Shown here: positions 1 through 64,000 of the stretch, in pieces | Position numbering within the stretch: the stretch's first letter is position 1 | Layout of the letters: every line of letters starts with the position of its first letter | NCBI GenBank assembly: GCA_005223185.1 | Contig: NJBN01000001.1 | Span: 571,961 to 635,960 of the forward strand | From: a candidate division LCP-89 bacterium B3_LCP | GTDB lineage: Bacteria; Electryoneota; B3-LCP | DNA length: 64,000 nucleotides | Reading direction: 5' to 3' | The notes under the pieces: model-generated | Databases searched by the model: none | The model's input: the letters and a program-made list of their open reading frames with translations, nothing else | What the model was told of the DNA's origin: nothing | Program-made: the position numbers and the translations under genes

Positions 1-462
1 GAGATACAGGGAATTTCTAAGAAGGGTGTAAAGTTTGGCGATAATGTGACTGTTGGCTCGCACGCCATGGTTCGTCCTTCCGGCTATTATGGACGCTATG
101 TAGGTGAAGGCTTCGAGATTGGTGACCGCTCAAACATAGGACCTTACTGCTATATCGGTGCCTACGGAGGGATCACCATCGGGTCTGATGTGATGATGGC
201 GCCCCGCGTTTCCCTATTCGCTGAAAACCATAATTTCGACAGAACTGACGTTCCCATGCACCAACAGGGGTGTGAGAAGAAAGAGATCGTAATTGAAGAT
301 GACTGCTGGCTGGCTTCCGGGTGCACAATCTTGGCGGGCGTAACTGTCGGACACGGTTCAATTATCGCCGCTGGTGCAGTCGTTACCAAAAACGTCCCCC
401 CTTATTCGGTTGTCGCCGGCAATCCGGCTAAAGTAATACGTTCCAGGAAAGAGAAAAAATGA
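1..462 (+). CDS. Hexapeptide-repeat acyltransferase, 5' end cut off by window
   Basis: The frame is open from base 1, so the gene starts upstream; an internal GTG at 46 is not needed as a start. The protein shows the [IV]-G-x-x isoleucine-patch repeats of left-handed beta-helix acyltransferases (IGPYCYIG, ITIGSDVMM, HGSIIAAGAVV) and ends with the usual VVAGNPAKVIRSR tail. The ENHNFDR stretch resembles the catalytic-His loop of the CysE/LacA/WbbJ family. It probably acetylates a sugar of the exopolysaccharide made by the downstream cluster. Its TGA overlaps the next ATG (ATGA), indicating translational coupling. The exact substrate cannot be read. Confidence 0.85.
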   Translation, partial: EIQGISKKGVKFGDNVTVGSHAMVRPSGYYGRYVGEGFEIGDRSNIGPYCYIGAYGGITIGSDVMMAPRVSLFAENHNFDRTDVPMHQQGCEKKEIVIEDDCWLASGCTILAGVTVGHGSIIAAGAVVTKNVPPYSVVAGNPAKVIRSRKEKK

Positions 463-1673
463 AACCGGCAGTACTGTTCGTTCATTCCAACACCGAGCTA
501 TATGGGGCTGACTTCATCCTGAGCGAAGTAGTTCGCGCTTTGGATGATAGAGTTCGCCCAATCGTAGCGCTGCCAGGTCCCGGCGAACTGACCGATCTTT
601 TAAGTCACAGGGGTGTTCGGGTTATATATTCTCACGAAAGTATTTTGCGGCGGGTAAATTTTAAACCGCATAAACTGCCCGGTACGCTGGTAAATATTTT
701 CAAGGACGTGGTAAAGCTCGTAAGAATAATCCGTGAAGAGAATATAAAACTGGTCTATTCCAACACTGGCGCAGTTGTAACAGGCGCTTTAGCAGCTCGT
801 ATCTGCAAAATTCCCAATCTCTTCCATATTCACGAAATTATCGTTAATCCGGTCTGGCTGTCGCGGGCTATTGCCAGGCTGGTGTTGAATAATTCCAGCG
901 AAGTTATCGCCGTCTCCGGACCCGTGAAGGAATATCTACATAAATTCAGCAAACCTGGCGATCCATCAGTCCGAGTCATTCACAACGGGATAGACCCCGC
1001 GCTTTTTGACAATATTGACGATATCGATTCTGCGCGTCGAATGATGGGCGCTGAACCGGATAACGTCCTCATCGGAGTGATCGGGCGCATTCATCCCTGG
1101 AAGGGTCAAGATTATTTCGTTAAAGCAGCCCGGCTGGTAACAGATATCCATCCCAAAGCGCGTTTTGTTGTAATTGGTGGAACTTTTCCGGGATACGAAA
1201 GCCTGTTGGGTGAGTTAAAGGAGCGCGTTTCTACGCTCGAACTGTCCGGTGTTGTCAAGATTCTGCCCTTTCAAAAGGACGTTGCCCGACTGATGAATGC
1301 ACTGGACGTCTTCGTCTTGCCGTCAACGCTGCCTGACCCTCTACCAACTGTAGTACTGGAAGCTATGGCAGCCCGGTGCCCGGTGGTAGCTACCGCTCAC
1401 GGCGGCGCGCTTGAAATGGTGGAACATGACCGTACCGGTCTGTTAGCCCCCCACCACGACGTTACCGCTTTCGCAGAAGCCATGACAGAGATGGTTGGCG
1501 ACGAGGGTAAAAGGATCAGGTTCGGACAGGCAGGACGACAACGCTTAGAGGCTGAATTTTCCAGAGATCGTTTCTACCGGGAAATCAGTCAATGTGTTTG
1601 GGATCATATCCCGGATTCCGAGCTCGAAAAAGTAAGGGATAACCAAACTTCACGGGTGAAGGTAAAATTATAA
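459..1673 (+). CDS. Glycosyltransferase family 4 (GT-B fold)
   Basis: A 404-residue cytoplasmic glycosyltransferase with the two-domain GT-B layout. The N-terminal half starts with VLFVHSNTELYGADFIL. The C-terminal half contains VIGVIGRIHPWKGQ (phosphate-binding region of family 4 enzymes) and the acidic E-x7-E region around PLPTVVLEAMAARCPVV followed by GGALEMV. Family 4 enzymes are usually retaining transferases using nucleotide sugars. It overlaps the upstream acyltransferase by 4 bp and is followed 3 bp later by a GT2 gene, so it is part of a polysaccharide operon. Sugar specificity is not recognisable. Confidence 0.9.
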   Translation: MKPAVLFVHSNTELYGADFILSEVVRALDDRVRPIVALPGPGELTDLLSHRGVRVIYSHESILRRVNFKPHKLPGTLVNIFKDVVKLVRIIREENIKLVYSNTGAVVTGALAARICKIPNLFHIHEIIVNPVWLSRAIARLVLNNSSEVIAVSGPVKEYLHKFSKPGDPSVRVIHNGIDPALFDNIDDIDSARRMMGAEPDNVLIGVIGRIHPWKGQDYFVKAARLVTDIHPKARFVVIGGTFPGYESLLGELKERVSTLELSGVVKILPFQKDVARLMNALDVFVLPSTLPDPLPTVVLEAMAARCPVVATAHGGALEMVEHDRTGLLAPHHDVTAFAEAMTEMVGDEGKRIRFGQAGRQRLEAEFSRDRFYREISQCVWDHIPDSELEKVRDNQTSRVKVKL

Positions 1674-1676
1674 TCA

Positions 1677-2369
1677 ATGTCTTCTAAAAGTTTAACCATT
1701 TTTTTCCCTTGTTTCAACGAGGAAGGTAACGTACAAAAAGCAGTCGAGGCAGCCATAGAAGCAGCTCAATTGATCACCGATGACTATGAAGTTATCGTGG
1801 TTAATGATGGATCGGTTGATCAGACCGGTCCCATTGCCGACAAAATAGCTGCTGAGAATGATCGGGTTCGAGTGGTACATCATGGCAACAACAGAGGTTA
1901 CGGAATTGCCCTGCAGTCCGGCTACAGAAATGCTTCAAAAGATGCGGTATTCTACACTGACGGGGATCTGCAATTCGACATAAAAGAGATAACTAAGCTC
2001 TGGCCCCTGCTTGACGATTATGACGTGGTAACGGGATACCGCATAAAGAGAATGGATCCTTTCATCCGCAAATTGAATTCGTACGGATGGACTTCGTTGA
2101 CAAAAATGCTTTTCGGGCTGCCTGTCAGAGACGTTAATTGCGCTTTCAAACTGTTCCGGCGCGAAGTCATCGCTGACATGGAACTAAAGTCCGAAGGCGC
2201 GTTAATTGATGCCGAAGTGTTTGCTCGCGCTAAAAAAGCGGATTACAGGATCACTGAAATCGGCGTGCATCATTATCCCAGACAAACTGGCAGCCAAACT
2301 GGCGCTAACCCGCTGGTGATTTTTGTTGCTTTCTGGGAACTGTTTAAACTCTGGTGGAAACTGCGATAA
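1677..2369 (+). CDS. Glycosyltransferase family 2 (DPM1-like)
   Basis: A 230-residue GT-A fold transferase. FFPCFNEEGNV at the start and VVNDGSVDQT are the nucleotide-binding motifs of family 2; TDGDLQFD carries the DxD-type metal site. The tail EIGVHHYPRQTGSQTG is typical of dolichol/polyprenyl-phosphate sugar transferases, but there is no C-terminal membrane domain, so it is the short form. It lies 3 bp after the GT4 gene and has no strong ribosome-binding site of its own, suggesting coupled translation. A role in loading a lipid carrier or extending the repeat unit of the polysaccharide is inferred. Confidence 0.88.
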   Translation: MSSKSLTIFFPCFNEEGNVQKAVEAAIEAAQLITDDYEVIVVNDGSVDQTGPIADKIAAENDRVRVVHHGNNRGYGIALQSGYRNASKDAVFYTDGDLQFDIKEITKLWPLLDDYDVVTGYRIKRMDPFIRKLNSYGWTSLTKMLFGLPVRDVNCAFKLFRREVIADMELKSEGALIDAEVFARAKKADYRITEIGVHHYPRQTGSQTGANPLVIFVAFWELFKLWWKLR

Positions 2370-2424
2370 TTCACCCTAATGCGATTCTGGGGGGAATCAG
2401 CTAATTGATTTATAGGGCAATATA

Positions 2425-3642
2425 ATGAAGATCGCTTTCATGGGAATTAGGGGGATCCCTGCTTCCTATTCAGGATTTGAAACCTTCGTCGAACAAACTG
2501 CCCGGAGACTTGTGCGCCGAGGGCACGAAGTTACAGTATATAACCGCAGCTCGTTCGTCCCTTACCGCGGCAAGGAATACCTCGGAGTACGGCTGGTACA
2601 TCTGCCCACTCTGGCGACCAAACATTTAGATTCCATCGTTCACACATTCCTGTGCTGCATTCATGCGATGTTCCAGAAGTACAACGTCGTTTATATATGC
2701 GGCGTCGGGAATGCGCCCCTGGCATTTATATTGCGCATAAGGAAGACCAAGGTTATCGTTAATGTGGATGGCGCTGATTGGAAACGCGATAAATGGAGCA
2801 GATTTGCCAGAACTTACTTGCGTCTGTGCGAACCAATCGCCACAAAATCAGCTCATGCCGTTATAGCTGACTCCAAAGTCATAAAGAAACGCTATCTCGA
2901 TCTGTTCGGAATAAATACGTTGTACATCCCTTACGGAGCCAATATCCGCCGATATGAAGGATCTGACCTACTGGAAAGATTCGGACTGGAATCCCGCCGT
3001 TACGTGCTCTTTGTGGGGCGTTTGGTCCCCGAGAATTGCGCCCATACCTTGATTAGAGCTTTCAAACGCGTGGAAACCGATCTAAAGCTGGTCATTGTGG
3101 GCGATGCACCTTATTCCAGTGGATATAAACAATCACTTATAGATTCAGGCGGGAAGAATACCGTTTATACGGGTTATCTCTTCGGGGAGGAATATCAGGA
3201 AATCTCAAGCAACGCATATCTATATGTTATGGCGAGTGGAGTAGATGGCACTCGCCCGGTACTTCTAGATCAGATGGCTTTCGGAAATGCCATACTCACG
3301 CGCAATACCCCGGCAAATATGGAAGTAGTAGGTGATTCCGCCATGAATTTTGCCGATATAAATGATGAGGAAGATTTAGCTATTAAACTCCAGTACCTCT
3401 CCGATCATGCTGAAGAAGTCATTGCTCTGCGCGCCGCCGCTGAGGATAGAGTTAAAGAGAAATATTCCTGGGAGAGAGTTACTGACAAATACGAACTGCT
3501 TTATACCGATCTGCAAGCCGGGTATCCAGTAAATGAAATCGTCCGAAATCTGGAAGAGAAAATTCCTTCCGAACCTGTGAGAAAAACTGCTGCACCGGTG
3601 GAAATAACTCATTCTGTGGAGGAGGCTCTTGACCATGAGTAG
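2425..3642 (+). CDS. Glycosyltransferase with DUF1972 N-terminal domain
   Basis: A 405-residue GT-B enzyme. The start MKIAFMGIRGIPASYSGFE is the signature of the DUF1972 domain, found in rhamnosyl- and related transferases of capsule and O-antigen loci; YVLFVGRLVPENCAHTLIRA and the later GTRPVLLDQMAFGNAI region form the C-terminal nucleotide-binding half. The usual E-x7-E is replaced by a DGTRPVLLDQM context, as in other DUF1972 enzymes. The 3' end overlaps the next gene slightly, and a GGAGG motif for that gene lies inside this coding region. It is the third cytoplasmic transferase of the cluster. Confidence 0.88.
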   Translation: MKIAFMGIRGIPASYSGFETFVEQTARRLVRRGHEVTVYNRSSFVPYRGKEYLGVRLVHLPTLATKHLDSIVHTFLCCIHAMFQKYNVVYICGVGNAPLAFILRIRKTKVIVNVDGADWKRDKWSRFARTYLRLCEPIATKSAHAVIADSKVIKKRYLDLFGINTLYIPYGANIRRYEGSDLLERFGLESRRYVLFVGRLVPENCAHTLIRAFKRVETDLKLVIVGDAPYSSGYKQSLIDSGGKNTVYTGYLFGEEYQEISSNAYLYVMASGVDGTRPVLLDQMAFGNAILTRNTPANMEVVGDSAMNFADINDEEDLAIKLQYLSDHAEEVIALRAAAEDRVKEKYSWERVTDKYELLYTDLQAGYPVNEIVRNLEEKIPSEPVRKTAAPVEITHSVEEALDHE

Positions 3643-5185
3643 CACGGGATCTGTGAGTTTGGACGGCAGTGATAGCACGCTGAATCAGGACAATTCTTCG
3701 GCTGATAACACGGAAAAAAAACCACAGAATGGACCGGCAGTTATAAACGGCTCTGCCAAAGCTTACAAACTTCATCGAGTTGTTTCCAGGTTTTATTTCG
3801 CCGGGCAGGTCATTGCCGACATTCTGGTAATCACCGGGTCGATGCTGCTGGGATATTGGTTCTACCATCTCCTGTATGCACAAGTTGGTATCGGGAAAGG
3901 CATACAACCGTTCGAAATGTACCTGCGTCTCACTCTGATAACCAACATTATCCTCCTTTTAGTATTCGAGAGATTAGGACTTTACCGCCGCACGATCTCT
4001 ATCATGAACATCGAAGAGATCAAGGGGATAGTCAAGGCAGTTGTCATCGCTTCGGTTATCTTGTTCACGGCGCTGTTCTACTTTCAGGATGTCACCTACT
4101 CCCGTCTGATCGTTACCTATTCGCTTGTCTCACTTCTGATCTTTTTAAACCTGGAAAGATACGTCTTCTTCAAGTTGTTCCAGATGCTATATTCGAGAGG
4201 AATCGGTGTTCGGCGAGCGCTGGTATATGGAGCTGGCGAAGCGGGTCAGATGTTGGCTGAACGCTTTATAAGATCTCCACGGCTGGGCGTGAGGCCTTTA
4301 GGATTTATTGACGATAATACCGAACTGTGGGACAGAAAAATACGCTCGAAGTCAGACGAAGTGAAATTTAAATTACCTGTTTATGGGGGTTTTACACGCC
4401 TGGCAGAGACTGCCGCCAAGTACAAAATTGATGAGCTGTTCATATCTCTGCCTTCAGTGCCGCAAACGCGCATCGCTGAAATCATACGCCGCTGTGAAGA
4501 GATCAGCCTTAAATTCTATTTTATCCCCAATCTGTTCAGCTACAAACTGCAGAGCATAACCATTGAATCTTTAGATGGCGTCCCGCTTCTGACTTTAAAA
4601 GAATCGCACATCAGTTGGTGGCATCTTGTTGTGAAGCGAATTATGGATATCATACTGTCAGCGATCGCCATAACCCTTCTGTCCCCACTCATGCTGCTGT
4701 TAGCCATCCTGATTCGCAAGAACTCTCCGGGTGCGGCTATCTTCAAACAAGAACGAGTCGGACTGAACGGAAAGAAGTTCATGATCAGCAAGTTCCGCAC
4801 GATGTATGTGGATACTCCGCAATATGCCGTTACGCCGGAAAGCGGGGAAGATTCGCGCATTACAAAAATCGGTCGCTTCCTGAGAAGATGCAGTTTAGAT
4901 GAACTACCCCAGTTATTCAACGTCTTCAAGGGTGAAATGTCTATGGTCGGTCCCCGACCTGAAATGCCCTTTATTGTCGATACCTACGATGGTATCACCA
5001 TGAATCGGTTAAAGGTAAAGCCTGGTATCACCGGCTTGTGGCAGATTTCCGCTGACCGAGCTAAGCAGATACATGACAATATCGACTACGATCTTTATTA
5101 CGTTGAAAACTTCTCACCGCTGTTGGACATTGTTATTATTTTGCGTACATTCCTTATGGCAATTATAGGAAGAGGAGCATACTAA
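3635..5185 (+). CDS. Polyprenyl-phosphate sugar-1-phosphate transferase (WcaJ/WbaP-like)
   Basis: About 516 residues: a hydrophilic N-tail, four predicted membrane helices (roughly residues 55-160), a Rossmann-like CoA-binding domain (VYGAGEAGQMLAERF), another membrane helix and the bacterial sugar transferase domain. The last has the expected KRIMDI, FKQERVGLNG, SKFRTM, LDELPQLFNV and MVGPRPEMP motifs. It transfers a sugar phosphate to undecaprenyl phosphate, the first step of exopolysaccharide repeat-unit assembly. ATG 3635 was preferred to TTG 3629 because GGAGG at 3621-3625 is 9 nt from the ATG. It overlaps the end of the upstream gene by 8 bp. Confidence 0.93.
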   Translation: MSSTGSVSLDGSDSTLNQDNSSADNTEKKPQNGPAVINGSAKAYKLHRVVSRFYFAGQVIADILVITGSMLLGYWFYHLLYAQVGIGKGIQPFEMYLRLTLITNIILLLVFERLGLYRRTISIMNIEEIKGIVKAVVIASVILFTALFYFQDVTYSRLIVTYSLVSLLIFLNLERYVFFKLFQMLYSRGIGVRRALVYGAGEAGQMLAERFIRSPRLGVRPLGFIDDNTELWDRKIRSKSDEVKFKLPVYGGFTRLAETAAKYKIDELFISLPSVPQTRIAEIIRRCEEISLKFYFIPNLFSYKLQSITIESLDGVPLLTLKESHISWWHLVVKRIMDIILSAIAITLLSPLMLLLAILIRKNSPGAAIFKQERVGLNGKKFMISKFRTMYVDTPQYAVTPESGEDSRITKIGRFLRRCSLDELPQLFNVFKGEMSMVGPRPEMPFIVDTYDGITMNRLKVKPGITGLWQISADRAKQIHDNIDYDLYYVENFSPLLDIVIILRTFLMAIIGRGAY

Positions 5186-5190
5186 GCGCC

Positions 5191-6234
5191 TTGTTACCTC
5201 GTTCCACCTCAAATGATTCCTTTTTAGTCATCCGTTTGAGTTCCCTGGGTGACGTTCTCCTCACAACACCGGCTCTGCGGTGCCTGCGTAAAACCTATCC
5301 CCAATCACATATTGACGTCATTGTCCGTGAGCGTTATGTCGAACTCCTGCGAGGAAATCCCAACATCTCCTCGGTTATCCCCTTACCTGAACCCGCCGAT
5401 CGGAAGACCATCCGAAACGTCGCCGAAACCATGGAATCGCGTTATGATACAGTTATAGATCTTCATACAGGATTCCGCAGTACGTATCTACGCAGGCTAC
5501 TTAAACCTGAAAGAGCTCTAATCTACCACAAACGCCGCTTGGTACGCTGGTTAAAGGTGAGATTAAAGCTGGATTTATACGGGGATGAATTCAGCGTCCC
5601 CCTCGCCTATTTGAAATGCCTGCAGCCTTTAAACGTGAAGGACGATAACCTGGGTATGGAATGGCAGGGAGCACTGCTTCAAAAGGATCAGTTCCTGGAA
5701 AAAGCCAAACTTGCATACCCGTCTGAAGTTCCCACTATAGCATTATGTCCCGGCGCATCTTTCGCCAGTAAACGCTGGCCCGTCGAAAACTGGTGCTCCC
5801 TTGCTGCCGAACTTTTAAAAGAGAACTTCAACCTGTGGATCATCGGCGACAACAGCGATAAAACTGCAGGTGATCAGATCAGGTCGGTCAATCCAGAGCA
5901 TATCAACAATTTCTGTGGTTTATTGTCATTTGCTCAATCCGGAGCAGCTCTATCCCTGTGCAATCTGGCAATTACCCATGACGCAGGACCATCCCACATG
6001 GCTGCTGCGGTGAAAACGCCCCTGGTCGCCATCTTCGGATCGACGGTATTGCAGTTCGGCTTTCGCCCCTTTAGAATTCCTCACCGTATTGCAGAGGTAA
6101 ACGTAACCTGTCGTCCCTGTTCCCACCTTGGATTCGACAGGTGCCCCAAAGATCATTTCCGCTGCATGAAGGACATAACCAGCGAACATGTTCTGCAACT
6201 GGTCAAAGATCTCCTCTCCGATATATCCCAGTAA
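5191..6234 (+). CDS. Glycosyltransferase family 9 (heptosyltransferase-like)
   Basis: A 347-residue protein with FLVIRLSSLGDVLLTTPALR at the N-terminus and LCPGASFASKRWPVENW, ITHDAGPSHMAAAVKTP and VAIFGST in the C-terminal half. These are the hallmark motifs of ADP-heptose:LPS heptosyltransferases (GT9). The CRPCSHLGFDRCPKDHFRCM segment near the end is also typical. It starts with TTG 5 bp after the sugar transferase stop and closes the polysaccharide cluster. It probably adds a heptose or related sugar to LPS core or to the surface glycan. Substrate is an inference from family only. Confidence 0.9.
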   Translation: MLPRSTSNDSFLVIRLSSLGDVLLTTPALRCLRKTYPQSHIDVIVRERYVELLRGNPNISSVIPLPEPADRKTIRNVAETMESRYDTVIDLHTGFRSTYLRRLLKPERALIYHKRRLVRWLKVRLKLDLYGDEFSVPLAYLKCLQPLNVKDDNLGMEWQGALLQKDQFLEKAKLAYPSEVPTIALCPGASFASKRWPVENWCSLAAELLKENFNLWIIGDNSDKTAGDQIRSVNPEHINNFCGLLSFAQSGAALSLCNLAITHDAGPSHMAAAVKTPLVAIFGSTVLQFGFRPFRIPHRIAEVNVTCRPCSHLGFDRCPKDHFRCMKDITSEHVLQLVKDLLSDISQ

Positions 6235-6309
6235 TAGTTCCGAAATATCAACTGTTTACATGTTTGTTACTACCAGAGTGGTAATTTTTGCTTTCCTTTT
6301 ATATTTCGC

Positions 6310-6338
6310 TTGCATATTCGTGAAAATTTTATTATATT
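6310..6338 (+). promoter_or_regulatory. Sigma-70-type promoter for the 6383 gene
   Basis: TTGCAT at 6310-6315 and TATATT at 6333-6338 are separated by 17 bp and lie 45 bp before the ATG at 6383. The same -10 hexamer and spacing recur at many other genes in the window. Confidence 0.6.
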
Positions 6339-6382
6339 ATCTTAAAATTCTTCAATTATGATTTGTCGATAAGAGGAATATC

Positions 6383-8995
6383 ATGAAAAATCATTCTAAC
6401 CTGAAAACTACGCTGATTATTTCAATTCTGCTTATAATCGGTATCCCCCATTTGGCGTCTTCACAACAAGGGGCAACAGGAATAGATCCTAATGTCGGAT
6501 CTGGTCCCATCATCGACGATCCAGCCACCATCAGAACGGCTGAGATCACACCAGAAGTACCATTCCAGCCGACACCCGCAGCCATAACCGATGACTGGGT
6601 ACTCATATCATCCGATTCCATCTCATTTTTCATACCTGAGGGTGAACATTTCGCTATAATGTATGATCCTCAAACCGAAGAGTTATCCTTCCAGGATCCA
6701 AACCCGGATCTTTCTGCCACACAAATGGCAGCGATAGAGCGCGCACCTCGGTGGCTGCGTGCGGATCTTTACGATAATTTCCGCCGTTTCGATTATCCCA
6801 TCATCGCTGATTGGGTAGCTGATGAGATATTAAATGCCCCCGACCCCTATGTGGATGAAGTCGCTTTTCAAGCTGCTCATATCGCTCCCGGAGTGCTCGG
6901 TGGGAATACCTACCTGCAGTTGTTACTGGAAAACAGCCAGTGGGTTTACGAAATTGACAGTTCCTTAAATTACGTGGAATTAGTTGACTATGGCGTTTCT
7001 AACGATGATGATTACTGGACGACCGCCGTTTACACCACCATAGAAGAAGGAGGCGACACCATCCAGGTTGAAGTGGATCGCGAAATCTACTACTGGTACG
7101 TGCTGCATCCAAAACTGTCTGATGAAATGCCTACCTACATAAATCCGGAAACAGGCTACCCGGCTGATCCGCCTGTGGGTGTGTTCTGGAGGGATTACTT
7201 ATGGCATCACGCTGACCCCGGATACCCTCTCTTCAGCGAACAGTTCGGCGATTGTGATTTCCTCTGGGCGCGTTCCACCGGACCCAATGATGCTATCGCC
7301 ACTGCGAACCAATGGGTAAGCGATGTCATGAATTGGAATGTCGGCCCGGAACGACCTATTCAGCCGGTTCGGATTTATGCCCTGCATCAGGGATACTGCG
7401 GCGAACACTCCGACATTCGCGGAGCAGCGGGTCGCGTAGCTCTAATCCCTTCTGTCTGCACCACTAATTTCTGTGAAGACCACGTCTGGAATGAATTCTG
7501 GGAGAGGGAATGGATTCACTGGGACGGCGGTTCCGTGAACACGCCTTTGATGTATGAAAATAGCTGGGGTAAAACGCTTTCTGCAGTGTTCAATTGGCGA
7601 GGTGACGGCTCGGTCTGGACTGTAACCGAACGCTACAGCGAAGACGTCTGTACTTTGAACGTGATGGTCTATGATTCTTTAGGTAAACCCGCAGACAGCG
7701 AAAGGATTACCATCCAGAGCAACGCCTTGTGGGGCGGGATGTATTACGCCACCTGGGGTGTTACCAATTCTGAAGGAATAGTTACTTTCCTTTTAGGTGA
7801 TGACCAGAACTACTACCTGCGTATCGATGGACCTCTGGGCGCTTATCCCTTCAGTGGTGGATACGCCTGGGTGGTCGGCAGCACTCAGCCGGGAGCTGTG
7901 TATGACTTCGAACACACTTTCGATGCTTACACACCCGATCTTGAAGTCTCCCAGGCACCCGATTATCCCAATCCGGATGAAGACTATCTGGTGGAGATAA
8001 TTTACGAATGTGAGTATGAAACCGAATACGCTACTTATTTCACCTACAATGATTTCGGTGATAAACAATTCCCGGGCTTGACGGACGTTTTCGTACTTAA
8101 TGACAGCAACTTCACCGCTCATGAAGCCTTCGATCCAGCTTTGGGTTTCGAAATATCCCACGATGTTTCTTCCGGTACGATCAGTTTCGTTCTGCCCACG
8201 GATAGCCCCTGGTACACTGTCTTCTCATCGCGGGAGCTTTCATTGACGCGACCTTGGATCAGCGGCGTCGTCAATGTCTATCGCAACACTCTGAATGACG
8301 TATCGGTAACGCTTACACCCTACAACCCGCCAGTTACGGTTCCTGCTTCAGGCGGTGACTTTGACTTCAACATAGCTCTGACCAATAACGAAGCAGTGCC
8401 CGTCACCTACGACGCCTGGATCATGGTACAGCTTCCCGATGGTACCTGGATAGGCCCGGTTCTGGGACCTGTGAATCTCACTCAAGCAGGAGGAGCTACT
8501 TTGGAGCCTGATCGCACTCAGGTCGTTCCCGCCACTGCACCAGCAGGGACTTACACCTATGAAGCGCGGGTTGGTGCTTATCCTGATGAAGTCTGGAGTA
8601 CTGACAGCTTCACTTTCGAAAAGCTGACCACAGGTGACGGAATATACGCTGCAAACTGGGAGAACAGCGGTGAAGGATTCGATCAATGGTTTACGACAAT
8701 GCCGACGTCATCACCATCTGAACTTTCGCTGATGAGCGCTTTCCCCAATCCCTTCAATAACGAAACGGTAATCTCCTTCTCTCTACCTTCATCTGAAAGT
8801 GTCAGGATTACCATCTACAACCTGCTGGGACAGGAAGTCGCCACCCTCACTGATCAATTGTACGCTGGCGGTACGCACAACGTCCGCTGGGATGGACGAA
8901 ATTACCTCAATCAGGTTGTTACATCAGGGGTGTACTTGGTGAAGATGAGTGCAGGTAACACCAATACAGTTCAAAAAATATGCTTTGTGCAGTAG
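6383..8995 (+). CDS. Secreted transglutaminase-like protein with T9SS sorting domain (paralog 1)
   Basis: 870 residues. A signal peptide (residues 1-28, ending LASSQQ) is followed by a long domain with a transglutaminase/papain-like core: GYCGEHSD with Cys339, DHVWNEFW with His367 and WIHWDGG with Asp381, the order and spacing of a Cys-His-Asp triad. After strand-rich sequence comes the recurrent TPYNPP...GGDFDFN module (about 640-750), then a type A T9SS sorting domain (FPNPFNNET ... SGVYLVKM, about 780-870). It is probably exported across the outer membrane and acts on surface or extracellular proteins or peptides; substrate unknown. The next gene is a close paralog that lacks the module. 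Confidence 0.8.
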   Translation: MKNHSNLKTTLIISILLIIGIPHLASSQQGATGIDPNVGSGPIIDDPATIRTAEITPEVPFQPTPAAITDDWVLISSDSISFFIPEGEHFAIMYDPQTEELSFQDPNPDLSATQMAAIERAPRWLRADLYDNFRRFDYPIIADWVADEILNAPDPYVDEVAFQAAHIAPGVLGGNTYLQLLLENSQWVYEIDSSLNYVELVDYGVSNDDDYWTTAVYTTIEEGGDTIQVEVDREIYYWYVLHPKLSDEMPTYINPETGYPADPPVGVFWRDYLWHHADPGYPLFSEQFGDCDFLWARSTGPNDAIATANQWVSDVMNWNVGPERPIQPVRIYALHQGYCGEHSDIRGAAGRVALIPSVCTTNFCEDHVWNEFWEREWIHWDGGSVNTPLMYENSWGKTLSAVFNWRGDGSVWTVTERYSEDVCTLNVMVYDSLGKPADSERITIQSNALWGGMYYATWGVTNSEGIVTFLLGDDQNYYLRIDGPLGAYPFSGGYAWVVGSTQPGAVYDFEHTFDAYTPDLEVSQAPDYPNPDEDYLVEIIYECEYETEYATYFTYNDFGDKQFPGLTDVFVLNDSNFTAHEAFDPALGFEISHDVSSGTISFVLPTDSPWYTVFSSRELSLTRPWISGVVNVYRNTLNDVSVTLTPYNPPVTVPASGGDFDFNIALTNNEAVPVTYDAWIMVQLPDGTWIGPVLGPVNLTQAGGATLEPDRTQVVPATAPAGTYTYEARVGAYPDEVWSTDSFTFEKLTTGDGIYAANWENSGEGFDQWFTTMPTSSPSELSLMSAFPNPFNNETVISFSLPSSESVRITIYNLLGQEVATLTDQLYAGGTHNVRWDGRNYLNQVVTSGVYLVKMSAGNTNTVQKICFVQ

Positions 8996-9053
8996 TTTTT
9001 CGCTGAAAGAGTCTGTACTAATAAGTTGAAAAATTCTTTTGATGTGAGTCGTC

Positions 9054-11285
9054 ATGGAACATAAAAACACTACGGTCAGATTGCTGCTTATTGCCAGCAT
9101 CATGCTCTTCGCATGCACAAGTATGGCAGATGATCAGATAGGCGTTACCGGCATAGATCCCACCATTCCGGATCGACCGGTGATCCACCAGCCTGCCCGG
9201 ATTGGATCACCCTTGCAGGTGGATCAATATAGGCATGTTGACTATCTGTCACCCTGGTTTGATCAGACCGACGACTGGGAATTGATCGCTTCCGATTCCT
9301 TCAGCGTGATGATACCAGCAGGAGATCATCTTGCCGTTTCCTTCGATCCGGGGACGGAAATCCTGCAAATCATTGATCCCACTGTAGAACTCACTGCCAC
9401 CCAGATGGCTGCCATCGAACGAGCTCCTGCATGGCTGAGGTCTGATCTGTACGACAACTTCCGCCGCTTTCTCTATCCTTTCCTGGCTGATTCTATGGCT
9501 TTACGAATCCTGGGCGCACCGGACCCTTATGTGGATGAAGTGGCTTTTCAGGTGGCGCATATCGCTCCTACAACTCTGTGCGCTATGTACTATCAACTAT
9601 TCTTAGAAAACGCTCAGTGGATCTACACAGCAGATAGTTCACTGAATTACGTGGAACTGATGGATTACGGTAACTCCAATGATGATGACTATTGGACCAC
9701 CGCCCGCTACTCTGTCATTGAAGAGATCGGTGATACGGTGCAGGTAGAGATTGACCGGGAAATTTACTACTGGTATATCCTCCATCCCAAACTTTCCGAC
9801 GAGTTCCCTACCTATATCTATCCCGAAAATGGCAATCCAGCGCAGCCTCCCTGGGGAGTTTTCTGGCGTGATTATTTGTGGAATCATGCCGATCCAGGCT
9901 ATCCACTCTTAAGTGAACAATTCGACGATTGTGATTTCCTGTGGGCACGCGGGACCGGTCCCAACGACGCCATAGGAACAGTCAACGGCTGGGTGGGGGA
10001 TGTCATGGCCTGGGGAGCTGGTCCCGAAAGACCCATTCAACCAGTAAGAATATACGTTCTTCATTGCGGAAACTGCGGTGAATATTCCGACATTCGAGCT
10101 GCCGCAGGACGTATTGCTCTCATTCCAACAGTATGCACGACAAACTTCTGCGAAGATCATGTGTGGAATGAATTCTGGGAGCGCGAGTGGATCCACTGGG
10201 ATGGTGGTTCGGTGAACACGCCACTCATGTATGAGAATAGCTGGGGTAAAACCCTCTCAGCAGTTTTTAACTGGAGGGGAGATGGTTTTAACTGGAACGT
10301 AACTGACCGGTACAGCGAGGAATTCTGCACCCTGAATGTATCGGTTTATGATTCTGCCGGAAAACCCGCGGATGGTTATTCCATTACTGTAGAGAGCGAT
10401 GCTCTCTGGGGAGGTTCATTTTACGCAACCTGGGCGGTAACCAACTCTCAGGGTGTAGCTTCTATCATTTTGGGAGATGACCAGAGCTTCATGCTGCGTT
10501 TAGATGGTCCTTTAGGTGGTTATCCTTCCGTGGGCGGTTTGGTTTCCGTAATAACAGGCTCTCAGGCAGGCGCTGCCTACAATTGGGAACATACCATGTC
10601 CTCGGCATCTCCGAACTTAGGTGTGATGCAGATGATAGAACCTCCCAATCCTGATGACGATTATATGATGGAAATCACCTTTGACTGTGAATATGAATCC
10701 ACCTACGGCATGTTCTATGATAACAACGAATTCACTGAAAAGCTGACACCAGGTTACGTCGATTTCTTCTTCGCTGACGAGGAGAATTACAACGCCTATT
10801 GTGGATTCCAACAAGCCTGGGTTGGAGGTCCCTTCGAAAACAGTTCATCAGGGGAATTCGATTTTGTGATACCGACATCTGAAGAATGGTACGGTGTCTT
10901 CTCTGCTCGTGAAGAATCGATCACCTGCCCCATGGTCAGCGGTACGGTTAATATTTACCGGTCTCTTCCTACTTCGGTTTCATGCGAAGATTATCCAACG
11001 CAACCGCTTTCATTTGATATAAACGGCGTCTTCCCCAATCCCTTTAATAATGAGACGGTAATCTCCTTCTCTCTGCCTTCATCTGAAAGAATCAGGATTG
11101 CCATCTACAACCTGCTGGGACAGGAAGTCGCCACCCTCACAGACCAAATTTACGCTGGCGGTATGTACAACGTCCGCTGGGATGGGAGAAACGATCTGGG
11201 GCATATGATTACCTCAGGGATCTATCTGGTCAGGATGAATTCCGAACACAATCAGGCGATACAGAAGATATGCTATATGCGGTAA
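9054..11285 (+). CDS. Secreted transglutaminase-like protein with T9SS sorting domain (paralog 2)
   Basis: 743 residues, clearly homologous to the preceding gene over most of its length. The triad residues are conserved: Cys341 (GNCGEYSD), His369 (DHVWNEFW) and Asp383 (WIHWDGG). The signal peptide resembles a lipoprotein-like start (LFACTSMA). The TPYNPP module present in paralog 1 is missing: the catalytic and strand-rich part joins directly to the sorting domain (FPNPFNNETVISFSLPS). The sorting domain is almost identical at DNA level to that of paralog 1, suggesting recent duplication or gene conversion. Probably an exported enzyme of the same kind; it has no clear ribosome-binding site before ATG 9054. 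Confidence 0.8.
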   Translation: MEHKNTTVRLLLIASIMLFACTSMADDQIGVTGIDPTIPDRPVIHQPARIGSPLQVDQYRHVDYLSPWFDQTDDWELIASDSFSVMIPAGDHLAVSFDPGTEILQIIDPTVELTATQMAAIERAPAWLRSDLYDNFRRFLYPFLADSMALRILGAPDPYVDEVAFQVAHIAPTTLCAMYYQLFLENAQWIYTADSSLNYVELMDYGNSNDDDYWTTARYSVIEEIGDTVQVEIDREIYYWYILHPKLSDEFPTYIYPENGNPAQPPWGVFWRDYLWNHADPGYPLLSEQFDDCDFLWARGTGPNDAIGTVNGWVGDVMAWGAGPERPIQPVRIYVLHCGNCGEYSDIRAAAGRIALIPTVCTTNFCEDHVWNEFWEREWIHWDGGSVNTPLMYENSWGKTLSAVFNWRGDGFNWNVTDRYSEEFCTLNVSVYDSAGKPADGYSITVESDALWGGSFYATWAVTNSQGVASIILGDDQSFMLRLDGPLGGYPSVGGLVSVITGSQAGAAYNWEHTMSSASPNLGVMQMIEPPNPDDDYMMEITFDCEYESTYGMFYDNNEFTEKLTPGYVDFFFADEENYNAYCGFQQAWVGGPFENSSSGEFDFVIPTSEEWYGVFSAREESITCPMVSGTVNIYRSLPTSVSCEDYPTQPLSFDINGVFPNPFNNETVISFSLPSSERIRIAIYNLLGQEVATLTDQIYAGGMYNVRWDGRNDLGHMITSGIYLVRMNSEHNQAIQKICYMR

Positions 11286-11747
11286 TTCTGCGCTTATACC
11301 TGCATAACCTAAAAAAAACCATAAAAGCTTATTTTTTACTTGTTTTCTACTTAATAAGGTATTAACTTACTGCACCTAACCAAACTTAATAACAATGCGA
11401 TATCAAGCTTTCGAATCCACTTGAGGTATTACTGACCTCCAGTTTGGGAGTCTCCCTGGGATGACGGAACAGGGTTTCCAGGTGGATTTGAAGGTTTTGC
11501 CATGATCCCCTGAAAATAAGTCCTGCCAAAGCGGCAACCTCCATATTCTACCCTTACCCTCTCCAATCATCCTAAAGCCCAAACCAATAATCAGAGCATT
11601 TGTGAATATTTCTCATTTCATATTTGAGAATTCATTCACAATGTGATTTGAACTCTTCAAGCAGATGCGCTCATCTGTAGTGGGTTTATCGCTACCAAAT
11701 TACAGCACACATATATACAATCGTTAAATCAACGGAGGAGGTTGCAA
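11286..11747 (+). promoter_or_regulatory. Intergenic region with dyad symmetry before the ABC importer
   Basis: 462 bp without a convincing gene. It contains an imperfect inverted repeat at about 11599-11642 (arms TTGTGAATATTTCTCA and TGAGAATTCATTCACAA) and a small hairpin around CAGATGCGCTCATCTG near 11660. The Shine-Dalgarno GGAGGAGG lies at 11734-11741, just before ATG 11748. The dyad could be an operator or RNA hairpin controlling the importer; no recognised riboswitch pattern was seen. Confidence 0.35.
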
Positions 11748-12878
11748 ATGAAAATCAAATCGTTGTTTCTTTTCACGTTGTACATGCTGCTACTATCATT
11801 CACGGTATGTATAGCCGGAGATGTTCCGGTTCTCAAGGTAGGTCACGTTGGGCACGATCATCATACCGCTCTTTACGTGGCGGCGCAGAATGGTGATATG
11901 TTCAAGAAGGATTATGGCATCTACCTGAAGGAAATTCGGAGTAAGAAGCTATATGAATTGTACGATGGTAATAAGCTGGTCTGTGAACTGGAATTGTACA
12001 AAGTGGGCGGTGGTTCCAAGATGCCCACTGCCATGGATCAGGGCATGTTCGACGTGGGATTCGGTGGTGTAGCTGCTGTGGCATTCCATGTGGACAAGGG
12101 ACGTCCCATGAAGATCATATCACCTCTGCACAGTAAGGGTGATATGCTGGTTGTGGGGAATGACGTTCCGGTGAAAGACTGGGACGAATTTATCAAGTAC
12201 ACTAAGAACCGCGAGGAACCGCTAAAGGTGGGTTTTAAGGCTCCCAAAGCAATTGCACTGCTGATATTCCAGGGTGCCATGGATGAGGTGGGAATCACTT
12301 ACTCGTACGACGTCAGTAAGCGCGACGTTAACGTCCACCTGATCAACATGAAAGGCGCCAAGCACATTAATCCCGGTCTTCTAAACGGTATTATTGATGC
12401 CTACGTATGCAATAATCCCTTCTGTGCAATAGCTGAGGAGAAGAAACTGGGAACCTGCATCGCAGACTTGAATGATCTCCCACCGGGTCTCTGGAAGGAT
12501 CACCCCTGCTGCATGATCTCGGCGATGGACGAAGTGATTAAAGAAAAACACGACCTGGTTGTCAGATTCTTAGAACTGATCATCATCGCCACGGACTACA
12601 TGAACGAAGACCAGAAAATCGCGGTAAAATCAGCTTCACAATGGATTGGTACTTCTATCGACGTGGAAGAAAGATCAATTCCCACATCCATGTACACAAC
12701 TGATCCTGATGATCAGGTTTGGCTCAATGGTGTTTACACCTGGGCGCATGCCATGGAAGAACTGGGTCACATTAAGGATCAACTGTTAGGAAAGTCAAAT
12801 GAAGAAATCGACAGGCTCTTGCTCGACTTCTCACTCATTAAGGAAGCACGAAAAAACGTTGCCAAACGAAAGAAATAA
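11748..12878 (+). CDS. ABC transporter substrate-binding protein, NMT1/TauA/SsuA type
   Basis: About 376 residues with an N-terminal signal peptide (hydrophobic LFLFTLYMLLLSFTVCIAG). The mature part begins VPVLKVGHVGHDHHTALYVA and contains DVGFGGVAAVAFHV and VKDWDEF, the layout of the periplasmic binding proteins for sulfonates, taurine, nitrate or thiamine precursors. ATG 11748 has GGAGGAGG 6 nt upstream, better than the in-frame TTG at 11742. It heads an operon with a TauC-like permease and an ATPase. The GHDHHTAL motif is unlike ordinary sulfonate binders and hints at another ligand, possibly metal-associated; this is a guess. Confidence 0.82.
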   Translation: MKIKSLFLFTLYMLLLSFTVCIAGDVPVLKVGHVGHDHHTALYVAAQNGDMFKKDYGIYLKEIRSKKLYELYDGNKLVCELELYKVGGGSKMPTAMDQGMFDVGFGGVAAVAFHVDKGRPMKIISPLHSKGDMLVVGNDVPVKDWDEFIKYTKNREEPLKVGFKAPKAIALLIFQGAMDEVGITYSYDVSKRDVNVHLINMKGAKHINPGLLNGIIDAYVCNNPFCAIAEEKKLGTCIADLNDLPPGLWKDHPCCMISAMDEVIKEKHDLVVRFLELIIIATDYMNEDQKIAVKSASQWIGTSIDVEERSIPTSMYTTDPDDQVWLNGVYTWAHAMEELGHIKDQLLGKSNEEIDRLLLDFSLIKEARKNVAKRKK

Positions 12879-13713
12879 TGCCGGTGCAAAGAGACTAACG
12901 GAGACTGCGCAGGGCTTCATCCTTCCGCTGCTGTTCCTGATCTCTTGGGAACTCATCGCTATATGGATGGATAATCCCGCGCTGGTCCCTCGGCTGACTG
13001 CCGTGCTTTCGGTTTTACTGCATCCATTCACGGAACTGGTTGGTACCGGTTCTCTGATTTGGAATACAGTAGTATCGCTGGTTCGAGTACTATCAGGATT
13101 TGCGGTAGCTGTGGTGGTTTGTGTACCCTTAGGCATCTTTATGGGAACCTCCAAGTTCATCCACCGGCTGGTTAACCCCCTGGTGGAACTGTTCAGGCCA
13201 TTGTGCCCAATCGCCTGGATACCATTTGCCATGGCGGTATTTAAAACCACCACCGTGCCGCAGCTTTTCGGGGTCAGATATTCCGATACCATCCTGGACA
13301 GCGTTCAGGTCGGCATGATCTTCATCATCTTCTGGGGAGGTCTTTTCCCCATCCTGCTGAACACCATCCATGGGGTAGCCGGAGTTCGCACTATCTGGCT
13401 GGAAACGGCTCAAATGCTCAATGCTTCAAAGGTACAGACATTCAGGAAAGTTGTGCTTCCTGCTGCCTTGCCCGCTATCATGACCGGATTGCGTGTCGGT
13501 TTGGGGATAGCCTGGATGGTGATCATAGCAGCAGAGATGCTGCCCGGATCCGATTCCGGAATCGGCTACCTGATCATGTACTCTTATGAACTGGCAGAAA
13601 TGCAGATTCTTGTTGCCTGCATGATAGTTATAGGATTAATGGGATTGGTTCTGAATAAAGGTCTGCAGATAATTTCGGATCGCGTGTCAAAATGGGAAGC
13701 TCTGGAGCGATAA
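12799..13713 (+). CDS. ABC transporter permease, TauC/SsuC type
   Basis: A multi-pass inner-membrane protein with about six hydrophobic segments. The EAA-like coupling loop is visible around WLETAQMLNASKVQTFRKVVLPAALPAIMTGLRVGLG, as in binding-protein-dependent permeases of the nitrate/sulfonate/taurine family. ATG 12799 has AGGA 7 nt upstream but overlaps the binding-protein gene by 80 bp; TTG 12859 is an alternative that gives a 20-bp overlap and an N-terminus of normal length. ATG 12878 overlaps the upstream stop but is out of frame. Compared with TauC, there is extra sequence around FKTTTVPQLFGVRYSDT in the middle. It pairs with the ATPase that follows. Confidence 0.85.
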   Translation: MKKSTGSCSTSHSLRKHEKTLPNERNNAGAKRLTETAQGFILPLLFLISWELIAIWMDNPALVPRLTAVLSVLLHPFTELVGTGSLIWNTVVSLVRVLSGFAVAVVVCVPLGIFMGTSKFIHRLVNPLVELFRPLCPIAWIPFAMAVFKTTTVPQLFGVRYSDTILDSVQVGMIFIIFWGGLFPILLNTIHGVAGVRTIWLETAQMLNASKVQTFRKVVLPAALPAIMTGLRVGLGIAWMVIIAAEMLPGSDSGIGYLIMYSYELAEMQILVACMIVIGLMGLVLNKGLQIISDRVSKWEALER

Positions 13714-13714
13714 C

Positions 13715-14467
13715 ATGAAAGAATTTTCCATAAGCAGCGTCTCCAAGCTTTTCACTGCTTCACCAGACCGGGAAGTAATCGCCTTGGATGGAATTGACCT
13801 AAAGATTAGGGCAGAGGAATTTGTCTGTATTCTAGGTCCTACTGGATGCGGCAAGACCACGTTACTGCGCATCATAGCTGGATTGGAGAACCCCACGTCC
13901 GGTCAAATTCTGCAGGATGGTGAATCGGTAAGCCATGCACATGAGTTCTGTACGCTGGTGTTCCAGCAGTATTCCCTGTTCCCCTGGCTGAATGTTCATG
14001 AAAATGTCTCCTTCCCCATGGAGATGAAAGGGGTTTCCAGACAGGAAAGAACAATGAAAGCAAAGGAACTCCTGGAGCTGGTCGGTCTTACCGGTGTTGA
14101 AAAAGCACAAACCTATGAACTATCCGGAGGCATGCAGCAACGCGTCGCCATCGCCAGAGCACTGGCTCACGATCCGGAGATTCTGCTCATGGACGAACCA
14201 TTCGGCGCTCTGGACGAACGTACCCGAAACCGACTGCAGAAAATACTGCTGGACATTTGGCAGAAGAAGTGCAAAACGGTCATCTTCGTAACGCATAACA
14301 TCGATGAAGCCATTTATCTGGCTGACCGGATAATAGTTATGACAACTGAACCGGGACGTATAGCTGAGGAACTCAAAGTGAACCTTCCCAGACCCCGGCA
14401 GAGACTGGGGGAAGAGTTCACCAAACTTCATTTGAAGATCAGAAAAATACTGGAAGATTCTGCGTAA
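13715..14467 (+). CDS. ABC transporter ATP-binding protein (TauB/SsuB type)
   Basis: 250 residues with Walker A GPTGCGKTT (41-49), Q-loop FQQYSLFPWLNV, signature LSGGMQQRVAIARAL, Walker B ILLMDEPFGALD and H-loop FVTHNIDEA. The FPWLNVHENV and PGRI features place it in the nitrate/sulfonate/taurine ATPase family. It starts 1 bp after the permease stop, so the three genes are one transcription unit. It powers import of the ligand bound by the 11748 product. Confidence 0.93.
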   Translation: MKEFSISSVSKLFTASPDREVIALDGIDLKIRAEEFVCILGPTGCGKTTLLRIIAGLENPTSGQILQDGESVSHAHEFCTLVFQQYSLFPWLNVHENVSFPMEMKGVSRQERTMKAKELLELVGLTGVEKAQTYELSGGMQQRVAIARALAHDPEILLMDEPFGALDERTRNRLQKILLDIWQKKCKTVIFVTHNIDEAIYLADRIIVMTTEPGRIAEELKVNLPRPRQRLGEEFTKLHLKIRKILEDSA

Positions 14468-14510
14468 CAACATCTAAACCTACTCAAACATCTCATTAAG
14501 GAGGATCACG

Positions 14511-15395
14511 ATGAGAAAACTAATTACACTAACATTACTTATGGCAGTCTTAAGTCTGTACCTGTTACCACAGGCTGATGCGCAAGTCCTCTGGCGCGGC
14601 GCCAAAACTATGAAGAAGGGTTCTTTTATAGCTATGGCACGGTGGTATTATATGGATTTCACAAAAGTGTATGATACCACCAACGAGGAATGGAAGGACA
14701 ATGATAATGACCATCTAAAGTGGGGCTTTGAGACCATGATTGGTTATGCGCCAATGGATCGCTGGGAGATCATGATGCATATTCCTTTCAGGCTTCACAG
14801 CTTTACTACATCTACACTTGATGAAAGCAGTTCCGGGATTGGCGACATATTCTTTAAAACCAGGGTCGCAGTTCTACCCTGGTCAAAAAAGAAGCACGGT
14901 CTCACGTTCGTTGGATCAGTAAGATTAGGTACCGGTGAATATGATAATCCCTACTCATTCTGCAACTGCGGCGATGGCTCCACTGACTTTGGCGTAGCAG
15001 GTATTTTCTCCTCAAAATGGATGAATAAGTTCAGAGGGCATCTGAAATTAAATTACTGGGTCAATGGGGAAGGCAAAGCCGTCAACGATGTGACTTATAA
15101 CGTTGGAAACGAGATGAAATTCATCGGTAAGTTGGATTACAACTTCCACAAGAAATTCATGGGTTTTGCAACGTACATCTATTACAATCAAGCTGAAAAG
15201 GAAGACTCGCAGGGTAACGCCATCCAGAATTCTGATAAGACACGGCACAGCTTCGCTCTTGGTGGTATATGGAAACCCAAGAAGGGAATATTCGTTCGAC
15301 CTAAAATAGTTCTGCCCATCGGAGCTGAAAACGGCAAGAATTACAGCTTCAAACCTGTCCTCGATTTCTGGTACGTTTTCGCACTGGGTTCTTAA
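14511..15395 (+). CDS. Outer-membrane beta-barrel protein in ABC importer operon
   Basis: 294 residues with a signal peptide (LLMAVLSLYLLPQADAQ). The rest is alternating polar/aromatic strand sequence ending in aromatic-rich strands (PVLDFWYVFAL), as in porin-like barrels of the 'meta-pathway of phenol degradation' type. It has no T9SS domain. A strong Shine-Dalgarno AAGGAGG (14499-14505) precedes the ATG, and the gene follows the ATPase by 43 bp before a terminator hairpin. The arrangement suggests it lets the importer's ligand through the outer membrane; the family assignment is tentative. Confidence 0.6.
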   Translation: MRKLITLTLLMAVLSLYLLPQADAQVLWRGAKTMKKGSFIAMARWYYMDFTKVYDTTNEEWKDNDNDHLKWGFETMIGYAPMDRWEIMMHIPFRLHSFTTSTLDESSSGIGDIFFKTRVAVLPWSKKKHGLTFVGSVRLGTGEYDNPYSFCNCGDGSTDFGVAGIFSSKWMNKFRGHLKLNYWVNGEGKAVNDVTYNVGNEMKFIGKLDYNFHKKFMGFATYIYYNQAEKEDSQGNAIQNSDKTRHSFALGGIWKPKKGIFVRPKIVLPIGAENGKNYSFKPVLDFWYVFALGS

Positions 15396-15414
15396 GATCC
15401 AATCTTGTAACAAT

Positions 15415-15453
15415 AAAAAGAGGCTGACCCTTTTGGGACAGCCTCTTGTTTTG
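15415..15453. terminator. Bidirectional intrinsic terminator
   Basis: Inverted repeat AAGAGGCTG / CAGCCTCTT (15418-15426 and 15439-15447), with an A-run before and a T-rich stretch after it. It lies between convergent genes (barrel on plus, cold-shock gene on minus). A close copy occurs at 18304-18343. Confidence 0.75.
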
Positions 15454-15467
15454 GCGAAGTGAAGAGG

Positions 15468-15677
15468 TTACTCGATCACTTTCACGTTCTTAGCCATGGG
15501 GCCCTTCTGGCCTTCCACGATTTCAAATTCGACTTTTTGATCCTGGAACAACTCGTTACGGAAACCGGCGCCAGTGACTTCGTTGGCGTGCACAAAGACA
15601 TCGTCTTCGCTGTCATCCACCTTGATGAAACCGTAACCTTTACGAGGGTTGAACCACTTCACGGTACCTGTTGCCAT
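15468..15677 (-). CDS. Cold-shock domain protein (CspA family)
   Basis: 69 residues, the normal length for bacterial Csp proteins. [15 protein letters not shown] contains RNP1 (KGYGFI) and DVFVHANEV contains RNP2 (VFVH), the single-strand RNA/DNA-binding motifs of the five-strand OB barrel. It probably acts as an RNA chaperone. AGGAG lies 7-8 nt before the ATG. The upstream sequence has a hairpin (GCAGTATATAAGATACTGC on the plus strand, 15782-15800) that may belong to a leader, as long leaders are common in csp genes; this is an inference. Confidence 0.95.
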
Positions 15678-15912
15678 TACCTTACTCCTGTAAACTATAC
15701 TTTAGAAACTTACACCAGATGGTCAATGTACCTTAGATAAATATTCAGGCGATAATGCGTGAAATAAAGTCCGCTGACAATCTGCAGTATATAAGATACT
15801 GCGAATATTTTATAAAAAAAGCACTATTTCTCACTTTTTTTCATGGGGACTCTCTCTGAGATAACCGGTAAAAACTGCTGATAGAGTATAGTGCTGTTCC
15901 AATCCTCAAATT

Positions 15913-18225
15913 CTAAAACTCAAATTCCAGCCCAAACGCTGCCAGTGTTCCCCATTGCTTGAAGGTATCCTGCTTGTTACTGAGTTCGTTCCAATAGTAG
16001 CTGGCAATGTTATCACGCCCGTAAACGTTCCACATACTCAGGTATAGGATGAGGTTCGATGCCTTGAAATTGAATCGCCGGTCACAGCGAAGGTTCAGGT
16101 TGTGATAATCGGGCAGGCGTTCCGCATTGATTCTGTCCGAATCGTATATCCCCCGGTTAGCATTTTCTGAAGCAGTAATGTCAAATGGAGTGTACGGAGC
16201 ACCTCCTGCATAAACCCAGCGCAGACTGAATTCCCATTTGTTATTGGGCTTGTATCCGCCTTCAGCTGTGCACATATAGCGGTTATCGTAGATTCGGTCT
16301 CTCCATAAGCCGTTGAAATCCCGGTATCTTGACCTGAAGTAGGAACCGCTGATCAAGCCATAGATTTTATCAGCTAACTTCTTCTGCACCATGAGTTCAA
16401 TGCCCCTTGTATAAGCCACCCCATTATCCACTAATTGTTCATGGCTGGCAAACCCATTCTGATTGTTTGACTCATCGATGATAAATAGGGATGGTTGCGC
16501 GGGATCCAGCGGGATGTTCCGGTATTCTTTTGCGTAACCTTCCAGCGTTAGACGAGTATTTTCGGTCAACAGATGGCTGATGCCCAATATATAATGATGC
16601 GCCATCGGATCACTCAATTCCTTGAATTCAGCCTGTTGCGACATGAGAGTCAAAGGCAAAAACTGGTAAAACTGCCCATAAGCACCGTTTAAAGTTGTGT
16701 TTGCACGCAGCTGATAGGAGAACTGAAATCGCGGCGAGACTTGCAGGTTCTCGTTATAATCGAAGTAATCCGCGCGGACTCCGTATATCGTGGTCAATCG
16801 AAGAAATGGCTTCCAGGTGTAGCTTAAAAACGCCCCTGCCTTGGTCGAGGTGATAGCATCATCAACATGCATTTCCGGCGTCGGATTCCCTAAGGGATCA
16901 GTATATGCGGCGTAGAAATCATCGTACTGGTTGTCGATTAGCTGAAGTTCCACACCAAAGTCAATTGAATTTATCCGGTTTAAGTTGAGATGATTCGTAT
17001 TTCGAAGCGATATTTTTTGCTCGGTCGATCTGTTTTCGGTCAGCAGAGAATCGCTGATTGTTTCAAGCCATTGGTCTTCCCAGTTTATAAAGCTGTGAGA
17101 CAACGACGTGTTTGAATACCCCTTGCCACCCCATAAATATCGCCAGTTGAGACCTGCTGTGTTCGTTTCCCAAATCCCATCTCCGTAAACGTTTTCTTCG
17201 TTATCTAAGGATCTTTCTTTTTCAATAACACTCTTATCTACTCCTAAAACGTCTAAAAATGTGAGCTGATGTTTATCCGATAAATCTAAAACTATTTTGC
17301 CCTGCAGGTCGCTGTATTCCGGTATCGTGCTGGCTTCCACGTCCTCGCTGTTGATAATCAGATCCAGATAACTCCTGCGAGCCGAGAAGAGCCAGGTATT
17401 CCCCCTGCCCAACGGCCCTTCCATGATCGCACCGACTCCCATCAAGCTCAGATCAAGCTGACCGTCGAATTCCTGAGAATTTCCTTCTCTAAAAGAAATA
17501 TCCATGATCGATGAAAGCCTGTCCCCGTAGGCAGCGGAGAAACCACCGGTGTAAAAACGGACGTCTTTAATAAAGTCCACGTTTAACAGACTCGTAGCAC
17601 CGCTGGAAGCTCCCTGAAGAGGAAAATGATTTATGTTGGGAATGGCGATGTTATCCACGAAATAGCCGTTTTCCGTTGGGCTACCACCCCTGACTACCAA
17701 GCTGTTGCGTGTATCATTGACCTTTGCTACACTGGGTAGCGCCATGATAATGCGGCTAACATCGCCTACTGCTCCGGCGGTTCGCCGAATTTCTTCATAA
17801 CTGAGGTTGGTTACACTTGTCGGTTGGCTTTTCTCCTTCGAAAAGTAATTCGGCTTCACCGTAACAACGTCCATTTTAATAGCTGATGCCTGCAGTTCTA
17901 TCTCTACCACAGTAATCCGTCCAGATTTGACGATGACGTCCGCGATAATAATGGGTTCGTACCCTAAATAACTGCACTGCATTGAATAATTACCGACCGG
18001 GATGAAATCTAAGGTAAAGTTACCATCAAGGTCGGAACAGGCGCCTAACTGAGTATTTGCCAGGACGACATTAGCTCCCGCCAATGGCATCTTTGTATTT
18101 GTATCGATGATCCTTCCATTTATGGTCCCGCAAGGCTGCTGGTCCATGGCAAAACATACTGTGTGTGTTAAAATATATCCTGAAAGAATCAGGGATAAAC
18201 AAACTTTGTAGATATTTTGGCTCAT
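15913..18225 (-). CDS. TonB-dependent outer-membrane receptor with carboxypeptidase-regulatory-like domain
   Basis: 770 residues: signal peptide, then a beta-sandwich CarboxypepD_reg-like domain (GTINGRIIDTNTKMPLAGAN, about 33-115), then a plug domain (about 125-240: RIIMALPSVAKVNDTRNSLV, VRGGSPTENGYFVDNI) and a 22-strand barrel to a C-terminal Phe (FGLEFEF). It imports a large ligand such as an iron chelate, vitamin or oligosaccharide using TonB energy; ligand unknown. No SusD-like partner is adjacent. The ATG has CAGGAG 9 nt upstream. It is transcribed alone, convergent with nothing. Confidence 0.9.
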   Translation of the reverse strand: MSQNIYKVCLSLILSGYILTHTVCFAMDQQPCGTINGRIIDTNTKMPLAGANVVLANTQLGACSDLDGNFTLDFIPVGNYSMQCSYLGYEPIIIADVIVKSGRITVVEIELQASAIKMDVVTVKPNYFSKEKSQPTSVTNLSYEEIRRTAGAVGDVSRIIMALPSVAKVNDTRNSLVVRGGSPTENGYFVDNIAIPNINHFPLQGASSGATSLLNVDFIKDVRFYTGGFSAAYGDRLSSIMDISFREGNSQEFDGQLDLSLMGVGAIMEGPLGRGNTWLFSARRSYLDLIINSEDVEASTIPEYSDLQGKIVLDLSDKHQLTFLDVLGVDKSVIEKERSLDNEENVYGDGIWETNTAGLNWRYLWGGKGYSNTSLSHSFINWEDQWLETISDSLLTENRSTEQKISLRNTNHLNLNRINSIDFGVELQLIDNQYDDFYAAYTDPLGNPTPEMHVDDAITSTKAGAFLSYTWKPFLRLTTIYGVRADYFDYNENLQVSPRFQFSYQLRANTTLNGAYGQFYQFLPLTLMSQQAEFKELSDPMAHHYILGISHLLTENTRLTLEGYAKEYRNIPLDPAQPSLFIIDESNNQNGFASHEQLVDNGVAYTRGIELMVQKKLADKIYGLISGSYFRSRYRDFNGLWRDRIYDNRYMCTAEGGYKPNNKWEFSLRWVYAGGAPYTPFDITASENANRGIYDSDRINAERLPDYHNLNLRCDRRFNFKASNLILYLSMWNVYGRDNIASYYWNELSNKQDTFKQWGTLAAFGLEFEF

Positions 18226-18303
18226 GTCAGCGTCTCCTGTTTTTCTGCGGTAAATGTAATGCTGAATTCTAAGCGATCCAAAACGAAAAGAGAGTAAGGA
18301 GCT

Positions 18304-18343
18304 AAGAAGAGGCCGACCCTTTAAGGACAGCCTCTTCTTTTTC
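18304..18343. terminator. Hairpin repeat, copy of the 15415 terminator element
   Basis: Arms AGAAGAGGC and GCCTCTTCT (18305-18313, 18330-18338) with a T-run on the plus-strand side. The core GAGGC-GACCCTTT-GGACAGCCTC matches the element at 15415-15453, so it is a dispersed terminator-like repeat. It lies downstream of the minus-strand gene ending at 18375. Confidence 0.6.
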
Positions 18344-18374
18344 AGTCTGAATTCTGACTCCTGGCTTCCGGATT

Positions 18375-19685
18375 CTACTTCATCAACACCATCTTGCCAT
18401 TGGCGGTAAATTCACCTGCCTCAAGTCGGTACAAGTAGATCCCTGAAGCCAAGCCCGAACCATCGAAGGTGATCTGGTGGGTGCCGGGGGGATAATGGCG
18501 GGTCGACGCAAGGTCGACCCCTACGCGGGAACCGGAAATATCGAACACTTCCAGCTTCACCATACTCGCAACCGGCAGGGAGAAACTGATTACGGTGGTG
18601 GGGTTGAAGGGGTTGGGGTGGACTCTCTGTAAGGTGAAACCCTCGCAGATCGTTGTTTTGTCATTCCCAAATATTTTCGTCAGACTTTCACCGGTGCAAT
18701 TCCAACCAGTAACCGATCCGTTGCCATCGGCAAGGGTCGACTTGGAGAACGCAAAATGATCCTCTGTCCACACTGTATTCGGATAATTACCTACATATGC
18801 ATCGTAGGTATAATCGCCGGCAGGAGCGTTTGCTGGAACCACCTGCGAACGATCACGATCGATTGATGAATTGGGACCCATGGACACAGAAACATTGATT
18901 ATTGGACCATATTCACTGCCGTTCGGCAGCGTCACCATCGTCCATATATCAAAAGTAACAATTTCAGGTGAGCTGTTTTCCACGGCAATATTGAAGTCGA
19001 ACGATCCACCGTTAGCGGGAATCTGGATAGGTGGATTATCAGGAGTCAGAGTAACTTCAATCGGGCTTAAAGTTTGGTAAGTGATCGTCATTTGGGGTCT
19101 GTAAGCCGGAATAGTATAGTCAGAGGAATACCAGTTCGCATCGCATGTCCCGGAGGTATTCCTTGAATGCATGATAATACCGAAGTTTGGATAAGCTCCT
19201 GAATACCAGCCCTGAACGAATTCGGTTACATCTACAACGTGCCATTGCCCACCGACTGGCCAACCTGTTACAATCTGTCCATCCTCAGTATATCTGGGTA
19301 GTGTATTATGAGTCACCAGGGTTTCACCCCAGTCCTCGAGGATGCGTGAATAGAGCATTTCACCGGTTAGTGTGCCCTCCATCTGGAAGCAATGAAATTC
19401 AACGGTAGCGTCCGTGATGATCACATTTGCTGGAATCGTAGAGATATCCCACTGGCTTAAAGCGGTGTTAATGCACACTCCAATTTGACCCTGGTACAGT
19501 TTAGTAATCGGTCCAAATGGGTTGTTGGTATTGGGCGCACAGTTACAGGTGTAGGAATCTTTTCCTTCAGCACCCGGCTGCAATACCAGGGTTTCAGCAA
19601 TTACAATTGACATTGGTACAAGTATTAGAAGAGTCAAGAGAATAGCGATTCTTGTCACTCTGCTCGAATTAATTATTACACACAT
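18375..19685 (-). CDS. Secreted DNRLRE-like domain protein with T9SS sorting domain
   Basis: 436 residues. ATG 19685 has GGAG about 8 nt upstream and was chosen over an in-frame TTG four codons earlier. Order: signal peptide; a DNRLRE-like beta domain (TLVLQPGAEGKDSY ... NFGIIMHSR, about 30-200) common in surface-attached proteins; the recurrent TPDNPP...GGSFDFN module (about 209-320); and a type A sorting domain (VHPNPFNPTT ... SGIYLYRL). The domain contains an in-frame palindromic element (18499-18524). Its last 158 bp are identical to those of the next gene. Probably exported and anchored at the cell surface; function not known. Confidence 0.75.
   Translation of the reverse strand: MCVIINSSRVTRIAILLTLLILVPMSIVIAETLVLQPGAEGKDSYTCNCAPNTNNPFGPITKLYQGQIGVCINTALSQWDISTIPANVIITDATVEFHCFQMEGTLTGEMLYSRILEDWGETLVTHNTLPRYTEDGQIVTGWPVGGQWHVVDVTEFVQGWYSGAYPNFGIIMHSRNTSGTCDANWYSSDYTIPAYRPQMTITYQTLSPIEVTLTPDNPPIQIPANGGSFDFNIAVENSSPEIVTFDIWTMVTLPNGSEYGPIINVSVSMGPNSSIDRDRSQVVPANAPAGDYTYDAYVGNYPNTVWTEDHFAFSKSTLADGNGSVTGWNCTGESLTKIFGNDKTTICEGFTLQRVHPNPFNPTTVISFSLPVASMVKLEVFDISGSRVGVDLASTRHYPPGTHQITFDGSGLASGIYLYRLEAGEFTANGKMVLMK
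18379..18536. repeat. 158-bp direct repeat, copy 1 (sorting-domain coding)
   Basis: Read by eye, this stretch is identical to 20026-20183. Both encode the last part of a T9SS sorting domain on the minus strand. Divergence begins immediately 5' of the block in coding sense. Confidence 0.85.
18499..18524. repeat. REP-like palindrome inside coding sequence
   Basis: GTCGACGCAAGGTCGACC forms a small dyad within the sorting domain and encodes the GVDLASTR insertion on the minus strand. The flank GTAGGGG...CGCC resembles intergenic REP elements and the element at 37088-37145. Confidence 0.6.
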
Positions 19686-19804
19686 TATACACTCCAATTA
19701 AACAAGGATAGACTATTTCAACGAAACAACTTTTCGACTTGCCTTTAATCCATCTATGTACAGATGGCAGTACAAAGTAGGCAGCATGAAGTGTTCTAAT
19801 AATT

Positions 19805-19833
19805 AATATAAGCAAAGATTTAGGTAAAATCAA
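19805..19833 (-). promoter_or_regulatory. Promoter for the 18375-19685 gene
   Basis: On the minus strand, TTGATT (19828-19833) and TATATT (19805-19810) are spaced by 17 bp. This is 120 bp before the ATG. The remainder of the 19686-20021 gap holds only a C/G-run hairpin at 19942-19976. Confidence 0.6.
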
Positions 19834-19941
19834 GTATTATTAAAAATATAAGATATTTTTCATTGACGATCAGAGAGAGATGCTGCACAGGCTCATCCTT
19901 CAAAATGGAAAAATTCAAGATTCATCCCTACAGAGTAATAC

Positions 19942-19976
19942 CCCCCCCTCGCTCGTTTATCAAGAGGTGAGGGGGG
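19942..19976. repeat. CCCCCCTC/GAGGGGGG inverted repeat
   Basis: Arms of C-rich and G-rich sequence with an 18-nt loop, downstream of the minus-strand gene ending at 20022. No T-run follows, so it is better called a palindrome than a terminator. Confidence 0.45.
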
Positions 19977-20021
19977 ATCAAAGGAATACATGGCATCAAA
20001 TATTCAAGTCAAGTAGTTATC

Positions 20022-23000
20022 TTATTTCATCAACACCATCTTGCCATTGGCGGTAAATTCACCTGCCTCAAGTCGGTACAAGTAGATCCCTGAAGCCAAG
20101 CCCGAACCATCGAAGGTGATCTGGTGGGTGCCGGGGGGATAATGGCGGGTCGACGCAAGGTCGACCCCTACGCGGGAACCGGAGATATCGAACACATCCA
20201 GTTTCACCGTACTCGCGACCGGCAGGGAGAAACTGATGACTGTTGTGGGGTTGAAAGGGTTGGGGTAGTTTGACACAATCACCTGCCCTATAGGTAGCGC
20301 GGGGGCTTGTCCCCCGCTAATTTCAACCAACGGATCGCCTGCATTGCCCCAACTGTCAGAGCCATTAAGAACTGTTCCCAATTTTCCAAACATGAAGCTG
20401 TCCTTGGATGTATCCTGATCTACAACTGCGTAGGCGTTGTAATGATAAACGCCCATCGGTGCGGCAGCGGGAACGGTCTGCGTGCGGATGCGTTCGACAG
20501 TCTGTCCAGGTTCGATGGTGACGGTAACCGGACCTAAGACCGGCCCGTAAATCGTGCTATCTGGGAGCTCGACATCGCACCAGATGGTAACATCATGAGA
20601 ACTCTGATAAATATTGGTGCCCTGGATGGTGTAATCCATAGTTCCGCCTTCAGGTTCGATCAGGTAGGGGATTTCGTGAGGTGACAGAAGGATACGTACC
20701 GGTACACTCTGATCGAAGTAGAAAGCGCCCATGTCGGCTCTGGTGCTGTCTGGATCGTTGTACTGAGGATCAGGATCGCCGGCATCGATACACGGTGATC
20801 CCCACTGCAGGCGATAGTCATTCAAATCGGGATTAACGAACAGAGGATCTTCGTCGATGTTGCCGACACCGGGCCAGAGGGTGTCCTGAATGGTGGAGTA
20901 GGTAACCAGTAGATTGCCCCCCCCACCTACAGAGATTTGTTGCAAACTATTTAATGAGAAAATGTTGTTTATTGTATTTGGGTTTGAATCATAACTAAAG
21001 AGACCACCAGCGCCAAATGTGGAGAAATTACTGCTTACCGTATAGTTTGTGATTAAGGGATCGGAATCAATGAAATACATGCCTGCGCCATTCTGGTCGG
21101 TAGTATTTCCTGCGACCACACAACCATTGACAACAGGAGATATTTGATTACAAAATAAACCCCCACCAATATCTTGAGCGATATTATCTATGATGCTACA
21201 GTTATCTATGGTAAGATTCTGACCACTATTGCCACCTATACCACCACCATCTTCATTCGCTATATTTCTGGCAATAATACAGTTAATAAGATTTACCACA
21301 CCACGACAATGTAGTCCACCAGAATAATTTGCTGAATTATCCGTAATAATGCAATTCCCTAGCGTAATAGTTGCTAAGTTATGAATACCTCCACCTCCAC
21401 CACCAGAGAGTACATGTGAATTATTCGCGATAATACTGTTGGTGACGATTGTATTTGAGTTTGAGCAATTATATATCCCACCACCCTGGTAGGAAAAAAG
21501 ATTGTCTTTTATAATACAGCCATGTATATTTGCTGTTGAATTTACTATTCCTATTCCACCCCCGCAACTTACGCTGTTATTCGTGATTATGCAGTAATGT
21601 AATATTGGTGTAGAACTGTACCCGATATATATTCCACCACCGTAACCGAACCCAGTTGATGCTCCACCTGTAATAGTGCAGTGACTTAAGGTAGGATTAC
21701 TCCCATTAATCTGAATGCAGCGGTTTCCGGCACCCTCTATTGTACAATACTGCAATAGACAAGCCTCATAGGTGTTAATAAACTTCAAACCCTGCCAGGC
21801 ATTTATACCTTCAGCTGGTCTAAACCTGATACTGTCGATTTCTCCTCCCGCTGCATGAATATATCCCTCAATTTGAAAGTAGAAGTCACCATTAAAATTA
21901 AAGGTTGAACCAGGTTCAATATAAAGTGAATCCCCAATATTTACCATGATATTCGATTCTACAATGTAAACTCCTGAATCTAGCGTTCCGTTTAACGATC
22001 CTGAAATATGACAGACTGATCCGGTTTCGCGTAAAGTTACATTGGGTAATGTTAACGGACTGGTACAGTTTTGTCCAAGAATCACGCGGCTTCGGTACCC
22101 TGCTTGAATGAAAGATATGTCATAAATTCCCTCTGGTATTGCTATCGCGTAATGACCTGCCAGATTTGTAAAGGTTGAGTCACTAACTGCTCCTGGGGAG
22201 GCGGCTATAAAAAGAACCTTAGTACCGGCATGAATTGTTTGGTTCTCAAGATAACAGTAACCGTCTATGGGAACCGTTTCCCCAGTCTGGTGATAGTAAA
22301 AAGCCCCCATGTCTGCGACTGTCCCATCGGGATCATTTTGGGATTCCGGGTCACCGGCGTCGATACAGGGAGATCCTGCCTGGAGATTATAATCTCTGAT
22401 TACGGGATCCTCATACATCGGATCCATCAGGATATTATAGTAAGAATCGCAGCTATCGCCATTTGCATTGACCGCGGATAGTATCCCAAATCCCGGGGGA
22501 GCGGTTCCACCGGTTGTGCCGCCGGCGTTGTCATATATGTCGCAATATGCAATTTGAGGATCTTCCAGGATCTCAAAGTAGAATCCAGATCCCAGGGTTG
22601 AACCACTAATAATGCTGTTCTTTACTACGCCGGAAGAATTGCTCAAGTAAATCCCCGCTCCGGAAGACGATTGGTTTTGATCGAATGTGCAGTGCTCAAT
22701 CGTGTCGGCGCTGGAGCCTATTCCCCATAAATATGTACCTCCACCGTACTCAGCACTGTTGTTGTAAAATAAGCAATATCTAGCTGATAGGCTACCATCA
22801 TAAGCGTATATCCCCCCCCCTTTTGCAAGGCTGGTGTTGTTACCGAAATAGGAATCGAGAACCATCGGCTGAGATCCACCTTTACTATGTAATCCACCAC
22901 CGTGGGTGCTGGCTGAGTTACCGTTGATGATACAGTTTATTATAATTGCATCAGAGAGACTGGTGAGGTAGATACCACCCCCATGGTAGCTGAAATTGGC

Positions 23001-23933
23001 CTGGATTAGGCAATTAATTATTTGCGGGTTATATGAATAACGGCAGTAAATACCACCCCCATAAGTGTCCGCCGAATTCCCTACAATTTCACAATTTGAG
23101 AGAATTGGGTTATCACAGTAATTAAATTTCAGTCCTCCTCCGCGACTATTACTGGATACGTTGTCGTTGATATCGCAATCAACCATTAAAATATTAGAAT
23201 AATCCGCATCCACTCCTCCACCTCCCGAAAAGGAGGTGTTATTGTTGATTGCGCAATTAGTAAAACTAGCAGCAGAATAACTATAGCAACCAACCCCGCC
23301 GCCTCTCTCGCTGGCGTAATTGTTACTAATATCGCAATCTGTAACGATAGGTGAAGAATACCAGCATGCCAAACCTCCGCCATCGGTAGCCCAGTTATCT
23401 CGAATAATACAATCAGATATGGTAGGATGTGACCAATAACAGTAGATGGCACCACCGCTTGCATCGACTAATTCAGCTTCATTACCTTTTAAAGTGCAAT
23501 GTTCCAGTGTAAGATTCGTATAGTACAGGTAGATAGCACCCCCACCATCACTGGTGGCTCCTGTTTGGATTGAACCATCGGATATTATGCAATATGCCAT
23601 ATTTGAGGAATCGTTTGCATCTATAAACTTGATTCCTCCCCATTGTCCACCAGGTGCATAAGAAGCAAATACGATAGAATCTGTTTCGGTACCAACGGAA
23701 GTAAGTGTGGCATTGGTATCCACGATGAACTCAAAGAAGCCTTGAAACATAACCTTCACCCCAGGCTCAATAGTCAGCGTCTGCTCTTGTGGTACCCTCA
23801 CTTCCCCCACAACCAGCACCGTATCCGCTGACCATGTGCCTGATACATCCCCGGAGACGGTTATGGTTTCGGCGAAAGTGATGCTGAAGCTAAACAGAAT
23901 TATCAATGCGAGAATTGAAAGTGAGCGTTTCAT
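20022..23933 (-). CDS. Very large secreted right-handed beta-helix protein with T9SS sorting domain
   Basis: 1303 residues. ATG 23933 has GGAGG 6 nt upstream; the in-frame TTG lies inside that site. After the signal peptide come two long arrays of parallel beta-helix coils, seen as repeated GGGI/GGGLxxxxS/N and NNSA..GGGI units and NC.I..N turns, split by a carboxypeptidase-regulatory-like segment (DGYCYLENQTIHAGTKVLF). Near 1075-1190 is a variant of the recurrent module (GTMDYTI...GPVLGPV...RTQTVPA), then the sorting domain (YPNPFNPTT). Two palindromic repeats are in frame in the C-terminal part. Likely an adhesin or polysaccharide-binding or -degrading surface protein; no catalytic residues identified. 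Confidence 0.8.
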   Translation of the reverse strand: MKRSLSILALIILFSFSITFAETITVSGDVSGTWSADTVLVVGEVRVPQEQTLTIEPGVKVMFQGFFEFIVDTNATLTSVGTETDSIVFASYAPGGQWGGIKFIDANDSSNMAYCIISDGSIQTGATSDGGGAIYLYYTNLTLEHCTLKGNEAELVDASGGAIYCYWSHPTISDCIIRDNWATDGGGLACWYSSPIVTDCDISNNYASERGGGVGCYSYSAASFTNCAINNNTSFSGGGGVDADYSNILMVDCDINDNVSSNSRGGGLKFNYCDNPILSNCEIVGNSADTYGGGIYCRYSYNPQIINCLIQANFSYHGGGIYLTSLSDAIIINCIINGNSASTHGGGLHSKGGSQPMVLDSYFGNNTSLAKGGGIYAYDGSLSARYCLFYNNSAEYGGGTYLWGIGSSADTIEHCTFDQNQSSSGAGIYLSNSSGVVKNSIISGSTLGSGFYFEILEDPQIAYCDIYDNAGGTTGGTAPPGFGILSAVNANGDSCDSYYNILMDPMYEDPVIRDYNLQAGSPCIDAGDPESQNDPDGTVADMGAFYYHQTGETVPIDGYCYLENQTIHAGTKVLFIAASPGAVSDSTFTNLAGHYAIAIPEGIYDISFIQAGYRSRVILGQNCTSPLTLPNVTLRETGSVCHISGSLNGTLDSGVYIVESNIMVNIGDSLYIEPGSTFNFNGDFYFQIEGYIHAAGGEIDSIRFRPAEGINAWQGLKFINTYEACLLQYCTIEGAGNRCIQINGSNPTLSHCTITGGASTGFGYGGGIYIGYSSTPILHYCIITNNSVSCGGGIGIVNSTANIHGCIIKDNLFSYQGGGIYNCSNSNTIVTNSIIANNSHVLSGGGGGGIHNLATITLGNCIITDNSANYSGGLHCRGVVNLINCIIARNIANEDGGGIGGNSGQNLTIDNCSIIDNIAQDIGGGLFCNQISPVVNGCVVAGNTTDQNGAGMYFIDSDPLITNYTVSSNFSTFGAGGLFSYDSNPNTINNIFSLNSLQQISVGGGGNLLVTYSTIQDTLWPGVGNIDEDPLFVNPDLNDYRLQWGSPCIDAGDPDPQYNDPDSTRADMGAFYFDQSVPVRILLSPHEIPYLIEPEGGTMDYTIQGTNIYQSSHDVTIWCDVELPDSTIYGPVLGPVTVTIEPGQTVERIRTQTVPAAAPMGVYHYNAYAVVDQDTSKDSFMFGKLGTVLNGSDSWGNAGDPLVEISGGQAPALPIGQVIVSNYPNPFNPTTVISFSLPVASTVKLDVFDISGSRVGVDLASTRHYPPGTHQITFDGSGLASGIYLYRLEAGEFTANGKMVLMK
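20026..20183. repeat. 158-bp direct repeat, copy 2 (sorting-domain coding)
   Basis: Identical to 18379-18536 as far as can be read; encodes the end of the beta-helix protein. Contains the palindrome GTCGACGCAAGGTCGACC (20146-20171). Confidence 0.85.
20293..20317. repeat. GC-rich palindrome inside coding sequence
   Basis: GCGGGGGCTTGTCCCCCGC lies in frame in the beta-helix protein linker and encodes SGGQAPAL. The same palindrome, with a different loop, forms the noncoding terminator stem at 24103-24120 and a hairpin near 44475-44495. Confidence 0.55.
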
Positions 23934-24035
23934 GATGTCCTCCAAAATGTTTTTATGGAATAACCACTGGATTCCGGATCAGCTTCGCTGTCCGGAATGA
24001 CAGTCTGCCTTTCGGTTGGGACAATGATTCATATT

Positions 24036-24064
24036 AATATACACAATATTTTCGAATTTGTCAA
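24036..24064 (-). promoter_or_regulatory. Promoter for the large beta-helix gene
   Basis: Minus strand TTGACA (24059-24064), 17-bp spacer, TATATT (24036-24041). It ends about 100 bp before the ATG at 23933. The consensus match is strong. Confidence 0.75.
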
Positions 24065-24094
24065 GTGGTTTGTTTTTTTGAGGGAATTTCTACA

Positions 24095-24120
24095 CAAAAA
24101 AAGCGGGGGCAAGCCCCCGC
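24095..24120 (-). terminator. Terminator of the M6 protease gene
   Basis: GCGGGGGC AA GCCCCCGC stem (24103-24120) followed on the minus strand by seven T (A-run 24095-24102 on plus). It lies 22 bp after the stop codon of the gene ending at 24142. Confidence 0.85.
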
Positions 24121-24141
24121 GTTACAGTTATCGGTTTACGG

Positions 24142-26193
24142 TTATTTCATTAAAATCATCTTTCCTGTCATTGTCAGATCACCAACCTCAAGCTGATATA
24201 CGTACACACCTGAAGCCAATCCAGCAGCATCGAAGGTTACTTCGTGATTACCGGCATCCTGCACCCCATTAACTAGTTCAGTTATCAAGCGACCAGCAAC
24301 GTCATACACAGATAACTTTATCAGACCTGCATCTGGCAACTCATAGCTGATAACCGTACGAGGATTGAACGGATTGGGGTAAGCTTGTGTCATCAGGTAC
24401 GCAGTCGGTTGGCTGGTTTCCATCGCTTCAAATCCACCTTCAGTAGACCAGTCGATGAAGTTCTGTCCATTTCCTGCCCCGTCACCGGATTCACTCTTCT
24501 CAAAGCTGAAAGCTGCAGAATCTTCCACGATTCCAGAGTATGTCCCCACATATCCGATCAAGCTGTATTCGCCAGCAGGTGCTCTCACGGGAACAACCTG
24601 TGATAAGGTACCTGAAAGGTTGCCATTTCCAGGAACAGTCAGGTCAATAGGTCCCATTAAAGGCCCGTAGTAAGAACCGCTGGGAAGCACAGCTCTTACC
24701 CAGAACTGCGTCTGCACTGGATCGGGATCGTTATTAACCAATTCCGCTTGATATGTGATGACACCGCCGTTAGCAGGTATAATCACAGGCGCGCCTTGAG
24801 GCGTTATGCTCAGATCAAGTCCAGTGGCAGCGGCAACGCCTACGTGAAAATCAGCCGTCATTATACTGGCAGATGAGGAGATATTGGTGATAGCTATGGA
24901 AGTTTCGTCGAAATCATAATCTTTGCTGTCAGGCGTGCTTATTTCATCGAAATCGGTTGCGCCGGTATTCCCGGGCCAGGGATCACCGGCATCCCCTGAG
25001 TTGATGTTCTTTTCCAGATCCCAATCACCATCCGCCTGTTCGATAGCAACTTTATAATGACCGGAGTTCGTGTAACCGGGGTACCACTGGAAGCTGTTGG
25101 AACCGAACATCTCTTCGATGTGGTAGATCAACAAACCTTCCCCCGGAAGGGAGATGTCAAATCCGACTTTCTGGCGGTTCTCAACCAAGAAATACTGCGG
25201 GCCGGGATTTCCTTCCGTCCACAGGCGGTACACCGTATGGGCTGTTTCCACCTGTGCGATGGAAACGCCGCTTTGATCACTGGAAATGTTCACGGGGTTA
25301 ATAAACCCAGCCTGAATCTTGGACCAGGCATCGAAGTGGACGGGCGTATTCCCGCCACCACCCCAGGAACCACTCGACATCATAGACCAATCGCCCGTAC
25401 CTTTTGAATCATAATTCAGGTCGTAAAGATCAGGAAGACCGAAGAGCGCGTGTCCTAACTCGTGTCCGAATACGCCCACAGCGCCGTCATCGGGTTCCAT
25501 GGAATAGGAATGGATCAGTTTTCCATCAGCTAAGGGCACATCATAGGTAACCCAGGCATGCGACCAGATATCGTCAGCAGAACCGGTCTGTTCAGCACCA
25601 GAACCCGCGTGTACGATGAAGACCGCGTCCACATAACCGTCGTTGTCGTTGTCATAAATGGAGAAGTCAACGTCCGGATCAGCGGCGGCGACTGCATCTT
25701 CGGTAAGTTTCTGGGCGTTCTGAGGATAGGAACCCCATCCGTAGTTGTTATCCACGTAGTAGGAATAGGAATTGGGCATGCGATAATATCCTGCTACTGC
25801 ACCGACAATACGCACTTCGTCATTGGAATTCTCTAAGATATAATCCCGCAGACTTCCGGTGGGATAACTGCCTTCGGAATACAGCAGTTCTTCGTAGTGA
25901 TTTACCGGATAGATGGAATTGTTAGCCGGATTATCCCAGAAATCCACTAAGATGGTCAGAACGTGGAGTTCATTCCAATCCAGCGTGTTGAACATTTCCA
26001 GATTAATGGGACGTGAAGTCGGCTGGTTTACGCCTCGACTGTGAGCATCAAGGTAGGCTTGTCTGGTCTGTTCGTACTGCCCGGAAGCCTGTAGCTCCTG
26101 TTCCGTTTCCGGATGCAGAGGCATGGCTATTAGGACCGTTGGCAGTAGAATCAGAGATGTTAAACAGAATACAAAACGTGCGCAAAAATTCAT
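24142..26193 (-). CDS. Secreted M6-family metalloprotease (immune inhibitor A-like) with T9SS sorting domain
   Basis: About 683 residues. ATG 26193 has GAGGG upstream and is better than the TTG two codons earlier. After the signal peptide, a peptidase domain contains FGHELGHALFGLPDLYD, whose HExxH (residues 244-248 from this start) binds zinc; GDWSMMSSGSWGGGG is the downstream Met-turn-like region typical of M6 peptidases. Then the recurrent module (TPQGAPVIIPANGG ... LSQVVPVRAPAGEY) and a sorting domain (YPNPFNPRTVISYELP). It is an exported protease probably held on the cell surface or released. A hairpin terminator follows. Confidence 0.92.
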   Translation of the reverse strand: MNFCARFVFCLTSLILLPTVLIAMPLHPETEQELQASGQYEQTRQAYLDAHSRGVNQPTSRPINLEMFNTLDWNELHVLTILVDFWDNPANNSIYPVNHYEELLYSEGSYPTGSLRDYILENSNDEVRIVGAVAGYYRMPNSYSYYVDNNYGWGSYPQNAQKLTEDAVAAADPDVDFSIYDNDNDGYVDAVFIVHAGSGAEQTGSADDIWSHAWVTYDVPLADGKLIHSYSMEPDDGAVGVFGHELGHALFGLPDLYDLNYDSKGTGDWSMMSSGSWGGGGNTPVHFDAWSKIQAGFINPVNISSDQSGVSIAQVETAHTVYRLWTEGNPGPQYFLVENRQKVGFDISLPGEGLLIYHIEEMFGSNSFQWYPGYTNSGHYKVAIEQADGDWDLEKNINSGDAGDPWPGNTGATDFDEISTPDSKDYDFDETSIAITNISSSASIMTADFHVGVAAATGLDLSITPQGAPVIIPANGGVITYQAELVNNDPDPVQTQFWVRAVLPSGSYYGPLMGPIDLTVPGNGNLSGTLSQVVPVRAPAGEYSLIGYVGTYSGIVEDSAAFSFEKSESGDGAGNGQNFIDWSTEGGFEAMETSQPTAYLMTQAYPNPFNPRTVISYELPDAGLIKLSVYDVAGRLITELVNGVQDAGNHEVTFDAAGLASGVYVYQLEVGDLTMTGKMILMK

Positions 26194-26331
26194 AAGCAAC
26201 CCTCAGATACGTTTCCCCCTAGTTGTATTCGTTTGTTGATGAGAATATATGCTATGAATCAGCCAAAAGATGCGATGCAGATCACATTTTGGGCTGTTTT
26301 TACATTTTTTCTCAGCACTACTCTTCTTTCA

Positions 26332-27879
26332 TTACTCAAAATGCTTGATATCTTCCCAGATCTCCGACAGGCTGACCTGCGGATCGGTGCATAAATAGAC
26401 GATTAAATCGGCTTCGTAGGGCATGGCGTATTGGGATTTTACCTGAGCTGAGGGACTGACGATAGTAAATATACTGGCTAAGTCTTCCGGATTGAATCCT
26501 ACGCTGATTACCGTCTGTGCTGTGGTGTCTCCCGGTCCCCAATAATAGTAGTTATTGTGTCCGGAATAAACCTGCGGTAGATCGTGTCCGCGCCCATAAT
26601 AGGTTATGGCGCCGGCTTCGCCGTAATTGGAGGCAACTATAATGCAATCTGATTTCTGTTCTGATTCGAGATTCTGATAGGTTGACGTTACCGCTGCGGC
26701 CAATTCCTGCCAGCCGAAACGGTCGGCGAAGTGTTGCGGTAGTAATCCCATCTGGTGCCTCTCACTGGAAGAAGGCGATTGTCCAGTCTTCTCCTGGTAG
26801 GCGATGAATTCTTCAACCGGGAGCAGCGGGATGGACATTGGAGCCGTAACTGCACCACCAAAAAGGAGAACAGCCACCATGACCGGTATAGCCCACCTCC
26901 AGTATTTTCGATCCAGCCATGATTCGATAGCAAATCCTCCGGCAGCGAAGACTACCGGAAAGGCGGGTTCCAAGTAGTAGGATTTACCCTGCTGGATTAC
27001 CAGTAAAGCGAATACTGCGATGAAGATGATGCCAAATATCCTGTATACTTTCAGCTTCCTGTGAAACAACAGGAAGAGTAAACCTATCAACCAGATAGGG
27101 AAACTGAAAGGATGATTGCCCACTATCTGCGCTGATATGAACTGTGATGGGGAAATATCGAGCATTTTATATAGTCTGGCGTTGTTCATGAATTCCAGCG
27201 TGGGCCAGCCTTTGTCAATCTGCCAGATGATATGAGGCGTGAAAATGGCAGCAGCGATGGCGGCGCCGAACCACAGGTATTTTGTTCGGAAGGCGCTTCG
27301 ATGTTTCGTCAGGATTAAACCGACAGCCAATCCGAAAACCAAAAAGAGAACGCTGATTTTGTTCAATAATCCCAAACCAATTATCACACCTAAGATAATC
27401 CAGAGTCTTTCCTCATTGTGATTAATGATGCGAGCGATCAGGTAAAACGCTACGATCCAGAACAAGGAGTCGAAAGCGTTCATGGAATAGGGGCCGGTCA
27501 GATCTAAGTACAGTGGGGATATCAACAGGCATACTGCCGCCAGCACCTGAGCGTATCTGCCTCCACCCAGTTCTCGGGCTAAGATACCCGTCATAAAGAT
27601 CACACTCCCGCCCGCTAATGCCGCCAGAAGACGCACAGCTTGAACGGAATCTCCGAAGAGAGCTTTCCAACCAGCAAGTAATGCAATTGACAAGGGCGGA
27701 TGATCTACATATCCCCAGGCTAAGTGATCGGCGCAGGCTAAGTAATAAAACTCATCCCGGAACATGCCGTAGTTGCCGTTTGTCAACACGTGCAATAAGA
27801 CGTGGACTAAAGCAATAAAGCCCAGGAGCTTCACTGTTACCGGGCTGGTTTTTACTGACGGATGTTGTGTGTTTTCCAT
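26332..27879 (-). CDS. Glycosyltransferase family 39 / PMT-like membrane protein
   Basis: About 515 residues with roughly ten membrane helices. The first loop has FRDEFYYLACADHLAWGYVDHPP, the acidic DE loop of dolichyl-phosphate-mannose protein mannosyltransferase and ArnT-like enzymes (GT-C fold), followed by PLSIALL. It probably transfers a lipid-linked sugar on the periplasmic side. ATG 27879 with AGGA 7 nt upstream is the start; longer readings to 28008 would pass through the promoter at 27946-27974. It stands between protease and broken sorting-domain fragment and is not in an operon with them. Confidence 0.85.
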   Translation of the reverse strand: MENTQHPSVKTSPVTVKLLGFIALVHVLLHVLTNGNYGMFRDEFYYLACADHLAWGYVDHPPLSIALLAGWKALFGDSVQAVRLLAALAGGSVIFMTGILARELGGGRYAQVLAAVCLLISPLYLDLTGPYSMNAFDSLFWIVAFYLIARIINHNEERLWIILGVIIGLGLLNKISVLFLVFGLAVGLILTKHRSAFRTKYLWFGAAIAAAIFTPHIIWQIDKGWPTLEFMNNARLYKMLDISPSQFISAQIVGNHPFSFPIWLIGLLFLLFHRKLKVYRIFGIIFIAVFALLVIQQGKSYYLEPAFPVVFAAGGFAIESWLDRKYWRWAIPVMVAVLLFGGAVTAPMSIPLLPVEEFIAYQEKTGQSPSSSERHQMGLLPQHFADRFGWQELAAAVTSTYQNLESEQKSDCIIVASNYGEAGAITYYGRGHDLPQVYSGHNNYYYWGPGDTTAQTVISVGFNPEDLASIFTIVSPSAQVKSQYAMPYEADLIVYLCTDPQVSLSEIWEDIKHFE

Positions 27880-27945
27880 TGACATATCCTGTTTTGCAAG
27901 ATCTTTTAATCTATCAACAGATGGTTTTGAGTAGTCAATACGCCT

Positions 27946-27974
27946 AATATACACAAACTTTTCGATACTGTCAA
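27946..27974 (-). promoter_or_regulatory. Promoter for the GT39 gene
   Basis: Minus strand TTGACA (27969-27974), 17-bp spacer, TATATT (27946-27951), 67 bp before the chosen ATG. Its position rules out translation starts further upstream. Confidence 0.75.
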
Positions 27975-28092
27975 GGGATTTGGATAGTAACAAGAAAAGG
28001 GCGGGCACAGAGGTCCGCCCCTACAATTGAACTGAGATCCTTCACTACGTTCTCCGCAGGAGTCCTACGGACAGGATGACACACTTCGTGCG

Positions 28093-28330
28093 TCACTTCA
28101 GCAACACCATCTTACCACGAGTGCTGAAATCTCCTGCCGTCAAGCGGTAAATGTAAATACCCGACACCAATCCTGAACCATCAAAACTGATTTGGTGAAT
28201 GCCAGGGGGATAAAATCCCGTAGTCGGGTCGCCTGCCCCAATGGGGCCCCTGACCCCGACGGACACAACGTACAAAATTATAAATACGTATTGCATCTCC
28301 TTGTGGTCCATGACCGGTTGGGTAATCATC
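28093..28330 (-). pseudogene. Chimeric remnant: DUF1566 tail joined to a T9SS sorting-domain tail
   Basis: The last part reads HQISFDGSGLVSGIYIYRLTAGD and ends GKMVLLK, the C-terminus of a sorting domain, with no body in front. The first part, read in another frame, gives DYPTGHGPQGDAIRIYNFV followed by RCVR, the conserved end of DUF1566 proteins, and matches the end of the gene at 29679-30892. The two parts meet at a palindrome (28223-28260, GCCCC-AAT-GGGGC core). It is therefore recombination debris, not a functional gene, although one 78-codon frame happens to stay open. Confidence 0.7.
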
Positions 28331-28333
28331 AGT

Positions 28334-29485
28334 CTATTTATCTAATACCCAGCTTACATCATATTTAGAAGTTTCGCGATTTATAGGCATTTTTGAAATA
28401 TTTCTTTGTTTTTCAGATAACAGTTCAAAGTGACCATTGACACCCAATGCTTCACAGCCTATTTCCCAATTTGCACACCAAATACCCAGAGCAACCGGAG
28501 CATAGTAGCGAGAACTTGTTGTGGCATAGAAATCAAATCGTAATAGACCCGATTCATTGATGGTCGCTGGCAAATTATGTTCTTTTTCATTTTCTTCATC
28601 TGTTTCCATAACTGCGACACATCTGGTCGGTTGGGCGTTGAATGAAGATGGTGCCCATTGACAGACCTCATAACAACGTCCAAACAGGTTGAATGGATAA
28701 ACTAACTCACTTATGGGTTCTTTTAATAGAGGATCAGTAAAGAATAGTGAAGAAATTGGTAATCGTTTGTGTTGAATAAAAGATGCAATCCTTAAAGTAA
28801 TAGGAGTAAACCACGATTTGTAACCAAACGCACAAACACAAATAATGTGATCTTCTGATGCTTTAAACCTGTCACCTAACTGTAAAGCAATACTCTCCTG
28901 GTCAGCACCAGGCCCTATCCAGCATGATGCTAAACCCATTCGTGTGGCATGGTGGACAATCTTCTGTAGATTTCTTCCTACATCAATAACTGATTTCCGA
29001 CTGTAAGCCTTAGGGACAATTGCTACCAGGAATTCCTGGGCACCAACAACCGGCCAAACAGTCAGCCTTGCATTGATGTATTCAAATCTAATTGCGTGAG
29101 CACCAATTTTATCACTCTCTGAAGCATGAAACTTTTGAGATGTTTCAAGAAGTTCTTCACGATCAGAAGATGTCAAAAGGCGACTCTGGAATGAACGGCA
29201 GGAACGTCTTGCCCTCATTAGGTCAAATTCATCCATCCCCTCATAACGTTTAGAAAGTTTTTCGCGAGGTCTGATATCGTATTTTACAGTCAATATATCA
29301 AAAAGTGTTATTGCAAATAAAAGACTACTTGTTCCCAAAAACAGATTGGCAAAAATCATTAACTCGAACATCCATATTATAGAAACTGCAATTAAAAAAA
29401 TTATTACAATAACGAGAGGGAGAAGATATTGCAACCAACCAGTAAATTGCAATTTTAGTTTCAACTTCTTAAAAAAACTTATCAT
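28334..29485 (-). CDS. Membrane-anchored nitroreductase-family protein (TM nitroreductase type)
   Basis: 383 residues. Two hydrophobic helices near the N-terminus (YLLPLVIVIIFLIAVSIIWMF and IFANLFLGTSSLLFAITLF) are followed by RARRSCRSFQSRLLTSSD, the FMN-phosphate-binding arginine motif of nitroreductases, and GLASCWIGPGADQESI. The double-domain layout resembles the putative TM nitroreductase family (PF14512 type). Probably reduces a quinone, nitro compound or flavin-dependent substrate at the membrane. DNA here is more AT-rich than its neighbours, and it sits between DUF1566 fragments with a tRNA-like 3' end just upstream, so lateral acquisition is plausible. Confidence 0.7.
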   Translation of the reverse strand: MISFFKKLKLKLQFTGWLQYLLPLVIVIIFLIAVSIIWMFELMIFANLFLGTSSLLFAITLFDILTVKYDIRPREKLSKRYEGMDEFDLMRARRSCRSFQSRLLTSSDREELLETSQKFHASESDKIGAHAIRFEYINARLTVWPVVGAQEFLVAIVPKAYSRKSVIDVGRNLQKIVHHATRMGLASCWIGPGADQESIALQLGDRFKASEDHIICVCAFGYKSWFTPITLRIASFIQHKRLPISSLFFTDPLLKEPISELVYPFNLFGRCYEVCQWAPSSFNAQPTRCVAVMETDEENEKEHNLPATINESGLLRFDFYATTSSRYYAPVALGIWCANWEIGCEALGVNGHFELLSEKQRNISKMPINRETSKYDVSWVLDK

Positions 29486-29605
29486 AGCATTTTACCTCAT
29501 TTACAATTTTGCAAGTCCATATTGAAGTGTTTGACGTACACCTCTTTCTAACAATCTTTTAGCATAATAAGCCAAAACAGTATAAAATAGGAGAAAATAC
29601 CTGTC

Positions 29606-29643
29606 AAGCAGTAGTCAGGGTTCAAATCCTCTCCCCCCACCAA
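29606..29643 (+). other. tRNA 3'-end-like sequence (fragment)
   Basis: GGGTTCAAATCC resembles a T-arm loop and is followed by a C-rich stretch ending CCACCA, like the acceptor 3' end with encoded CCA. No 5' half or anticodon arm can be found before it, and the T-stem pairing is poor. It may be a degenerate integration-site remnant. Confidence 0.35.
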
Positions 29644-29678
29644 AAATACGTTATTGATGATGAACTCCCCTCGCTGGT

Positions 29679-30892
29679 TTATTTCATATCCCTCACGCAA
29701 CGGACATAATTGAATATCCGTATTGCATCACCTTGTGGGCCATGCCCGGTTGGATAATCAGCAGGTCTCCAATTTTGGGATCACTGCGTTGAGCGCCGGC
29801 ACCATGTACATCCATCCAACTACCCATATAGCCCATTGCTCGTCCAAAAGAGAGATAGGCTGCTTGTTCTCCTTCATGACCAGCGATCCAAAAAGCATGT
29901 GTGGTGCTTGTCCAGTAACAGGCATAATCCGCATCTCCGGCCTCATTGATAATCTGGGTACAGTTAAAAAGCGGATCAATAGCAGCAAAACTTGTTGTTG
30001 ATGGTGAACGTGTGTAATCAACTATACTTTGTAATTCCTTTGCGTTTGGCAAGCGCCAGTCTGTGTGTCCGGCATACTCATAATTTTCCGCATAACTGAG
30101 AGCATCTTCCCAGTTCATGGCCGAGCGGCTGTCGTTTTGCATCCACATCAATCCGGTGGCATTATCAGATATTGTGCTGTCGCCATTATCTGAATAATTA
30201 TTAATTCCATAAGTAGTATTACCTCGTACGTACATAACATAAAAGAGTTTATCTGTAGGGTAGCCCTTTATTCTTCCATCAGCCAGATTTGTGCCGAACA
30301 TAGCTTCTTTACCATCCATAACAGTAGAAACATTCTTCGCCGTTGTTGCAAACTGGGCATCAATAAGACGCTCACCAGCGTCAAGATCTCCATAACCGAA
30401 CTCAAAATAATCAGTATCAATAAAAGGTGTAAATCCTTTAGCAGAAGTTCCTTCAAATCCGCTTATATCTTCTCCGCTAAAAAGAATAAGAGAATAAGCT
30501 TCCTTAATTGAAGGCAAACGCCAGTCTGTATATCCGGCAAGATTAAAACTTGATGCGCCGGCTAATGCATCGGCATAGGTAAGTTTATCATCCACATCAA
30601 TTGTGCCATCTTCATTAAGGTCAGAGCTTTGCGCCCACATAAGTCCGGTTACGTTATCTGTTACGGTTCCATCGCCGTTATCTGTGTAAGATGGCTGGTT
30701 ACCGGAATAATGTGCATCCTGTCCATAGAAAGGTTCACCCGAGTTGGGCGATGTAATCTGGATGGATTCATCGTAGCAGTTCTCCTGACCGGTGTCGACC
30801 ACTTGATAAGTCTGACTGAAGACATTCACACTCAATCCTGATAGCAGAATTGAGACTATGATCGCTAAAATTACCGCTCTGAATTTTTTCAT
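29679..30892 (-). pseudogene. DUF1566 (Lcl C-terminal) protein gene with a 3' frameshift
   Basis: After the signal peptide the product has two DUF1566 repeats, each with DNGDGT/STxxDNxTGLMW and YAGHTDWRLPNAKEL-type motifs, as in surface proteins related to fibrillar C-terminal Lcl domains. The open frame ends at 29693 with an unrelated tail. If one G is restored at about 29764 (plus strand AGGTC to AGGGTC), the end becomes DYPTGHGPQGDAIRIFNYV then RCVRDMK and a stop at 29679, the conserved family end. So either a real 1-nt deletion or an assembly error. Role unknown; probably extracellular. Confidence 0.75.
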
Positions 30893-30991
30893 TTAAGGAT
30901 TCCTCAAGTTTATCTATGTTAAAGTTCTCAATAGTTAGACACATTAAATATAAAAAGGTTTAATCCAGTAATAAAAAATCTTCAAAAAATT

Positions 30992-31027
30992 TCCTATAAA
31001 AAAAACCTCCGGCACGTGCGGAGGTTT
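30992..31027 (-). terminator. Terminator after the broken beta-helix gene
   Basis: AAACCTCCG / CGGAGGTTT arms (31003-31027) followed on the minus strand by a T-run (A-run 30996-31002 on plus). It lies 19 bp after the stop codon at 31046. Confidence 0.85.
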
Positions 31028-31045
31028 CGTATCCTGTAATTGGTA

Positions 31046-32449
31046 CTATTTCACCAACACCAACTTCTGCGTCTGTTGTAAATTACCCACCTGTAGTCTG
31101 GCAAAGTAGATACCGGAGGAAAGATTGACAGCGTCGAAAATCAATTCATGGGAACCAGCAACCTGGCAGCCGTCGGCAAGCTGCGCGACCTGTTTGCCAT
31201 TGATGTCATATACAGTCAATAAGATGTGAGCGGCTTTGGGCAGATCGTAGCTTATGGCAGTTGATGGATTGAAAGGATTAGGATAACACGAGTACATGAA
31301 GAAACCTGAAGGATTTCCAGCTTCATTTCCGTTTTCAACACCGGTGGTTTGATCGAACGGATAGGCGCCCATATCTGCTATAGTACCATCCGGGTCATAA
31401 GCACTTAGCGGGTCTCCGGTATCTATGCAGGGCGAACCCCATTGCAGGCTATAATCATCTGTAAACATGGGGTCGTCAGTTATGTTGCCGGTTCCGGTCA
31501 TCCCGCCTTCGATGCAACTGTAGTTGAAGAAGACGTCCCCATGACAATTGGGATTCACAGTGGCGATATTTCCGTATACGATGTTGTTGCTACCATCAAT
31601 TGAACTACCACCCGCATAGGCATGAACGCCAGCGCCCGAAGCTGCTGGCGTAATATCGGTACATTGGTTCTTACTGATGGTATTATTGACGAGCGCAAAA
31701 GGTGTGTATAGAGTTAGAACTCCAGCTCCGCGATACACGGCTTTATTTTCGGCGATCAGATTGTAGGTAGTGAGGACGTCACAACTTTCGAGGCGGATCC
31801 CGCCTCCTCCACAGCTCCCTCACGTACCTGTGGAAGTGTTCCACATAATCACGCTATTGCGTATCTCTCCTCTGCTGGTGGTGCTGTAATAAAGACCCCC
31901 CCCGCTGCTGGCAGTATTATGGAGAATGCTGCACTGGTCAAATACCACCTGAGCCCCATTCACACTGTAAAATCCACCTCCATCGCTGGCTTCGCAGTAC
32001 TGAATGGTAGTATGGCTTACGTTGAATGAGACTCCATCTGAGTAGATCCCACCTCCTTGATTATTGAGCCATTCATAATTCATGCAGTTATCGATGAGGC
32101 AGTATTCTATGATACTCCCAGCGGGAGCTCCGGACATGAACCTCAAGCCGCCCCAGCGATGCCCCTGAGTGGGATTCTGCCGGGTGAAGACGATGGAATC
32201 GGTCTCTGTCCCCTGAGCAATTAGTGTCCCGTAGATCTTCCAGTAGTAATGACCGGAAAACAGGAAGGTCGTACCCGGCGCGATTGTCAGTGTCTCTCCT
32301 TGAAGAATGTCACAGTCTCCTTCGACTAAGAAGACGTCAGGTCCTATCGTTCCTGACAGCGAACCGCTTAGTGGCGTCTGAGCGAAAGCCAATCCTGCGC
32401 TAAGCATGAATGACAGTACTATGGTAATCGCAGTTTTTGCATGTTTCAT
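31046..32449 (-). pseudogene. Beta-helix T9SS protein interrupted by an in-frame TGA
   Basis: Two open stretches, 31820-32449 and 31046-31819, are in the same frame, separated by one TGA (31820-31822, codon sequence ACG TGA GGG). Reading through gives a 467-residue protein: signal peptide, parallel beta-helix coils (SSGGGLYY, NNQGGGIYSDG), and a sorting domain (YPNPFNPSTAISYDLP ... GIYFARL). A GGA or CGA codon changed to TGA is the simplest cause. A sequencing error is possible. It follows the multiheme cytochrome gene on the same strand with a 62-bp gap, so it could be cotranscribed. Confidence 0.8.
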
Positions 32450-32511
32450 TTTGAATTTCCTTAATAGTTCGATTTTCAGAATCAGAGCTTCCTTTAAGAT
32501 TCTTTTTAGTT

Positions 32512-34584
32512 CTATTTCAGTAGAACAAATTTCGTGGTTTGTTGTGTCTGGTTAGTTGTCAGTCTGGCTACATAAACACCGCTGCTAAGCATATCGCTGT
32601 CGAAAGTTACCTGATGCACTCCTGCGCCTCGCTGGCTGTTGATCAGTTCCGCAACCTTTCTTCCGTAAATGTCATAAATTGCCAGATTTACCATGCTTGC
32701 AACATGCAACTGGTAACTGAGAACAGTGGTTGCGTTGAAGGGATTGGGGTAAACGTTCAATTCGAACATCTCTATCGCCGCCCCATCCGAAGTAGTCACT
32801 ACTGAAGAATTCCCTTCCTTCTCCAGATAAAAGCTCTCCTGATCGTACAATTCAAGCGTGATCTGATCCCGTGCAAATGCCGAACAGGTGTATTCACCAG
32901 CTAAAGTGCCCGTCGGCAGGCTGTATTGTCCATCCAGTTGAATGATGCTGCCTATCTGCAATGTTGTATCTGCCGCGCTTATCAAAGTATCGACCAATCC
33001 AGCCGGATCAACTATTTCCGCCCAATAATTGATACGTAATCCGCCTGTCTGGTTGTTGGCAATCGTGAGGTTAAAATCGAAACTACCCCCTTCTGGCGGG
33101 ATTAGAATAGGAGGATTATAGGGAGCAAAATCGATAGAGAGCGATCCCGGCTGTTTCTGAACTGCGAAGACGTCATGATCGTAGAGTTCCTGCCAAACAT
33201 GTTCTTGAACATAAGCACGGTACATGTGCGCGCCCTCTTCCGCGGCAGCAGATAGGGCATAGGACGAATCTATGTAGAACGTTTCACCGGGTTGTAGGGT
33301 GATATCCGTAAACAGGATGTGGTCAGTTACAATACCATTTGGATCAGTTATATCGCTCCAGAAGTCGATTCGTAACTCGTATGATTGGTTGTTTTGCCCA
33401 TTCAGGCTGAAATCGAAACTTCCGCCATCAGGGGGTATTATCACCGGCGGATTAGCGGCTGTCAGGTTGATGGAAACCAGCGGTTCGACGTGAAAACCCT
33501 GCGCCATCTCGGCAGCTTCTTCGATGGTTAAAGGGATACCGTTATCAATATGGCAGCCCAGGCAGGCGTAATCCAGAGTAATTTTGGCTATATCACCGGA
33601 GGGCGTATAAGTCAATTGCCAGTAAGTTGTATCGCCGATTTGATAGGTATTTTCGTATCCGTAAATCGGCAGAGGCAATATCCCATAGATGTGAGACCGC
33701 ACATCTGCTTTGTATTGGTTGACCGATCCTGCGGAAATATCCATGTAAGGCATGTGACAGTCGATGCAGTCAACCCCCTCCATCACCTGATCCATGTACA
33801 TCTTCTTGCCGGGTTCAGGTGAATGCCCATCACAGGAACTGCAGTCGAAATTGGACGGTATCCCACCCAGATCATAAACAGTGGACCGGTGTGGTTCGTG
33901 GCACTGTTCGCAGGCGATTTCCGTCATGCCGCCTGTGTACAATTCAACCGCTTCTTGCCTATCTAAGAGAAATCCATCCTGCCAAATCAAGCGGTTCTGG
34001 CGATCGCGGTAATGGCATTCCCCGCATTCCAGGCCGCCCGGAGTGAGTATTGCGGAATTTACCACGTGGGATGAACAAGGCCCATGACAAGCTTCACATT
34101 GAACTCCATCTAAATACCACCCTCCCACGATATTAGGGTAATTTGGCATGATACCGTATTCCGTGTAACCCGTGGTGTGACAGGGGGCGCAATCATATTG
34201 CATGGTTTCACCGGGATGGTAGGAACTCCAGTTATCAAACTGCAGGTTCCACTGCGTCATATCCCCCGATTCGCCGGTGATGATAGCGCCGGTTTCATCT
34301 AAAAAGCGCGCTTTCCAGTAGTAATTGCCGATTACGTAGTGCACGTCCGACCATTCTAATGGCAATCCGTTTACTGTGGGAAGAGGAGGAACGGAAGTGA
34401 AGGGCCAGGTGTACGAAGGAGGGGTGTATCCGTTGTTGTGATACAGTTGGTGAGGATGTCCGGAATTCTTGTATTCCACGTATTTATCGCTGTGGCACAT
34501 GCCTCCCAAACAGGACAGATCACCAGAATAGTTCTGCGCCAGAACTGAGGCGGGGAGTAGCATAAAGATCAAGAGTAACCGCAT
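32512..34584 (-). CDS. Multiheme cytochrome c with T9SS sorting domain
   Basis: 690 residues. After a signal peptide come seven-plus heme motifs: CAPCH, CEACH, CGECH, CEQCH, CIDCH, CLGCH, and a first CLGGMCH with longer spacing; CSSCD looks like a degenerate CxxCH. The arrangement resembles cytochrome c554/NrfA-like electron carriers or reductases. Two copies of the recurrent module follow (NLTAANPPVIIPPDGGSFDF and the later FAPYNPPILIPPEGGSFDF), then the sorting domain (YPNPFNATTVLSYQLH). A heme protein delivered by T9SS would sit outside the outer membrane, compatible with extracellular electron transfer. Substrate unknown. Confidence 0.85.
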   Translation of the reverse strand: MRLLLIFMLLPASVLAQNYSGDLSCLGGMCHSDKYVEYKNSGHPHQLYHNNGYTPPSYTWPFTSVPPLPTVNGLPLEWSDVHYVIGNYYWKARFLDETGAIITGESGDMTQWNLQFDNWSSYHPGETMQYDCAPCHTTGYTEYGIMPNYPNIVGGWYLDGVQCEACHGPCSSHVVNSAILTPGGLECGECHYRDRQNRLIWQDGFLLDRQEAVELYTGGMTEIACEQCHEPHRSTVYDLGGIPSNFDCSSCDGHSPEPGKKMYMDQVMEGVDCIDCHMPYMDISAGSVNQYKADVRSHIYGILPLPIYGYENTYQIGDTTYWQLTYTPSGDIAKITLDYACLGCHIDNGIPLTIEEAAEMAQGFHVEPLVSINLTAANPPVIIPPDGGSFDFSLNGQNNQSYELRIDFWSDITDPNGIVTDHILFTDITLQPGETFYIDSSYALSAAAEEGAHMYRAYVQEHVWQELYDHDVFAVQKQPGSLSIDFAPYNPPILIPPEGGSFDFNLTIANNQTGGLRINYWAEIVDPAGLVDTLISAADTTLQIGSIIQLDGQYSLPTGTLAGEYTCSAFARDQITLELYDQESFYLEKEGNSSVVTTSDGAAIEMFELNVYPNPFNATTVLSYQLHVASMVNLAIYDIYGRKVAELINSQRGAGVHQVTFDSDMLSSGVYVARLTTNQTQQTTKFVLLK

Positions 34585-34640
34585 AATTCTTTAGAAACCT
34601 TCCGAAAAATTCTTTTCGTTTAAGACCGCCCCAGTTATAC

Positions 34641-34669
34641 AATATAACAAATTTCAACGCTTCTTTCAA
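34641..34669 (-). promoter_or_regulatory. Promoter for the multiheme cytochrome gene
   Basis: Minus strand TTGAAA (34664-34669), 17-bp spacer, TATATT (34641-34646), 57 bp before the ATG. May also drive the beta-helix gene downstream. Confidence 0.65.
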
Positions 34670-34791
34670 GTGAATTTTGTTATATTCGGAATTATGGAGA
34701 ATTGAGGGTGTAAACGCAGAGGGAATTTTTACAGGCATCAGGTTATATCACCCTTTTTCCATCCAAGAAATCCCACAAAAAAATAAATGAC

Positions 34792-34820
34792 TTGACAAAG
34801 CGTTTTAGATTTTGTATATT
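34792..34820 (+). promoter_or_regulatory. Promoter for the 34937 gene
   Basis: TTGACA (34792-34797), 17-bp spacer, TATATT (34815-34820), preceded by TTTTG before the -10. It implies a leader of about 110 nt containing an inverted-repeat-rich stretch (GTCAGACCAC ... GTCTGAC, 34871-34910). This and the divergent promoter at 34641-34669 account for the 34585-34936 gap. Confidence 0.75.
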
Positions 34821-34936
34821 GCAATACCGTAATGTGGCGTTGCACGCCCTCGTGTGACGCCCAAATCCAGTCAGACCACTTAAGGGTCCTTGCGGACGGG
34901 GGCGTCTGACTCACATAGAATTAACAGGAGGTTACC

Positions 34937-37276
34937 ATGTTGAGGAAGATATTGGTTTTGGTGGGGGTGGTTGTGGGAATGGTAACTATTTGCCACGCCG
35001 TACAGATGGATGGGTATTGTTATTTGGGCGGACAGACAAACCACGAGGGTATTAAGGTACTATTTCAAGCGGACTCACCTTCTGCTGTGACGGATTCCGC
35101 CTATACAGATCAAATCGGTCACTATCAAGCTGATTTAATTGGTGGATTCTATGACATATCGTTTTCGTATGAGAGTTTCCTCACAGAAACAATCATTGAC
35201 CAAAATTGCTTTAATCCTCTTACATTGCCCGAAATGATAATTTATATTCCCCTTTCTGGGGCTTTGAGTGGAACTATTGAGACTAATCCCTATATTATCA
35301 TTGATGAGATATGGATATGGGTGGGAGCATCTCTGATAATAGAACCCGGCACCACTTTCCTTTTTGATGGCAATTATGAATTCTTTATAAATCATGGCAC
35401 TCTATATGCTATTGGGACAGAAGAAGATAGTATTAGATTTATCCCTAACGAGGGAATAAATTACTGGGAGGGCTTCGAGTTCTCAATCTCTGATTCAGCT
35501 GTGCTCGAATATTGCTTAGTTTCTGGAAGTAATTCATCTGGTATCTATTGCGGGGGGTCAAATCTTAGAATAGGCAATTGTTCGATAATTGGGAACTCAT
35601 CCCCCGATTGGGGCGGAGGTATTCACTGTGCGGGCTTTTCGGAAGCGACATTAATCACTAAATGCTTGATAGCGAGTAATAGTGCCTCTCAGGGTGGTGG
35701 AATTCGGTGCTACAATTCCAATCCGGTGATAGACCATTGTGTCATTTCAAATAATACTGCTCAAAGTGGTGGGGGACTTTTTTGCAGCAATGACGCGAAT
35801 CCTATAGTAGTGAATTGTACGTTTACCGGAAATGCCTCCTACAGTCAGGGGGGTGGAATATATTGTTATGAGTCCAGTCCAAATATAAAAAACACAATAA
35901 TCTCAAATAGTGTTAATGCGGGAATCTATTTTAATGATTCACAAAATACCTCCATAATTAATGGAGACTTCTATGGAAACTCTTGGAACTTTGGAGGGAA
36001 CTACCTTCCTCAATATTTAGGCCAACTCGTCACCACTAATACCAACGGCGATTCCTGTGATGCGTTCTACAATATCTTCGAAGATCCTCAATTTGTCAAT
36101 CCGAGCATCGGTGATTTTAATCTCCAAGCAAGTTCTCCCTGCATAGACGCAGGTGATCCGACCTCTCCCTTTGATCCTGACAGTACCATAGCAGATATAG
36201 GTGCATTTTACTATCACCAAGTACCACCGCCAGTAATTATTGTCTCTTCTGATACTTTAGATTTCAGTTCAATTGTCGTCAGTTACTCAGATGTACTCCC
36301 TTTAACCATCTTTAACATCGGCGACACAACCCTTGTTCTATACGCCATCACTACGACCGATCCTGTCCTTACAACTGACTATAATCCTGCAGATAGTCTC
36401 ATTGAGGCTGGTGACAGTCTGGAAATCACCGTTACCTTCTTACCGGATGAAATCGCTACGTATAACGCTGTCTTATCCATAGATAACAACGATGAACTGG
36501 TAGAAGTTGCACTGCAAGGCAAGGGTGTTGGTCCGGTGGATGTGGAATTAAGACCATACAATCCACCTATCGTCATTCCTGAAACTGGAGGATCATTCGA
36601 TTTCAATATTTCCGCCTGGAACCGTTCACAGGACCCGCAAACCTTTGATCTGTGGACTGAAATTCGCCTGCCTGGCTTTGGTACTGTGCCCATCATGACG
36701 GTAACAGATTTATCACTTCCCGCAGGAGTTACTGTTGACCGTGATCGTTCTCAGGAAGTACCAGGTAACGCTCCCGCCGGAATATATTCATATTATGCTT
36801 ATGTGGGCGAGTATCCCTGGGTGATAGAAGATTTTGGCGTGTTTACGTTTGAGAAGGAAGGCACAGCGGGCGAAGGATCGTTAGGATTACCATCCGATTG
36901 GACATGCACGGGTGAAGGATTCGAAGAATGGATCGAACCCGTCGGATTCGGGGAATCCAACCTACCAACGGAATTTGCGTTATTGGGCGTCTATCCCAAC
37001 CCCTTCAATCCCATCACCACCATTTCATTTACGCTGCCGGAAGCTGGGATGGTGAGGTTGGAGGTTTTTGATATAAGCGGGCGTAATGTAGGGGCGACCC
37101 TCTGTGGTCGCCCAGGATTGGGTAGCCACGGAGGGCGACCCCTACGCGAGGATTGGATGAATGCTGGGCGGCACCTGATTTCCTTCGATGGTTCGGGTCT
37201 GGCATCGGGGATTTATATCTACCGTCTGACTGCCGGGGAGTTTACAGCGTCAGGGAAGATGGTGTTGATGAAGTAA
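34937..37276 (+). CDS. Secreted beta-helix protein with ASH-like domain and T9SS sorting domain
   Basis: 779 residues. Signal peptide, then a carboxypeptidase-regulatory-like segment (DGYCYLGGQTNHEGIKVLF) also found in the 20022 protein, beta-helix coils (SQGGGIRCYNS, SGGGLFC), an ASH/choice-of-anchor-D domain (DTLDFSSIVVSYSDVLPLTI), the recurrent module (RPYNPPIVIPETGGSFDFNI), and a sorting domain. Inside the sorting domain, a 60-nt palindromic element adds 20 residues in frame (GATLCGRPGLGSHGGRPLRE) between GRNV and DW. AGGAGG is 6 nt before the ATG. Probably a cell-surface protein; ligand unknown. Confidence 0.8.
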   Translation: MLRKILVLVGVVVGMVTICHAVQMDGYCYLGGQTNHEGIKVLFQADSPSAVTDSAYTDQIGHYQADLIGGFYDISFSYESFLTETIIDQNCFNPLTLPEMIIYIPLSGALSGTIETNPYIIIDEIWIWVGASLIIEPGTTFLFDGNYEFFINHGTLYAIGTEEDSIRFIPNEGINYWEGFEFSISDSAVLEYCLVSGSNSSGIYCGGSNLRIGNCSIIGNSSPDWGGGIHCAGFSEATLITKCLIASNSASQGGGIRCYNSNPVIDHCVISNNTAQSGGGLFCSNDANPIVVNCTFTGNASYSQGGGIYCYESSPNIKNTIISNSVNAGIYFNDSQNTSIINGDFYGNSWNFGGNYLPQYLGQLVTTNTNGDSCDAFYNIFEDPQFVNPSIGDFNLQASSPCIDAGDPTSPFDPDSTIADIGAFYYHQVPPPVIIVSSDTLDFSSIVVSYSDVLPLTIFNIGDTTLVLYAITTTDPVLTTDYNPADSLIEAGDSLEITVTFLPDEIATYNAVLSIDNNDELVEVALQGKGVGPVDVELRPYNPPIVIPETGGSFDFNISAWNRSQDPQTFDLWTEIRLPGFGTVPIMTVTDLSLPAGVTVDRDRSQEVPGNAPAGIYSYYAYVGEYPWVIEDFGVFTFEKEGTAGEGSLGLPSDWTCTGEGFEEWIEPVGFGESNLPTEFALLGVYPNPFNPITTISFTLPEAGMVRLEVFDISGRNVGATLCGRPGLGSHGGRPLREDWMNAGRHLISFDGSGLASGIYIYRLTAGEFTASGKMVLMK
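37088..37145. repeat. REP-like inverted repeat within coding sequence
   Basis: Left arm GTAGGGGCGACCCTC and right arm GAGGGCGACCCCTAC face each other, with a smaller GGCGACC/GGTCGCC dyad in the left part. It resembles intergenic GTAGGGGCGGAC-type repeats such as 28008-28024. Translated in frame as part of the sorting domain. Confidence 0.7.
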
Positions 37277-37565
37277 ATTGTAGGTTGGGTTAAGACGCCG
37301 AAGGCGGATGTAACCCAACGATTCGTGGCTCATCCGTCCGATTCCCGACGAAGTGAGAATGACGGATGAGTATTAATCTGTGCAATCTGCGTAATCTGTG
37401 GTTCAGCTTTTTACCCTCTCAACACCCTGTCAAAAAACGCCCGCCTTGATTCCTTTAATAGTCTGCTCACCTGTCAAATATCCCTGCAATCAAATTCACA
37501 CACTGTTTGATAAATTCAGAGTAATCAATAACTAATGGAATGATTCGGTTCTGGCATCCGTATTG
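37277..37565. other. Intergenic repeat-rich stretch
   Basis: No gene seen. Contains GTTGGGTTAAGACG...ATGTAACCCAAC (37283-37320), the CATCCGTC...GACGGATG palindrome (37329-37370), and an ATCTGTGCAATCTGCG repeat (37378-37406) shared with other gaps. Confidence 0.5.
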
Positions 37566-37862
37566 CTTTATCAGTAGATGGATCCAGTGCGGGATACCAA
37601 TGCCAATGCCGCCGTATCGTATTAAGGGTCTTCGGGGGGAAACCCGATGCGGCGGCTAACCCAAAATGTTCTCTCACATAATATAAAAGCGGTTCGGCAG
37701 TGCGACCACTCCGACAGCGAACCAGATTTTAAACGGCGCTGCCTCCGCTGAAGCCTCCGGGGTTATTCTGATCCCGTTTGCGGGCCCGAAGTCCCGACTT
37801 TGTTGGGGCCCCCGGTGGGCGAATTGAAAAGCCCTGCCTCGTATGAGGCGGGGCTTTTTTTA
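37566..37862 (+). ncRNA. Possible structured RNA ending in an intrinsic terminator
   Basis: No open frame looks coding. Strong dyads can be drawn: GCCGCCGTATCG with CGATGCGGCGGC (37608-37619, 37645-37656), GGTTCG with CGAACC (37691-37696, 37718-37723), and G/C-rich arms around 37765-37815. The stretch ends in a terminator hairpin. It does not fit tmRNA, RNase P or SRP RNA by the motifs checked. A 6S-like or unknown small RNA is possible. Confidence 0.35.
37826..37862 (+). terminator. Intrinsic terminator
   Basis: AAAAGCCCTGCCTC / GAGGCGGGGCTTTT hairpin with GTAT loop followed by a T-run on the plus strand. No plus-strand protein gene ends nearby, which supports an RNA gene upstream. Confidence 0.85.
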
Positions 37863-38023
37863 GTTATTAGTCGAATGCGGTTAGTGAATTAGAAAAACCA
37901 ATCATTGGCGAGATTACTAACACCTCTGGATTCCTGCGTTCGCAGGAATGATATGAGGACTAGACTGGGTTTCATTCCTAGCTATGATCCGGTAAATAAT
38001 GTTATCCATAGAATCCTTCTGAT

Positions 38024-38225
38024 CTAGGGTTTGCCACCCCAACCATACATCTTCCAAAGTGCATCATGCAGGTGCACCCGGTATAAAAGCCCGGTGGAAT
38101 CAACCTCCAGTAAACCTCTTCTCATCGAACCGAAGAAAGTTTCCTCATCAGCCCAAACAGCATCCACGATTTCGTGGCGATCCTGCGGGCTTAAAATTAT
38201 AGCTTGAAGCGAGAAATCCGATTTT
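38024..38225 (-). pseudogene. Possible 3' remnant of an unknown gene
   Basis: One minus-strand frame stays open and gives protein-like sequence ([57 protein letters not shown]) ending at a TAG (38024-38026). It has no plausible start and runs into the nuoA promoter region, so it looks like a truncated C-terminus. I do not recognise the family. Confidence 0.35.
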
Positions 38226-38228
38226 TCA

Positions 38229-38257
38229 TTGACTTGATTAGCCGTATTTTGTATATT
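38229..38257 (+). promoter_or_regulatory. Promoter of the nuo operon
   Basis: TTGACT (38229-38234), 17-bp spacer, TATATT (38252-38257) preceded by TTTTG. It ends 24 bp before the nuoA ATG, so the leader is short and carries GGAG at 38273-38276. Confidence 0.75.
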
Positions 38258-38281
38258 AGTGAAATTTATAACGGAGACCTC

Positions 38282-38695
38282 ATGAATTTCGGGCCGATTT
38301 TCCTCTTTTTGATAGCCGCAGGAGGAGTCGTCTTTGTGGCGCTCTTCTTAAATCGTATGCTGGCGCCCAGGAAACCCAATCCAGAGAAGCTTTCCACTTA
38401 CGAATGCGGTGAAGAAGCAGTTGGTTCACCCTGGATTCGCTTCAATACCCGTTTCTACGTCATCGCCCTGATCTTTTTAGTCTTTGACGTGGAAGTGTTG
38501 TTCCTCTTCCCCTGGGCAGTGAATCTTAAATCACTGGGCATGTTCGCCTGGATCGAGATGGCTGTATTTATAATCATCCTTTCCGTCGGTCTGGCTTATG
38601 TATGGGCGAAACGCGATTTAGAATGGATCAAACCCGATTCGGATGAAATACAGGCTGCCTTAAGGCAGAGTTCACAGACAATAACTGATAAATAG
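38282..38695 (+). CDS. nuoA: NADH-quinone oxidoreductase subunit A
   Basis: 137 residues with three membrane helices. [21 protein letters not shown] is the conserved NuoA loop (ECG motif), and [16 protein letters not shown] the second helix with its DVE acids. ATG 38282 with GGAG 5 nt upstream is preferred to an upstream in-frame start at 38204, which overlaps the promoter. Part of the membrane arm of complex I, at the junction with the peripheral arm. First gene of the nuo cluster. Confidence 0.95.
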
Positions 38696-38772
38696 GTCTT
38701 TAAGAAAGTGGCTAATAGTGCCACTTTCGCTCCTTTGGAAATCTAATCACCTGATAAACCGATAAAAATAAT

Positions 38773-39261
38773 ATGAGTATTATAGAAGGCCGCTACGGTC
38801 CCAACGTAATAATCACGTCGGTTGATAAAATCTTCAACTGGGCGCGCCTGAGTTCCATCTGGCCGCTGACTTTTGGGCTGGCTTGCTGCGCCATCGAAAT
38901 GATGTGCACCAATGCTTCCCGGTTCGATTTAGATAGACTGGGTATTTTCCCTCGGCCGTCGCCCCGCCAGGCTGATTGTCTGCTGGTTTCAGGTACATTA
39001 ACTGCGAAGATGGCAGAACGCGTCCGCCGCCTATACGATCAGATGCCGGAACCGAAATGGGTAATCTCCATGGGTTCCTGTGCCAACACGGGTGGACCTT
39101 ATTGGCAGCATGGTTATCACGTTGTCAAAGGTGTGGATCAGGTTTTACCTGTGGATGTGTACATTCCAGGCTGTCCGCCCCGACCAGAGGCACTGCTTGA
39201 TGGTTTTCTGCAATTGAAGGAGTTAATTAAAAAAGAAACGTTGGCGAAGAAGCCGGCGTAG
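38773..39261 (+). CDS. nuoB: NADH-quinone oxidoreductase subunit B
   Basis: 162 residues. Ligands of cluster N2 are present: Cys38 and Cys39 (LACCAIEMM), Cys103 ([10 protein letters not shown]) and Cys134 ([10 protein letters not shown]). N2 is the last iron-sulfur cluster before quinone. It lies 77 bp after nuoA. The 152-bp gap to nuoC contains a GAATTCAGTCA palindrome. Confidence 0.97.
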
Positions 39262-39273
39262 GAATCTTTCCTA

Positions 39274-39314
39274 GAATTCAGTCAGATTCCGGACAAGCCA
39301 GAATGACTGAATTC
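39274..39314. repeat. Palindromic intergenic repeat
   Basis: GAATTCAGTCA ... TGACTGAATTC with an inner TTCCGG/CCAGAA. Belongs to a family with ATTCCGG/CCAGAATGAC cores also at 23969-24003, 37329-37370 and 51705-51750. Confidence 0.65.
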
Positions 39315-39413
39315 TATCTTATAACTGGCATGCAGGCAAACTAAACCAAAGACACTGCGAATACCCGGGCAAACATATACACGAAGAATTACAGACCTAA
39401 GGTAAATAAAATT

Positions 39414-39911
39414 ATGACCACCGAAGAGATCGTCAACAAGATCAACGCTGCCGGATTTCAGGTTGAAGTCAACGACGAAGGTCCGGATCCTTTCATTGAA
39501 GTTGACCGCGAAAACCTGATTGCCACCGCGAAATTCCTGAAGAATGATCCCGATCTGAATTTCGATCTGCTCATGTGCTTGTCAGGTTTAGACTGGCCGG
39601 AATACTTCCAAGTAGTTTATCATCTGATCTCGACAGAATACAAGCACACCATTACGGTGAAGGTGCGTTGCCTCAAGGATGATCCGATCATTCCCTCCGT
39701 TTCGGATATATGGAGAACGGCTGAATGGCACGAAAGGGAAGCCTATGATCTGGTGGGGATACGCTTTGATGGTAACCGTGATCTCCGGCGCATCCTGCTG
39801 CCTGAAGATTGGGAAGGACACCCCCTGCAAAAAGATTACGTTCCGCCAACATCATGGCACAAAATTCCTCTGACTAACCTGGGCGCGGAATCTACCAATG
39901 AAGGAAACTAA
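39414..39911 (+). CDS. nuoC: NADH-quinone oxidoreductase subunit C
   Basis: 165 residues, the unfused form of the 30-kDa subunit. WHEREAYDLVGIRFDGN and RRILLPEDWEGHPLQKDY are the family signature. It is a peripheral-arm subunit that contacts NuoD and NuoB near the quinone site. The stop lies 14 bp inside the nuoD gene, so translation is coupled. Confidence 0.96.
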   Translation: MTTEEIVNKINAAGFQVEVNDEGPDPFIEVDRENLIATAKFLKNDPDLNFDLLMCLSGLDWPEYFQVVYHLISTEYKHTITVKVRCLKDDPIIPSVSDIWRTAEWHEREAYDLVGIRFDGNRDLRRILLPEDWEGHPLQKDYVPPTSWHKIPLTNLGAESTNEGN

Positions 39912-41088
39912 AGAACTAAACATCCCGCTGGGACCGGTTCTGGAAAAGTGGGAAACCTTAGTGGAATCTTCCGGTGCAAGCGGCGAACGGATGGTTCTGC
40001 AGATGGGTCCCCAGCATCCTGCTACTCACGGAGTGCTTCGCCTGGAATTGGAAACGGATGGTGAGATCGTCACCAAGATCGTCCCCTATATCGGCTACCT
40101 GCACCGTTGCTTCGAGAAGGTCGCTGAAAATATAACCTGGAATCAGGTGGTTCCCTACACCGACCGCATGGATTATTTAGCCAGTATGAACATGAGTTTG
40201 GGCTATGCTCTGACGGTTGAAAAGCTGATGGGGATAGAGGTCAACGAGCGGGTTCAGGCATTGCGGGTGATCACCTGTGAGATTAATCGAATCGCCAGCC
40301 ACTGCGTCTTTTTAGCGACGTACGGTTTGGACATTGGCGCATGGACTCCACTGCTGTACCTCTTCCAGGAACGCGAACACATCATCGATCTATTAGAAGA
40401 ACTGAGCGGCAGCCGCTTGCTGTTCAATTACATCCGCCCGGGTGGCTTGGCACATGATGTTCCCGATGGCTGGTTGAAGAAGGTGCGTGAGTTCTGCGAT
40501 TTCATGGATCCTAAAATACCCGAATTGAATGAGCTTCTATCCTACAATAAAATATTCATCGAACGTACTGCTAATGTGGGCGTCATGACGCCGGAAGTGG
40601 CGCTTACATACGGTATAACTGGACCCAACCTGCGCGCTTGCGGCGTTGATTACGATCTGCGCCGAGATATACCCTACAGCGGCTATGAAAAATACGACTT
40701 TGAGCCTCAGTTAGGTAAGGGAGAACAGGGTCAGGCCGGAGATAGCTGGGATCGTTACATCGTCCGCGTTCGGGAAATGCAGGAATCGTTGAAGATCATC
40801 CGTCAGGCTATTGACAGTCTGCCTGATGGCGATATAAGTGAGAAGATCCCCAAGAATTTCAATAAGATGCCTGTTGGCGATGCCTACATGACTACGGAAG
40901 CTCCCCGAGGTGAAGTAGGTTTCTATATTGTATCGGATGGCACTAAAACGCCCTATCGTGTGAAAGCTCGTTCTGGTGCGTATTGTTCGGTATCCGTTAT
41001 TCCCGCTATCGGCACCGGATTACTGATAGCTGACGTAGTAGCCATTGTCGCCAGTGTCGATATCGTCCTGGGTGAGGTTGACCGATGA
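39898..41088 (+). CDS. nuoD: NADH-quinone oxidoreductase subunit D
   Basis: 396 residues, the 49-kDa subunit that forms the quinone pocket with Nuo[21 protein letters not shown] carries the conserved HxxxH of the pocket; [29 protein letters not shown] and the C-terminal DIVLGEVDR are typical. The nuoC overlap is 14 bp and the stop overlaps the nuoH ATG (ATGA). Confidence 0.97.
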
Positions 41089-42095
41089 ACGTACTTGAAC
41101 CCTACATGGATCTAATCTTGTCAGTCGTCTATTTAGTCGGCGTGTTAATGTTTCTAACCATATTTGCTCTGTTGGCGGTATGGCTTGAACGCAAAGTGTC
41201 CGCGCACCTGCAGGATAGGCTTGGTCCCATGATGACCGGCGGCTGGCACGGCTGGTCACAGACAATCGCCGATGCGCTTAAACTGATCCTCAAAGAAGAT
41301 ATCATCCCCGCGGTCGCTGACCGCAAGCTGTTTCGATTGGCGCCTTATTTAGTTTTCATCGGTAGTTTAGCGGGTTTTGCCGTATTGCCGTTTGCTCATA
41401 ATCTAATCGGCAGCGATATAAACATCGGTGTGTATTACGTCATCGCCATCACCTCTTTAGTGGTGATCGGAATCCTGATGGCGGGCTGGGCTTCGAACAA
41501 CAAATGGGCGTTGTACGGCGCCATGCGTGCGGCGGCGCAGATGGTTTCTTATGAAATACCGGTGGCGCTTTCGCTTTTGATCCCGGTGCTCATGGCAGGG
41601 ACGATGTCCATGCAGACTATAGTGCAGAATCAGGCGGGCGGATTCTGGAACTGGTACGTATTTCAGTCAATTCCGTTCAGCTTAGTGGCTTTCGTGATTT
41701 ACTTCTGGGCGTCTTTAGCGGAAGTCAACCGCACGCCCTTCGACATACCGGAAGCTGAATCGGAATTAGTCGCCGGTTTCCACGTGGAATATTCAGGGAT
41801 GCGGTTCGCGGTGTTTTTCCTGGCGGAATATGGAAATATGTTCGTGGTTTCCGCCATAGCCGCTACGGTTTTTCTGGGTGGTTGGCACGCACCGTTCACG
41901 TTCCTGGATTTCATTCCGGGACCGATCTGGTTCATCGGCAAATCTATGGGACTGGTGTTGGTGCAATTATGGCTGCGCTGGACGCTGCCCCGCCTGCGCG
42001 TCGATCAATTGATGCACGTCTGCTGGAAGATATTCCTGCCTTTCTCCTTCGCCAACCTGCTGTTGGTGGGGTTGTGGGTGGTGTTGAAGGGGTAG
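41085..42095 (+). CDS. nuoH: NADH-quinone oxidoreductase subunit H
   Basis: 336 residues with about eight membrane helices. [20 protein letters not shown], the later [20 protein letters not shown], and FFLAEYGNM are the conserved quinone-channel and E-rich loops of NuoH/ND1. It links the two arms of complex I. It starts inside the nuoD stop. Confidence 0.97.
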
Positions 42096-42308
42096 TGTGA
42101 TTCTGCTCTCAGACGCACCCGACTAAAGTTCGGGTGCTCAATAATAGATTCAAGTCGTTGAAACGACTGAGAATTCGTTAGGTACTGATTGCCAGTACGA
42201 TAATCTTCACTTTGAAAATCACAAAACGTCTGATAAAAAAGAAATACGCAGGCATAGAACCCGAACATTCTGAATCCTGACTACTGACTCCTGAATCCTA
42301 AAGAAAAA
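42096..42308. repeat. Hairpin repeats between nuoH and nuoI
   Basis: Two small palindromes: CACCCGACTAAAGTTCGGGTG (42116-42136) written in part, and AGTCGTTGAAACGACT (42153-42168). They are of the CCCGCTAAAGCGGG type found in other gaps. No gene seen. Confidence 0.55.
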
Positions 42309-43055
42309 ATGAACCCACTATACCGATACTTCAGGGATATCTACTTAGGGGTGGTAACCACCTGCATTGGCATGAAGGTAACTCTCACGCATATTTTCAT
42401 GCCGACCATAACCGTGCAGTACCCCAAGGAGAAATTGACCTATCCTCCGCGCGCTCGCACCATGTTGGTTACCGACATGGAAACCTGCAACGGCTGTTTG
42501 CAGTGTTCGCGAGCCTGTCCGGTGGAAATTATCCACATCGAAACAGTCAAGGCTCTACCGGAAGACAATTTAGGTAATGCGCCTGATGGCAAACCACGCC
42601 GTCTGCACGTCCTGCTTTTTGACGTTGAAATGGATAAATGTGTGCATTGTGGTTTATGTACGGAAGTCTGTCCCACAGAATCTATCCACTGGGAAAATCA
42701 GCACGAAGAGGTTTCCTTTACCAGGGATGGCATGATGCGTCATTGGGCTGAATATTCGGTCGAGGACAGGGAGCGTCTGAAGAAAAGGGCTGAAGAGATC
42801 AAGGCTGAAAAAGCCAAAGCTGCCGCTGCGGCTCAGGCGGCGAAAGAAGCCAAAGCCAAGAAAGAAGGGGATGCCCCCCCCAAGAAAGCCGATAAAGAAG
42901 GTGAGCCGCAAATAAAATCTACACCAACAGAAAAACCTGCCGCAAAAGCTGATACCGCAGATGAGAAGGGTTTCGAACCAGGCACACCGGAAGCAAAGCC
43001 AGATAAGGCGCCACCTGCCGACGATTCACCGAAAAATGACGAGGAAAGCAAATGA
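42309..43055 (+). CDS. nuoI: NADH-quinone oxidoreductase subunit I with long charged C-terminal extension
   Basis: 248 residues; a usual NuoI is about 160. Two 4Fe-4S motifs hold clusters N6a and N6b: Cys60/63/66/70 (CNGCLQCSRACP) and Cys111/114/117/121 (CVHCGLCTEVCP). From about residue 155 onward the sequence is a Lys/Glu/Ala coil (AEKAKAAAAAQAAKEAKAKK) followed by a Pro-rich, Asp/Glu-rich tail. The tail is in frame and joined to nuoJ by an ATGA overlap at 43052, so it is likely real. The tail's role is unknown; it could help assemble the peripheral arm. Confidence 0.92.
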   Translation: MNPLYRYFRDIYLGVVTTCIGMKVTLTHIFMPTITVQYPKEKLTYPPRARTMLVTDMETCNGCLQCSRACPVEIIHIETVKALPEDNLGNAPDGKPRRLHVLLFDVEMDKCVHCGLCTEVCPTESIHWENQHEEVSFTRDGMMRHWAEYSVEDRERLKKRAEEIKAEKAKAAAAAQAAKEAKAKKEGDAPPKKADKEGEPQIKSTPTEKPAAKADTADEKGFEPGTPEAKPDKAPPADDSPKNDEESK

Positions 43056-43564
43056 TAGATATATTAATTCAAGCCATCTTCTGGCTCTTCGTTGTCCTGA
43101 CTGTGGGATCAGCTATAGTGGTCGTTTTCAGCAAACGGATCATATATTCCGCTTTTGCGCTGCTTTTTACCTTAATCGGGGTTGCCGGATTGTACGTATT
43201 TTTAGCTGCCGATTTCTTAGCTGCCAGCCAGATGCTCATATATGTCGGCGGCATATTGACCCTGATTATTTTCGGTGTGTTTCTCACCGCTAAAATATAC
43301 GGCATGACCATTCCGGATCAAGCGCATCAGCGTTATTTAGCTCTGCTGCCAGTTGCCGGTTTCGCAGCGGTGCTCATCCACGTTTTATTTTCAGCAGATT
43401 GGAATTTGCTGCAATCTACAGCAGAACCGACTACGGAAAATCTGGGTAAGCTCCTGCTCACAACGTACCTGGTGCCGTTTGAAGTAGCCAGCGTACTACT
43501 GTTAGCAGCGCTAATCGGAGCGATGCGAATTTCCCGTCCGAGGGAGGAAGATGATGATAGATAA
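43052..43564 (+). CDS. nuoJ: NADH-quinone oxidoreductase subunit J
   Basis: 170 residues with five hydrophobic helices. The SAFALLFTLIGVAGLYVFLA and ASQMLIYVGGILTLIIFGVF helices match NuoJ/ND6. It overlaps nuoI by 4 bp and nuoK by 14 bp. Membrane-arm subunit. Confidence 0.94.
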   Translation: MIDILIQAIFWLFVVLTVGSAIVVVFSKRIIYSAFALLFTLIGVAGLYVFLAADFLAASQMLIYVGGILTLIIFGVFLTAKIYGMTIPDQAHQRYLALLPVAGFAAVLIHVLFSADWNLLQSTAEPTTENLGKLLLTTYLVPFEVASVLLLAALIGAMRISRPREEDDDR

Positions 43565-43862
43565 TTTTCAAGTATATCTAGCTGTGGGTGTGATCCTGTT
43601 CTGCTTAGGTCTGCTTTGTGTGATGACCCGCAAGAGTGCCATCTCAGTTTTAATGGGAGTAGAACTGATCCTGAATTCTGCTGCTCTGAATTTCGTGGTG
43701 TTCAGTAAATATACCGCAGGTAATCTACTGGGGCAGGGAGCAGCGATATTCATCATAATACTTGCTGCCGCGGAAGCAGCAGTTGCTCTGGCAATTTTCC
43801 TGAATCTATATCGAACTATTTCTACGGCCGAGGTTAACCGGGCAGATCAACTGCGAGGATGA
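43551..43862 (+). CDS. nuoK: NADH-quinone oxidoreductase subunit K
   Basis: 103 residues, three helices, with MGVELILNSAALNFV and AAAEAAVALAIFLNLYR, each carrying the conserved Glu for proton translocation in NuoK/ND4L. Overlaps nuoJ. Its ATG shares sequence with GGGAGGAAG of nuoJ, a likely ribosome-binding site. Confidence 0.95.
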   Translation: MMIDNFQVYLAVGVILFCLGLLCVMTRKSAISVLMGVELILNSAALNFVVFSKYTAGNLLGQGAAIFIIILAAAEAAVALAIFLNLYRTISTAEVNRADQLRG

Positions 43863-43867
43863 TCGCA

Positions 43868-43896
43868 TTGACTGCTTGAAAGTGCGTTGATATAGG
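43868..43896 (+). promoter_or_regulatory. Possible internal promoter before the Tat lipoprotein gene
   Basis: TTGACT (43868-43873), 17-bp spacer, TATAGG (43891-43896), ending 48 bp before the next ATG, where AAGGAGG is the Shine-Dalgarno. The -10 is imperfect. Confidence 0.45.
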
Positions 43897-43944
43897 AAAC
43901 AACTAAGAATACTGCATAATCGTCAAACGGCAAGGAGGAATCAA

Positions 43945-44448
43945 ATGGAGAATTCTAAAGACACTCTGGACCGAAGACGCTTTCTGAAAACGACTGGCGC
44001 TGTTTGCATTGCCTCATGTTTGCCGTTAGCCTTAGGATGCAGCGGTAAAAAAGAAACAGGAGAAACTGCCAAGTCTTCATTAGACAAGGAACCTGAAACT
44101 GAGGTGAAAATGATCGCTATGTGCGGGCTGGTTTGCACCGAATGTGAAGCATACATTGCTACTAAAAACAACGACCAAGCTGCCAAGGAAGAAGTCGCCA
44201 AGAAGTGGTCGGAAATGTATGGTGCTGAGGTAACCGTCAAGGAAGTTACCTGCGATGGATGCCAATCTACAACGGGACGACTGTCCAGTTATGCTTCCAG
44301 CATGTGTGAGGTCCGTACCTGCGCTTTAGAGAAACAGGTTACTAACTGTGCGCACTGTCAGGAATATGCCTGTGAAAAGCTGACTGAATTCTACAAGATA
44401 GCACCGGAGGCGAAAAAAGTTCTGGATGAAATCCATGCGAAAACATAA
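43945..44448 (+). CDS. Tat-exported Cys-rich DUF3795 lipoprotein inside the nuo operon
   Basis: 167 residues. RRRFLKTTG is a twin-arginine signal and ALGC at about residue 32 is a plausible lipobox, so the product is likely exported folded and lipid-anchored. The mature part has many Cys in pairs: MCGLVCTECEAY, CDGC, CEVRTC, CAHCQEYAC, typical of DUF3795. Tat export of a Cys-rich protein suggests a metal or iron-sulfur site loaded in the cytoplasm. AAGGAGG lies 8 nt before the ATG. It interrupts complex I genes, so a link to quinone chemistry is possible but unproven. Confidence 0.75.
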   Translation: MENSKDTLDRRRFLKTTGAVCIASCLPLALGCSGKKETGETAKSSLDKEPETEVKMIAMCGLVCTECEAYIATKNNDQAAKEEVAKKWSEMYGAEVTVKEVTCDGCQSTTGRLSSYASSMCEVRTCALEKQVTNCAHCQEYACEKLTEFYKIAPEAKKVLDEIHAKT

Positions 44449-44584
44449 TAATTCCCGCGTAAAATGATGGTAGCGCGGGGGTTTGCCCCCCCGCCTAATA
44501 AGGACATGCTTCGTCTCGCCTGCGGCGATCCGGAAGCATGCCACCCATTGAATGCAAGCCTGATGTAATAAGAAAATAAATATA
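44449..44584. repeat. Palindromic repeats between lipoprotein gene and nuoL
   Basis: GCGGGGGTTTGCCCCCCGC (44476-44494) and GGCATGCTTCC-type arms (ATGCTTCGTCTCG ... CGGAAGCATG, 44503-44541). No gene seen, and no obvious ribosome-binding site before nuoL. Confidence 0.5.
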
Positions 44585-46789
44585 ATGATAACCGAAGCGA
44601 TAATTATCCTGCTGGCTCCGATCATAGCCTTTACAATAGTGATCTTCATAGGTAAAAGGCTGCCCCGCGGCGGGGATTGGGTGAGCCTTGCCGCCATATT
44701 CTTAGGACTCATCTTAGCATTACATCTTCTGTCACGCATGCTGGGAGAGTGGGACCCTGATTTCGCCATAAGCTGGCAGTTCCACTGGTTCATGTTCGGC
44801 GATTACGACCTGACCATCGGGATCAATTTGGACAACATGGCGATCATGATGCTGGTCGTGGTGACCATCGTCAGTTCGCTGGTGCACCTCTTCAGCGTGG
44901 GTTACATGCATGGCGATGTACGCTATTCGCGCTTCTTCGCTTATCTCTCCTTCTTCAGCTTCAGCATGCTTGGTTTGGTGCTGGCGGATAACATCTTCAT
45001 CATCTTCTGTTTCTGGGAATTAGTCGGTCTGTCCAGTTATCTTTTAATCGGGCACTGGTACGAAAAGAAAAGCGCCTCGGATGCCGCGGTCAAAGCCTTC
45101 GTGGTCAACCGCATCGGCGATGCGGGCATGATCGTAGGGATCATGCTAGTATTCACCCACTTAGGCACACTGAACTTAAATGACATCATCGCTGCTGTGG
45201 GGCGCGGAGAAATGACTGGCACGTTACTCACTGTTACGGGAATCTGTCTCTTCTGTGGCGCTATCGGCAAATCAGCGCAATTCCCATTGCACGTCTGGCT
45301 GCCCGATGCCATGGAAGGTCCCACTCCGGTTTCCGCCTTGATTCACGCCGCCACGATGGTCGCCGCTGGTGTTTATCTGACCGCACGGATTTTCCCCATA
45401 CTTTCACTTGATGCTGGTCTGGTGATAGCCTACGTGGGTGGATTCACCGCGTTGTTCGCCGCCACCATAGCGGTCGCTCAGAACGACATCAAGCGGGTTT
45501 TAGCTTATTCCACTTTAAGTCAATTGGGTTATATGGTCATGGCTTTAGGTGCCGGAGCGTACACTGCAGGTTTCTTCCACCTGTGTACGCACGCCATGTT
45601 TAAAGCCGCTCTCTTCCTGGGATCAGGCAGCGTCATTCACGCCATGCACGGCGCTCTGCATCATATCCATTCCGACGCCGATCCGCAGGACATGCGCAAT
45701 ATGGGTGGGTTGAAGAAATATATGCCCAAAACCTACTGGTCTTTTCTGCTGGCGACGCTGGCTCTTTGCGGTGTGCCTCTGACTGCTGGATTCCTCTCCA
45801 AGGATGCCATTTTAGGCGGGACTTTAGCTTATGCTCAGCTTAACCCGGGCAATTGGCTACTACCCGTCTTCGGTTTCGGAGCGGCTATCCTGACCGCATT
45901 TTACATGTTCCGCTTAATATATTTGACTTTTTTCGGTAAATTCCGACCCGGAGAAGAAGCGGAAAAACATCTGCATGAAGCCCCAGCAAACATGACTATA
46001 CCGGTCGCCGTCATGGCGGGCTTGAGTATCTTTATCTTCTGGTCGCTACCGACCGTGAATCCGACGTCAGCGGAAAAGGGCTGGTTTGCGCATCTGTTCC
46101 CGACGCCGGGAAAGGTGTATGAACATATTATACCCAACCGTCAGATGCGGGTTGATACAACACGGGATGATTATCTTACATTAATGGTAGAACCTGAAAC
46201 TTCAGGATCAACCGAACATCATGATGAAGCTGAAAAGCATGAAACTCACGGACATGCTGTACCCGACCACGATGCTGAAGGTCATGCGGTTGCAGGAGCA
46301 GATCACCATGATGATCATGTAGCTCACGTTCACCATCAGGCGCATACCACTGCTATGATTATATCCATCATCATGGCTGGGTTGGGTATTCTGCTGGCGT
46401 ATCGCACCTACTATCAGTGGAAGATTTCCGCCGCCGCCTGGCAGAAACGGCTGGGGATCATCTACCAGGGCATGTTCAACAAATGGTGGGTGGATGAGAT
46501 CTACGACGTAGTTTTCGTTAAGGGATTGCACCTGTGCACTAAGATACTGGCTGCTTTTGATCTCTACGTCATAGATGGGATCGTCAATGCAACTGCGGCG
46601 TTGTGGCGTGCGCTTGCTTTCATACACGGCATATTTGACCATTACGTCATAGACGGTTTAGCGAACGGTATAGCCTGGTTCGTGGGGCTTTGGGGACGTT
46701 TCGCTCGCATGTTCCAGACCGGTTCAGTGCAGAGATATATGCTGATCACCGCTGTGGTGGTGGCGCTGTTTTTGTTGCTGAGGTTGTAA
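44585..46789 (+). CDS. nuoL: NADH-quinone oxidoreductase subunit L with His-rich loop
   Basis: 734 residues with about 16 membrane helices and the lateral C-terminal part of NuoL/ND5. FWELVGLSSYLLIGHWYEKK, QFPLHVWLPDAMEGPTPVSA, HAATMVAAGVYL and LAYSTLSQLGYMVMALG are the antiporter-like motifs. A segment at about 545-587 is extremely rich in His, Asp and Glu (EHHDEAEKHETHGH, ADHHDDHVAHVHHQ), placed just before the long lateral-helix region. It may be a metal-binding insertion or a flexible loop. Proton pump of complex I. Confidence 0.95.
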   Translation: MITEAIIILLAPIIAFTIVIFIGKRLPRGGDWVSLAAIFLGLILALHLLSRMLGEWDPDFAISWQFHWFMFGDYDLTIGINLDNMAIMMLVVVTIVSSLVHLFSVGYMHGDVRYSRFFAYLSFFSFSMLGLVLADNIFIIFCFWELVGLSSYLLIGHWYEKKSASDAAVKAFVVNRIGDAGMIVGIMLVFTHLGTLNLNDIIAAVGRGEMTGTLLTVTGICLFCGAIGKSAQFPLHVWLPDAMEGPTPVSALIHAATMVAAGVYLTARIFPILSLDAGLVIAYVGGFTALFAATIAVAQNDIKRVLAYSTLSQLGYMVMALGAGAYTAGFFHLCTHAMFKAALFLGSGSVIHAMHGALHHIHSDADPQDMRNMGGLKKYMPKTYWSFLLATLALCGVPLTAGFLSKDAILGGTLAYAQLNPGNWLLPVFGFGAAILTAFYMFRLIYLTFFGKFRPGEEAEKHLHEAPANMTIPVAVMAGLSIFIFWSLPTVNPTSAEKGWFAHLFPTPGKVYEHIIPNRQMRVDTTRDDYLTLMVEPETSGSTEHHDEAEKHETHGHAVPDHDAEGHAVAGADHHDDHVAHVHHQAHTTAMIISIIMAGLGILLAYRTYYQWKISAAAWQKRLGIIYQGMFNKWWVDEIYDVVFVKGLHLCTKILAAFDLYVIDGIVNATAALWRALAFIHGIFDHYVIDGLANGIAWFVGLWGRFARMFQTGSVQRYMLITAVVVALFLLLRL

Positions 46790-47081
46790 GATTCAGTGGG
46801 GGGGAGGATAGACATTCCTGTCTGTCGAAGAGGATGTCTGAATCGCAGATTTTCACAGATTATCGGATTTCGCTGATAAAATTATCTGAACCGCAGATTC
46901 CCACGGATAACACTGATGACGCGGATAGTATCCGTGCAGTCCGTGACATCCGCGAGTATCCGTGGTTCCGACAAAACAGCGTCAGGTTAGCGCTGCGCTG
47001 AGGACCCCGAAGGCAAGCCTGAAGCAACGGGAAGAACCGGGACATCAAGCTGTCCCGGGCACCCGCTATATAGGAGGTTTC
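46790..47081. repeat. Mosaic of intergenic repeats after nuoL
   Basis: Contains GGGGAGGATAGACATTCCTG (46798-46826; copy near 50360), several CAGATT...CACGGAT units (46832-46975), the AGCGTCAGG...CCTGA element (46978-47028) and a perfect hairpin CCGGGACA/TGTCCCGG. Separates nuoL from an inserted gene. Confidence 0.6.
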
Positions 47082-47711
47082 TTGGGGATAAAATATTGTC
47101 CAAAATGTCATGATGGTGTTATTAACACAGATAATGGTATATGTATTCAGTGTGGCTTTGAACCTAGGAAAACTTCCCACATCCAAGAATATGTTGATAA
47201 AATAATTGCATTCTCATTCGATTGCGCAAATGTTATTTGTCGGATGGAAGATAATGATATATCATCTGAGGGGAAAAAGACTCGAGATGAAAAGTGGTTT
47301 AAGGTATTACTTGAAATTATTTATTTTTATATTCATCTTACAGATAGATTTGCTTTTGGTCTGTGGGATGAAGAGACCAGAGATTCAGTAATGACGGATA
47401 TTGTAGAAGGTACTATTCCCATAGTAGCTGAACAGATTTGTCAAGAATGGCCAGAAGAGATGGTTGATAAAATCAAACAGGAGTGTATGGACAACTTTGT
47501 TAATGCGATGAAAGAATATGGGAGTTATCAAAAATTGTCAGCAAAAAAGGATGAGGATCTTAAGGATACACTTTTTTGGGAATTCGGTAAGAACGTGGCT
47601 AACTTGACTGAAGAGTGGCCAAATCCAGCTAGCATCATTCGGATCGAAGGTATAGTAACAATCTCCCTTAAAGAATTGGATATAAACTCTTTTATAGAGA
47701 AAGCAAGATAG
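47082..47711 (+). CDS. Unknown protein with N-terminal zinc-ribbon-like motif
   Basis: About 209 residues from TTG 47082, which has AGGAGG 4 nt upstream; an earlier in-frame ATG at 46962 runs through repeat DNA and is unlikely. The N-terminus is GIKYCPKCHDGVINTDNG then ICIQCGF, two CxxC pairs of a zinc ribbon. The rest is helical with conserved-looking aromatic acids (WFKVLLEIIYFYIHL, EEWPNPASIIRIEGIV). DNA is clearly AT-richer than the nuo genes around it. Not recognised. It is followed by another AT-rich unknown gene, and the pair interrupts nuoL and nuoM. Confidence 0.6.
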   Translation: MGIKYCPKCHDGVINTDNGICIQCGFEPRKTSHIQEYVDKIIAFSFDCANVICRMEDNDISSEGKKTRDEKWFKVLLEIIYFYIHLTDRFAFGLWDEETRDSVMTDIVEGTIPIVAEQICQEWPEEMVDKIKQECMDNFVNAMKEYGSYQKLSAKKDEDLKDTLFWEFGKNVANLTEEWPNPASIIRIEGIVTISLKELDINSFIEKAR

Positions 47712-47810
47712 TCATCGCAGAAAAAGCTGCCAGGTACGAAGACCCGGGTGCAATGTAGGATTCCCACAGCAGAGCTATAGGGCACCCGGCAACGGGAATT
47801 GGTGAGTGAT

Positions 47811-48461
47811 ATGACCAAACCATTAATTAGAGAGCGGATTGTCATTTCTTGGTTCCTCAGCGGTCTGGAAGACTTTTTCTACGCCTTTAAAATTCATTCC
47901 CCTTGGCGCTATGAGCCTTTCCTTTGCTCCATCGGCTTTGAAAAAATTAGCAAAGCATATATTCTTGCACTGAACGCTGCTAAATATGAAAACCTAAAAT
48001 GGCATGATGCAAAGGAAATGGTTAACTGCTTAGCAAAAAAAAGGGGACACCATTTAAAAAAAATGGTTAAAGAGATAAAAAATCACGTTAATGATCCAGA
48101 CCCCGAAAGCATATTGAACAATTCCAGTGCTAAGCTTAAGGATAATCACAAAACAACATTAGAAGCTATGGAGGCTGCTTATCTTGAATGCAGATATCCT
48201 GTTCCCAGTTATTTTCATGAGAAGTTCCCTGTAGCGTCCATTTTGGTTAATGGTCATCCTGTTGTATATGATGATCCGATAGGCTCAACCAACTTTGTTA
48301 ATTTCTGTGCTTCTTTCGCTGGTAAAATTTCAAAATATTTGAAGAAGAATTTTGATATTTCGATCTCCAGAAAAAGGTTTGATAGCGTTGTCAATGGCAA
48401 TGCCAGCGATGGGTTTTGTAATCGGTATCTGCAATATTTTACTTTGAACGATAGCACTTAG
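47811..48461 (+). CDS. Unknown protein, possibly HEPN-like helical domain
   Basis: About 216 residues. ATG 47811 was chosen over TTG 47799 and GTG 47802. SGLEDFFYAFKIHSPW then FLCSIGFEKISKAYILALN and KKRGHHLKKMVKEIKNH look like the helices and E.SKAY/GH.L.K pattern of some HEPN-superfamily proteins (such as AbiV-like), but no clear R-x4-6-H nuclease motif was found, so this is tentative. The gene is AT-rich, like its partner upstream, and both are likely acquired. It ends 88 bp before nuoM. Confidence 0.5.
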   Translation: MTKPLIRERIVISWFLSGLEDFFYAFKIHSPWRYEPFLCSIGFEKISKAYILALNAAKYENLKWHDAKEMVNCLAKKRGHHLKKMVKEIKNHVNDPDPESILNNSSAKLKDNHKTTLEAMEAAYLECRYPVPSYFHEKFPVASILVNGHPVVYDDPIGSTNFVNFCASFAGKISKYLKKNFDISISRKRFDSVVNGNASDGFCNRYLQYFTLNDST

Positions 48462-48548
48462 AGTTAATTGGCCAATGGGTGTCGTCCCCGACCCCGACAT
48501 GTAAACAGACAAAACACTAACCCAAATATACAGGAGAACCCCACACCC

Positions 48549-50114
48549 ATGGGACCCTTAACACTGATAACTTTCTTACCCGCTGTGGGAGCCGCCGTCA
48601 TCGGGCTGCTGCCGGCAAAGAACCACAATCTGATAAGATACACCGCTCTGGTGACGACTCTGATCGTGCTGATAATCGCCGGCGCGCTGTATCCGCAATT
48701 CAGCCGCACTGGTTTCGGCATCAACGAAGAAGCCAGCTTCCAGTTCGTCGAACACGCCAACTGGATACCGGCATTCAACATCGAATACTTCGTCGGAGTG
48801 GACGGACTATCCTTCCCCATGGTGCTGCTGACCGCGCTGCTGAGTTTTCTCTGCATCCCGGCGTCGTTCGGCATTAAAAAGGGAGTTAAAGGTTACTTTG
48901 CCATGTTCCTGCTGCTGGAAACCGGCATGATGGGAACCTTCGTGGCTTTGGACTTCTTCCTCTTTTATGTCTTCTGGGAGATAATGCTCCTGCCCATGTA
49001 TTTCCTGATCGGAATCTGGGGCGGTCCGCGCAGAGTGTATGCTGCTATCAAATTCTTCATCTACACTCTGGTCGGTTCGGTGCTGATGCTTCTGGTCATG
49101 CTGGCTTTTTACTTCAATGTGCAGGATCCGGTGACCGGAGCCAACACCTTCAACATGCTGCACATGATGGGCCAGGATAATCATTCTACCTGGTTGAACG
49201 TTTTCAATATCCGAGCGCTGCTCTGGTTCGGTCTCTTTATCGGTTTTGCCATCAAGGTGCCGGTTTTCCCATTCCATACCTGGCTGCCTGATGCTCACGT
49301 GGAAGCGCCCACCGCCGTTTCCGTCATTCTGGCTGGCATCCTGCTGAAGATGGGAACCTACGGCATGCTGCGCATCATGTATCCGATTCTGCCTGACGCC
49401 ACCATGTCATTCCTCTGGTTCATCGCGCTCATGGGGGTGATAAACATCATCTATGGAGCCTTCTGCGCCATGGCGCAGAAAGACCTGAAGAAACTGGTGG
49501 CGTACAGTTCCATCAGCCACATGGGTTACGTGATGCTGGGTATGGCTGCCATGACCTCCGCAGGCATCAACGGAGCGGTCTTCCAGATGTTCAATCACGG
49601 CTGCGTCACGGCTATGCTATTCCTCTTAGTGGGCGTCATCTACGAACGCGCTCACCACCGCGAAATCGCCCGCTTCGGTAATCTGTCCAACATAATGCCC
49701 AAGTATTTAGGCATCAGTGCGGTCGCCTTCTTCGGAGCTTTGGGTCTGCCGGGACTTTCCGCCTTCATATCCGAAGCGATGGTATTCTTAGGTTCATTCC
49801 CAGTTTGGCCGGTACATACCATTCTAGCAGTATCGGGAATTATCGTCACCGCAGCTTACGTTTTGTGGACGCTGCAACGCATGTTCTTCGGTGAGGTCAA
49901 GGATCCTGCATTGCAGAACCTATCTATCGAAGAACTGAAGAAGAAATTTCCGGAAATTAACGGCCGCGAACTGTTTACTCTGATCCCGCTGGCGATCATC
50001 ATCATCTTCTTAGGTATCTGGCCCCATCCGGTCCTGAACCTGATGAACGCCTCATTAGTGCATCTGATCGATATTGTCAAGGTTGCACCGGGAAGTATGG
50101 CGGGGTTGTTTTGA
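48549..50114 (+). CDS. nuoM: NADH-quinone oxidoreductase subunit M
   Basis: 521 residues from ATG 48549 (MGPLTLITFLPAVGAAVIGL), with AGGAG about 12 nt upstream; an in-frame ATG at 48468 gives an unlikely polar N-tail. FWEIMLLPMYFLIGIWGG, FPFHTWLPDAHVEAPTAVSV and VAYSSISHMGYVMLGMA are the antiporter-like NuoM/ND4 motifs. About 14 helices. No nuoN follows: after the stop come repeats and a sorting-domain fragment. Confidence 0.95.
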   Translation: MGPLTLITFLPAVGAAVIGLLPAKNHNLIRYTALVTTLIVLIIAGALYPQFSRTGFGINEEASFQFVEHANWIPAFNIEYFVGVDGLSFPMVLLTALLSFLCIPASFGIKKGVKGYFAMFLLLETGMMGTFVALDFFLFYVFWEIMLLPMYFLIGIWGGPRRVYAAIKFFIYTLVGSVLMLLVMLAFYFNVQDPVTGANTFNMLHMMGQDNHSTWLNVFNIRALLWFGLFIGFAIKVPVFPFHTWLPDAHVEAPTAVSVILAGILLKMGTYGMLRIMYPILPDATMSFLWFIALMGVINIIYGAFCAMAQKDLKKLVAYSSISHMGYVMLGMAAMTSAGINGAVFQMFNHGCVTAMLFLLVGVIYERAHHREIARFGNLSNIMPKYLGISAVAFFGALGLPGLSAFISEAMVFLGSFPVWPVHTILAVSGIIVTAAYVLWTLQRMFFGEVKDPALQNLSIEELKKKFPEINGRELFTLIPLAIIIIFLGIWPHPVLNLMNASLVHLIDIVKVAPGSMAGLF

Positions 50115-50528
50115 TACCCTGATTGGGGTGGCATAGGCGCAAGCGACCCCGACTATGGAAATAGGTAAGATGGTATTGATGAAGTAGTTGTCTGAACCGC
50201 GGATTCACGCAGATTTCACGGATTTCGCAGATTATGGATGGTCATTCCGGACAGCGATCCGGAAACCAGTAACTAGGCGCAGCGCTGAAGCACTGCGCTA
50301 CGGATATTCAGAACCCCGCTAAAGCGGGCTATGGCTAAGTGGAAGGATTATAGGTTATTGGGGGAGGATAGGCATTCCTGCCTGTCCTGACCTTTGTTGT
50401 CAGATAAGAATATCTAACCTCCCCGGTGAAGACAGCGTCAGGTAACATCCTGCCTGTGCGGGACAGGCTCCCCGTCTTTGGCGTCCAAGACTTGACGCAA
50501 CTTGGTAAACACAGATTAGACTTACATT
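50115..50528. repeat. Repeat mosaic after nuoM with sorting-domain tail remnant
   Basis: GGTAAGATGGTATTGATGAA then TAG (50164-50187) encodes GKMVLMK-stop, the end of a T9SS protein, without any body. Upstream is ATTGGGGTGGCATAGGCGCA, a palindrome-like element. Then CAGATT repeats (50190-50237), CCGGACAGCGATCCGG, the CAGCGCTGAAGCACTG and CCCGCTAAAGCGGG pair (50276-50334), GGGGAGGATAGGCATTCCTG (50360-50388) and AGCGTCAGG...TTGACGCAAC (50433-50501). No gene. Confidence 0.65.
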
Positions 50529-51043
50529 ATGACTATTTTCATTGTAATTATCACTTCCTCTCTATTATTGTTTTTCCTAATTAGGCTGCTGTTTGTACAA
50601 TACCTTAAAAAAGAAGCAGTTGCCTGTGCAAAGAGTTATTTGAACAAAGCCATAAACAACAGGTTTGAGGCGTTGGAAGTAGCAGGGATATTCTTAGTTA
50701 TTTTCATAAGATTGACAGAGAGTCAGTTATTGTACTCTTCCTTAATCAAGGAAATAAATGTGTCCATACAGAAGTTAGATTCGGGGATAATACTTCAGTA
50801 AACTTTCCCACTGATTCTATAATTGATATTGCAGAGACCAAAGATTCAACAAAAATATTTCTTGCTCATAACCATCCAGGTGACAGAGCAACGCCATCTG
50901 ATTATGATGTCCAACATGCGGCAGCATTATATCTATCATTGCCAACGGATTTTCAACTTGTAGACGATTTAGTGTGGTGTCGAGGAAAAGTGAAATCAGT
51001 TATGAACACACACCGATTTAAGCAGATGGTAAGAATGTACTGA
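50529..51043 (+). pseudogene. Frameshifted RadC/JAMM-domain protein with membrane anchor
   Basis: The open frame 50529-50801 begins with a membrane helix (FIVIITSSLLLFFLIRLLFV). From about 50669 another frame continues to TGA 51041-51043 and gives SSRDILSYFHKIDRESVIVL, FLNQGNKCVHTEVRFGD and AHNHPGDRATPSDYD. The latter has the HxH...S..D spacing of RadC-type JAMM metal sites. Joining the frames, about 170 residues: membrane anchor, short helical stretch, JAMM domain. Either a true frameshift or a sequencing error. AT-rich, like the genes inserted between nuoL and nuoM. RadC proteins are associated with mobile or defence regions, but function is unclear. Confidence 0.65.
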
Positions 51044-51105
51044 GTAGTTTAACCATACGCATAGCGATAACAGATTCATAATTCATACTTTAATAGAGTC
51101 GCCCC

Positions 51106-51618
51106 ATGCCCAAACCCACCCAAATAAAAGGTAAAATCTGGCTGGTGGATCATGACAACATCGACACTGACATGATCTTCCACAATAAGCATCTGCATAT
51201 CACCAAATTGGAGGAGATGGGTCCTTTCACCTTCGGTAATCTGGAAGGCTGGACGGATTTTCCGAAGAAGGTAAAGACTGGTGATCTGGTTTTGGCAGGT
51301 GAGAATTTCGGATCGGGATCATCGCGCCAGCAGGCTGTGGATTGTTTCACTTCGCTGGGCGTTCCTTTGATCATCGGAGAATCGTTCGGCGCCATCTACA
51401 AGCGTAACGCCATTAACGCTGGCATGGCGTTGATGGAATGTCCTGGACTGAAGGAATCGAGTCTGGAGTCCGGTGATGAAATCGATGTGGACTTGGTGAC
51501 AGGCGAGATTAAATGTTCGGCGAAAAGCATCACCCTGCAGGGCAAACCCTTCTCATCCGTGCAGATGGATATCTATCAAGCGGGTGGGCTGTTTGAGTAT
51601 GGGAGGAGTGTGGGGTAG
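51106..51618 (+). CDS. leuD: 3-isopropylmalate dehydratase small subunit (aconitase swivel domain)
   Basis: 170 residues. IDTDMIFHNKHL and GENFGSGSSRQQAVDCF are the swivel-domain motifs of LeuD; length fits the archaeal/bacterial small subunit rather than the 200-residue E. coli form. It would isomerise isopropylmalate with LeuC in leucine synthesis, or homoaconitate in a related path. leuC is not adjacent, so the large subunit must be elsewhere. Flanked on both sides by repeats. Confidence 0.88.
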   Translation: MPKPTQIKGKIWLVDHDNIDTDMIFHNKHLHITKLEEMGPFTFGNLEGWTDFPKKVKTGDLVLAGENFGSGSSRQQAVDCFTSLGVPLIIGESFGAIYKRNAINAGMALMECPGLKESSLESGDEIDVDLVTGEIKCSAKSITLQGKPFSSVQMDIYQAGGLFEYGRSVG

Positions 51619-51948
51619 AGAATTTTTATAGCGTCAGGTCACACTTTCCCGCCTGGGCGGGAAACCAAGACCTTACGCAACAACTAATAACTATCAATCG
51701 TTGACACCTGTCAGATTCTGGACGCACTTCGTTTGCCAGAATGACAGGTGTGTTATACTCCGGAGTGGGATGGGACCCGAAGGCAGAGGACTGACAAAAC
51801 AGGGAAATATGCCCAGCGCTGAAGCACTGGGCTACGGATTATTCGAAACCCCGCTAAAGCGGGCTATGAACAAATGAGAAATCCATTTGGAAAGCGTCAG
51901 GTCACACCCGTCTTCGGCGTCCAAGACCTGACACAACAGGGATTTATC
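51619..51948. repeat. Repeat mosaic between leuD and dtd
   Basis: Contains AGCGTCAGGTCACAC...CCTTACGCAAC (51630-51681), the CACCTGTCA...TGACAGGTG palindrome (51705-51750), CAGCGCTGAAGCACTGGGCT with CCCGCTAAAGCGGG (51811-51869), and AGCGTCAGGTCACACC...GACCTGACACAAC (51893-51937). The same element families occur at 46978 and 50276-50501. No gene. Confidence 0.7.
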
Positions 51949-52389
51949 TCACGGATACTCCAGCATCAGTGTCACCGGTCCATCGTTGACCAATTCCACC
52001 TGCATGTGTTCACCGAAGGCTCCGATCTGGACGGGGATTCCCTCCTCTTTTAACAGTTCCACGAAGCGGATGAAGAGCGGTTCAGCAATATCAGGTGGGG
52101 CTGCTCTGGTGAAAGATGGTCGCTTCCCTCTCCGGCAATCACCCAATAGAGTAAACTGAGAAACAGCCAGAACTTCGCCCCCGATTTCTTCAAGAGATAA
52201 GTTCAACTTGCCGTCTTGATCATCATGCACCCGTAAGCCCGCTACCTTCTTCGCCATCCAGCGTAATACTTCACTGTCGTCGTCTCTTTTTATCCCTACA
52301 AGCAAGAGAGCGCCTCTCCCAATAGCGCTGGTTATTTCCTCACCAACTCTCACTTCCGCCCTGTTAACTCGCTGATATATTACGATCAT
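51949..52389 (-). CDS. dtd: D-aminoacyl-tRNA deacylase
   Basis: 146 residues, the normal length. VIYQRVNRAEVRVGEE, LAVSQFTLLGDCRRGKRPSF (SQFTL site) and the C-terminal NDGPVTLMLE (NxGPVT) are the catalytic motifs of DTD, which removes D-amino acids wrongly attached to tRNA. It works in the cytoplasm in translation quality control. The gene is alone, with its own promoter upstream at 52429-52457. Confidence 0.95.
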   Translation of the reverse strand: MIVIYQRVNRAEVRVGEEITSAIGRGALLLVGIKRDDDSEVLRWMAKKVAGLRVHDDQDGKLNLSLEEIGGEVLAVSQFTLLGDCRRGKRPSFTRAAPPDIAEPLFIRFVELLKEEGIPVQIGAFGEHMQVELVNDGPVTLMLEYP

Positions 52390-52428
52390 CGATCACCTTT
52401 TCTGCTGTTGAACCGACTAATACATGTA

Positions 52429-52457
52429 AAAATAGCGATTATTAAGCAAAAAATCAA
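52429..52457 (-). promoter_or_regulatory. Promoter for dtd
   Basis: Minus strand TTGATT (52452-52457), 17-bp spacer, TATTTT (52429-52434), 40 bp before the ATG. Confidence 0.55.
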
Positions 52458-52591
52458 CCGATATTACACGTGAAATGTGACCTTAAGCACAAAGAAAGTG
52501 AGTTTATATTGTTATAATAAGACTGTAGTAGGAAAAATTGTGTTTAAATGGCTGTCAATAAAAAAATAAATGAAAAATTAAAAAAAACTAC

Positions 52592-52620
52592 TTGACAGCA
52601 GCATAATTATTTTGTACATT
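52592..52620 (+). promoter_or_regulatory. Promoter for the 52737 gene
   Basis: TTGACA (52592-52597), 17-bp spacer, TACATT (52615-52620) preceded by TTTTG. Leader of about 110 nt. The rest of the 52390-52736 gap is AT-rich with nothing else seen. Confidence 0.72.
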
Positions 52621-52736
52621 ATGTTTGGGAAGTATATGCCTCTCTTAAGCGTATAACTCTCTATCCGAACAGAAAGATAATATAACGAAAGGTGACAAAG
52701 AAAAGACCTTGACTTTATGACTACGGAGGGTCATCC

Positions 52737-54413
52737 ATGAAAATGCTACGTCTTTTTTCACTTCTAAGTTTCCTGATGGTTTTGAGCGCCGGTCTTTGCT
52801 ATGGTACTAGCAACAATGTTCCGGTTCCATTCTCAACTATCCAGGAAGCCATCGACGCTAGTGTTGATAGCGATACTGTGCTCGTCGATGAAGGTACCTA
52901 TCTTGAAAACATCGACTTTTCAGGAAAGAACATCATTGTAACCAGCCAGTACATCTTCACCGAAGATTCTGCCTCGATAGTGAATACGGTAATCGATGCG
53001 CAGAACAGCGGCGCTTGCGCGTCCATGATGTCCGGTGAGACAAATGACGCCGTCCTGATGGGATTCACCCTGATGAACGGAACGGGTCATATCTATGAAC
53101 CCGGTTACGGCACTTACTACGTCGGTGGTGGAGTCTTCATACTGGAATCATCTCCCACCATTCAGTACAACCTGATCAAAAATAACGATACAGTTGATGG
53201 TGGTGCGGGTATCTTCATTGCTGAAGGTGATCCGATCATCCAGTACAACTACATCGTGGAAAACTACACGCTGGTTTACAGTTGCGGCGCTGGTATGTTG
53301 ATAAAGAACTCGGATGCAGCGGTGATTGCGCACAACTATATCCAGGACAATCTTGCCATACACGCTGGCGGAATCGGCTTGAAGAATGCTTCCCCCGAAA
53401 TCACGCGAAACGTCATTACCAACAATGCCGCTTCGTCTCAAGGTGGTGGTCTGAAGTTGTATTCCGGGTCCAATCCCACCATCATCAATAATACCATATC
53501 CGACAACTGCGCCAATTCCCAATTGGGCGGCGGAATCTACGTTGCGGATAGTTCGGGATGTGTCTTCATGAACAACATCATCTCCTTCACAGATGAAGGT
53601 GGTGGTTTTGTATCGGCGACCATGGGCGTCATTGACATATCCTACAATCTGTTCCATGAGAACGTTGATGGTGATTACATCAATCTTCTGCCTGGCCCTG
53701 GTGACACAGTTGGTGATCCGGCTTACGTCGGCGGCGATCCCTTCGACTATCATCTGACGGAAACATCTGCTGCCATTGACGTCGGAAATCCAGATATCAT
53801 GTACAACGATCCCGACGGCACGCGCAATGACGTGGGCGCTTTCTACTATGACCAGAGTCCACCCACGCCGGTCGAACTGACCTATTTCAGCGCCAACGTT
53901 ACCGAAGATGGTGTGCTGCTCAGTTGGAATACAGCATCTGAAATAGATTGCTACGAATGGACCGTTCAGCGCGATGGTGAAGCTATAGCAGTTCTACCTG
54001 GACACGGCACCACGGTCGATCCGCAGTCCTACAGCTACCTGGATAACGTAGGCGCGGGGACGTACGTCTATCAGTTGAAGGAAACGGATATCGGCGGCGC
54101 TGTTACTTTCAGTGACCCGGTTGTGGTTACTGTGGGAGCCACACTTGCGTCTGAATTCAGCCTCAGGCAGAATTATCCCAACCCCTTCAATCCGGAGACC
54201 GCGATTGTTTATTCGCTGCCGGAAGGTTCCGATGTGGTCGTTAACATATATAATACTTCCGGCGCTTTGGTCAAGGAACTGGTTAGTGGTTATCAAGTTG
54301 CGGGTTTACACACTGTTACCTGGAACGCGGAAGATATGCCCAGTGGTTCCTATATCTGCCGGATGTTGATTAACGGTCAGACTTACTGCACGACTATGAC
54401 TTTACTGAAATAA
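52737..54413 (+). CDS. Secreted beta-helix protein with T9SS sorting domain
   Basis: 558 residues: signal peptide (LSAGLCYG), pectate-lyase-like parallel beta-helix (NVPVPFSTIQEAIDA, the usual start of such domains; GGGLKLYSGSNPTIINNT; GGGIYVADSSG), then a fibronectin-like linker (LTYFSANVTEDGVLLSWNT) and sorting domain (YPNPFNPETAIVYSLP ... SGSYICRM). The recurrent TPYNPP module is absent. Likely a surface-exposed carbohydrate-binding or -degrading protein; no catalytic residues assigned. GGAGGG lies 7 nt before the ATG. Terminator follows directly. Confidence 0.85.
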   Translation: MKMLRLFSLLSFLMVLSAGLCYGTSNNVPVPFSTIQEAIDASVDSDTVLVDEGTYLENIDFSGKNIIVTSQYIFTEDSASIVNTVIDAQNSGACASMMSGETNDAVLMGFTLMNGTGHIYEPGYGTYYVGGGVFILESSPTIQYNLIKNNDTVDGGAGIFIAEGDPIIQYNYIVENYTLVYSCGAGMLIKNSDAAVIAHNYIQDNLAIHAGGIGLKNASPEITRNVITNNAASSQGGGLKLYSGSNPTIINNTISDNCANSQLGGGIYVADSSGCVFMNNIISFTDEGGGFVSATMGVIDISYNLFHENVDGDYINLLPGPGDTVGDPAYVGGDPFDYHLTETSAAIDVGNPDIMYNDPDGTRNDVGAFYYDQSPPTPVELTYFSANVTEDGVLLSWNTASEIDCYEWTVQRDGEAIAVLPGHGTTVDPQSYSYLDNVGAGTYVYQLKETDIGGAVTFSDPVVVTVGATLASEFSLRQNYPNPFNPETAIVYSLPEGSDVVVNIYNTSGALVKELVSGYQVAGLHTVTWNAEDMPSGSYICRMLINGQTYCTTMTLLK

Positions 54414-54441
54414 ATCAGTACCCCCTGATGACCCTCTACAT

Positions 54442-54478
54442 AAAAGAGGCTTAACCGGATTCGGTTAAGCCTCTTTTT
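54442..54478. terminator. Bidirectional terminator between convergent genes
   Basis: AAAAGAGGCTTAACC / GGTTAAGCCTCTTTT hairpin (54442-54456, 54463-54477), with T-run on plus and A-run start for minus. Serves the 52737 gene and the convergent gene ending at 54507. Confidence 0.88.
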
Positions 54479-54506
54479 ATATTTAATTATTACCTTTCTA
54501 TGTTGG

Positions 54507-56636
54507 CTACATTGTTCTCGGTGTATATCCCGCCCGGCGAAGTTCCTCAACCAGTTTAGTTAAATCAACGTCGCGCCGTAGTAAAGCGCGTTTTTCACTG
54601 TCTCTTTCCTTGAAAACGGAATTGAATTGCTTATTCACGAGCAATTCATCGAGCAGGTTATGATTGTTTACTTCCAGTCTGATCGGTTCTCCACCTATCA
54701 AAATATGTCCAGCCTTCTCATTGACCTCTTCCAGCAGGTGGACACCGTTATGAGGCACCGGATTCTTACTGTTGGTATTGAGGAAGTCCTGCATCTCCTG
54801 GATGGATAATCCTTCAGCTAATCCCCGGCGTATGGATGCTCTATTTAGCAGGATCCTTCCTTTTTGATCGTCGGTGAATCTCGCCAGGTAGAACTGTTTT
54901 TCCAGCGGGAAGTTGGACGGTACGATTATCTCCAGGTTCGGCTGAATACTTAAAGATCCCACTTCTTCGGTTGCCGCAAACGGTTCAATATCCGCTTTGC
55001 AACCTAACAACCAGGCGCCGATCTCCGTCAACCGAAATAGATCAGTGCGTTGAATTGCTACAGTAGTCGTGTCCACAAGACCTATCCATGTCAAGGACCT
55101 CTCTATGTTAGACTTAACCAGACGGTACTTCTCGCGCAAGGGATCACTCGCTATAGTCTGTATCTCCTCTACACGAAAAGCTCTTTCGCGGTTACAGATT
55201 TTATCGAAGAATACCTTCATTTCGACCCACTGTCCTATGGTGCATTCCCATAACATCCGCAATATCGCCCGCCGAAAGCCGAATACTTGCTGCGAATCCC
55301 CTTTTTGCAGCACACCCTGAAGGGGGCTGGAATCACGATCATTCCAGGATGCATTATTGCGGTAGAAAGCCCAGAAATCACGATAAAACGCAGAAATATC
55401 CTGAACGAGGAGGATGTTGGCGACGTTTATTTTCCACCTTTCGTTTTCCGGATAGATGATTTCCCGTTCATAAGCGTACAGGAATAAGAAATCTAAGTAG
55501 TGATACGCATCGATTGGCTGACCTTCAAGGCGATCTAAGATGCGCTTCAGGTTCTTCTTATGCATGCCGCCTTTTCGAATGACTCCAACTTCACAGCGTA
55601 CTAAGTGATTCAAGAGCTGCTGGAAATCGATCCATAGAGTTGGCTTCTCCTTTCCTCGAGAACCTAAAGCGAAATCCTCATCTGGCGAAACAAACAGTGG
55701 CATGGCGGGAAGTTGATCTGAATATTTCTCCTTGAAATTCGACCGGATGATATATGACATCTCACGTGGCAGCCTGTAGTAGAGTTGTTTTACTTCCTTC
55801 CGCCCGATCTTCTCTGTCTGTATTTTAACGTCAACTAAACCAAATTCATCACGAAGATGTTTTAGACTCTGTAGCAATGTCTCTTCTACGCCTTCGGTGC
55901 AAAAGAGAGAATACTCATACATGAACTCTTCGGGAAGCAATCCTTCTGGGTGGAGCGCCAGGATCTTTAGGAGCTTACGTTCATTTGTGTCAAGTGAATC
56001 AAAGAAGCGCCGCAGTTTGGACAGATTGCGAAGCTGTTCCTTCAGCCAAGGGACTACAATGTGATTTCTGGCTAACTTTTTAACGTCTCCGTCAAAGACT
56101 CTTACCAGGTTGTAAAGCTGTTCTTTTTTCCTTTTCGGCAGGATTGAACCGTATTTCCCCTCTAAGTAAGAAGGGAGTTCCAATATCTCCATGCAGGAAT
56201 CGAGAATGAAGAATCGAGCTGAAGATTGTACACGAGGCGCCTGTCTGCATTCCCAGACAAGTCCGCGCTCTAAAAGTGGGTTTAGCAGGAATCTTAGTTT
56301 TTCATTCTCTTCGACGGGAAAACCAGCTTTCAATTCCTCCATGGTGATATAACCGCTTTCTGATATGACGTAGAGAAGCAGGTCATAACTCCGTTTGGGC
56401 AGGCGGTCGAGAATGACGGCAACCTTTTTGCCGTTCTTCATCGCCCTGGTTAATTGCTTCTCAATTCGCTCTAAGGACCCAATCATGGCATCATTCGATC
56501 CTATCCAGTATGCCGCCATTCGTCTTTTTGTGCTTTCCTGTAAAAGCGGCAGTCCGTCTTTAATGGCTTCAAATTGAGCCTTCTTATAGAGCAGATAGGG
56601 TTCTTCGATTCTTTTGATTTTATCTTTCTGTGTCAT
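54507..56636 (-). CDS. Helicase-associated XPB/Ssl2-like domain protein
   Basis: 709 residues, no signal peptide. The C-terminal third (SIQPNLEIIVPSNFPLEKQF, LNRASIRRGLAEGLSIQEMQ) matches the Helicase_C_3 domain found N-terminal in XPB-type helicases; here it stands without any helicase motor. N-terminal part is helical with winged-helix-like segments (LYNLVRVFDGDVKKLARNHI, LLKILALHPEGLLPEEFMYE). Such proteins occur next to helicases, but none lies within this window. Probable DNA-binding or repair role is inferred. Confidence 0.7.
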   Translation of the reverse strand: MTQKDKIKRIEEPYLLYKKAQFEAIKDGLPLLQESTKRRMAAYWIGSNDAMIGSLERIEKQLTRAMKNGKKVAVILDRLPKRSYDLLLYVISESGYITMEELKAGFPVEENEKLRFLLNPLLERGLVWECRQAPRVQSSARFFILDSCMEILELPSYLEGKYGSILPKRKKEQLYNLVRVFDGDVKKLARNHIVVPWLKEQLRNLSKLRRFFDSLDTNERKLLKILALHPEGLLPEEFMYEYSLFCTEGVEETLLQSLKHLRDEFGLVDVKIQTEKIGRKEVKQLYYRLPREMSYIIRSNFKEKYSDQLPAMPLFVSPDEDFALGSRGKEKPTLWIDFQQLLNHLVRCEVGVIRKGGMHKKNLKRILDRLEGQPIDAYHYLDFLFLYAYEREIIYPENERWKINVANILLVQDISAFYRDFWAFYRNNASWNDRDSSPLQGVLQKGDSQQVFGFRRAILRMLWECTIGQWVEMKVFFDKICNRERAFRVEEIQTIASDPLREKYRLVKSNIERSLTWIGLVDTTTVAIQRTDLFRLTEIGAWLLGCKADIEPFAATEEVGSLSIQPNLEIIVPSNFPLEKQFYLARFTDDQKGRILLNRASIRRGLAEGLSIQEMQDFLNTNSKNPVPHNGVHLLEEVNEKAGHILIGGEPIRLEVNNHNLLDELLVNKQFNSVFKERDSEKRALLRRDVDLTKLVEELRRAGYTPRTM

Positions 56637-56812
56637 TTTGTTGTATGTTAGATATGAATGGGATTCAGCAATAAAAGTGGGTCTGTTTTCATGGTACTTG
56701 AAAGCTCATCAACTCACTTTGTTTAATCCCAATTTGAGTTTTTAAAGGTTATAATTATGATGTCAGCAGTCTAAACCGCCCAAGGAGTGACTTTGTTCTG
56801 CCCAAATGTAAA

Positions 56813-57223
56813 CTAACTGGTACCCTGATGTATCGGTGTAATCCACACGCTGCGATTCCTGGGTCCGTCAAATTCTGCAAAAAACACAGATTGCCAGGTG
56901 CCCAGCTTGAGCGTGCCATCAGATACCGGTACTTGGACAGAACTTCCAACCAGAGATGCTTTAATATGTGCCGCGGAATTTCCTTCCTGATGCAAATATC
57001 CTTCAGAAAAAGGAATTTTCTTCTCGAGGGAAGCTATTATATCATGCTTTACAGCAGGGTCGGCATTTTCATTAATTAGTATGCCTGCGGTTGTGTGTGG
57101 TACGTACACACAGATAACGCCTTCACGCAGGCCACTACTCTTTATCGCATCTTCCAGAAGGGGATCAATCGCCACTAATTCGCAGCGTTGCCGCGTCTTA
57201 ATCTCTGCTTTAATCAATTTCAA
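56813..57223 (-). CDS. yjbQ: YjbQ/UPF0047 family protein (secondary thiamine-phosphate synthase)
   Basis: 136 residues. CVYVPHTTAGILINENADP and SAAHIKASLVGSSVQVPV, with the conserved His and the later LGTWQSVFFAEFDGPRNR, are the UPF0047 signature. Members show weak thiamine-phosphate synthase activity but their true role is unsettled. No thiamine gene is adjacent. Upstream at 57335-57363 is a promoter. Confidence 0.92.
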   Translation of the reverse strand: MKLIKAEIKTRQRCELVAIDPLLEDAIKSSGLREGVICVYVPHTTAGILINENADPAVKHDIIASLEKKIPFSEGYLHQEGNSAAHIKASLVGSSVQVPVSDGTLKLGTWQSVFFAEFDGPRNRSVWITPIHQGTS

Positions 57224-57556
57224 TCGCTCTGTTGGACGTTTTTTTCCGCGATTTCAAGCCGGTGATGATTAACCGCGTCTACTTATTCCCCCTCCTTCAA
57301 CGAATCATTTTGGACTATTCAAGCAACGGTATATATAATAATAAAAAAAAACGCAAAAGTCAAGTGATTTGCGAAAATAGGGCAATTTTCTTAAAATCTA
57401 TACTTTATACCGAAATAATCGAAGAGTATCGCTTAAATTTGGTAGTCATATTTTAAAAACCGGCAAAAAATACCTATCAAAATAGGGTGTCAGGCATTCT
57501 AAATATTAAACCAGTATATCCTTTTTATGTTCCAAACTGCGATGCTCGCCGTAAAA
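57224..57556 (-). promoter_or_regulatory. Upstream region of yjbQ with promoter at 57335-57363
   Basis: Minus strand TTGACT (57358-57363), 17-bp spacer, TATTAT (57335-57340). The rest of the gap holds AT-rich sequence and no gene or hairpin seen. Confidence 0.6.
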
Positions 57557-58363
57557 TTATCGAGTTGATGCAGATCTCTGTCGGGCTACTTCAAAGAGGC
57601 AAACAGCCGCCGCTGCCGAAGCGTTCAGTGAAGAGATTCTACCATAAAGAGGAATCGAACATATTTGAACGCATCTGCGCTTGATTCCCGGGCGCAGTCC
57701 TTTTTCTTCCGATCCAATGACCAAAACAGTGGGGCCCTTAAATTCGAAATCGTAGATCGTCCTGTTCCCTTCCTGATCGGCGCCGACAATGGAGAAGTCA
57801 GCATCTGACAATCTGTCCAAGGTTTTTGCTAAGTTCACTACTCTACTGACGGGCAAACATAGAGCTGCTCCTGCAGATCTGCGTATCACCGCGGAAGTTA
57901 TGCCAGCCGAACGGTGCGCGGGAATTATTGCACCCTTTGCTCCGGCGCATTCAGCAGATCGGAGGATGGCGCCTAAGTTGCCCGCATCCTGTATTTGATC
58001 GAGAGCTATCAGGAGGGGTTCTTTATCGCTCTTCTGATCTATGAATGATTTTAAGGGAACATAGGGGAAATAGGTAATAAAAGCTAAATATCCCTGGTGA
58101 TTCAAGCCCCCGGATTCTGAATCAAGATAGGATTTCTCCTTGAAAACCACCTTCCAGCCGGCGTGACGGCACTTAGAAATTAAGGTATCGTCTTTACGCC
58201 CTTTCGGCAATTTCGATGAAAACAATACTACCGGTTCGATTTCCTGCCTTAGCAATTCTTCCACAGGGCGTTTGCCCGGTATCGGAATGAGATCGGTAGC
58301 GCGGCTTTTTCCCCGTTTGTCTTTTGGAATTTTCTGCGGTGTTGGTGGATTGCGTTTACTCAT
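57557..58363 (-). CDS. rlmB: TrmH/RlmB-type rRNA 2'-O-methyltransferase
   Basis: 268 residues from ATG 58363. An N-terminal substrate-binding domain (IPGKRPVEELLR) precedes the SPOUT knot: ALDQIQDAGNLGAILRSAEC (motif 1), VIGSEEKGLRPGIKRRC (motif 2) and IPLYGRISSLNASAAAAVC (motif 3). RlmB methylates the 2'-O of G2251 in 23S rRNA; the exact site here is inferred from the family. The gene starts 20 bp after the aspS stop, forming an operon with it. Confidence 0.88.
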   Translation of the reverse strand: MSKRNPPTPQKIPKDKRGKSRATDLIPIPGKRPVEELLRQEIEPVVLFSSKLPKGRKDDTLISKCRHAGWKVVFKEKSYLDSESGGLNHQGYLAFITYFPYVPLKSFIDQKSDKEPLLIALDQIQDAGNLGAILRSAECAGAKGAIIPAHRSAGITSAVIRRSAGAALCLPVSRVVNLAKTLDRLSDADFSIVGADQEGNRTIYDFEFKGPTVLVIGSEEKGLRPGIKRRCVQICSIPLYGRISSLNASAAAAVCLFEVARQRSASTR

Positions 58364-58383
58364 CAAAACTGTCGCTCTTCCTG

Positions 58384-60156
58384 TCAGTTTCCCTTAGCCT
58401 TACCGATCGGTTTGAGACCTAACTCCAACCACTGTTTTTCATCCGTAACCGCCGGTGAACCATCCATCAGTGAGAGTGCGGCAGTTGTCTTGGGAAAAGC
58501 GATCACCTCTCGTATTGAATCGACGCCCGCCATGATCATCGCCATTCTATCCAAGCCGAAAGCTATCCCACCGTGCGGTGGAGTCCCGTATTCCAGAGCT
58601 TCCAGGAGGAACCCGAAACGTTCTCTGGTCTCCTCTTCCTTAAACCCCAAGAGTTCGAACACCTTTCTCTGAATTTCGCGGTCATGGATACGGATAGAGC
58701 CACCTGCAATCTCATGGCCATTTAGCACTAAATCGTAAGCTTTAGAACGAATTCTCCCCGGTTCGTTTTCATATTTATCGAGATCTTCTTCAACAGGCAA
58801 TGTAAACGGATGATGCGCGGCTTGGTAACGTCCGATCTCGTCGTTATACTCGAACATGGGGAAATCAGTTATCCAGCATAATCGATTTTCAACCTCGCTT
58901 ATGAGGTTCAGGTTCTTTCCCGCCCATGATCTAAGCTGACCCATTCCCAGAGCTACCTTTTCAATGGACGCATCTGCTGCGACTGCCAGCATATCCCCCG
59001 GCTTAATATCGCACTTTTCAACCGCTGCAGCCATTTCGGCTTCACTTAAGAACTTGGCAGCAGATGACGAGATGCCTTCATCCGATGACATGAAATAAAC
59101 CAATCCCCCCAGTCCCCATGATTTGCTTAAATGTATCAGTTCATCCCTTTTCTTACGGGAGTATCCTCCACAACCGGGCAGATTCAAACCGCGAATGGCG
59201 CCACCGGCTTCTATCGCAGATGAGAAGACGCGGAAATCGCTCCCCCTGAAGGTTTCAGTCAGATCAGTAATCTTTAGGGGAATCCTCAAATCCGGCTTGT
59301 CGGATCCATAAAGGGAAATAGCCTCGCTGTATGTGATTCTCGGGAACGGTGCGTCAATTTCGATATTCTTTACTTCCTTATATATGCGCACCATCAAGCC
59401 TTCAACTATCTCCTGAATTTCTTCCTCATCAGTAAAGGATAGTTCCGCGTCTATCTGGGTAAATTCAGGTTGTCTGTCCGCTCGTAAATCCTCATCCCTG
59501 AAGCACTTCACTATCTGAAAGTAGCGGTCGAATCCTGCGACCATCAACAGCTGCTTATATATCTGAGGGGATTGGGGTAGAGCGTACGTTTTAGTTGGAT
59601 GAAGGCGCGAAGGCACTAAGAAATCTCTGGCGCCTTCGGGCGTTGGCTTGACTAAAAAAGGCGTCTCTATCTCGCAGAATCCATTCTCATCGAAGTAACG
59701 CCGCACGGACTGGTACAACTGATGCCGCAGGCGGAAATTGCGCTGCATCTTCTCCGTTCTCAAGTGCAGTACCCGGTGTTTTAAGCGCAGATCTTCCTGC
59801 ACGCGTTCAGCCTCCTCCGGCAGGAACGGCGGAACTTTCGCAGCAGAGAGAATCTCTATTTCAATCGCCGCGATTTCGATTTCCCCGGTGGACATTTTAG
59901 GGTTGACATTACCGTCAGGCCTCTTTCGAATTGTACCTGTTACTTTAACCACGTCTTCGTGGCGTAACTTCCCGATCAAATTCTGAACTGTTTCATCATC
60001 AGGAGCAGGCGTAACCTGGATTATTCCGGTGTGATCGCGCAAGAGGAAGAACGATAATCCGCCCAAATCCCGCACACGATGAATCCAGCCGCACAGAACT
60101 ACGCTTTCGCCGCTGGATGAGATGTCTATTTCTCCACAATATGTTCTATTCTTCAT
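58384..60156 (-). CDS. aspS: Aspartyl-tRNA synthetase
   Basis: 590 residues, normal for the bacterial type. An OB-fold anticodon-binding domain (SVVLCGWIHRVRDLGGL, residues about 18-100) is followed by the class II core with FCEIETPFLVKPTPEGARDF, FQIVKCFRDEDLRADRQPEF (motif 2) and PPHGGIAFGLDRMAMIMAG (motif 3), and the bacterial GAD insertion in between. It charges tRNA-Asp. The promoter at 60183-60211 (TTGTAA, 17 bp, TATATT, minus strand) lies just upstream. Confidence 0.98.
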   Translation of the reverse strand: MKNRTYCGEIDISSSGESVVLCGWIHRVRDLGGLSFFLLRDHTGIIQVTPAPDDETVQNLIGKLRHEDVVKVTGTIRKRPDGNVNPKMSTGEIEIAAIEIEILSAAKVPPFLPEEAERVQEDLRLKHRVLHLRTEKMQRNFRLRHQLYQSVRRYFDENGFCEIETPFLVKPTPEGARDFLVPSRLHPTKTYALPQSPQIYKQLLMVAGFDRYFQIVKCFRDEDLRADRQPEFTQIDAELSFTDEEEIQEIVEGLMVRIYKEVKNIEIDAPFPRITYSEAISLYGSDKPDLRIPLKITDLTETFRGSDFRVFSSAIEAGGAIRGLNLPGCGGYSRKKRDELIHLSKSWGLGGLVYFMSSDEGISSSAAKFLSEAEMAAAVEKCDIKPGDMLAVAADASIEKVALGMGQLRSWAGKNLNLISEVENRLCWITDFPMFEYNDEIGRYQAAHHPFTLPVEEDLDKYENEPGRIRSKAYDLVLNGHEIAGGSIRIHDREIQRKVFELLGFKEEETRERFGFLLEALEYGTPPHGGIAFGLDRMAMIMAGVDSIREVIAFPKTTAALSLMDGSPAVTDEKQWLELGLKPIGKAKGN

Positions 60157-60182
60157 GTTTCTCTGATAGTTTTAGCATCGCT

Positions 60183-60211
60183 AATATAGGAAAAAAAACA
60201 GGCATTTACAA
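60183..60211 (-). promoter_or_regulatory. Promoter for aspS-rlmB
   Basis: Minus strand TTGTAA (60206-60211), 17-bp spacer, TATATT (60183-60188), 27 bp before the aspS ATG. Confidence 0.6.
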
Positions 60212-60403
60212 GATCTTCCGAAAGGGCTTTTTGTTAACTCTTCGGCATGGGAGAGAATTTCCAGTTTACTGATATAGTCGTATATTTTACGCACCATATG
60301 TGATGCAAATCACAAAAAGTAATGCCCTTTGCTTCTTAACTTTACTGACTTATCTTTTAACAGCCAAAGTCATAATTCATAGGTAACTTTGGAAGGATAT
60401 CTC

Positions 60404-61759
60404 ATTATTGGTAAATTAATAATAAGTTTGGCACTGATCTTCCTGATCAGCTTTTCCGCGTTCGGATATACACTTTCTGGAGACATCGACGGCGCTGAAT
60501 GGTTCGGTGGGATCACCTATGTGTACGCCCTCTCATTGGATATTGCTAATCCAGGCTTCTATATAGGATTAGCGCTTTTGGGCAACGGCATGTACTTGGT
60601 TTTCAATGTACCCGAGGGCACTTATATCTTAACTGCATTTCAGGATAGAGATGGCAACCTCATTCCATCCGTGGATGATTATATGGGCTACTACGGCGGA
60701 TCTATTCCTACACCAGTAGAAGTAACTGGAAATGTCAATGATCTGGACATAACCGTGGAACCACTGCCGTTTGCCACGATCTCCGGCGTAGTATCGTGCC
60801 CCGAAGGCGAATTTGGTTTAACTTACACTCTGGCAGCTTCCGATCCTGAGTTTGAAAATATCGTCCATTGGGGCATTCCCCTGACTTTGGACGGAAACGT
60901 GGAATACACCCTCTTCGTCGATCCCGGGGAATACTACGTTATGGCCTACTTAGATGCCGATTTCAGTTTCAGTAGAACTTCCGATGATCCGCAGATGTTC
61001 TACGGTGCTCCTGATTTCCCTGTCCTTCTGGACGTCACCAGCAGCTCTGCCCAGAATATCGATCTGGACATGTTATTGCCTCTGGATGTCGAATTGAGCA
61101 TGGATCCACAGGGGATACCGATAATTATACCTGCTTCCGGCGGCAGTTTTGACTATACAATAGATGTACAGAACACTGGTACAGATCCTGCAGAAACTCA
61201 CCTGTGGATAGATGTTACTCTACCCGATGGTTCGAATTATGGACCGGTGTTAGGTCCGGTTATGCTGAATTTGCCCGCAGGGTTCTCCGCTACAAGGGAT
61301 CGAACGCAGGCAATTCCTGGCGCAGCGCCAGGGGGAGACTACAGTTACAACGGATATATGGGAATCTATCCAGCAATTGTCTGGGATGATGCATCCTTTG
61401 AATTTGAAAAATCCGGCACGGATTATGGCAGTACCCTGGGATCGTGGACAACCTGGGGTGATGATTTAAGTGTCGTGAATAACCTTAAGCAAGCTACTGA
61501 ATACGAACTATGTAAAGCGTATCCCAACCCGTTTAACCCCAGTACAGTTCTCAGGTTCAAGTCGCAAGATGCAAGTAAGGTGAATCTGACGGTTTTCGAT
61601 ATTTCTGGACGTAAGGTTGTGGAACTAATCAACGGCTGGCGGGATGCGGGGATACATGAAGTCACTTTCGATGCTTCAAAGCTAACATCCGGAATCTACT
61701 TCTATCGGTTTATTCACGGCAACAACAACCAGACCGGCAAACTGGTTCTGTTGAAGTAG
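60404..61759 (+). CDS. Secreted T9SS protein with recurrent module
   Basis: About 451 residues. The only standard in-frame start upstream is TTG 60389, which lies on its own GGAAGG site; the codon ATT at 60404 is 7 nt after GGAAGG (60391-60396) and gives a clean signal peptide, so an unusual start is likely. Then a beta-rich, lipid-carrier-like or carboxypeptidase-like domain pair (YVYALSLDIANPGFYIG; PFATISGVVSCPEGEFGL), the recurrent module (MDPQGIPIIIPASGGSFDY ... RTQAIPGAAPGGDY) and a sorting domain (YPNPFNPSTVLRFKSQ). Function unknown. Confidence 0.75.
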   Translation: MIGKLIISLALIFLISFSAFGYTLSGDIDGAEWFGGITYVYALSLDIANPGFYIGLALLGNGMYLVFNVPEGTYILTAFQDRDGNLIPSVDDYMGYYGGSIPTPVEVTGNVNDLDITVEPLPFATISGVVSCPEGEFGLTYTLAASDPEFENIVHWGIPLTLDGNVEYTLFVDPGEYYVMAYLDADFSFSRTSDDPQMFYGAPDFPVLLDVTSSSAQNIDLDMLLPLDVELSMDPQGIPIIIPASGGSFDYTIDVQNTGTDPAETHLWIDVTLPDGSNYGPVLGPVMLNLPAGFSATRDRTQAIPGAAPGGDYSYNGYMGIYPAIVWDDASFEFEKSGTDYGSTLGSWTTWGDDLSVVNNLKQATEYELCKAYPNPFNPSTVLRFKSQDASKVNLTVFDISGRKVVELINGWRDAGIHEVTFDASKLTSGIYFYRFIHGNNNQTGKLVLLK

Positions 61760-61841
61760 TTAAAACGTAAATTGCAGTGTCTCAGGGCAGGAAATACCTA
61801 CCTGCCCTGACGTGCAAAATTATACCTGCAAATTATTGCGC

Positions 61842-61870
61842 TTGACATGCGATTCATAATCTACTATATT
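61842..61870 (+). promoter_or_regulatory. Promoter in the 61760-62142 gap (distal)
   Basis: TTGACA (61842-61847), 17-bp spacer, TATATT (61865-61870). Close match to consensus; gives a 5' leader of about 270 nt for the gene at 62143, or an unseen small RNA. Confidence 0.65.
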
Positions 61871-61994
61871 ATGCTAACGCTCGACATGCAACAGACGTAT
61901 TAATTTTTGAGAATATGAATAAACGATGAACGCACCAAATCTCGCATTGCATCCATCCAGGCTCAGAATTTTTGCCAGAAAATAAATAAAAGCT

Positions 61995-62023
61995 TGACTT
62001 CAGCCAAAAAATATGTTATCTTA
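61995..62023 (+). promoter_or_regulatory. Promoter in the 61760-62142 gap (proximal)
   Basis: TTGACT (61995-62000), 17-bp spacer, TATCTT (62018-62023), 119 bp before ATG 62143. Tandem with the promoter at 61842. Confidence 0.6.
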
Positions 62024-62142
62024 TATGTCCTTAACTGTTTTCGTCAATTTCACAATATTTTGAAGTTTCACTTAAATAATAAATAGAAGAAACAAAGCAA
62101 CCCAAACGCATCAAAAACAACAAATCCACTAAAGGAGGAATT

Positions 62143-64000
62143 ATGCGTAACACAATTCTTGCAATTGTTCTTGTAACCTTGGTACCAGCACTGTTGTTGG
62201 CAGGTTCACAGGCCCCGTTGACTAATTATCCAGTCATGGACGGAAGTGAACAAGTCAATGCACAGGTCACTCATCCGCCCTATGTTAACGCGGGGGGGAT
62301 GGATCTGGGAACCACCCAGGTTATCGGTACAAGCTGGTATGATATCCAGCACAACGGTACAGTTGGTCGTATGATTGAGAAGAGCGCTGACGGCTATACT
62401 GACTTCATCTGGATGAATGGGTTGGATTATGGCGCCACTCAACGTCACATCTACTACAACTTCATTAATCCTGGAACTGGACTACAGCAGTGGCCTGGAA
62501 CCGGTTATCCGGTGGAATCTTCTCAGCGAGCTGGTTATACTACCATGGACGTTGAAAACTGGGGTTCGGGCGGAATAGCCTTCCCGTGCTTCCATTGGAC
62601 AAATACCCCCGGTGGTGATTTCTGGACTGCTACTTCGACTGACTTCTTCTCCCACACCGGCACGTTCATCACTTACGAGGCTCCCAATCCTGGTGTCCCA
62701 GGTATTCCGGAAATAATTTGGCCTCGCATCCAATTTGACAACCAGCAGGCTCTGCAGATTGTTGGGACCGAGAATCCAGAATCCGGTATCGCAGGTGATC
62801 CCCAGCGTCATTTCTGGATCAGAGGAACTTATGATCCGTTGCTCTTTTCTATCAGTTATGAGGGCGATTTCGAACTGATGACCTGGACCATGACCATCGC
62901 TGGTGACGTCGCTACATCCGACGTATCCGACAAGGTCGCTTATGCCTGGACCTATTGCCGTGATGACGGCTTCCCCACTGCTCCTGATCCTAGTCAGCGT
63001 AACAACGACATCTACGTTGTAATCGATGATGATGGTGAAAGTCCTGACTGGAATGACTTCACCAACATAACCGAATTCCTGCCACCGGATCTGTCCTATC
63101 TGCCGGATACCACCCTGGCGGAAATGGACACCATTCGTGCCTACACTGACCTGAATGTCTTTATCGATCAGGATGATTACACGCACGTGGTCTTCACCAC
63201 GCCATCATACTTCGAACTTGCCGGAACCACATACTGGCATGCGTCCTTGATTTGGCACTGGACCAGTCAGTACCCGGATGACGATCCCAAGATGGTTCAT
63301 GATTCCTTCGATGATTGGGATTGGAACTACATTAGTTGCGGCGCCTGGAACGTGAAGGCTCAGCGTCCGCAGTTGGCTCAGGATCCCTCCACGGGTAACC
63401 TGTACTGCATGTACCAGGTTTATGACTGCGATACTCTGGCTCAGAGTGCAGGTGGTTTCCCGTCCGGTGAAATTTACCTGTCCTACTCAGAAGATGGCGG
63501 TATGAACTGGCATGAAGGTACCAACATCACTGAAACCGTCACACCGAATAACGCTGCACCTGGTGCTTGCCTGTCCGAAATTACACCGAGCATAGCTAAG
63601 CTGGTTGACGGTACTTGCCACATCATATACGTCCTTGATTATGACGCCGGTACGGTGGTCCAGACTGAAGGTACCTGGACATTGAACGACGTCATTTATC
63701 ATGAAGTACCCGTAGGAATCATCCCTGCTACACCGCTGGTTCCGCAGTGGCCCGAACCCGGCAGTTATCCGTTCCATGTCGAACAAGAACCTCCGGTTCC
63801 CGACATGGTCGTTACATTGGCCCTCGTTGGCGGTTCGCCGATACCTGCTGGCGGTGGCATTCTCGACTACGCCATCTGGGGTGAAAACCAGAGTGGTCAA
63901 CCTCTGGACTACGACATCTGGATTGACCATATTTATCAGCCAGGGCAACCGGATTCCACCTTCACTACCTTAATCCTGCGTGAGATCACCAACTACCTGC
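62143..64000 (+). CDS. Large secreted protein, 3' end beyond window (T9SS family likely)
   Basis: AAAGGAGG 5 nt before ATG 62143, then a frame open to the window end (619 codons read). A signal peptide (VLVTLVPALLLAG) is followed by long strand-rich sequence with repeated W/Y/D motifs and Asp-box-like turns (YSEDGGMNWHEGTN), as in sialidase or exo-alpha beta-propellers. Close to the window end the start of the recurrent module appears (IPAGGGILDYAIWGEN), so a T9SS sorting domain probably lies beyond 64000. Two tandem promoters precede it. Enzyme activity, if any, cannot be told. Confidence 0.7.
   Translation, partial: MRNTILAIVLVTLVPALLLAGSQAPLTNYPVMDGSEQVNAQVTHPPYVNAGGMDLGTTQVIGTSWYDIQHNGTVGRMIEKSADGYTDFIWMNGLDYGATQRHIYYNFINPGTGLQQWPGTGYPVESSQRAGYTTMDVENWGSGGIAFPCFHWTNTPGGDFWTATSTDFFSHTGTFITYEAPNPGVPGIPEIIWPRIQFDNQQALQIVGTENPESGIAGDPQRHFWIRGTYDPLLFSISYEGDFELMTWTMTIAGDVATSDVSDKVAYAWTYCRDDGFPTAPDPSQRNNDIYVVIDDDGESPDWNDFTNITEFLPPDLSYLPDTTLAEMDTIRAYTDLNVFIDQDDYTHVVFTTPSYFELAGTTYWHASLIWHWTSQYPDDDPKMVHDSFDDWDWNYISCGAWNVKAQRPQLAQDPSTGNLYCMYQVYDCDTLAQSAGGFPSGEIYLSYSEDGGMNWHEGTNITETVTPNNAAPGACLSEITPSIAKLVDGTCHIIYVLDYDAGTVVQTEGTWTLNDVIYHEVPVGIIPATPLVPQWPEPGSYPFHVEQEPPVPDMVVTLALVGGSPIPAGGGILDYAIWGENQSGQPLDYDIWIDHIYQPGQPDSTFTTLILREITNYL

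Follow-up and report, generated by a model that had tools for sequence, protein, structure and literature searches.

How a palindromic repeat comes to be read in frame as part of the sorting domain of an exported protein, and why the same loop of many related domains holds such repeats, is the question raised by the gene at positions 34937 to 37276 (+ strand) of the window, i.e., the 64,000-nucleotide stretch of DNA analyzed here, which corresponds to C7:571961-635960 (contig C7) within a 3.79 Mb draft genome.

The REP dimer and its sorting-domain loop

The gene specifies a beta-helix protein whose C terminus scores 30.9 bits against PF18962 (cutoff, 27) and is thus a member of the T9SS type A sorting domains (TIGR04183/PF18962). 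This domain (36995 to 37273, + strand) is split by a 58-nt A-type REP dimer (37088 to 37145, + strand), which consists of two facing GTAG-tagged hairpins (REP/BIME), the first with the layout GTAG-GGGCGACC-CTCTGT-GGTCGCCC and the second, which follows the 6-nt spacer AGGATT, being an inverted unit, GGGTAGCC-ACGGAG-GGCGACCC-CTAC, with a terminal CTAC. As single-stranded DNA, the element folds into one hairpin of -22.7 kcal/mol, compared with a mean of -10.4 for shuffled sequences (z = -6.65; 0 of 200 shuffles equally good), and a search of the window for Rfam families returned none. The reading frame remains open across the element and encodes VGATLCGRPGLGSHGGRPLR. While the loop between the motifs ..DISG and G.H usually comprises 13 residues (130 of 197 domains), that of the 34937 protein comprises 28; the in-frame inverted repeat described in an earlier note on this DNA is, therefore, present, but the gain is a net 15 residues rather than the 20 proposed, because native loop residues have been replaced.

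An AlphaFold2 model of this sorting domain (25 sequences; mean pLDDT, 74) predicts a beta-sandwich of seven strands, in which the insert is positioned between the strand at residues 31 to 38 and the strands at residues 66 to 78. The insert is modelled at a pLDDT of about 43, with residues 50 to 60 of the modelled 106 falling below 50, and the core is more confident. The nearest solved folds identified by Foldseek include the T9SS cargo domains 8glk_D and 8qb1, with weak matches (E values of 0.002 to 0.008, none reaching E <= 0.001). The REP-bearing loop is predicted as a low-confidence, probably exposed segment between core strands, in line with the surface loop suggested in the earlier note. 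The presence of the REP insert lowers the scores of T9SS domain models on such sorting domains.

Judged by sequence comparison, the window element is chimeric: an A-type interior is joined to the 3' end (GCGACCCCTACGCG) and the downstream 20 nt of B/J-type domains, with which the element also shares its flanks, and the junction falls within or close to the shared CCCCTAC terminus. A full-length A-type dimer was never found whole between genes in a search of the genome, the copies being confined to sorting loops.

The window harbors several further repeat units, most of which had been recognized in the earlier note. The 18375 and 20022 proteins carry B2-type REPs (GTAGGGGTCGACCTTGCGTCGACCC in the former) in frame in the corresponding loop, at positions 18500 to 18524 and 20147 to 20171, respectively (both - strand), each displaying CGCGTAGGGGTCGACCTTGCGTCGACCCG at the matching position with a net gain of only 2 residues. 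The C-terminal halves of these neighboring sorting domains (18375 to 18620 and 20022 to 20270) are nearly identical in DNA, which suggests recent duplication or conversion. The repeat noted in the linker of the 20022 protein is an H-type REP, GTAGCGCGGGGGCTTGTCCCCCGC (20294 to 20317, + strand, the protein being encoded on the - strand), a type which also borders a RAYT gene in another part of the genome. The remnant at 28093 (open frame at 28096 to 28341, - strand), considered a fragment because its N-terminal half is missing, bears a degenerate reversed G-type palindrome in the equivalent slot (28223 to 28260, - strand), as previously indicated, and is followed by an intergenic, terminator-like A-type REP (27999 to 28024, - strand) and then a T-rich stretch. 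A further intergenic REP, of the H type (GTAGCGCGGGGGTTTGCCCCCCCGC), is located at 44470 to 44494 (+ strand).

REP families in the genome and among relatives

The genome contains over 300 candidate sorting domains (338 in a first look with TIGR04183), which for 3.8 Mb represents an unusually large T9SS cargo set. Survey of these domains, as advocated in the earlier note, covered contig C18 in its entirety and 80 stretches chosen around domains and GTAGGGG sites outside C18. GTAG-class units were found, in frame, at one loop in 54 of the 197 sorting domains with a readable loop, a proportion which overstates the genome-wide share because of the manner in which the stretches outside C18 were chosen; within C18, a REP occupies the loop of 3 of some 42 sorting domains. 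The units show the hallmark of GTAG-class REPs, a short GC-rich hairpin adjoining a 5' GTAG, and represent at least eight sequence families in both orientations: A (GTAGGGGCGACCCTCTGTGGTCGCCC and variants), B/B2 (GTAGGGGTCGGTCTTGCGCCGACCC), C (GTAGGGGCGAGGCATGCCTCGCCC), D (GTAGGGGCGTTTCGTGAAACGCCC), E (GTAGGGGCGGGTTT...), F (GTAGGTCGGATTCCCCGAATCCGAC), G (GTAGTCGGGGTCGCCCCTGACCCCGA), and J, which corresponds to B with an inner GC-rich segment. B-type units occur both forward (..SRVGVGLAPTR..) and reversed (..REVGSAQDRPLRE..), F- and G-type units are reversed, and paired opposite units are present as A+A', C+B', and C+G'. Stem scores of the 130 plain 13-residue loops equal those of shuffled sequence, whereas most REP-type loops score 7 to 10, and decayed copies are found in the loops at C13:90256 and C7:17037. 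One sorting loop (C16:319576-322113) carries five extra residues (ADLKSASIVDRW) which match no REP family. A second slot, in the last beta-turn (IYRL..GKMVL), holds only G-type REPs, in reversed orientation (SGSGATPTT), in approximately 5 domains of this genome and approximately 10 in relatives, examples being C2:83484, C7:271639, C6:166942, C4:668, and C15:2597, and, among the relatives, L216, L228, L233, L260, L310, and L313.

In the unselected sequence of C18 and the window (423 kb), 33 perfect GTAG hairpins were detected, compared to 0 to 2 in Markov-2 sequences of equal length. All family-type REPs lying deep within genes belonged to sorting-domain proteins (six units in the loop and one in a linker), an E-type loop unit at C18:244077 having been missed by the hairpin scan on account of its overly long hairpin loop; the remaining hairpins were intergenic or at gene edges, with the exception of four without a known family (C18:152373, 167589, and 333765 and C7:585510), which were excluded as they match no REP family and occur at near the chance rate. 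The likeness of the inserts to intergenic repeats, on which the earlier note had staked its proposal, is borne out by exact matches between genes for the B2 (C7:285584), F (C18:197997), and B (C18:282924/283448) types, so that the inserts do not lack intergenic counterparts. Overall, the B, F, G, and H types recur between genes in exact or near-exact form, and the A type only as related single hairpins. The latter often end in a T-run and, lying 24 to 27 nt past a sorting-domain gene's stop codon, resemble terminators; approximately 15 sorting-domain genes have an A-type hairpin and T-run at such a fixed distance (e.g., C4:17052, C4:53248, C7:474434, and C18:293358).

Ten genes with a Y1 transposase domain were identified in the genome. 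When scored with the RAYT model NF047646 of NCBIfam (cutoff, 80 bits), the gene at C18:283068 (97 bits) and that at C4:172793 (104.6 bits) exceed the cutoff, the former having inverted B-type REPs on its two sides and the latter being surrounded by H-type REPs, while the RAYT-like gene at C18:285179, with G-type REPs on one side, scores 71 bits, below the cutoff, on the fragment scanned. The location of these genes beside matching REPs ties families B, G, and H to candidate RAYT enzymes; no cognate RAYT for family A (the type at 37088 to 37145), C, D, or F was found among the ten Y1 transposase-domain genes. The region C18:282900-285400 harbors two RAYT-like genes approximately 2 kb apart, one with B-type and the other with G-type cognate REPs, and a chain of REP fragments alongside. 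In the RAYT-like gene at C14:126195-126359 (L070), two parts of the transposase domain are separated by an E-type REP, NVGAGFAEGTLKGKPAPT, which lies in frame.

The close relatives of this bacterium are candidate division LCP-89 and "Calditrichaeota" metagenome-assembled genomes (MAGs) of the same bacterial family. Across the six genera of this family, a DNA pattern of the slot matched 16, 3, 6, 19, 38, and 13 times (controls, 0 to 6), compared with 0 to 2 times in 33 genomes of the phylum that belong to other families; the counts for G002 and G005 are not far above the control, and REP-filled loops were read directly there. By these counts and direct readings, all six genera possess the REP-filled loop, while the 33 genomes of other families do not, and the sorting-domain loops of Ignavibacteria, Balneolia, and others are plain. 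One genus has a perfect 28-nt palindrome, GTAGGGGTTCAACATGTTGAACCCCTAC, with the loop length kept at 13 residues. In two other genera (L209 and L216), the slot is filled by ACCAGC-type short tandem repeats, which are not palindromes, a finding which speaks for a slot that tolerates repeats as such over one that requires palindromes. ACCAGC-like arrays are also present between genes in a third genus (L217/L287 and L285).

Origin and turnover of the slot content

The most probable explanation, to which we assign a probability of roughly 0.7, is that a REP occupied a tolerant loop of the T9SS domain in an ancestor, and that this slot has since been refilled by active REPs and by exchange between paralogues. 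The raw material would be the many GTAG-class REP families of the genome, three of which have a RAYT beside matching REPs. In the ancestor of the family, a REP is presumed to have landed after the conserved G-R-x-V of the sorting domain, where about 4 to 9 native residues have been replaced. Secretion would presumably have been kept, since the loop is likely to be both exposed and tolerant and a REP read GTA-GGG supplies the valine and introduces no stop. The REP-bearing domain then expanded, this genome now having over 50 copies, and its REP has repeatedly been swapped for others of different sequence, orientation, or number, as shown by the domain tree, the orthologues, and the chimeric junction. 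Such turnover may have proceeded through insertion of a new REP beside the old one and through short paralogue exchanges ending in the shared GTAGGGG/CCCCTAC termini; the second turn near the C terminus accepts G-type REPs alone. The REP is most plausibly mobile DNA that is tolerated and now forms a lasting, variable segment of exported proteins, rather than a selected function. We infer both the mobility conferred by RAYTs and tolerance as the reason for the REPs' location, every genome being represented by a single assembly in which transposition was not observed.

The position of the units is strikingly constant. Forward units read GTA-GGG in 82 of 83 cases across the six genera, thus supplying the conserved valine of G-R-x-V without a stop, and genes stay open across the palindromic insert. 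Because two of the three frames escape the TAG stop, the nearly invariant frame signifies a fixed position. Such constancy of frame and starting point would also be expected if RAYTs recognized the DNA of the loop, or a resident REP, so that insertion was directed and not merely tolerated; the composite slots (C+B', C+G', and A+A'), which resemble a REP landing beside a REP, and the use of the second turn by the G type alone point in the same direction. Tolerance coupled with the loss of disrupted copies would, however, yield an equal frame bias, plain domains are two to three times as numerous and yet received few inserts, and a target motif was not demonstrated. We accordingly regard it as unlikely that RAYTs direct REPs to a built-in hot spot, with this one surface loop of exported proteins being rewritten continually, although, if this were true, mobile palindromes would generate in-frame protein variation at one set position.

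The history of the slot was assessed with a tree of 188 domains built on the flanks alone (111 columns), whose resolution is low, with most forks unresolved, so that change counts are rough. Presence or absence of a REP requires 3 changes on this tree, and REP type 28 to 34, which implies that the REP-bearing domains are essentially one subfamily with changing content. The small number of presence changes is what would be predicted by one old insertion inherited by duplication, the present inserts being its diverged copies, and the resemblance of REP-bearing flanks to one clade could also be caused by gene conversion. The inserts themselves, however, derive from nonhomologous families in both orientations, and they are more alike than their flanks, both within and between genera: identity among single B-type REPs is 92 to 93%, compared with 73% (within this genome) and 68% (between genomes) for their flanks. 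Reciprocal-best-hit orthologues, moreover, carry different REPs. In genus G001, the reciprocal best hit to the window protein (51% identity over 674 residues) has a B-type REP, and a partial, shorter match in G003 has a G-type REP; orthologues in other genera thus hold a different REP or none, and the presence of the inserts in orthologues as ordinary coding sequence, by which the earlier note would have been refuted, is not borne out. In other reciprocal pairs, a REP-bearing domain is matched to a plain one, so that genes have probably also exchanged whole sorting domains. Descent of all inserts from a single one is, therefore, contradicted as regards insert content and remains tenable solely for how the slot arose; as a full account, it is improbable. 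On this tree, most REP copies represent content changes in a subfamily-wide slot and not independent insertions into empty sites, and the tree suggests that a few plain domains may have gained a REP afresh, namely those with C-type REPs at C7:12693 and C7:14645, which sit among plain domains.

Maintenance of the palindrome for a function, for instance in the mRNA (as a hairpin), in recombination (as a site), or in exported proteins (as a required peptide), appears still less probable. Every REP-bearing member in this genome retains its palindrome despite sequence change, and this lack of losses could hint at selection; against this, the copies at C13:90256 and C7:17037 have decayed, and nonpalindromic ACCAGC-type repeats fill the slot in two genera. 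The suggestion of the earlier note that the repeats aid recombination between sorting domains gained no support: the correlation between left- and right-flank distances was not lower in REP-bearing domains than in a matched plain set (r values of 0.20 and 0.10, respectively), and no recombination effect was seen in this weak and crude test. Chance palindromes in ordinary coding sequence, or assembly error, are refuted by the fold score (z = -6.65), the 33 hairpins where 0 to 2 are expected, and the recurrence of the phenomenon in six separately assembled genera.

Relation to known repeat systems

REPs within genes are known, and their concentration on one loop is undescribed in the literature searched; no prior report of REP insertion in T9SS sorting domains was retrieved there, most subscription journals being outside its reach. 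One genome presents dozens of parallel cases in which mobile noncoding DNA has become protein at one structural position, and these span both orientations, many families, dimers, decayed copies, and differing orthologues, with candidate transposases in the same genome. Two questions are thereby made testable, i.e., by what route REPs spread and whether the addition of protein segments by selfish palindromes reflects mere tolerance or targeting.

The closest parallel is provided by GTAG-class REPs, which have been reported within scattered genes, some being translated in frame (Di Nocera et al. 2013, PMC3733652), and which share with the present units the GTAG tag, the short hairpin, the formation of dimers, and the association with RAYTs. 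The intragenic REPs of that study reside in unrelated genes, many of which function in DNA synthesis or repair, and mostly at different sites, a shared site being reported only for recB of two Xanthomonas species, whereas here dozens of units from many REP families occupy one loop across six genera. Rickettsia palindromic elements (Ogata, Claverie and colleagues, via PMC3733652) likewise represent in-frame palindromic repeats across which genes stay open. As far as that secondary account describes them, they are dispersed over many unrelated proteins with no single residue position, whereas a single domain family is affected here (in C18 and the window), and RPE-4 and RPE-6 are assigned to the CGTC class, whereas all units described here are of the GTAG class. 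PARCELs (Roske 2010, PMC2996958) are comparable in being coding palindromes that diversify surface proteins, but they constitute domains of tandem repeats, 25 residues each, and have no relation to REPs or T9SS. Finally, REPINs/BIMEs and their RAYTs (Nunvar 2010, PMC2817692; Bertels and Rainey 2011, PMC3116915; TnpA-REP, PMC8266576) resemble the present system in their paired inverted REPs and in the location of REPs beside an IS200/IS605-type tyrosine transposase; such elements are described as mainly extragenic, whereas the A-type dimer of this genome is found only inside sorting domains.
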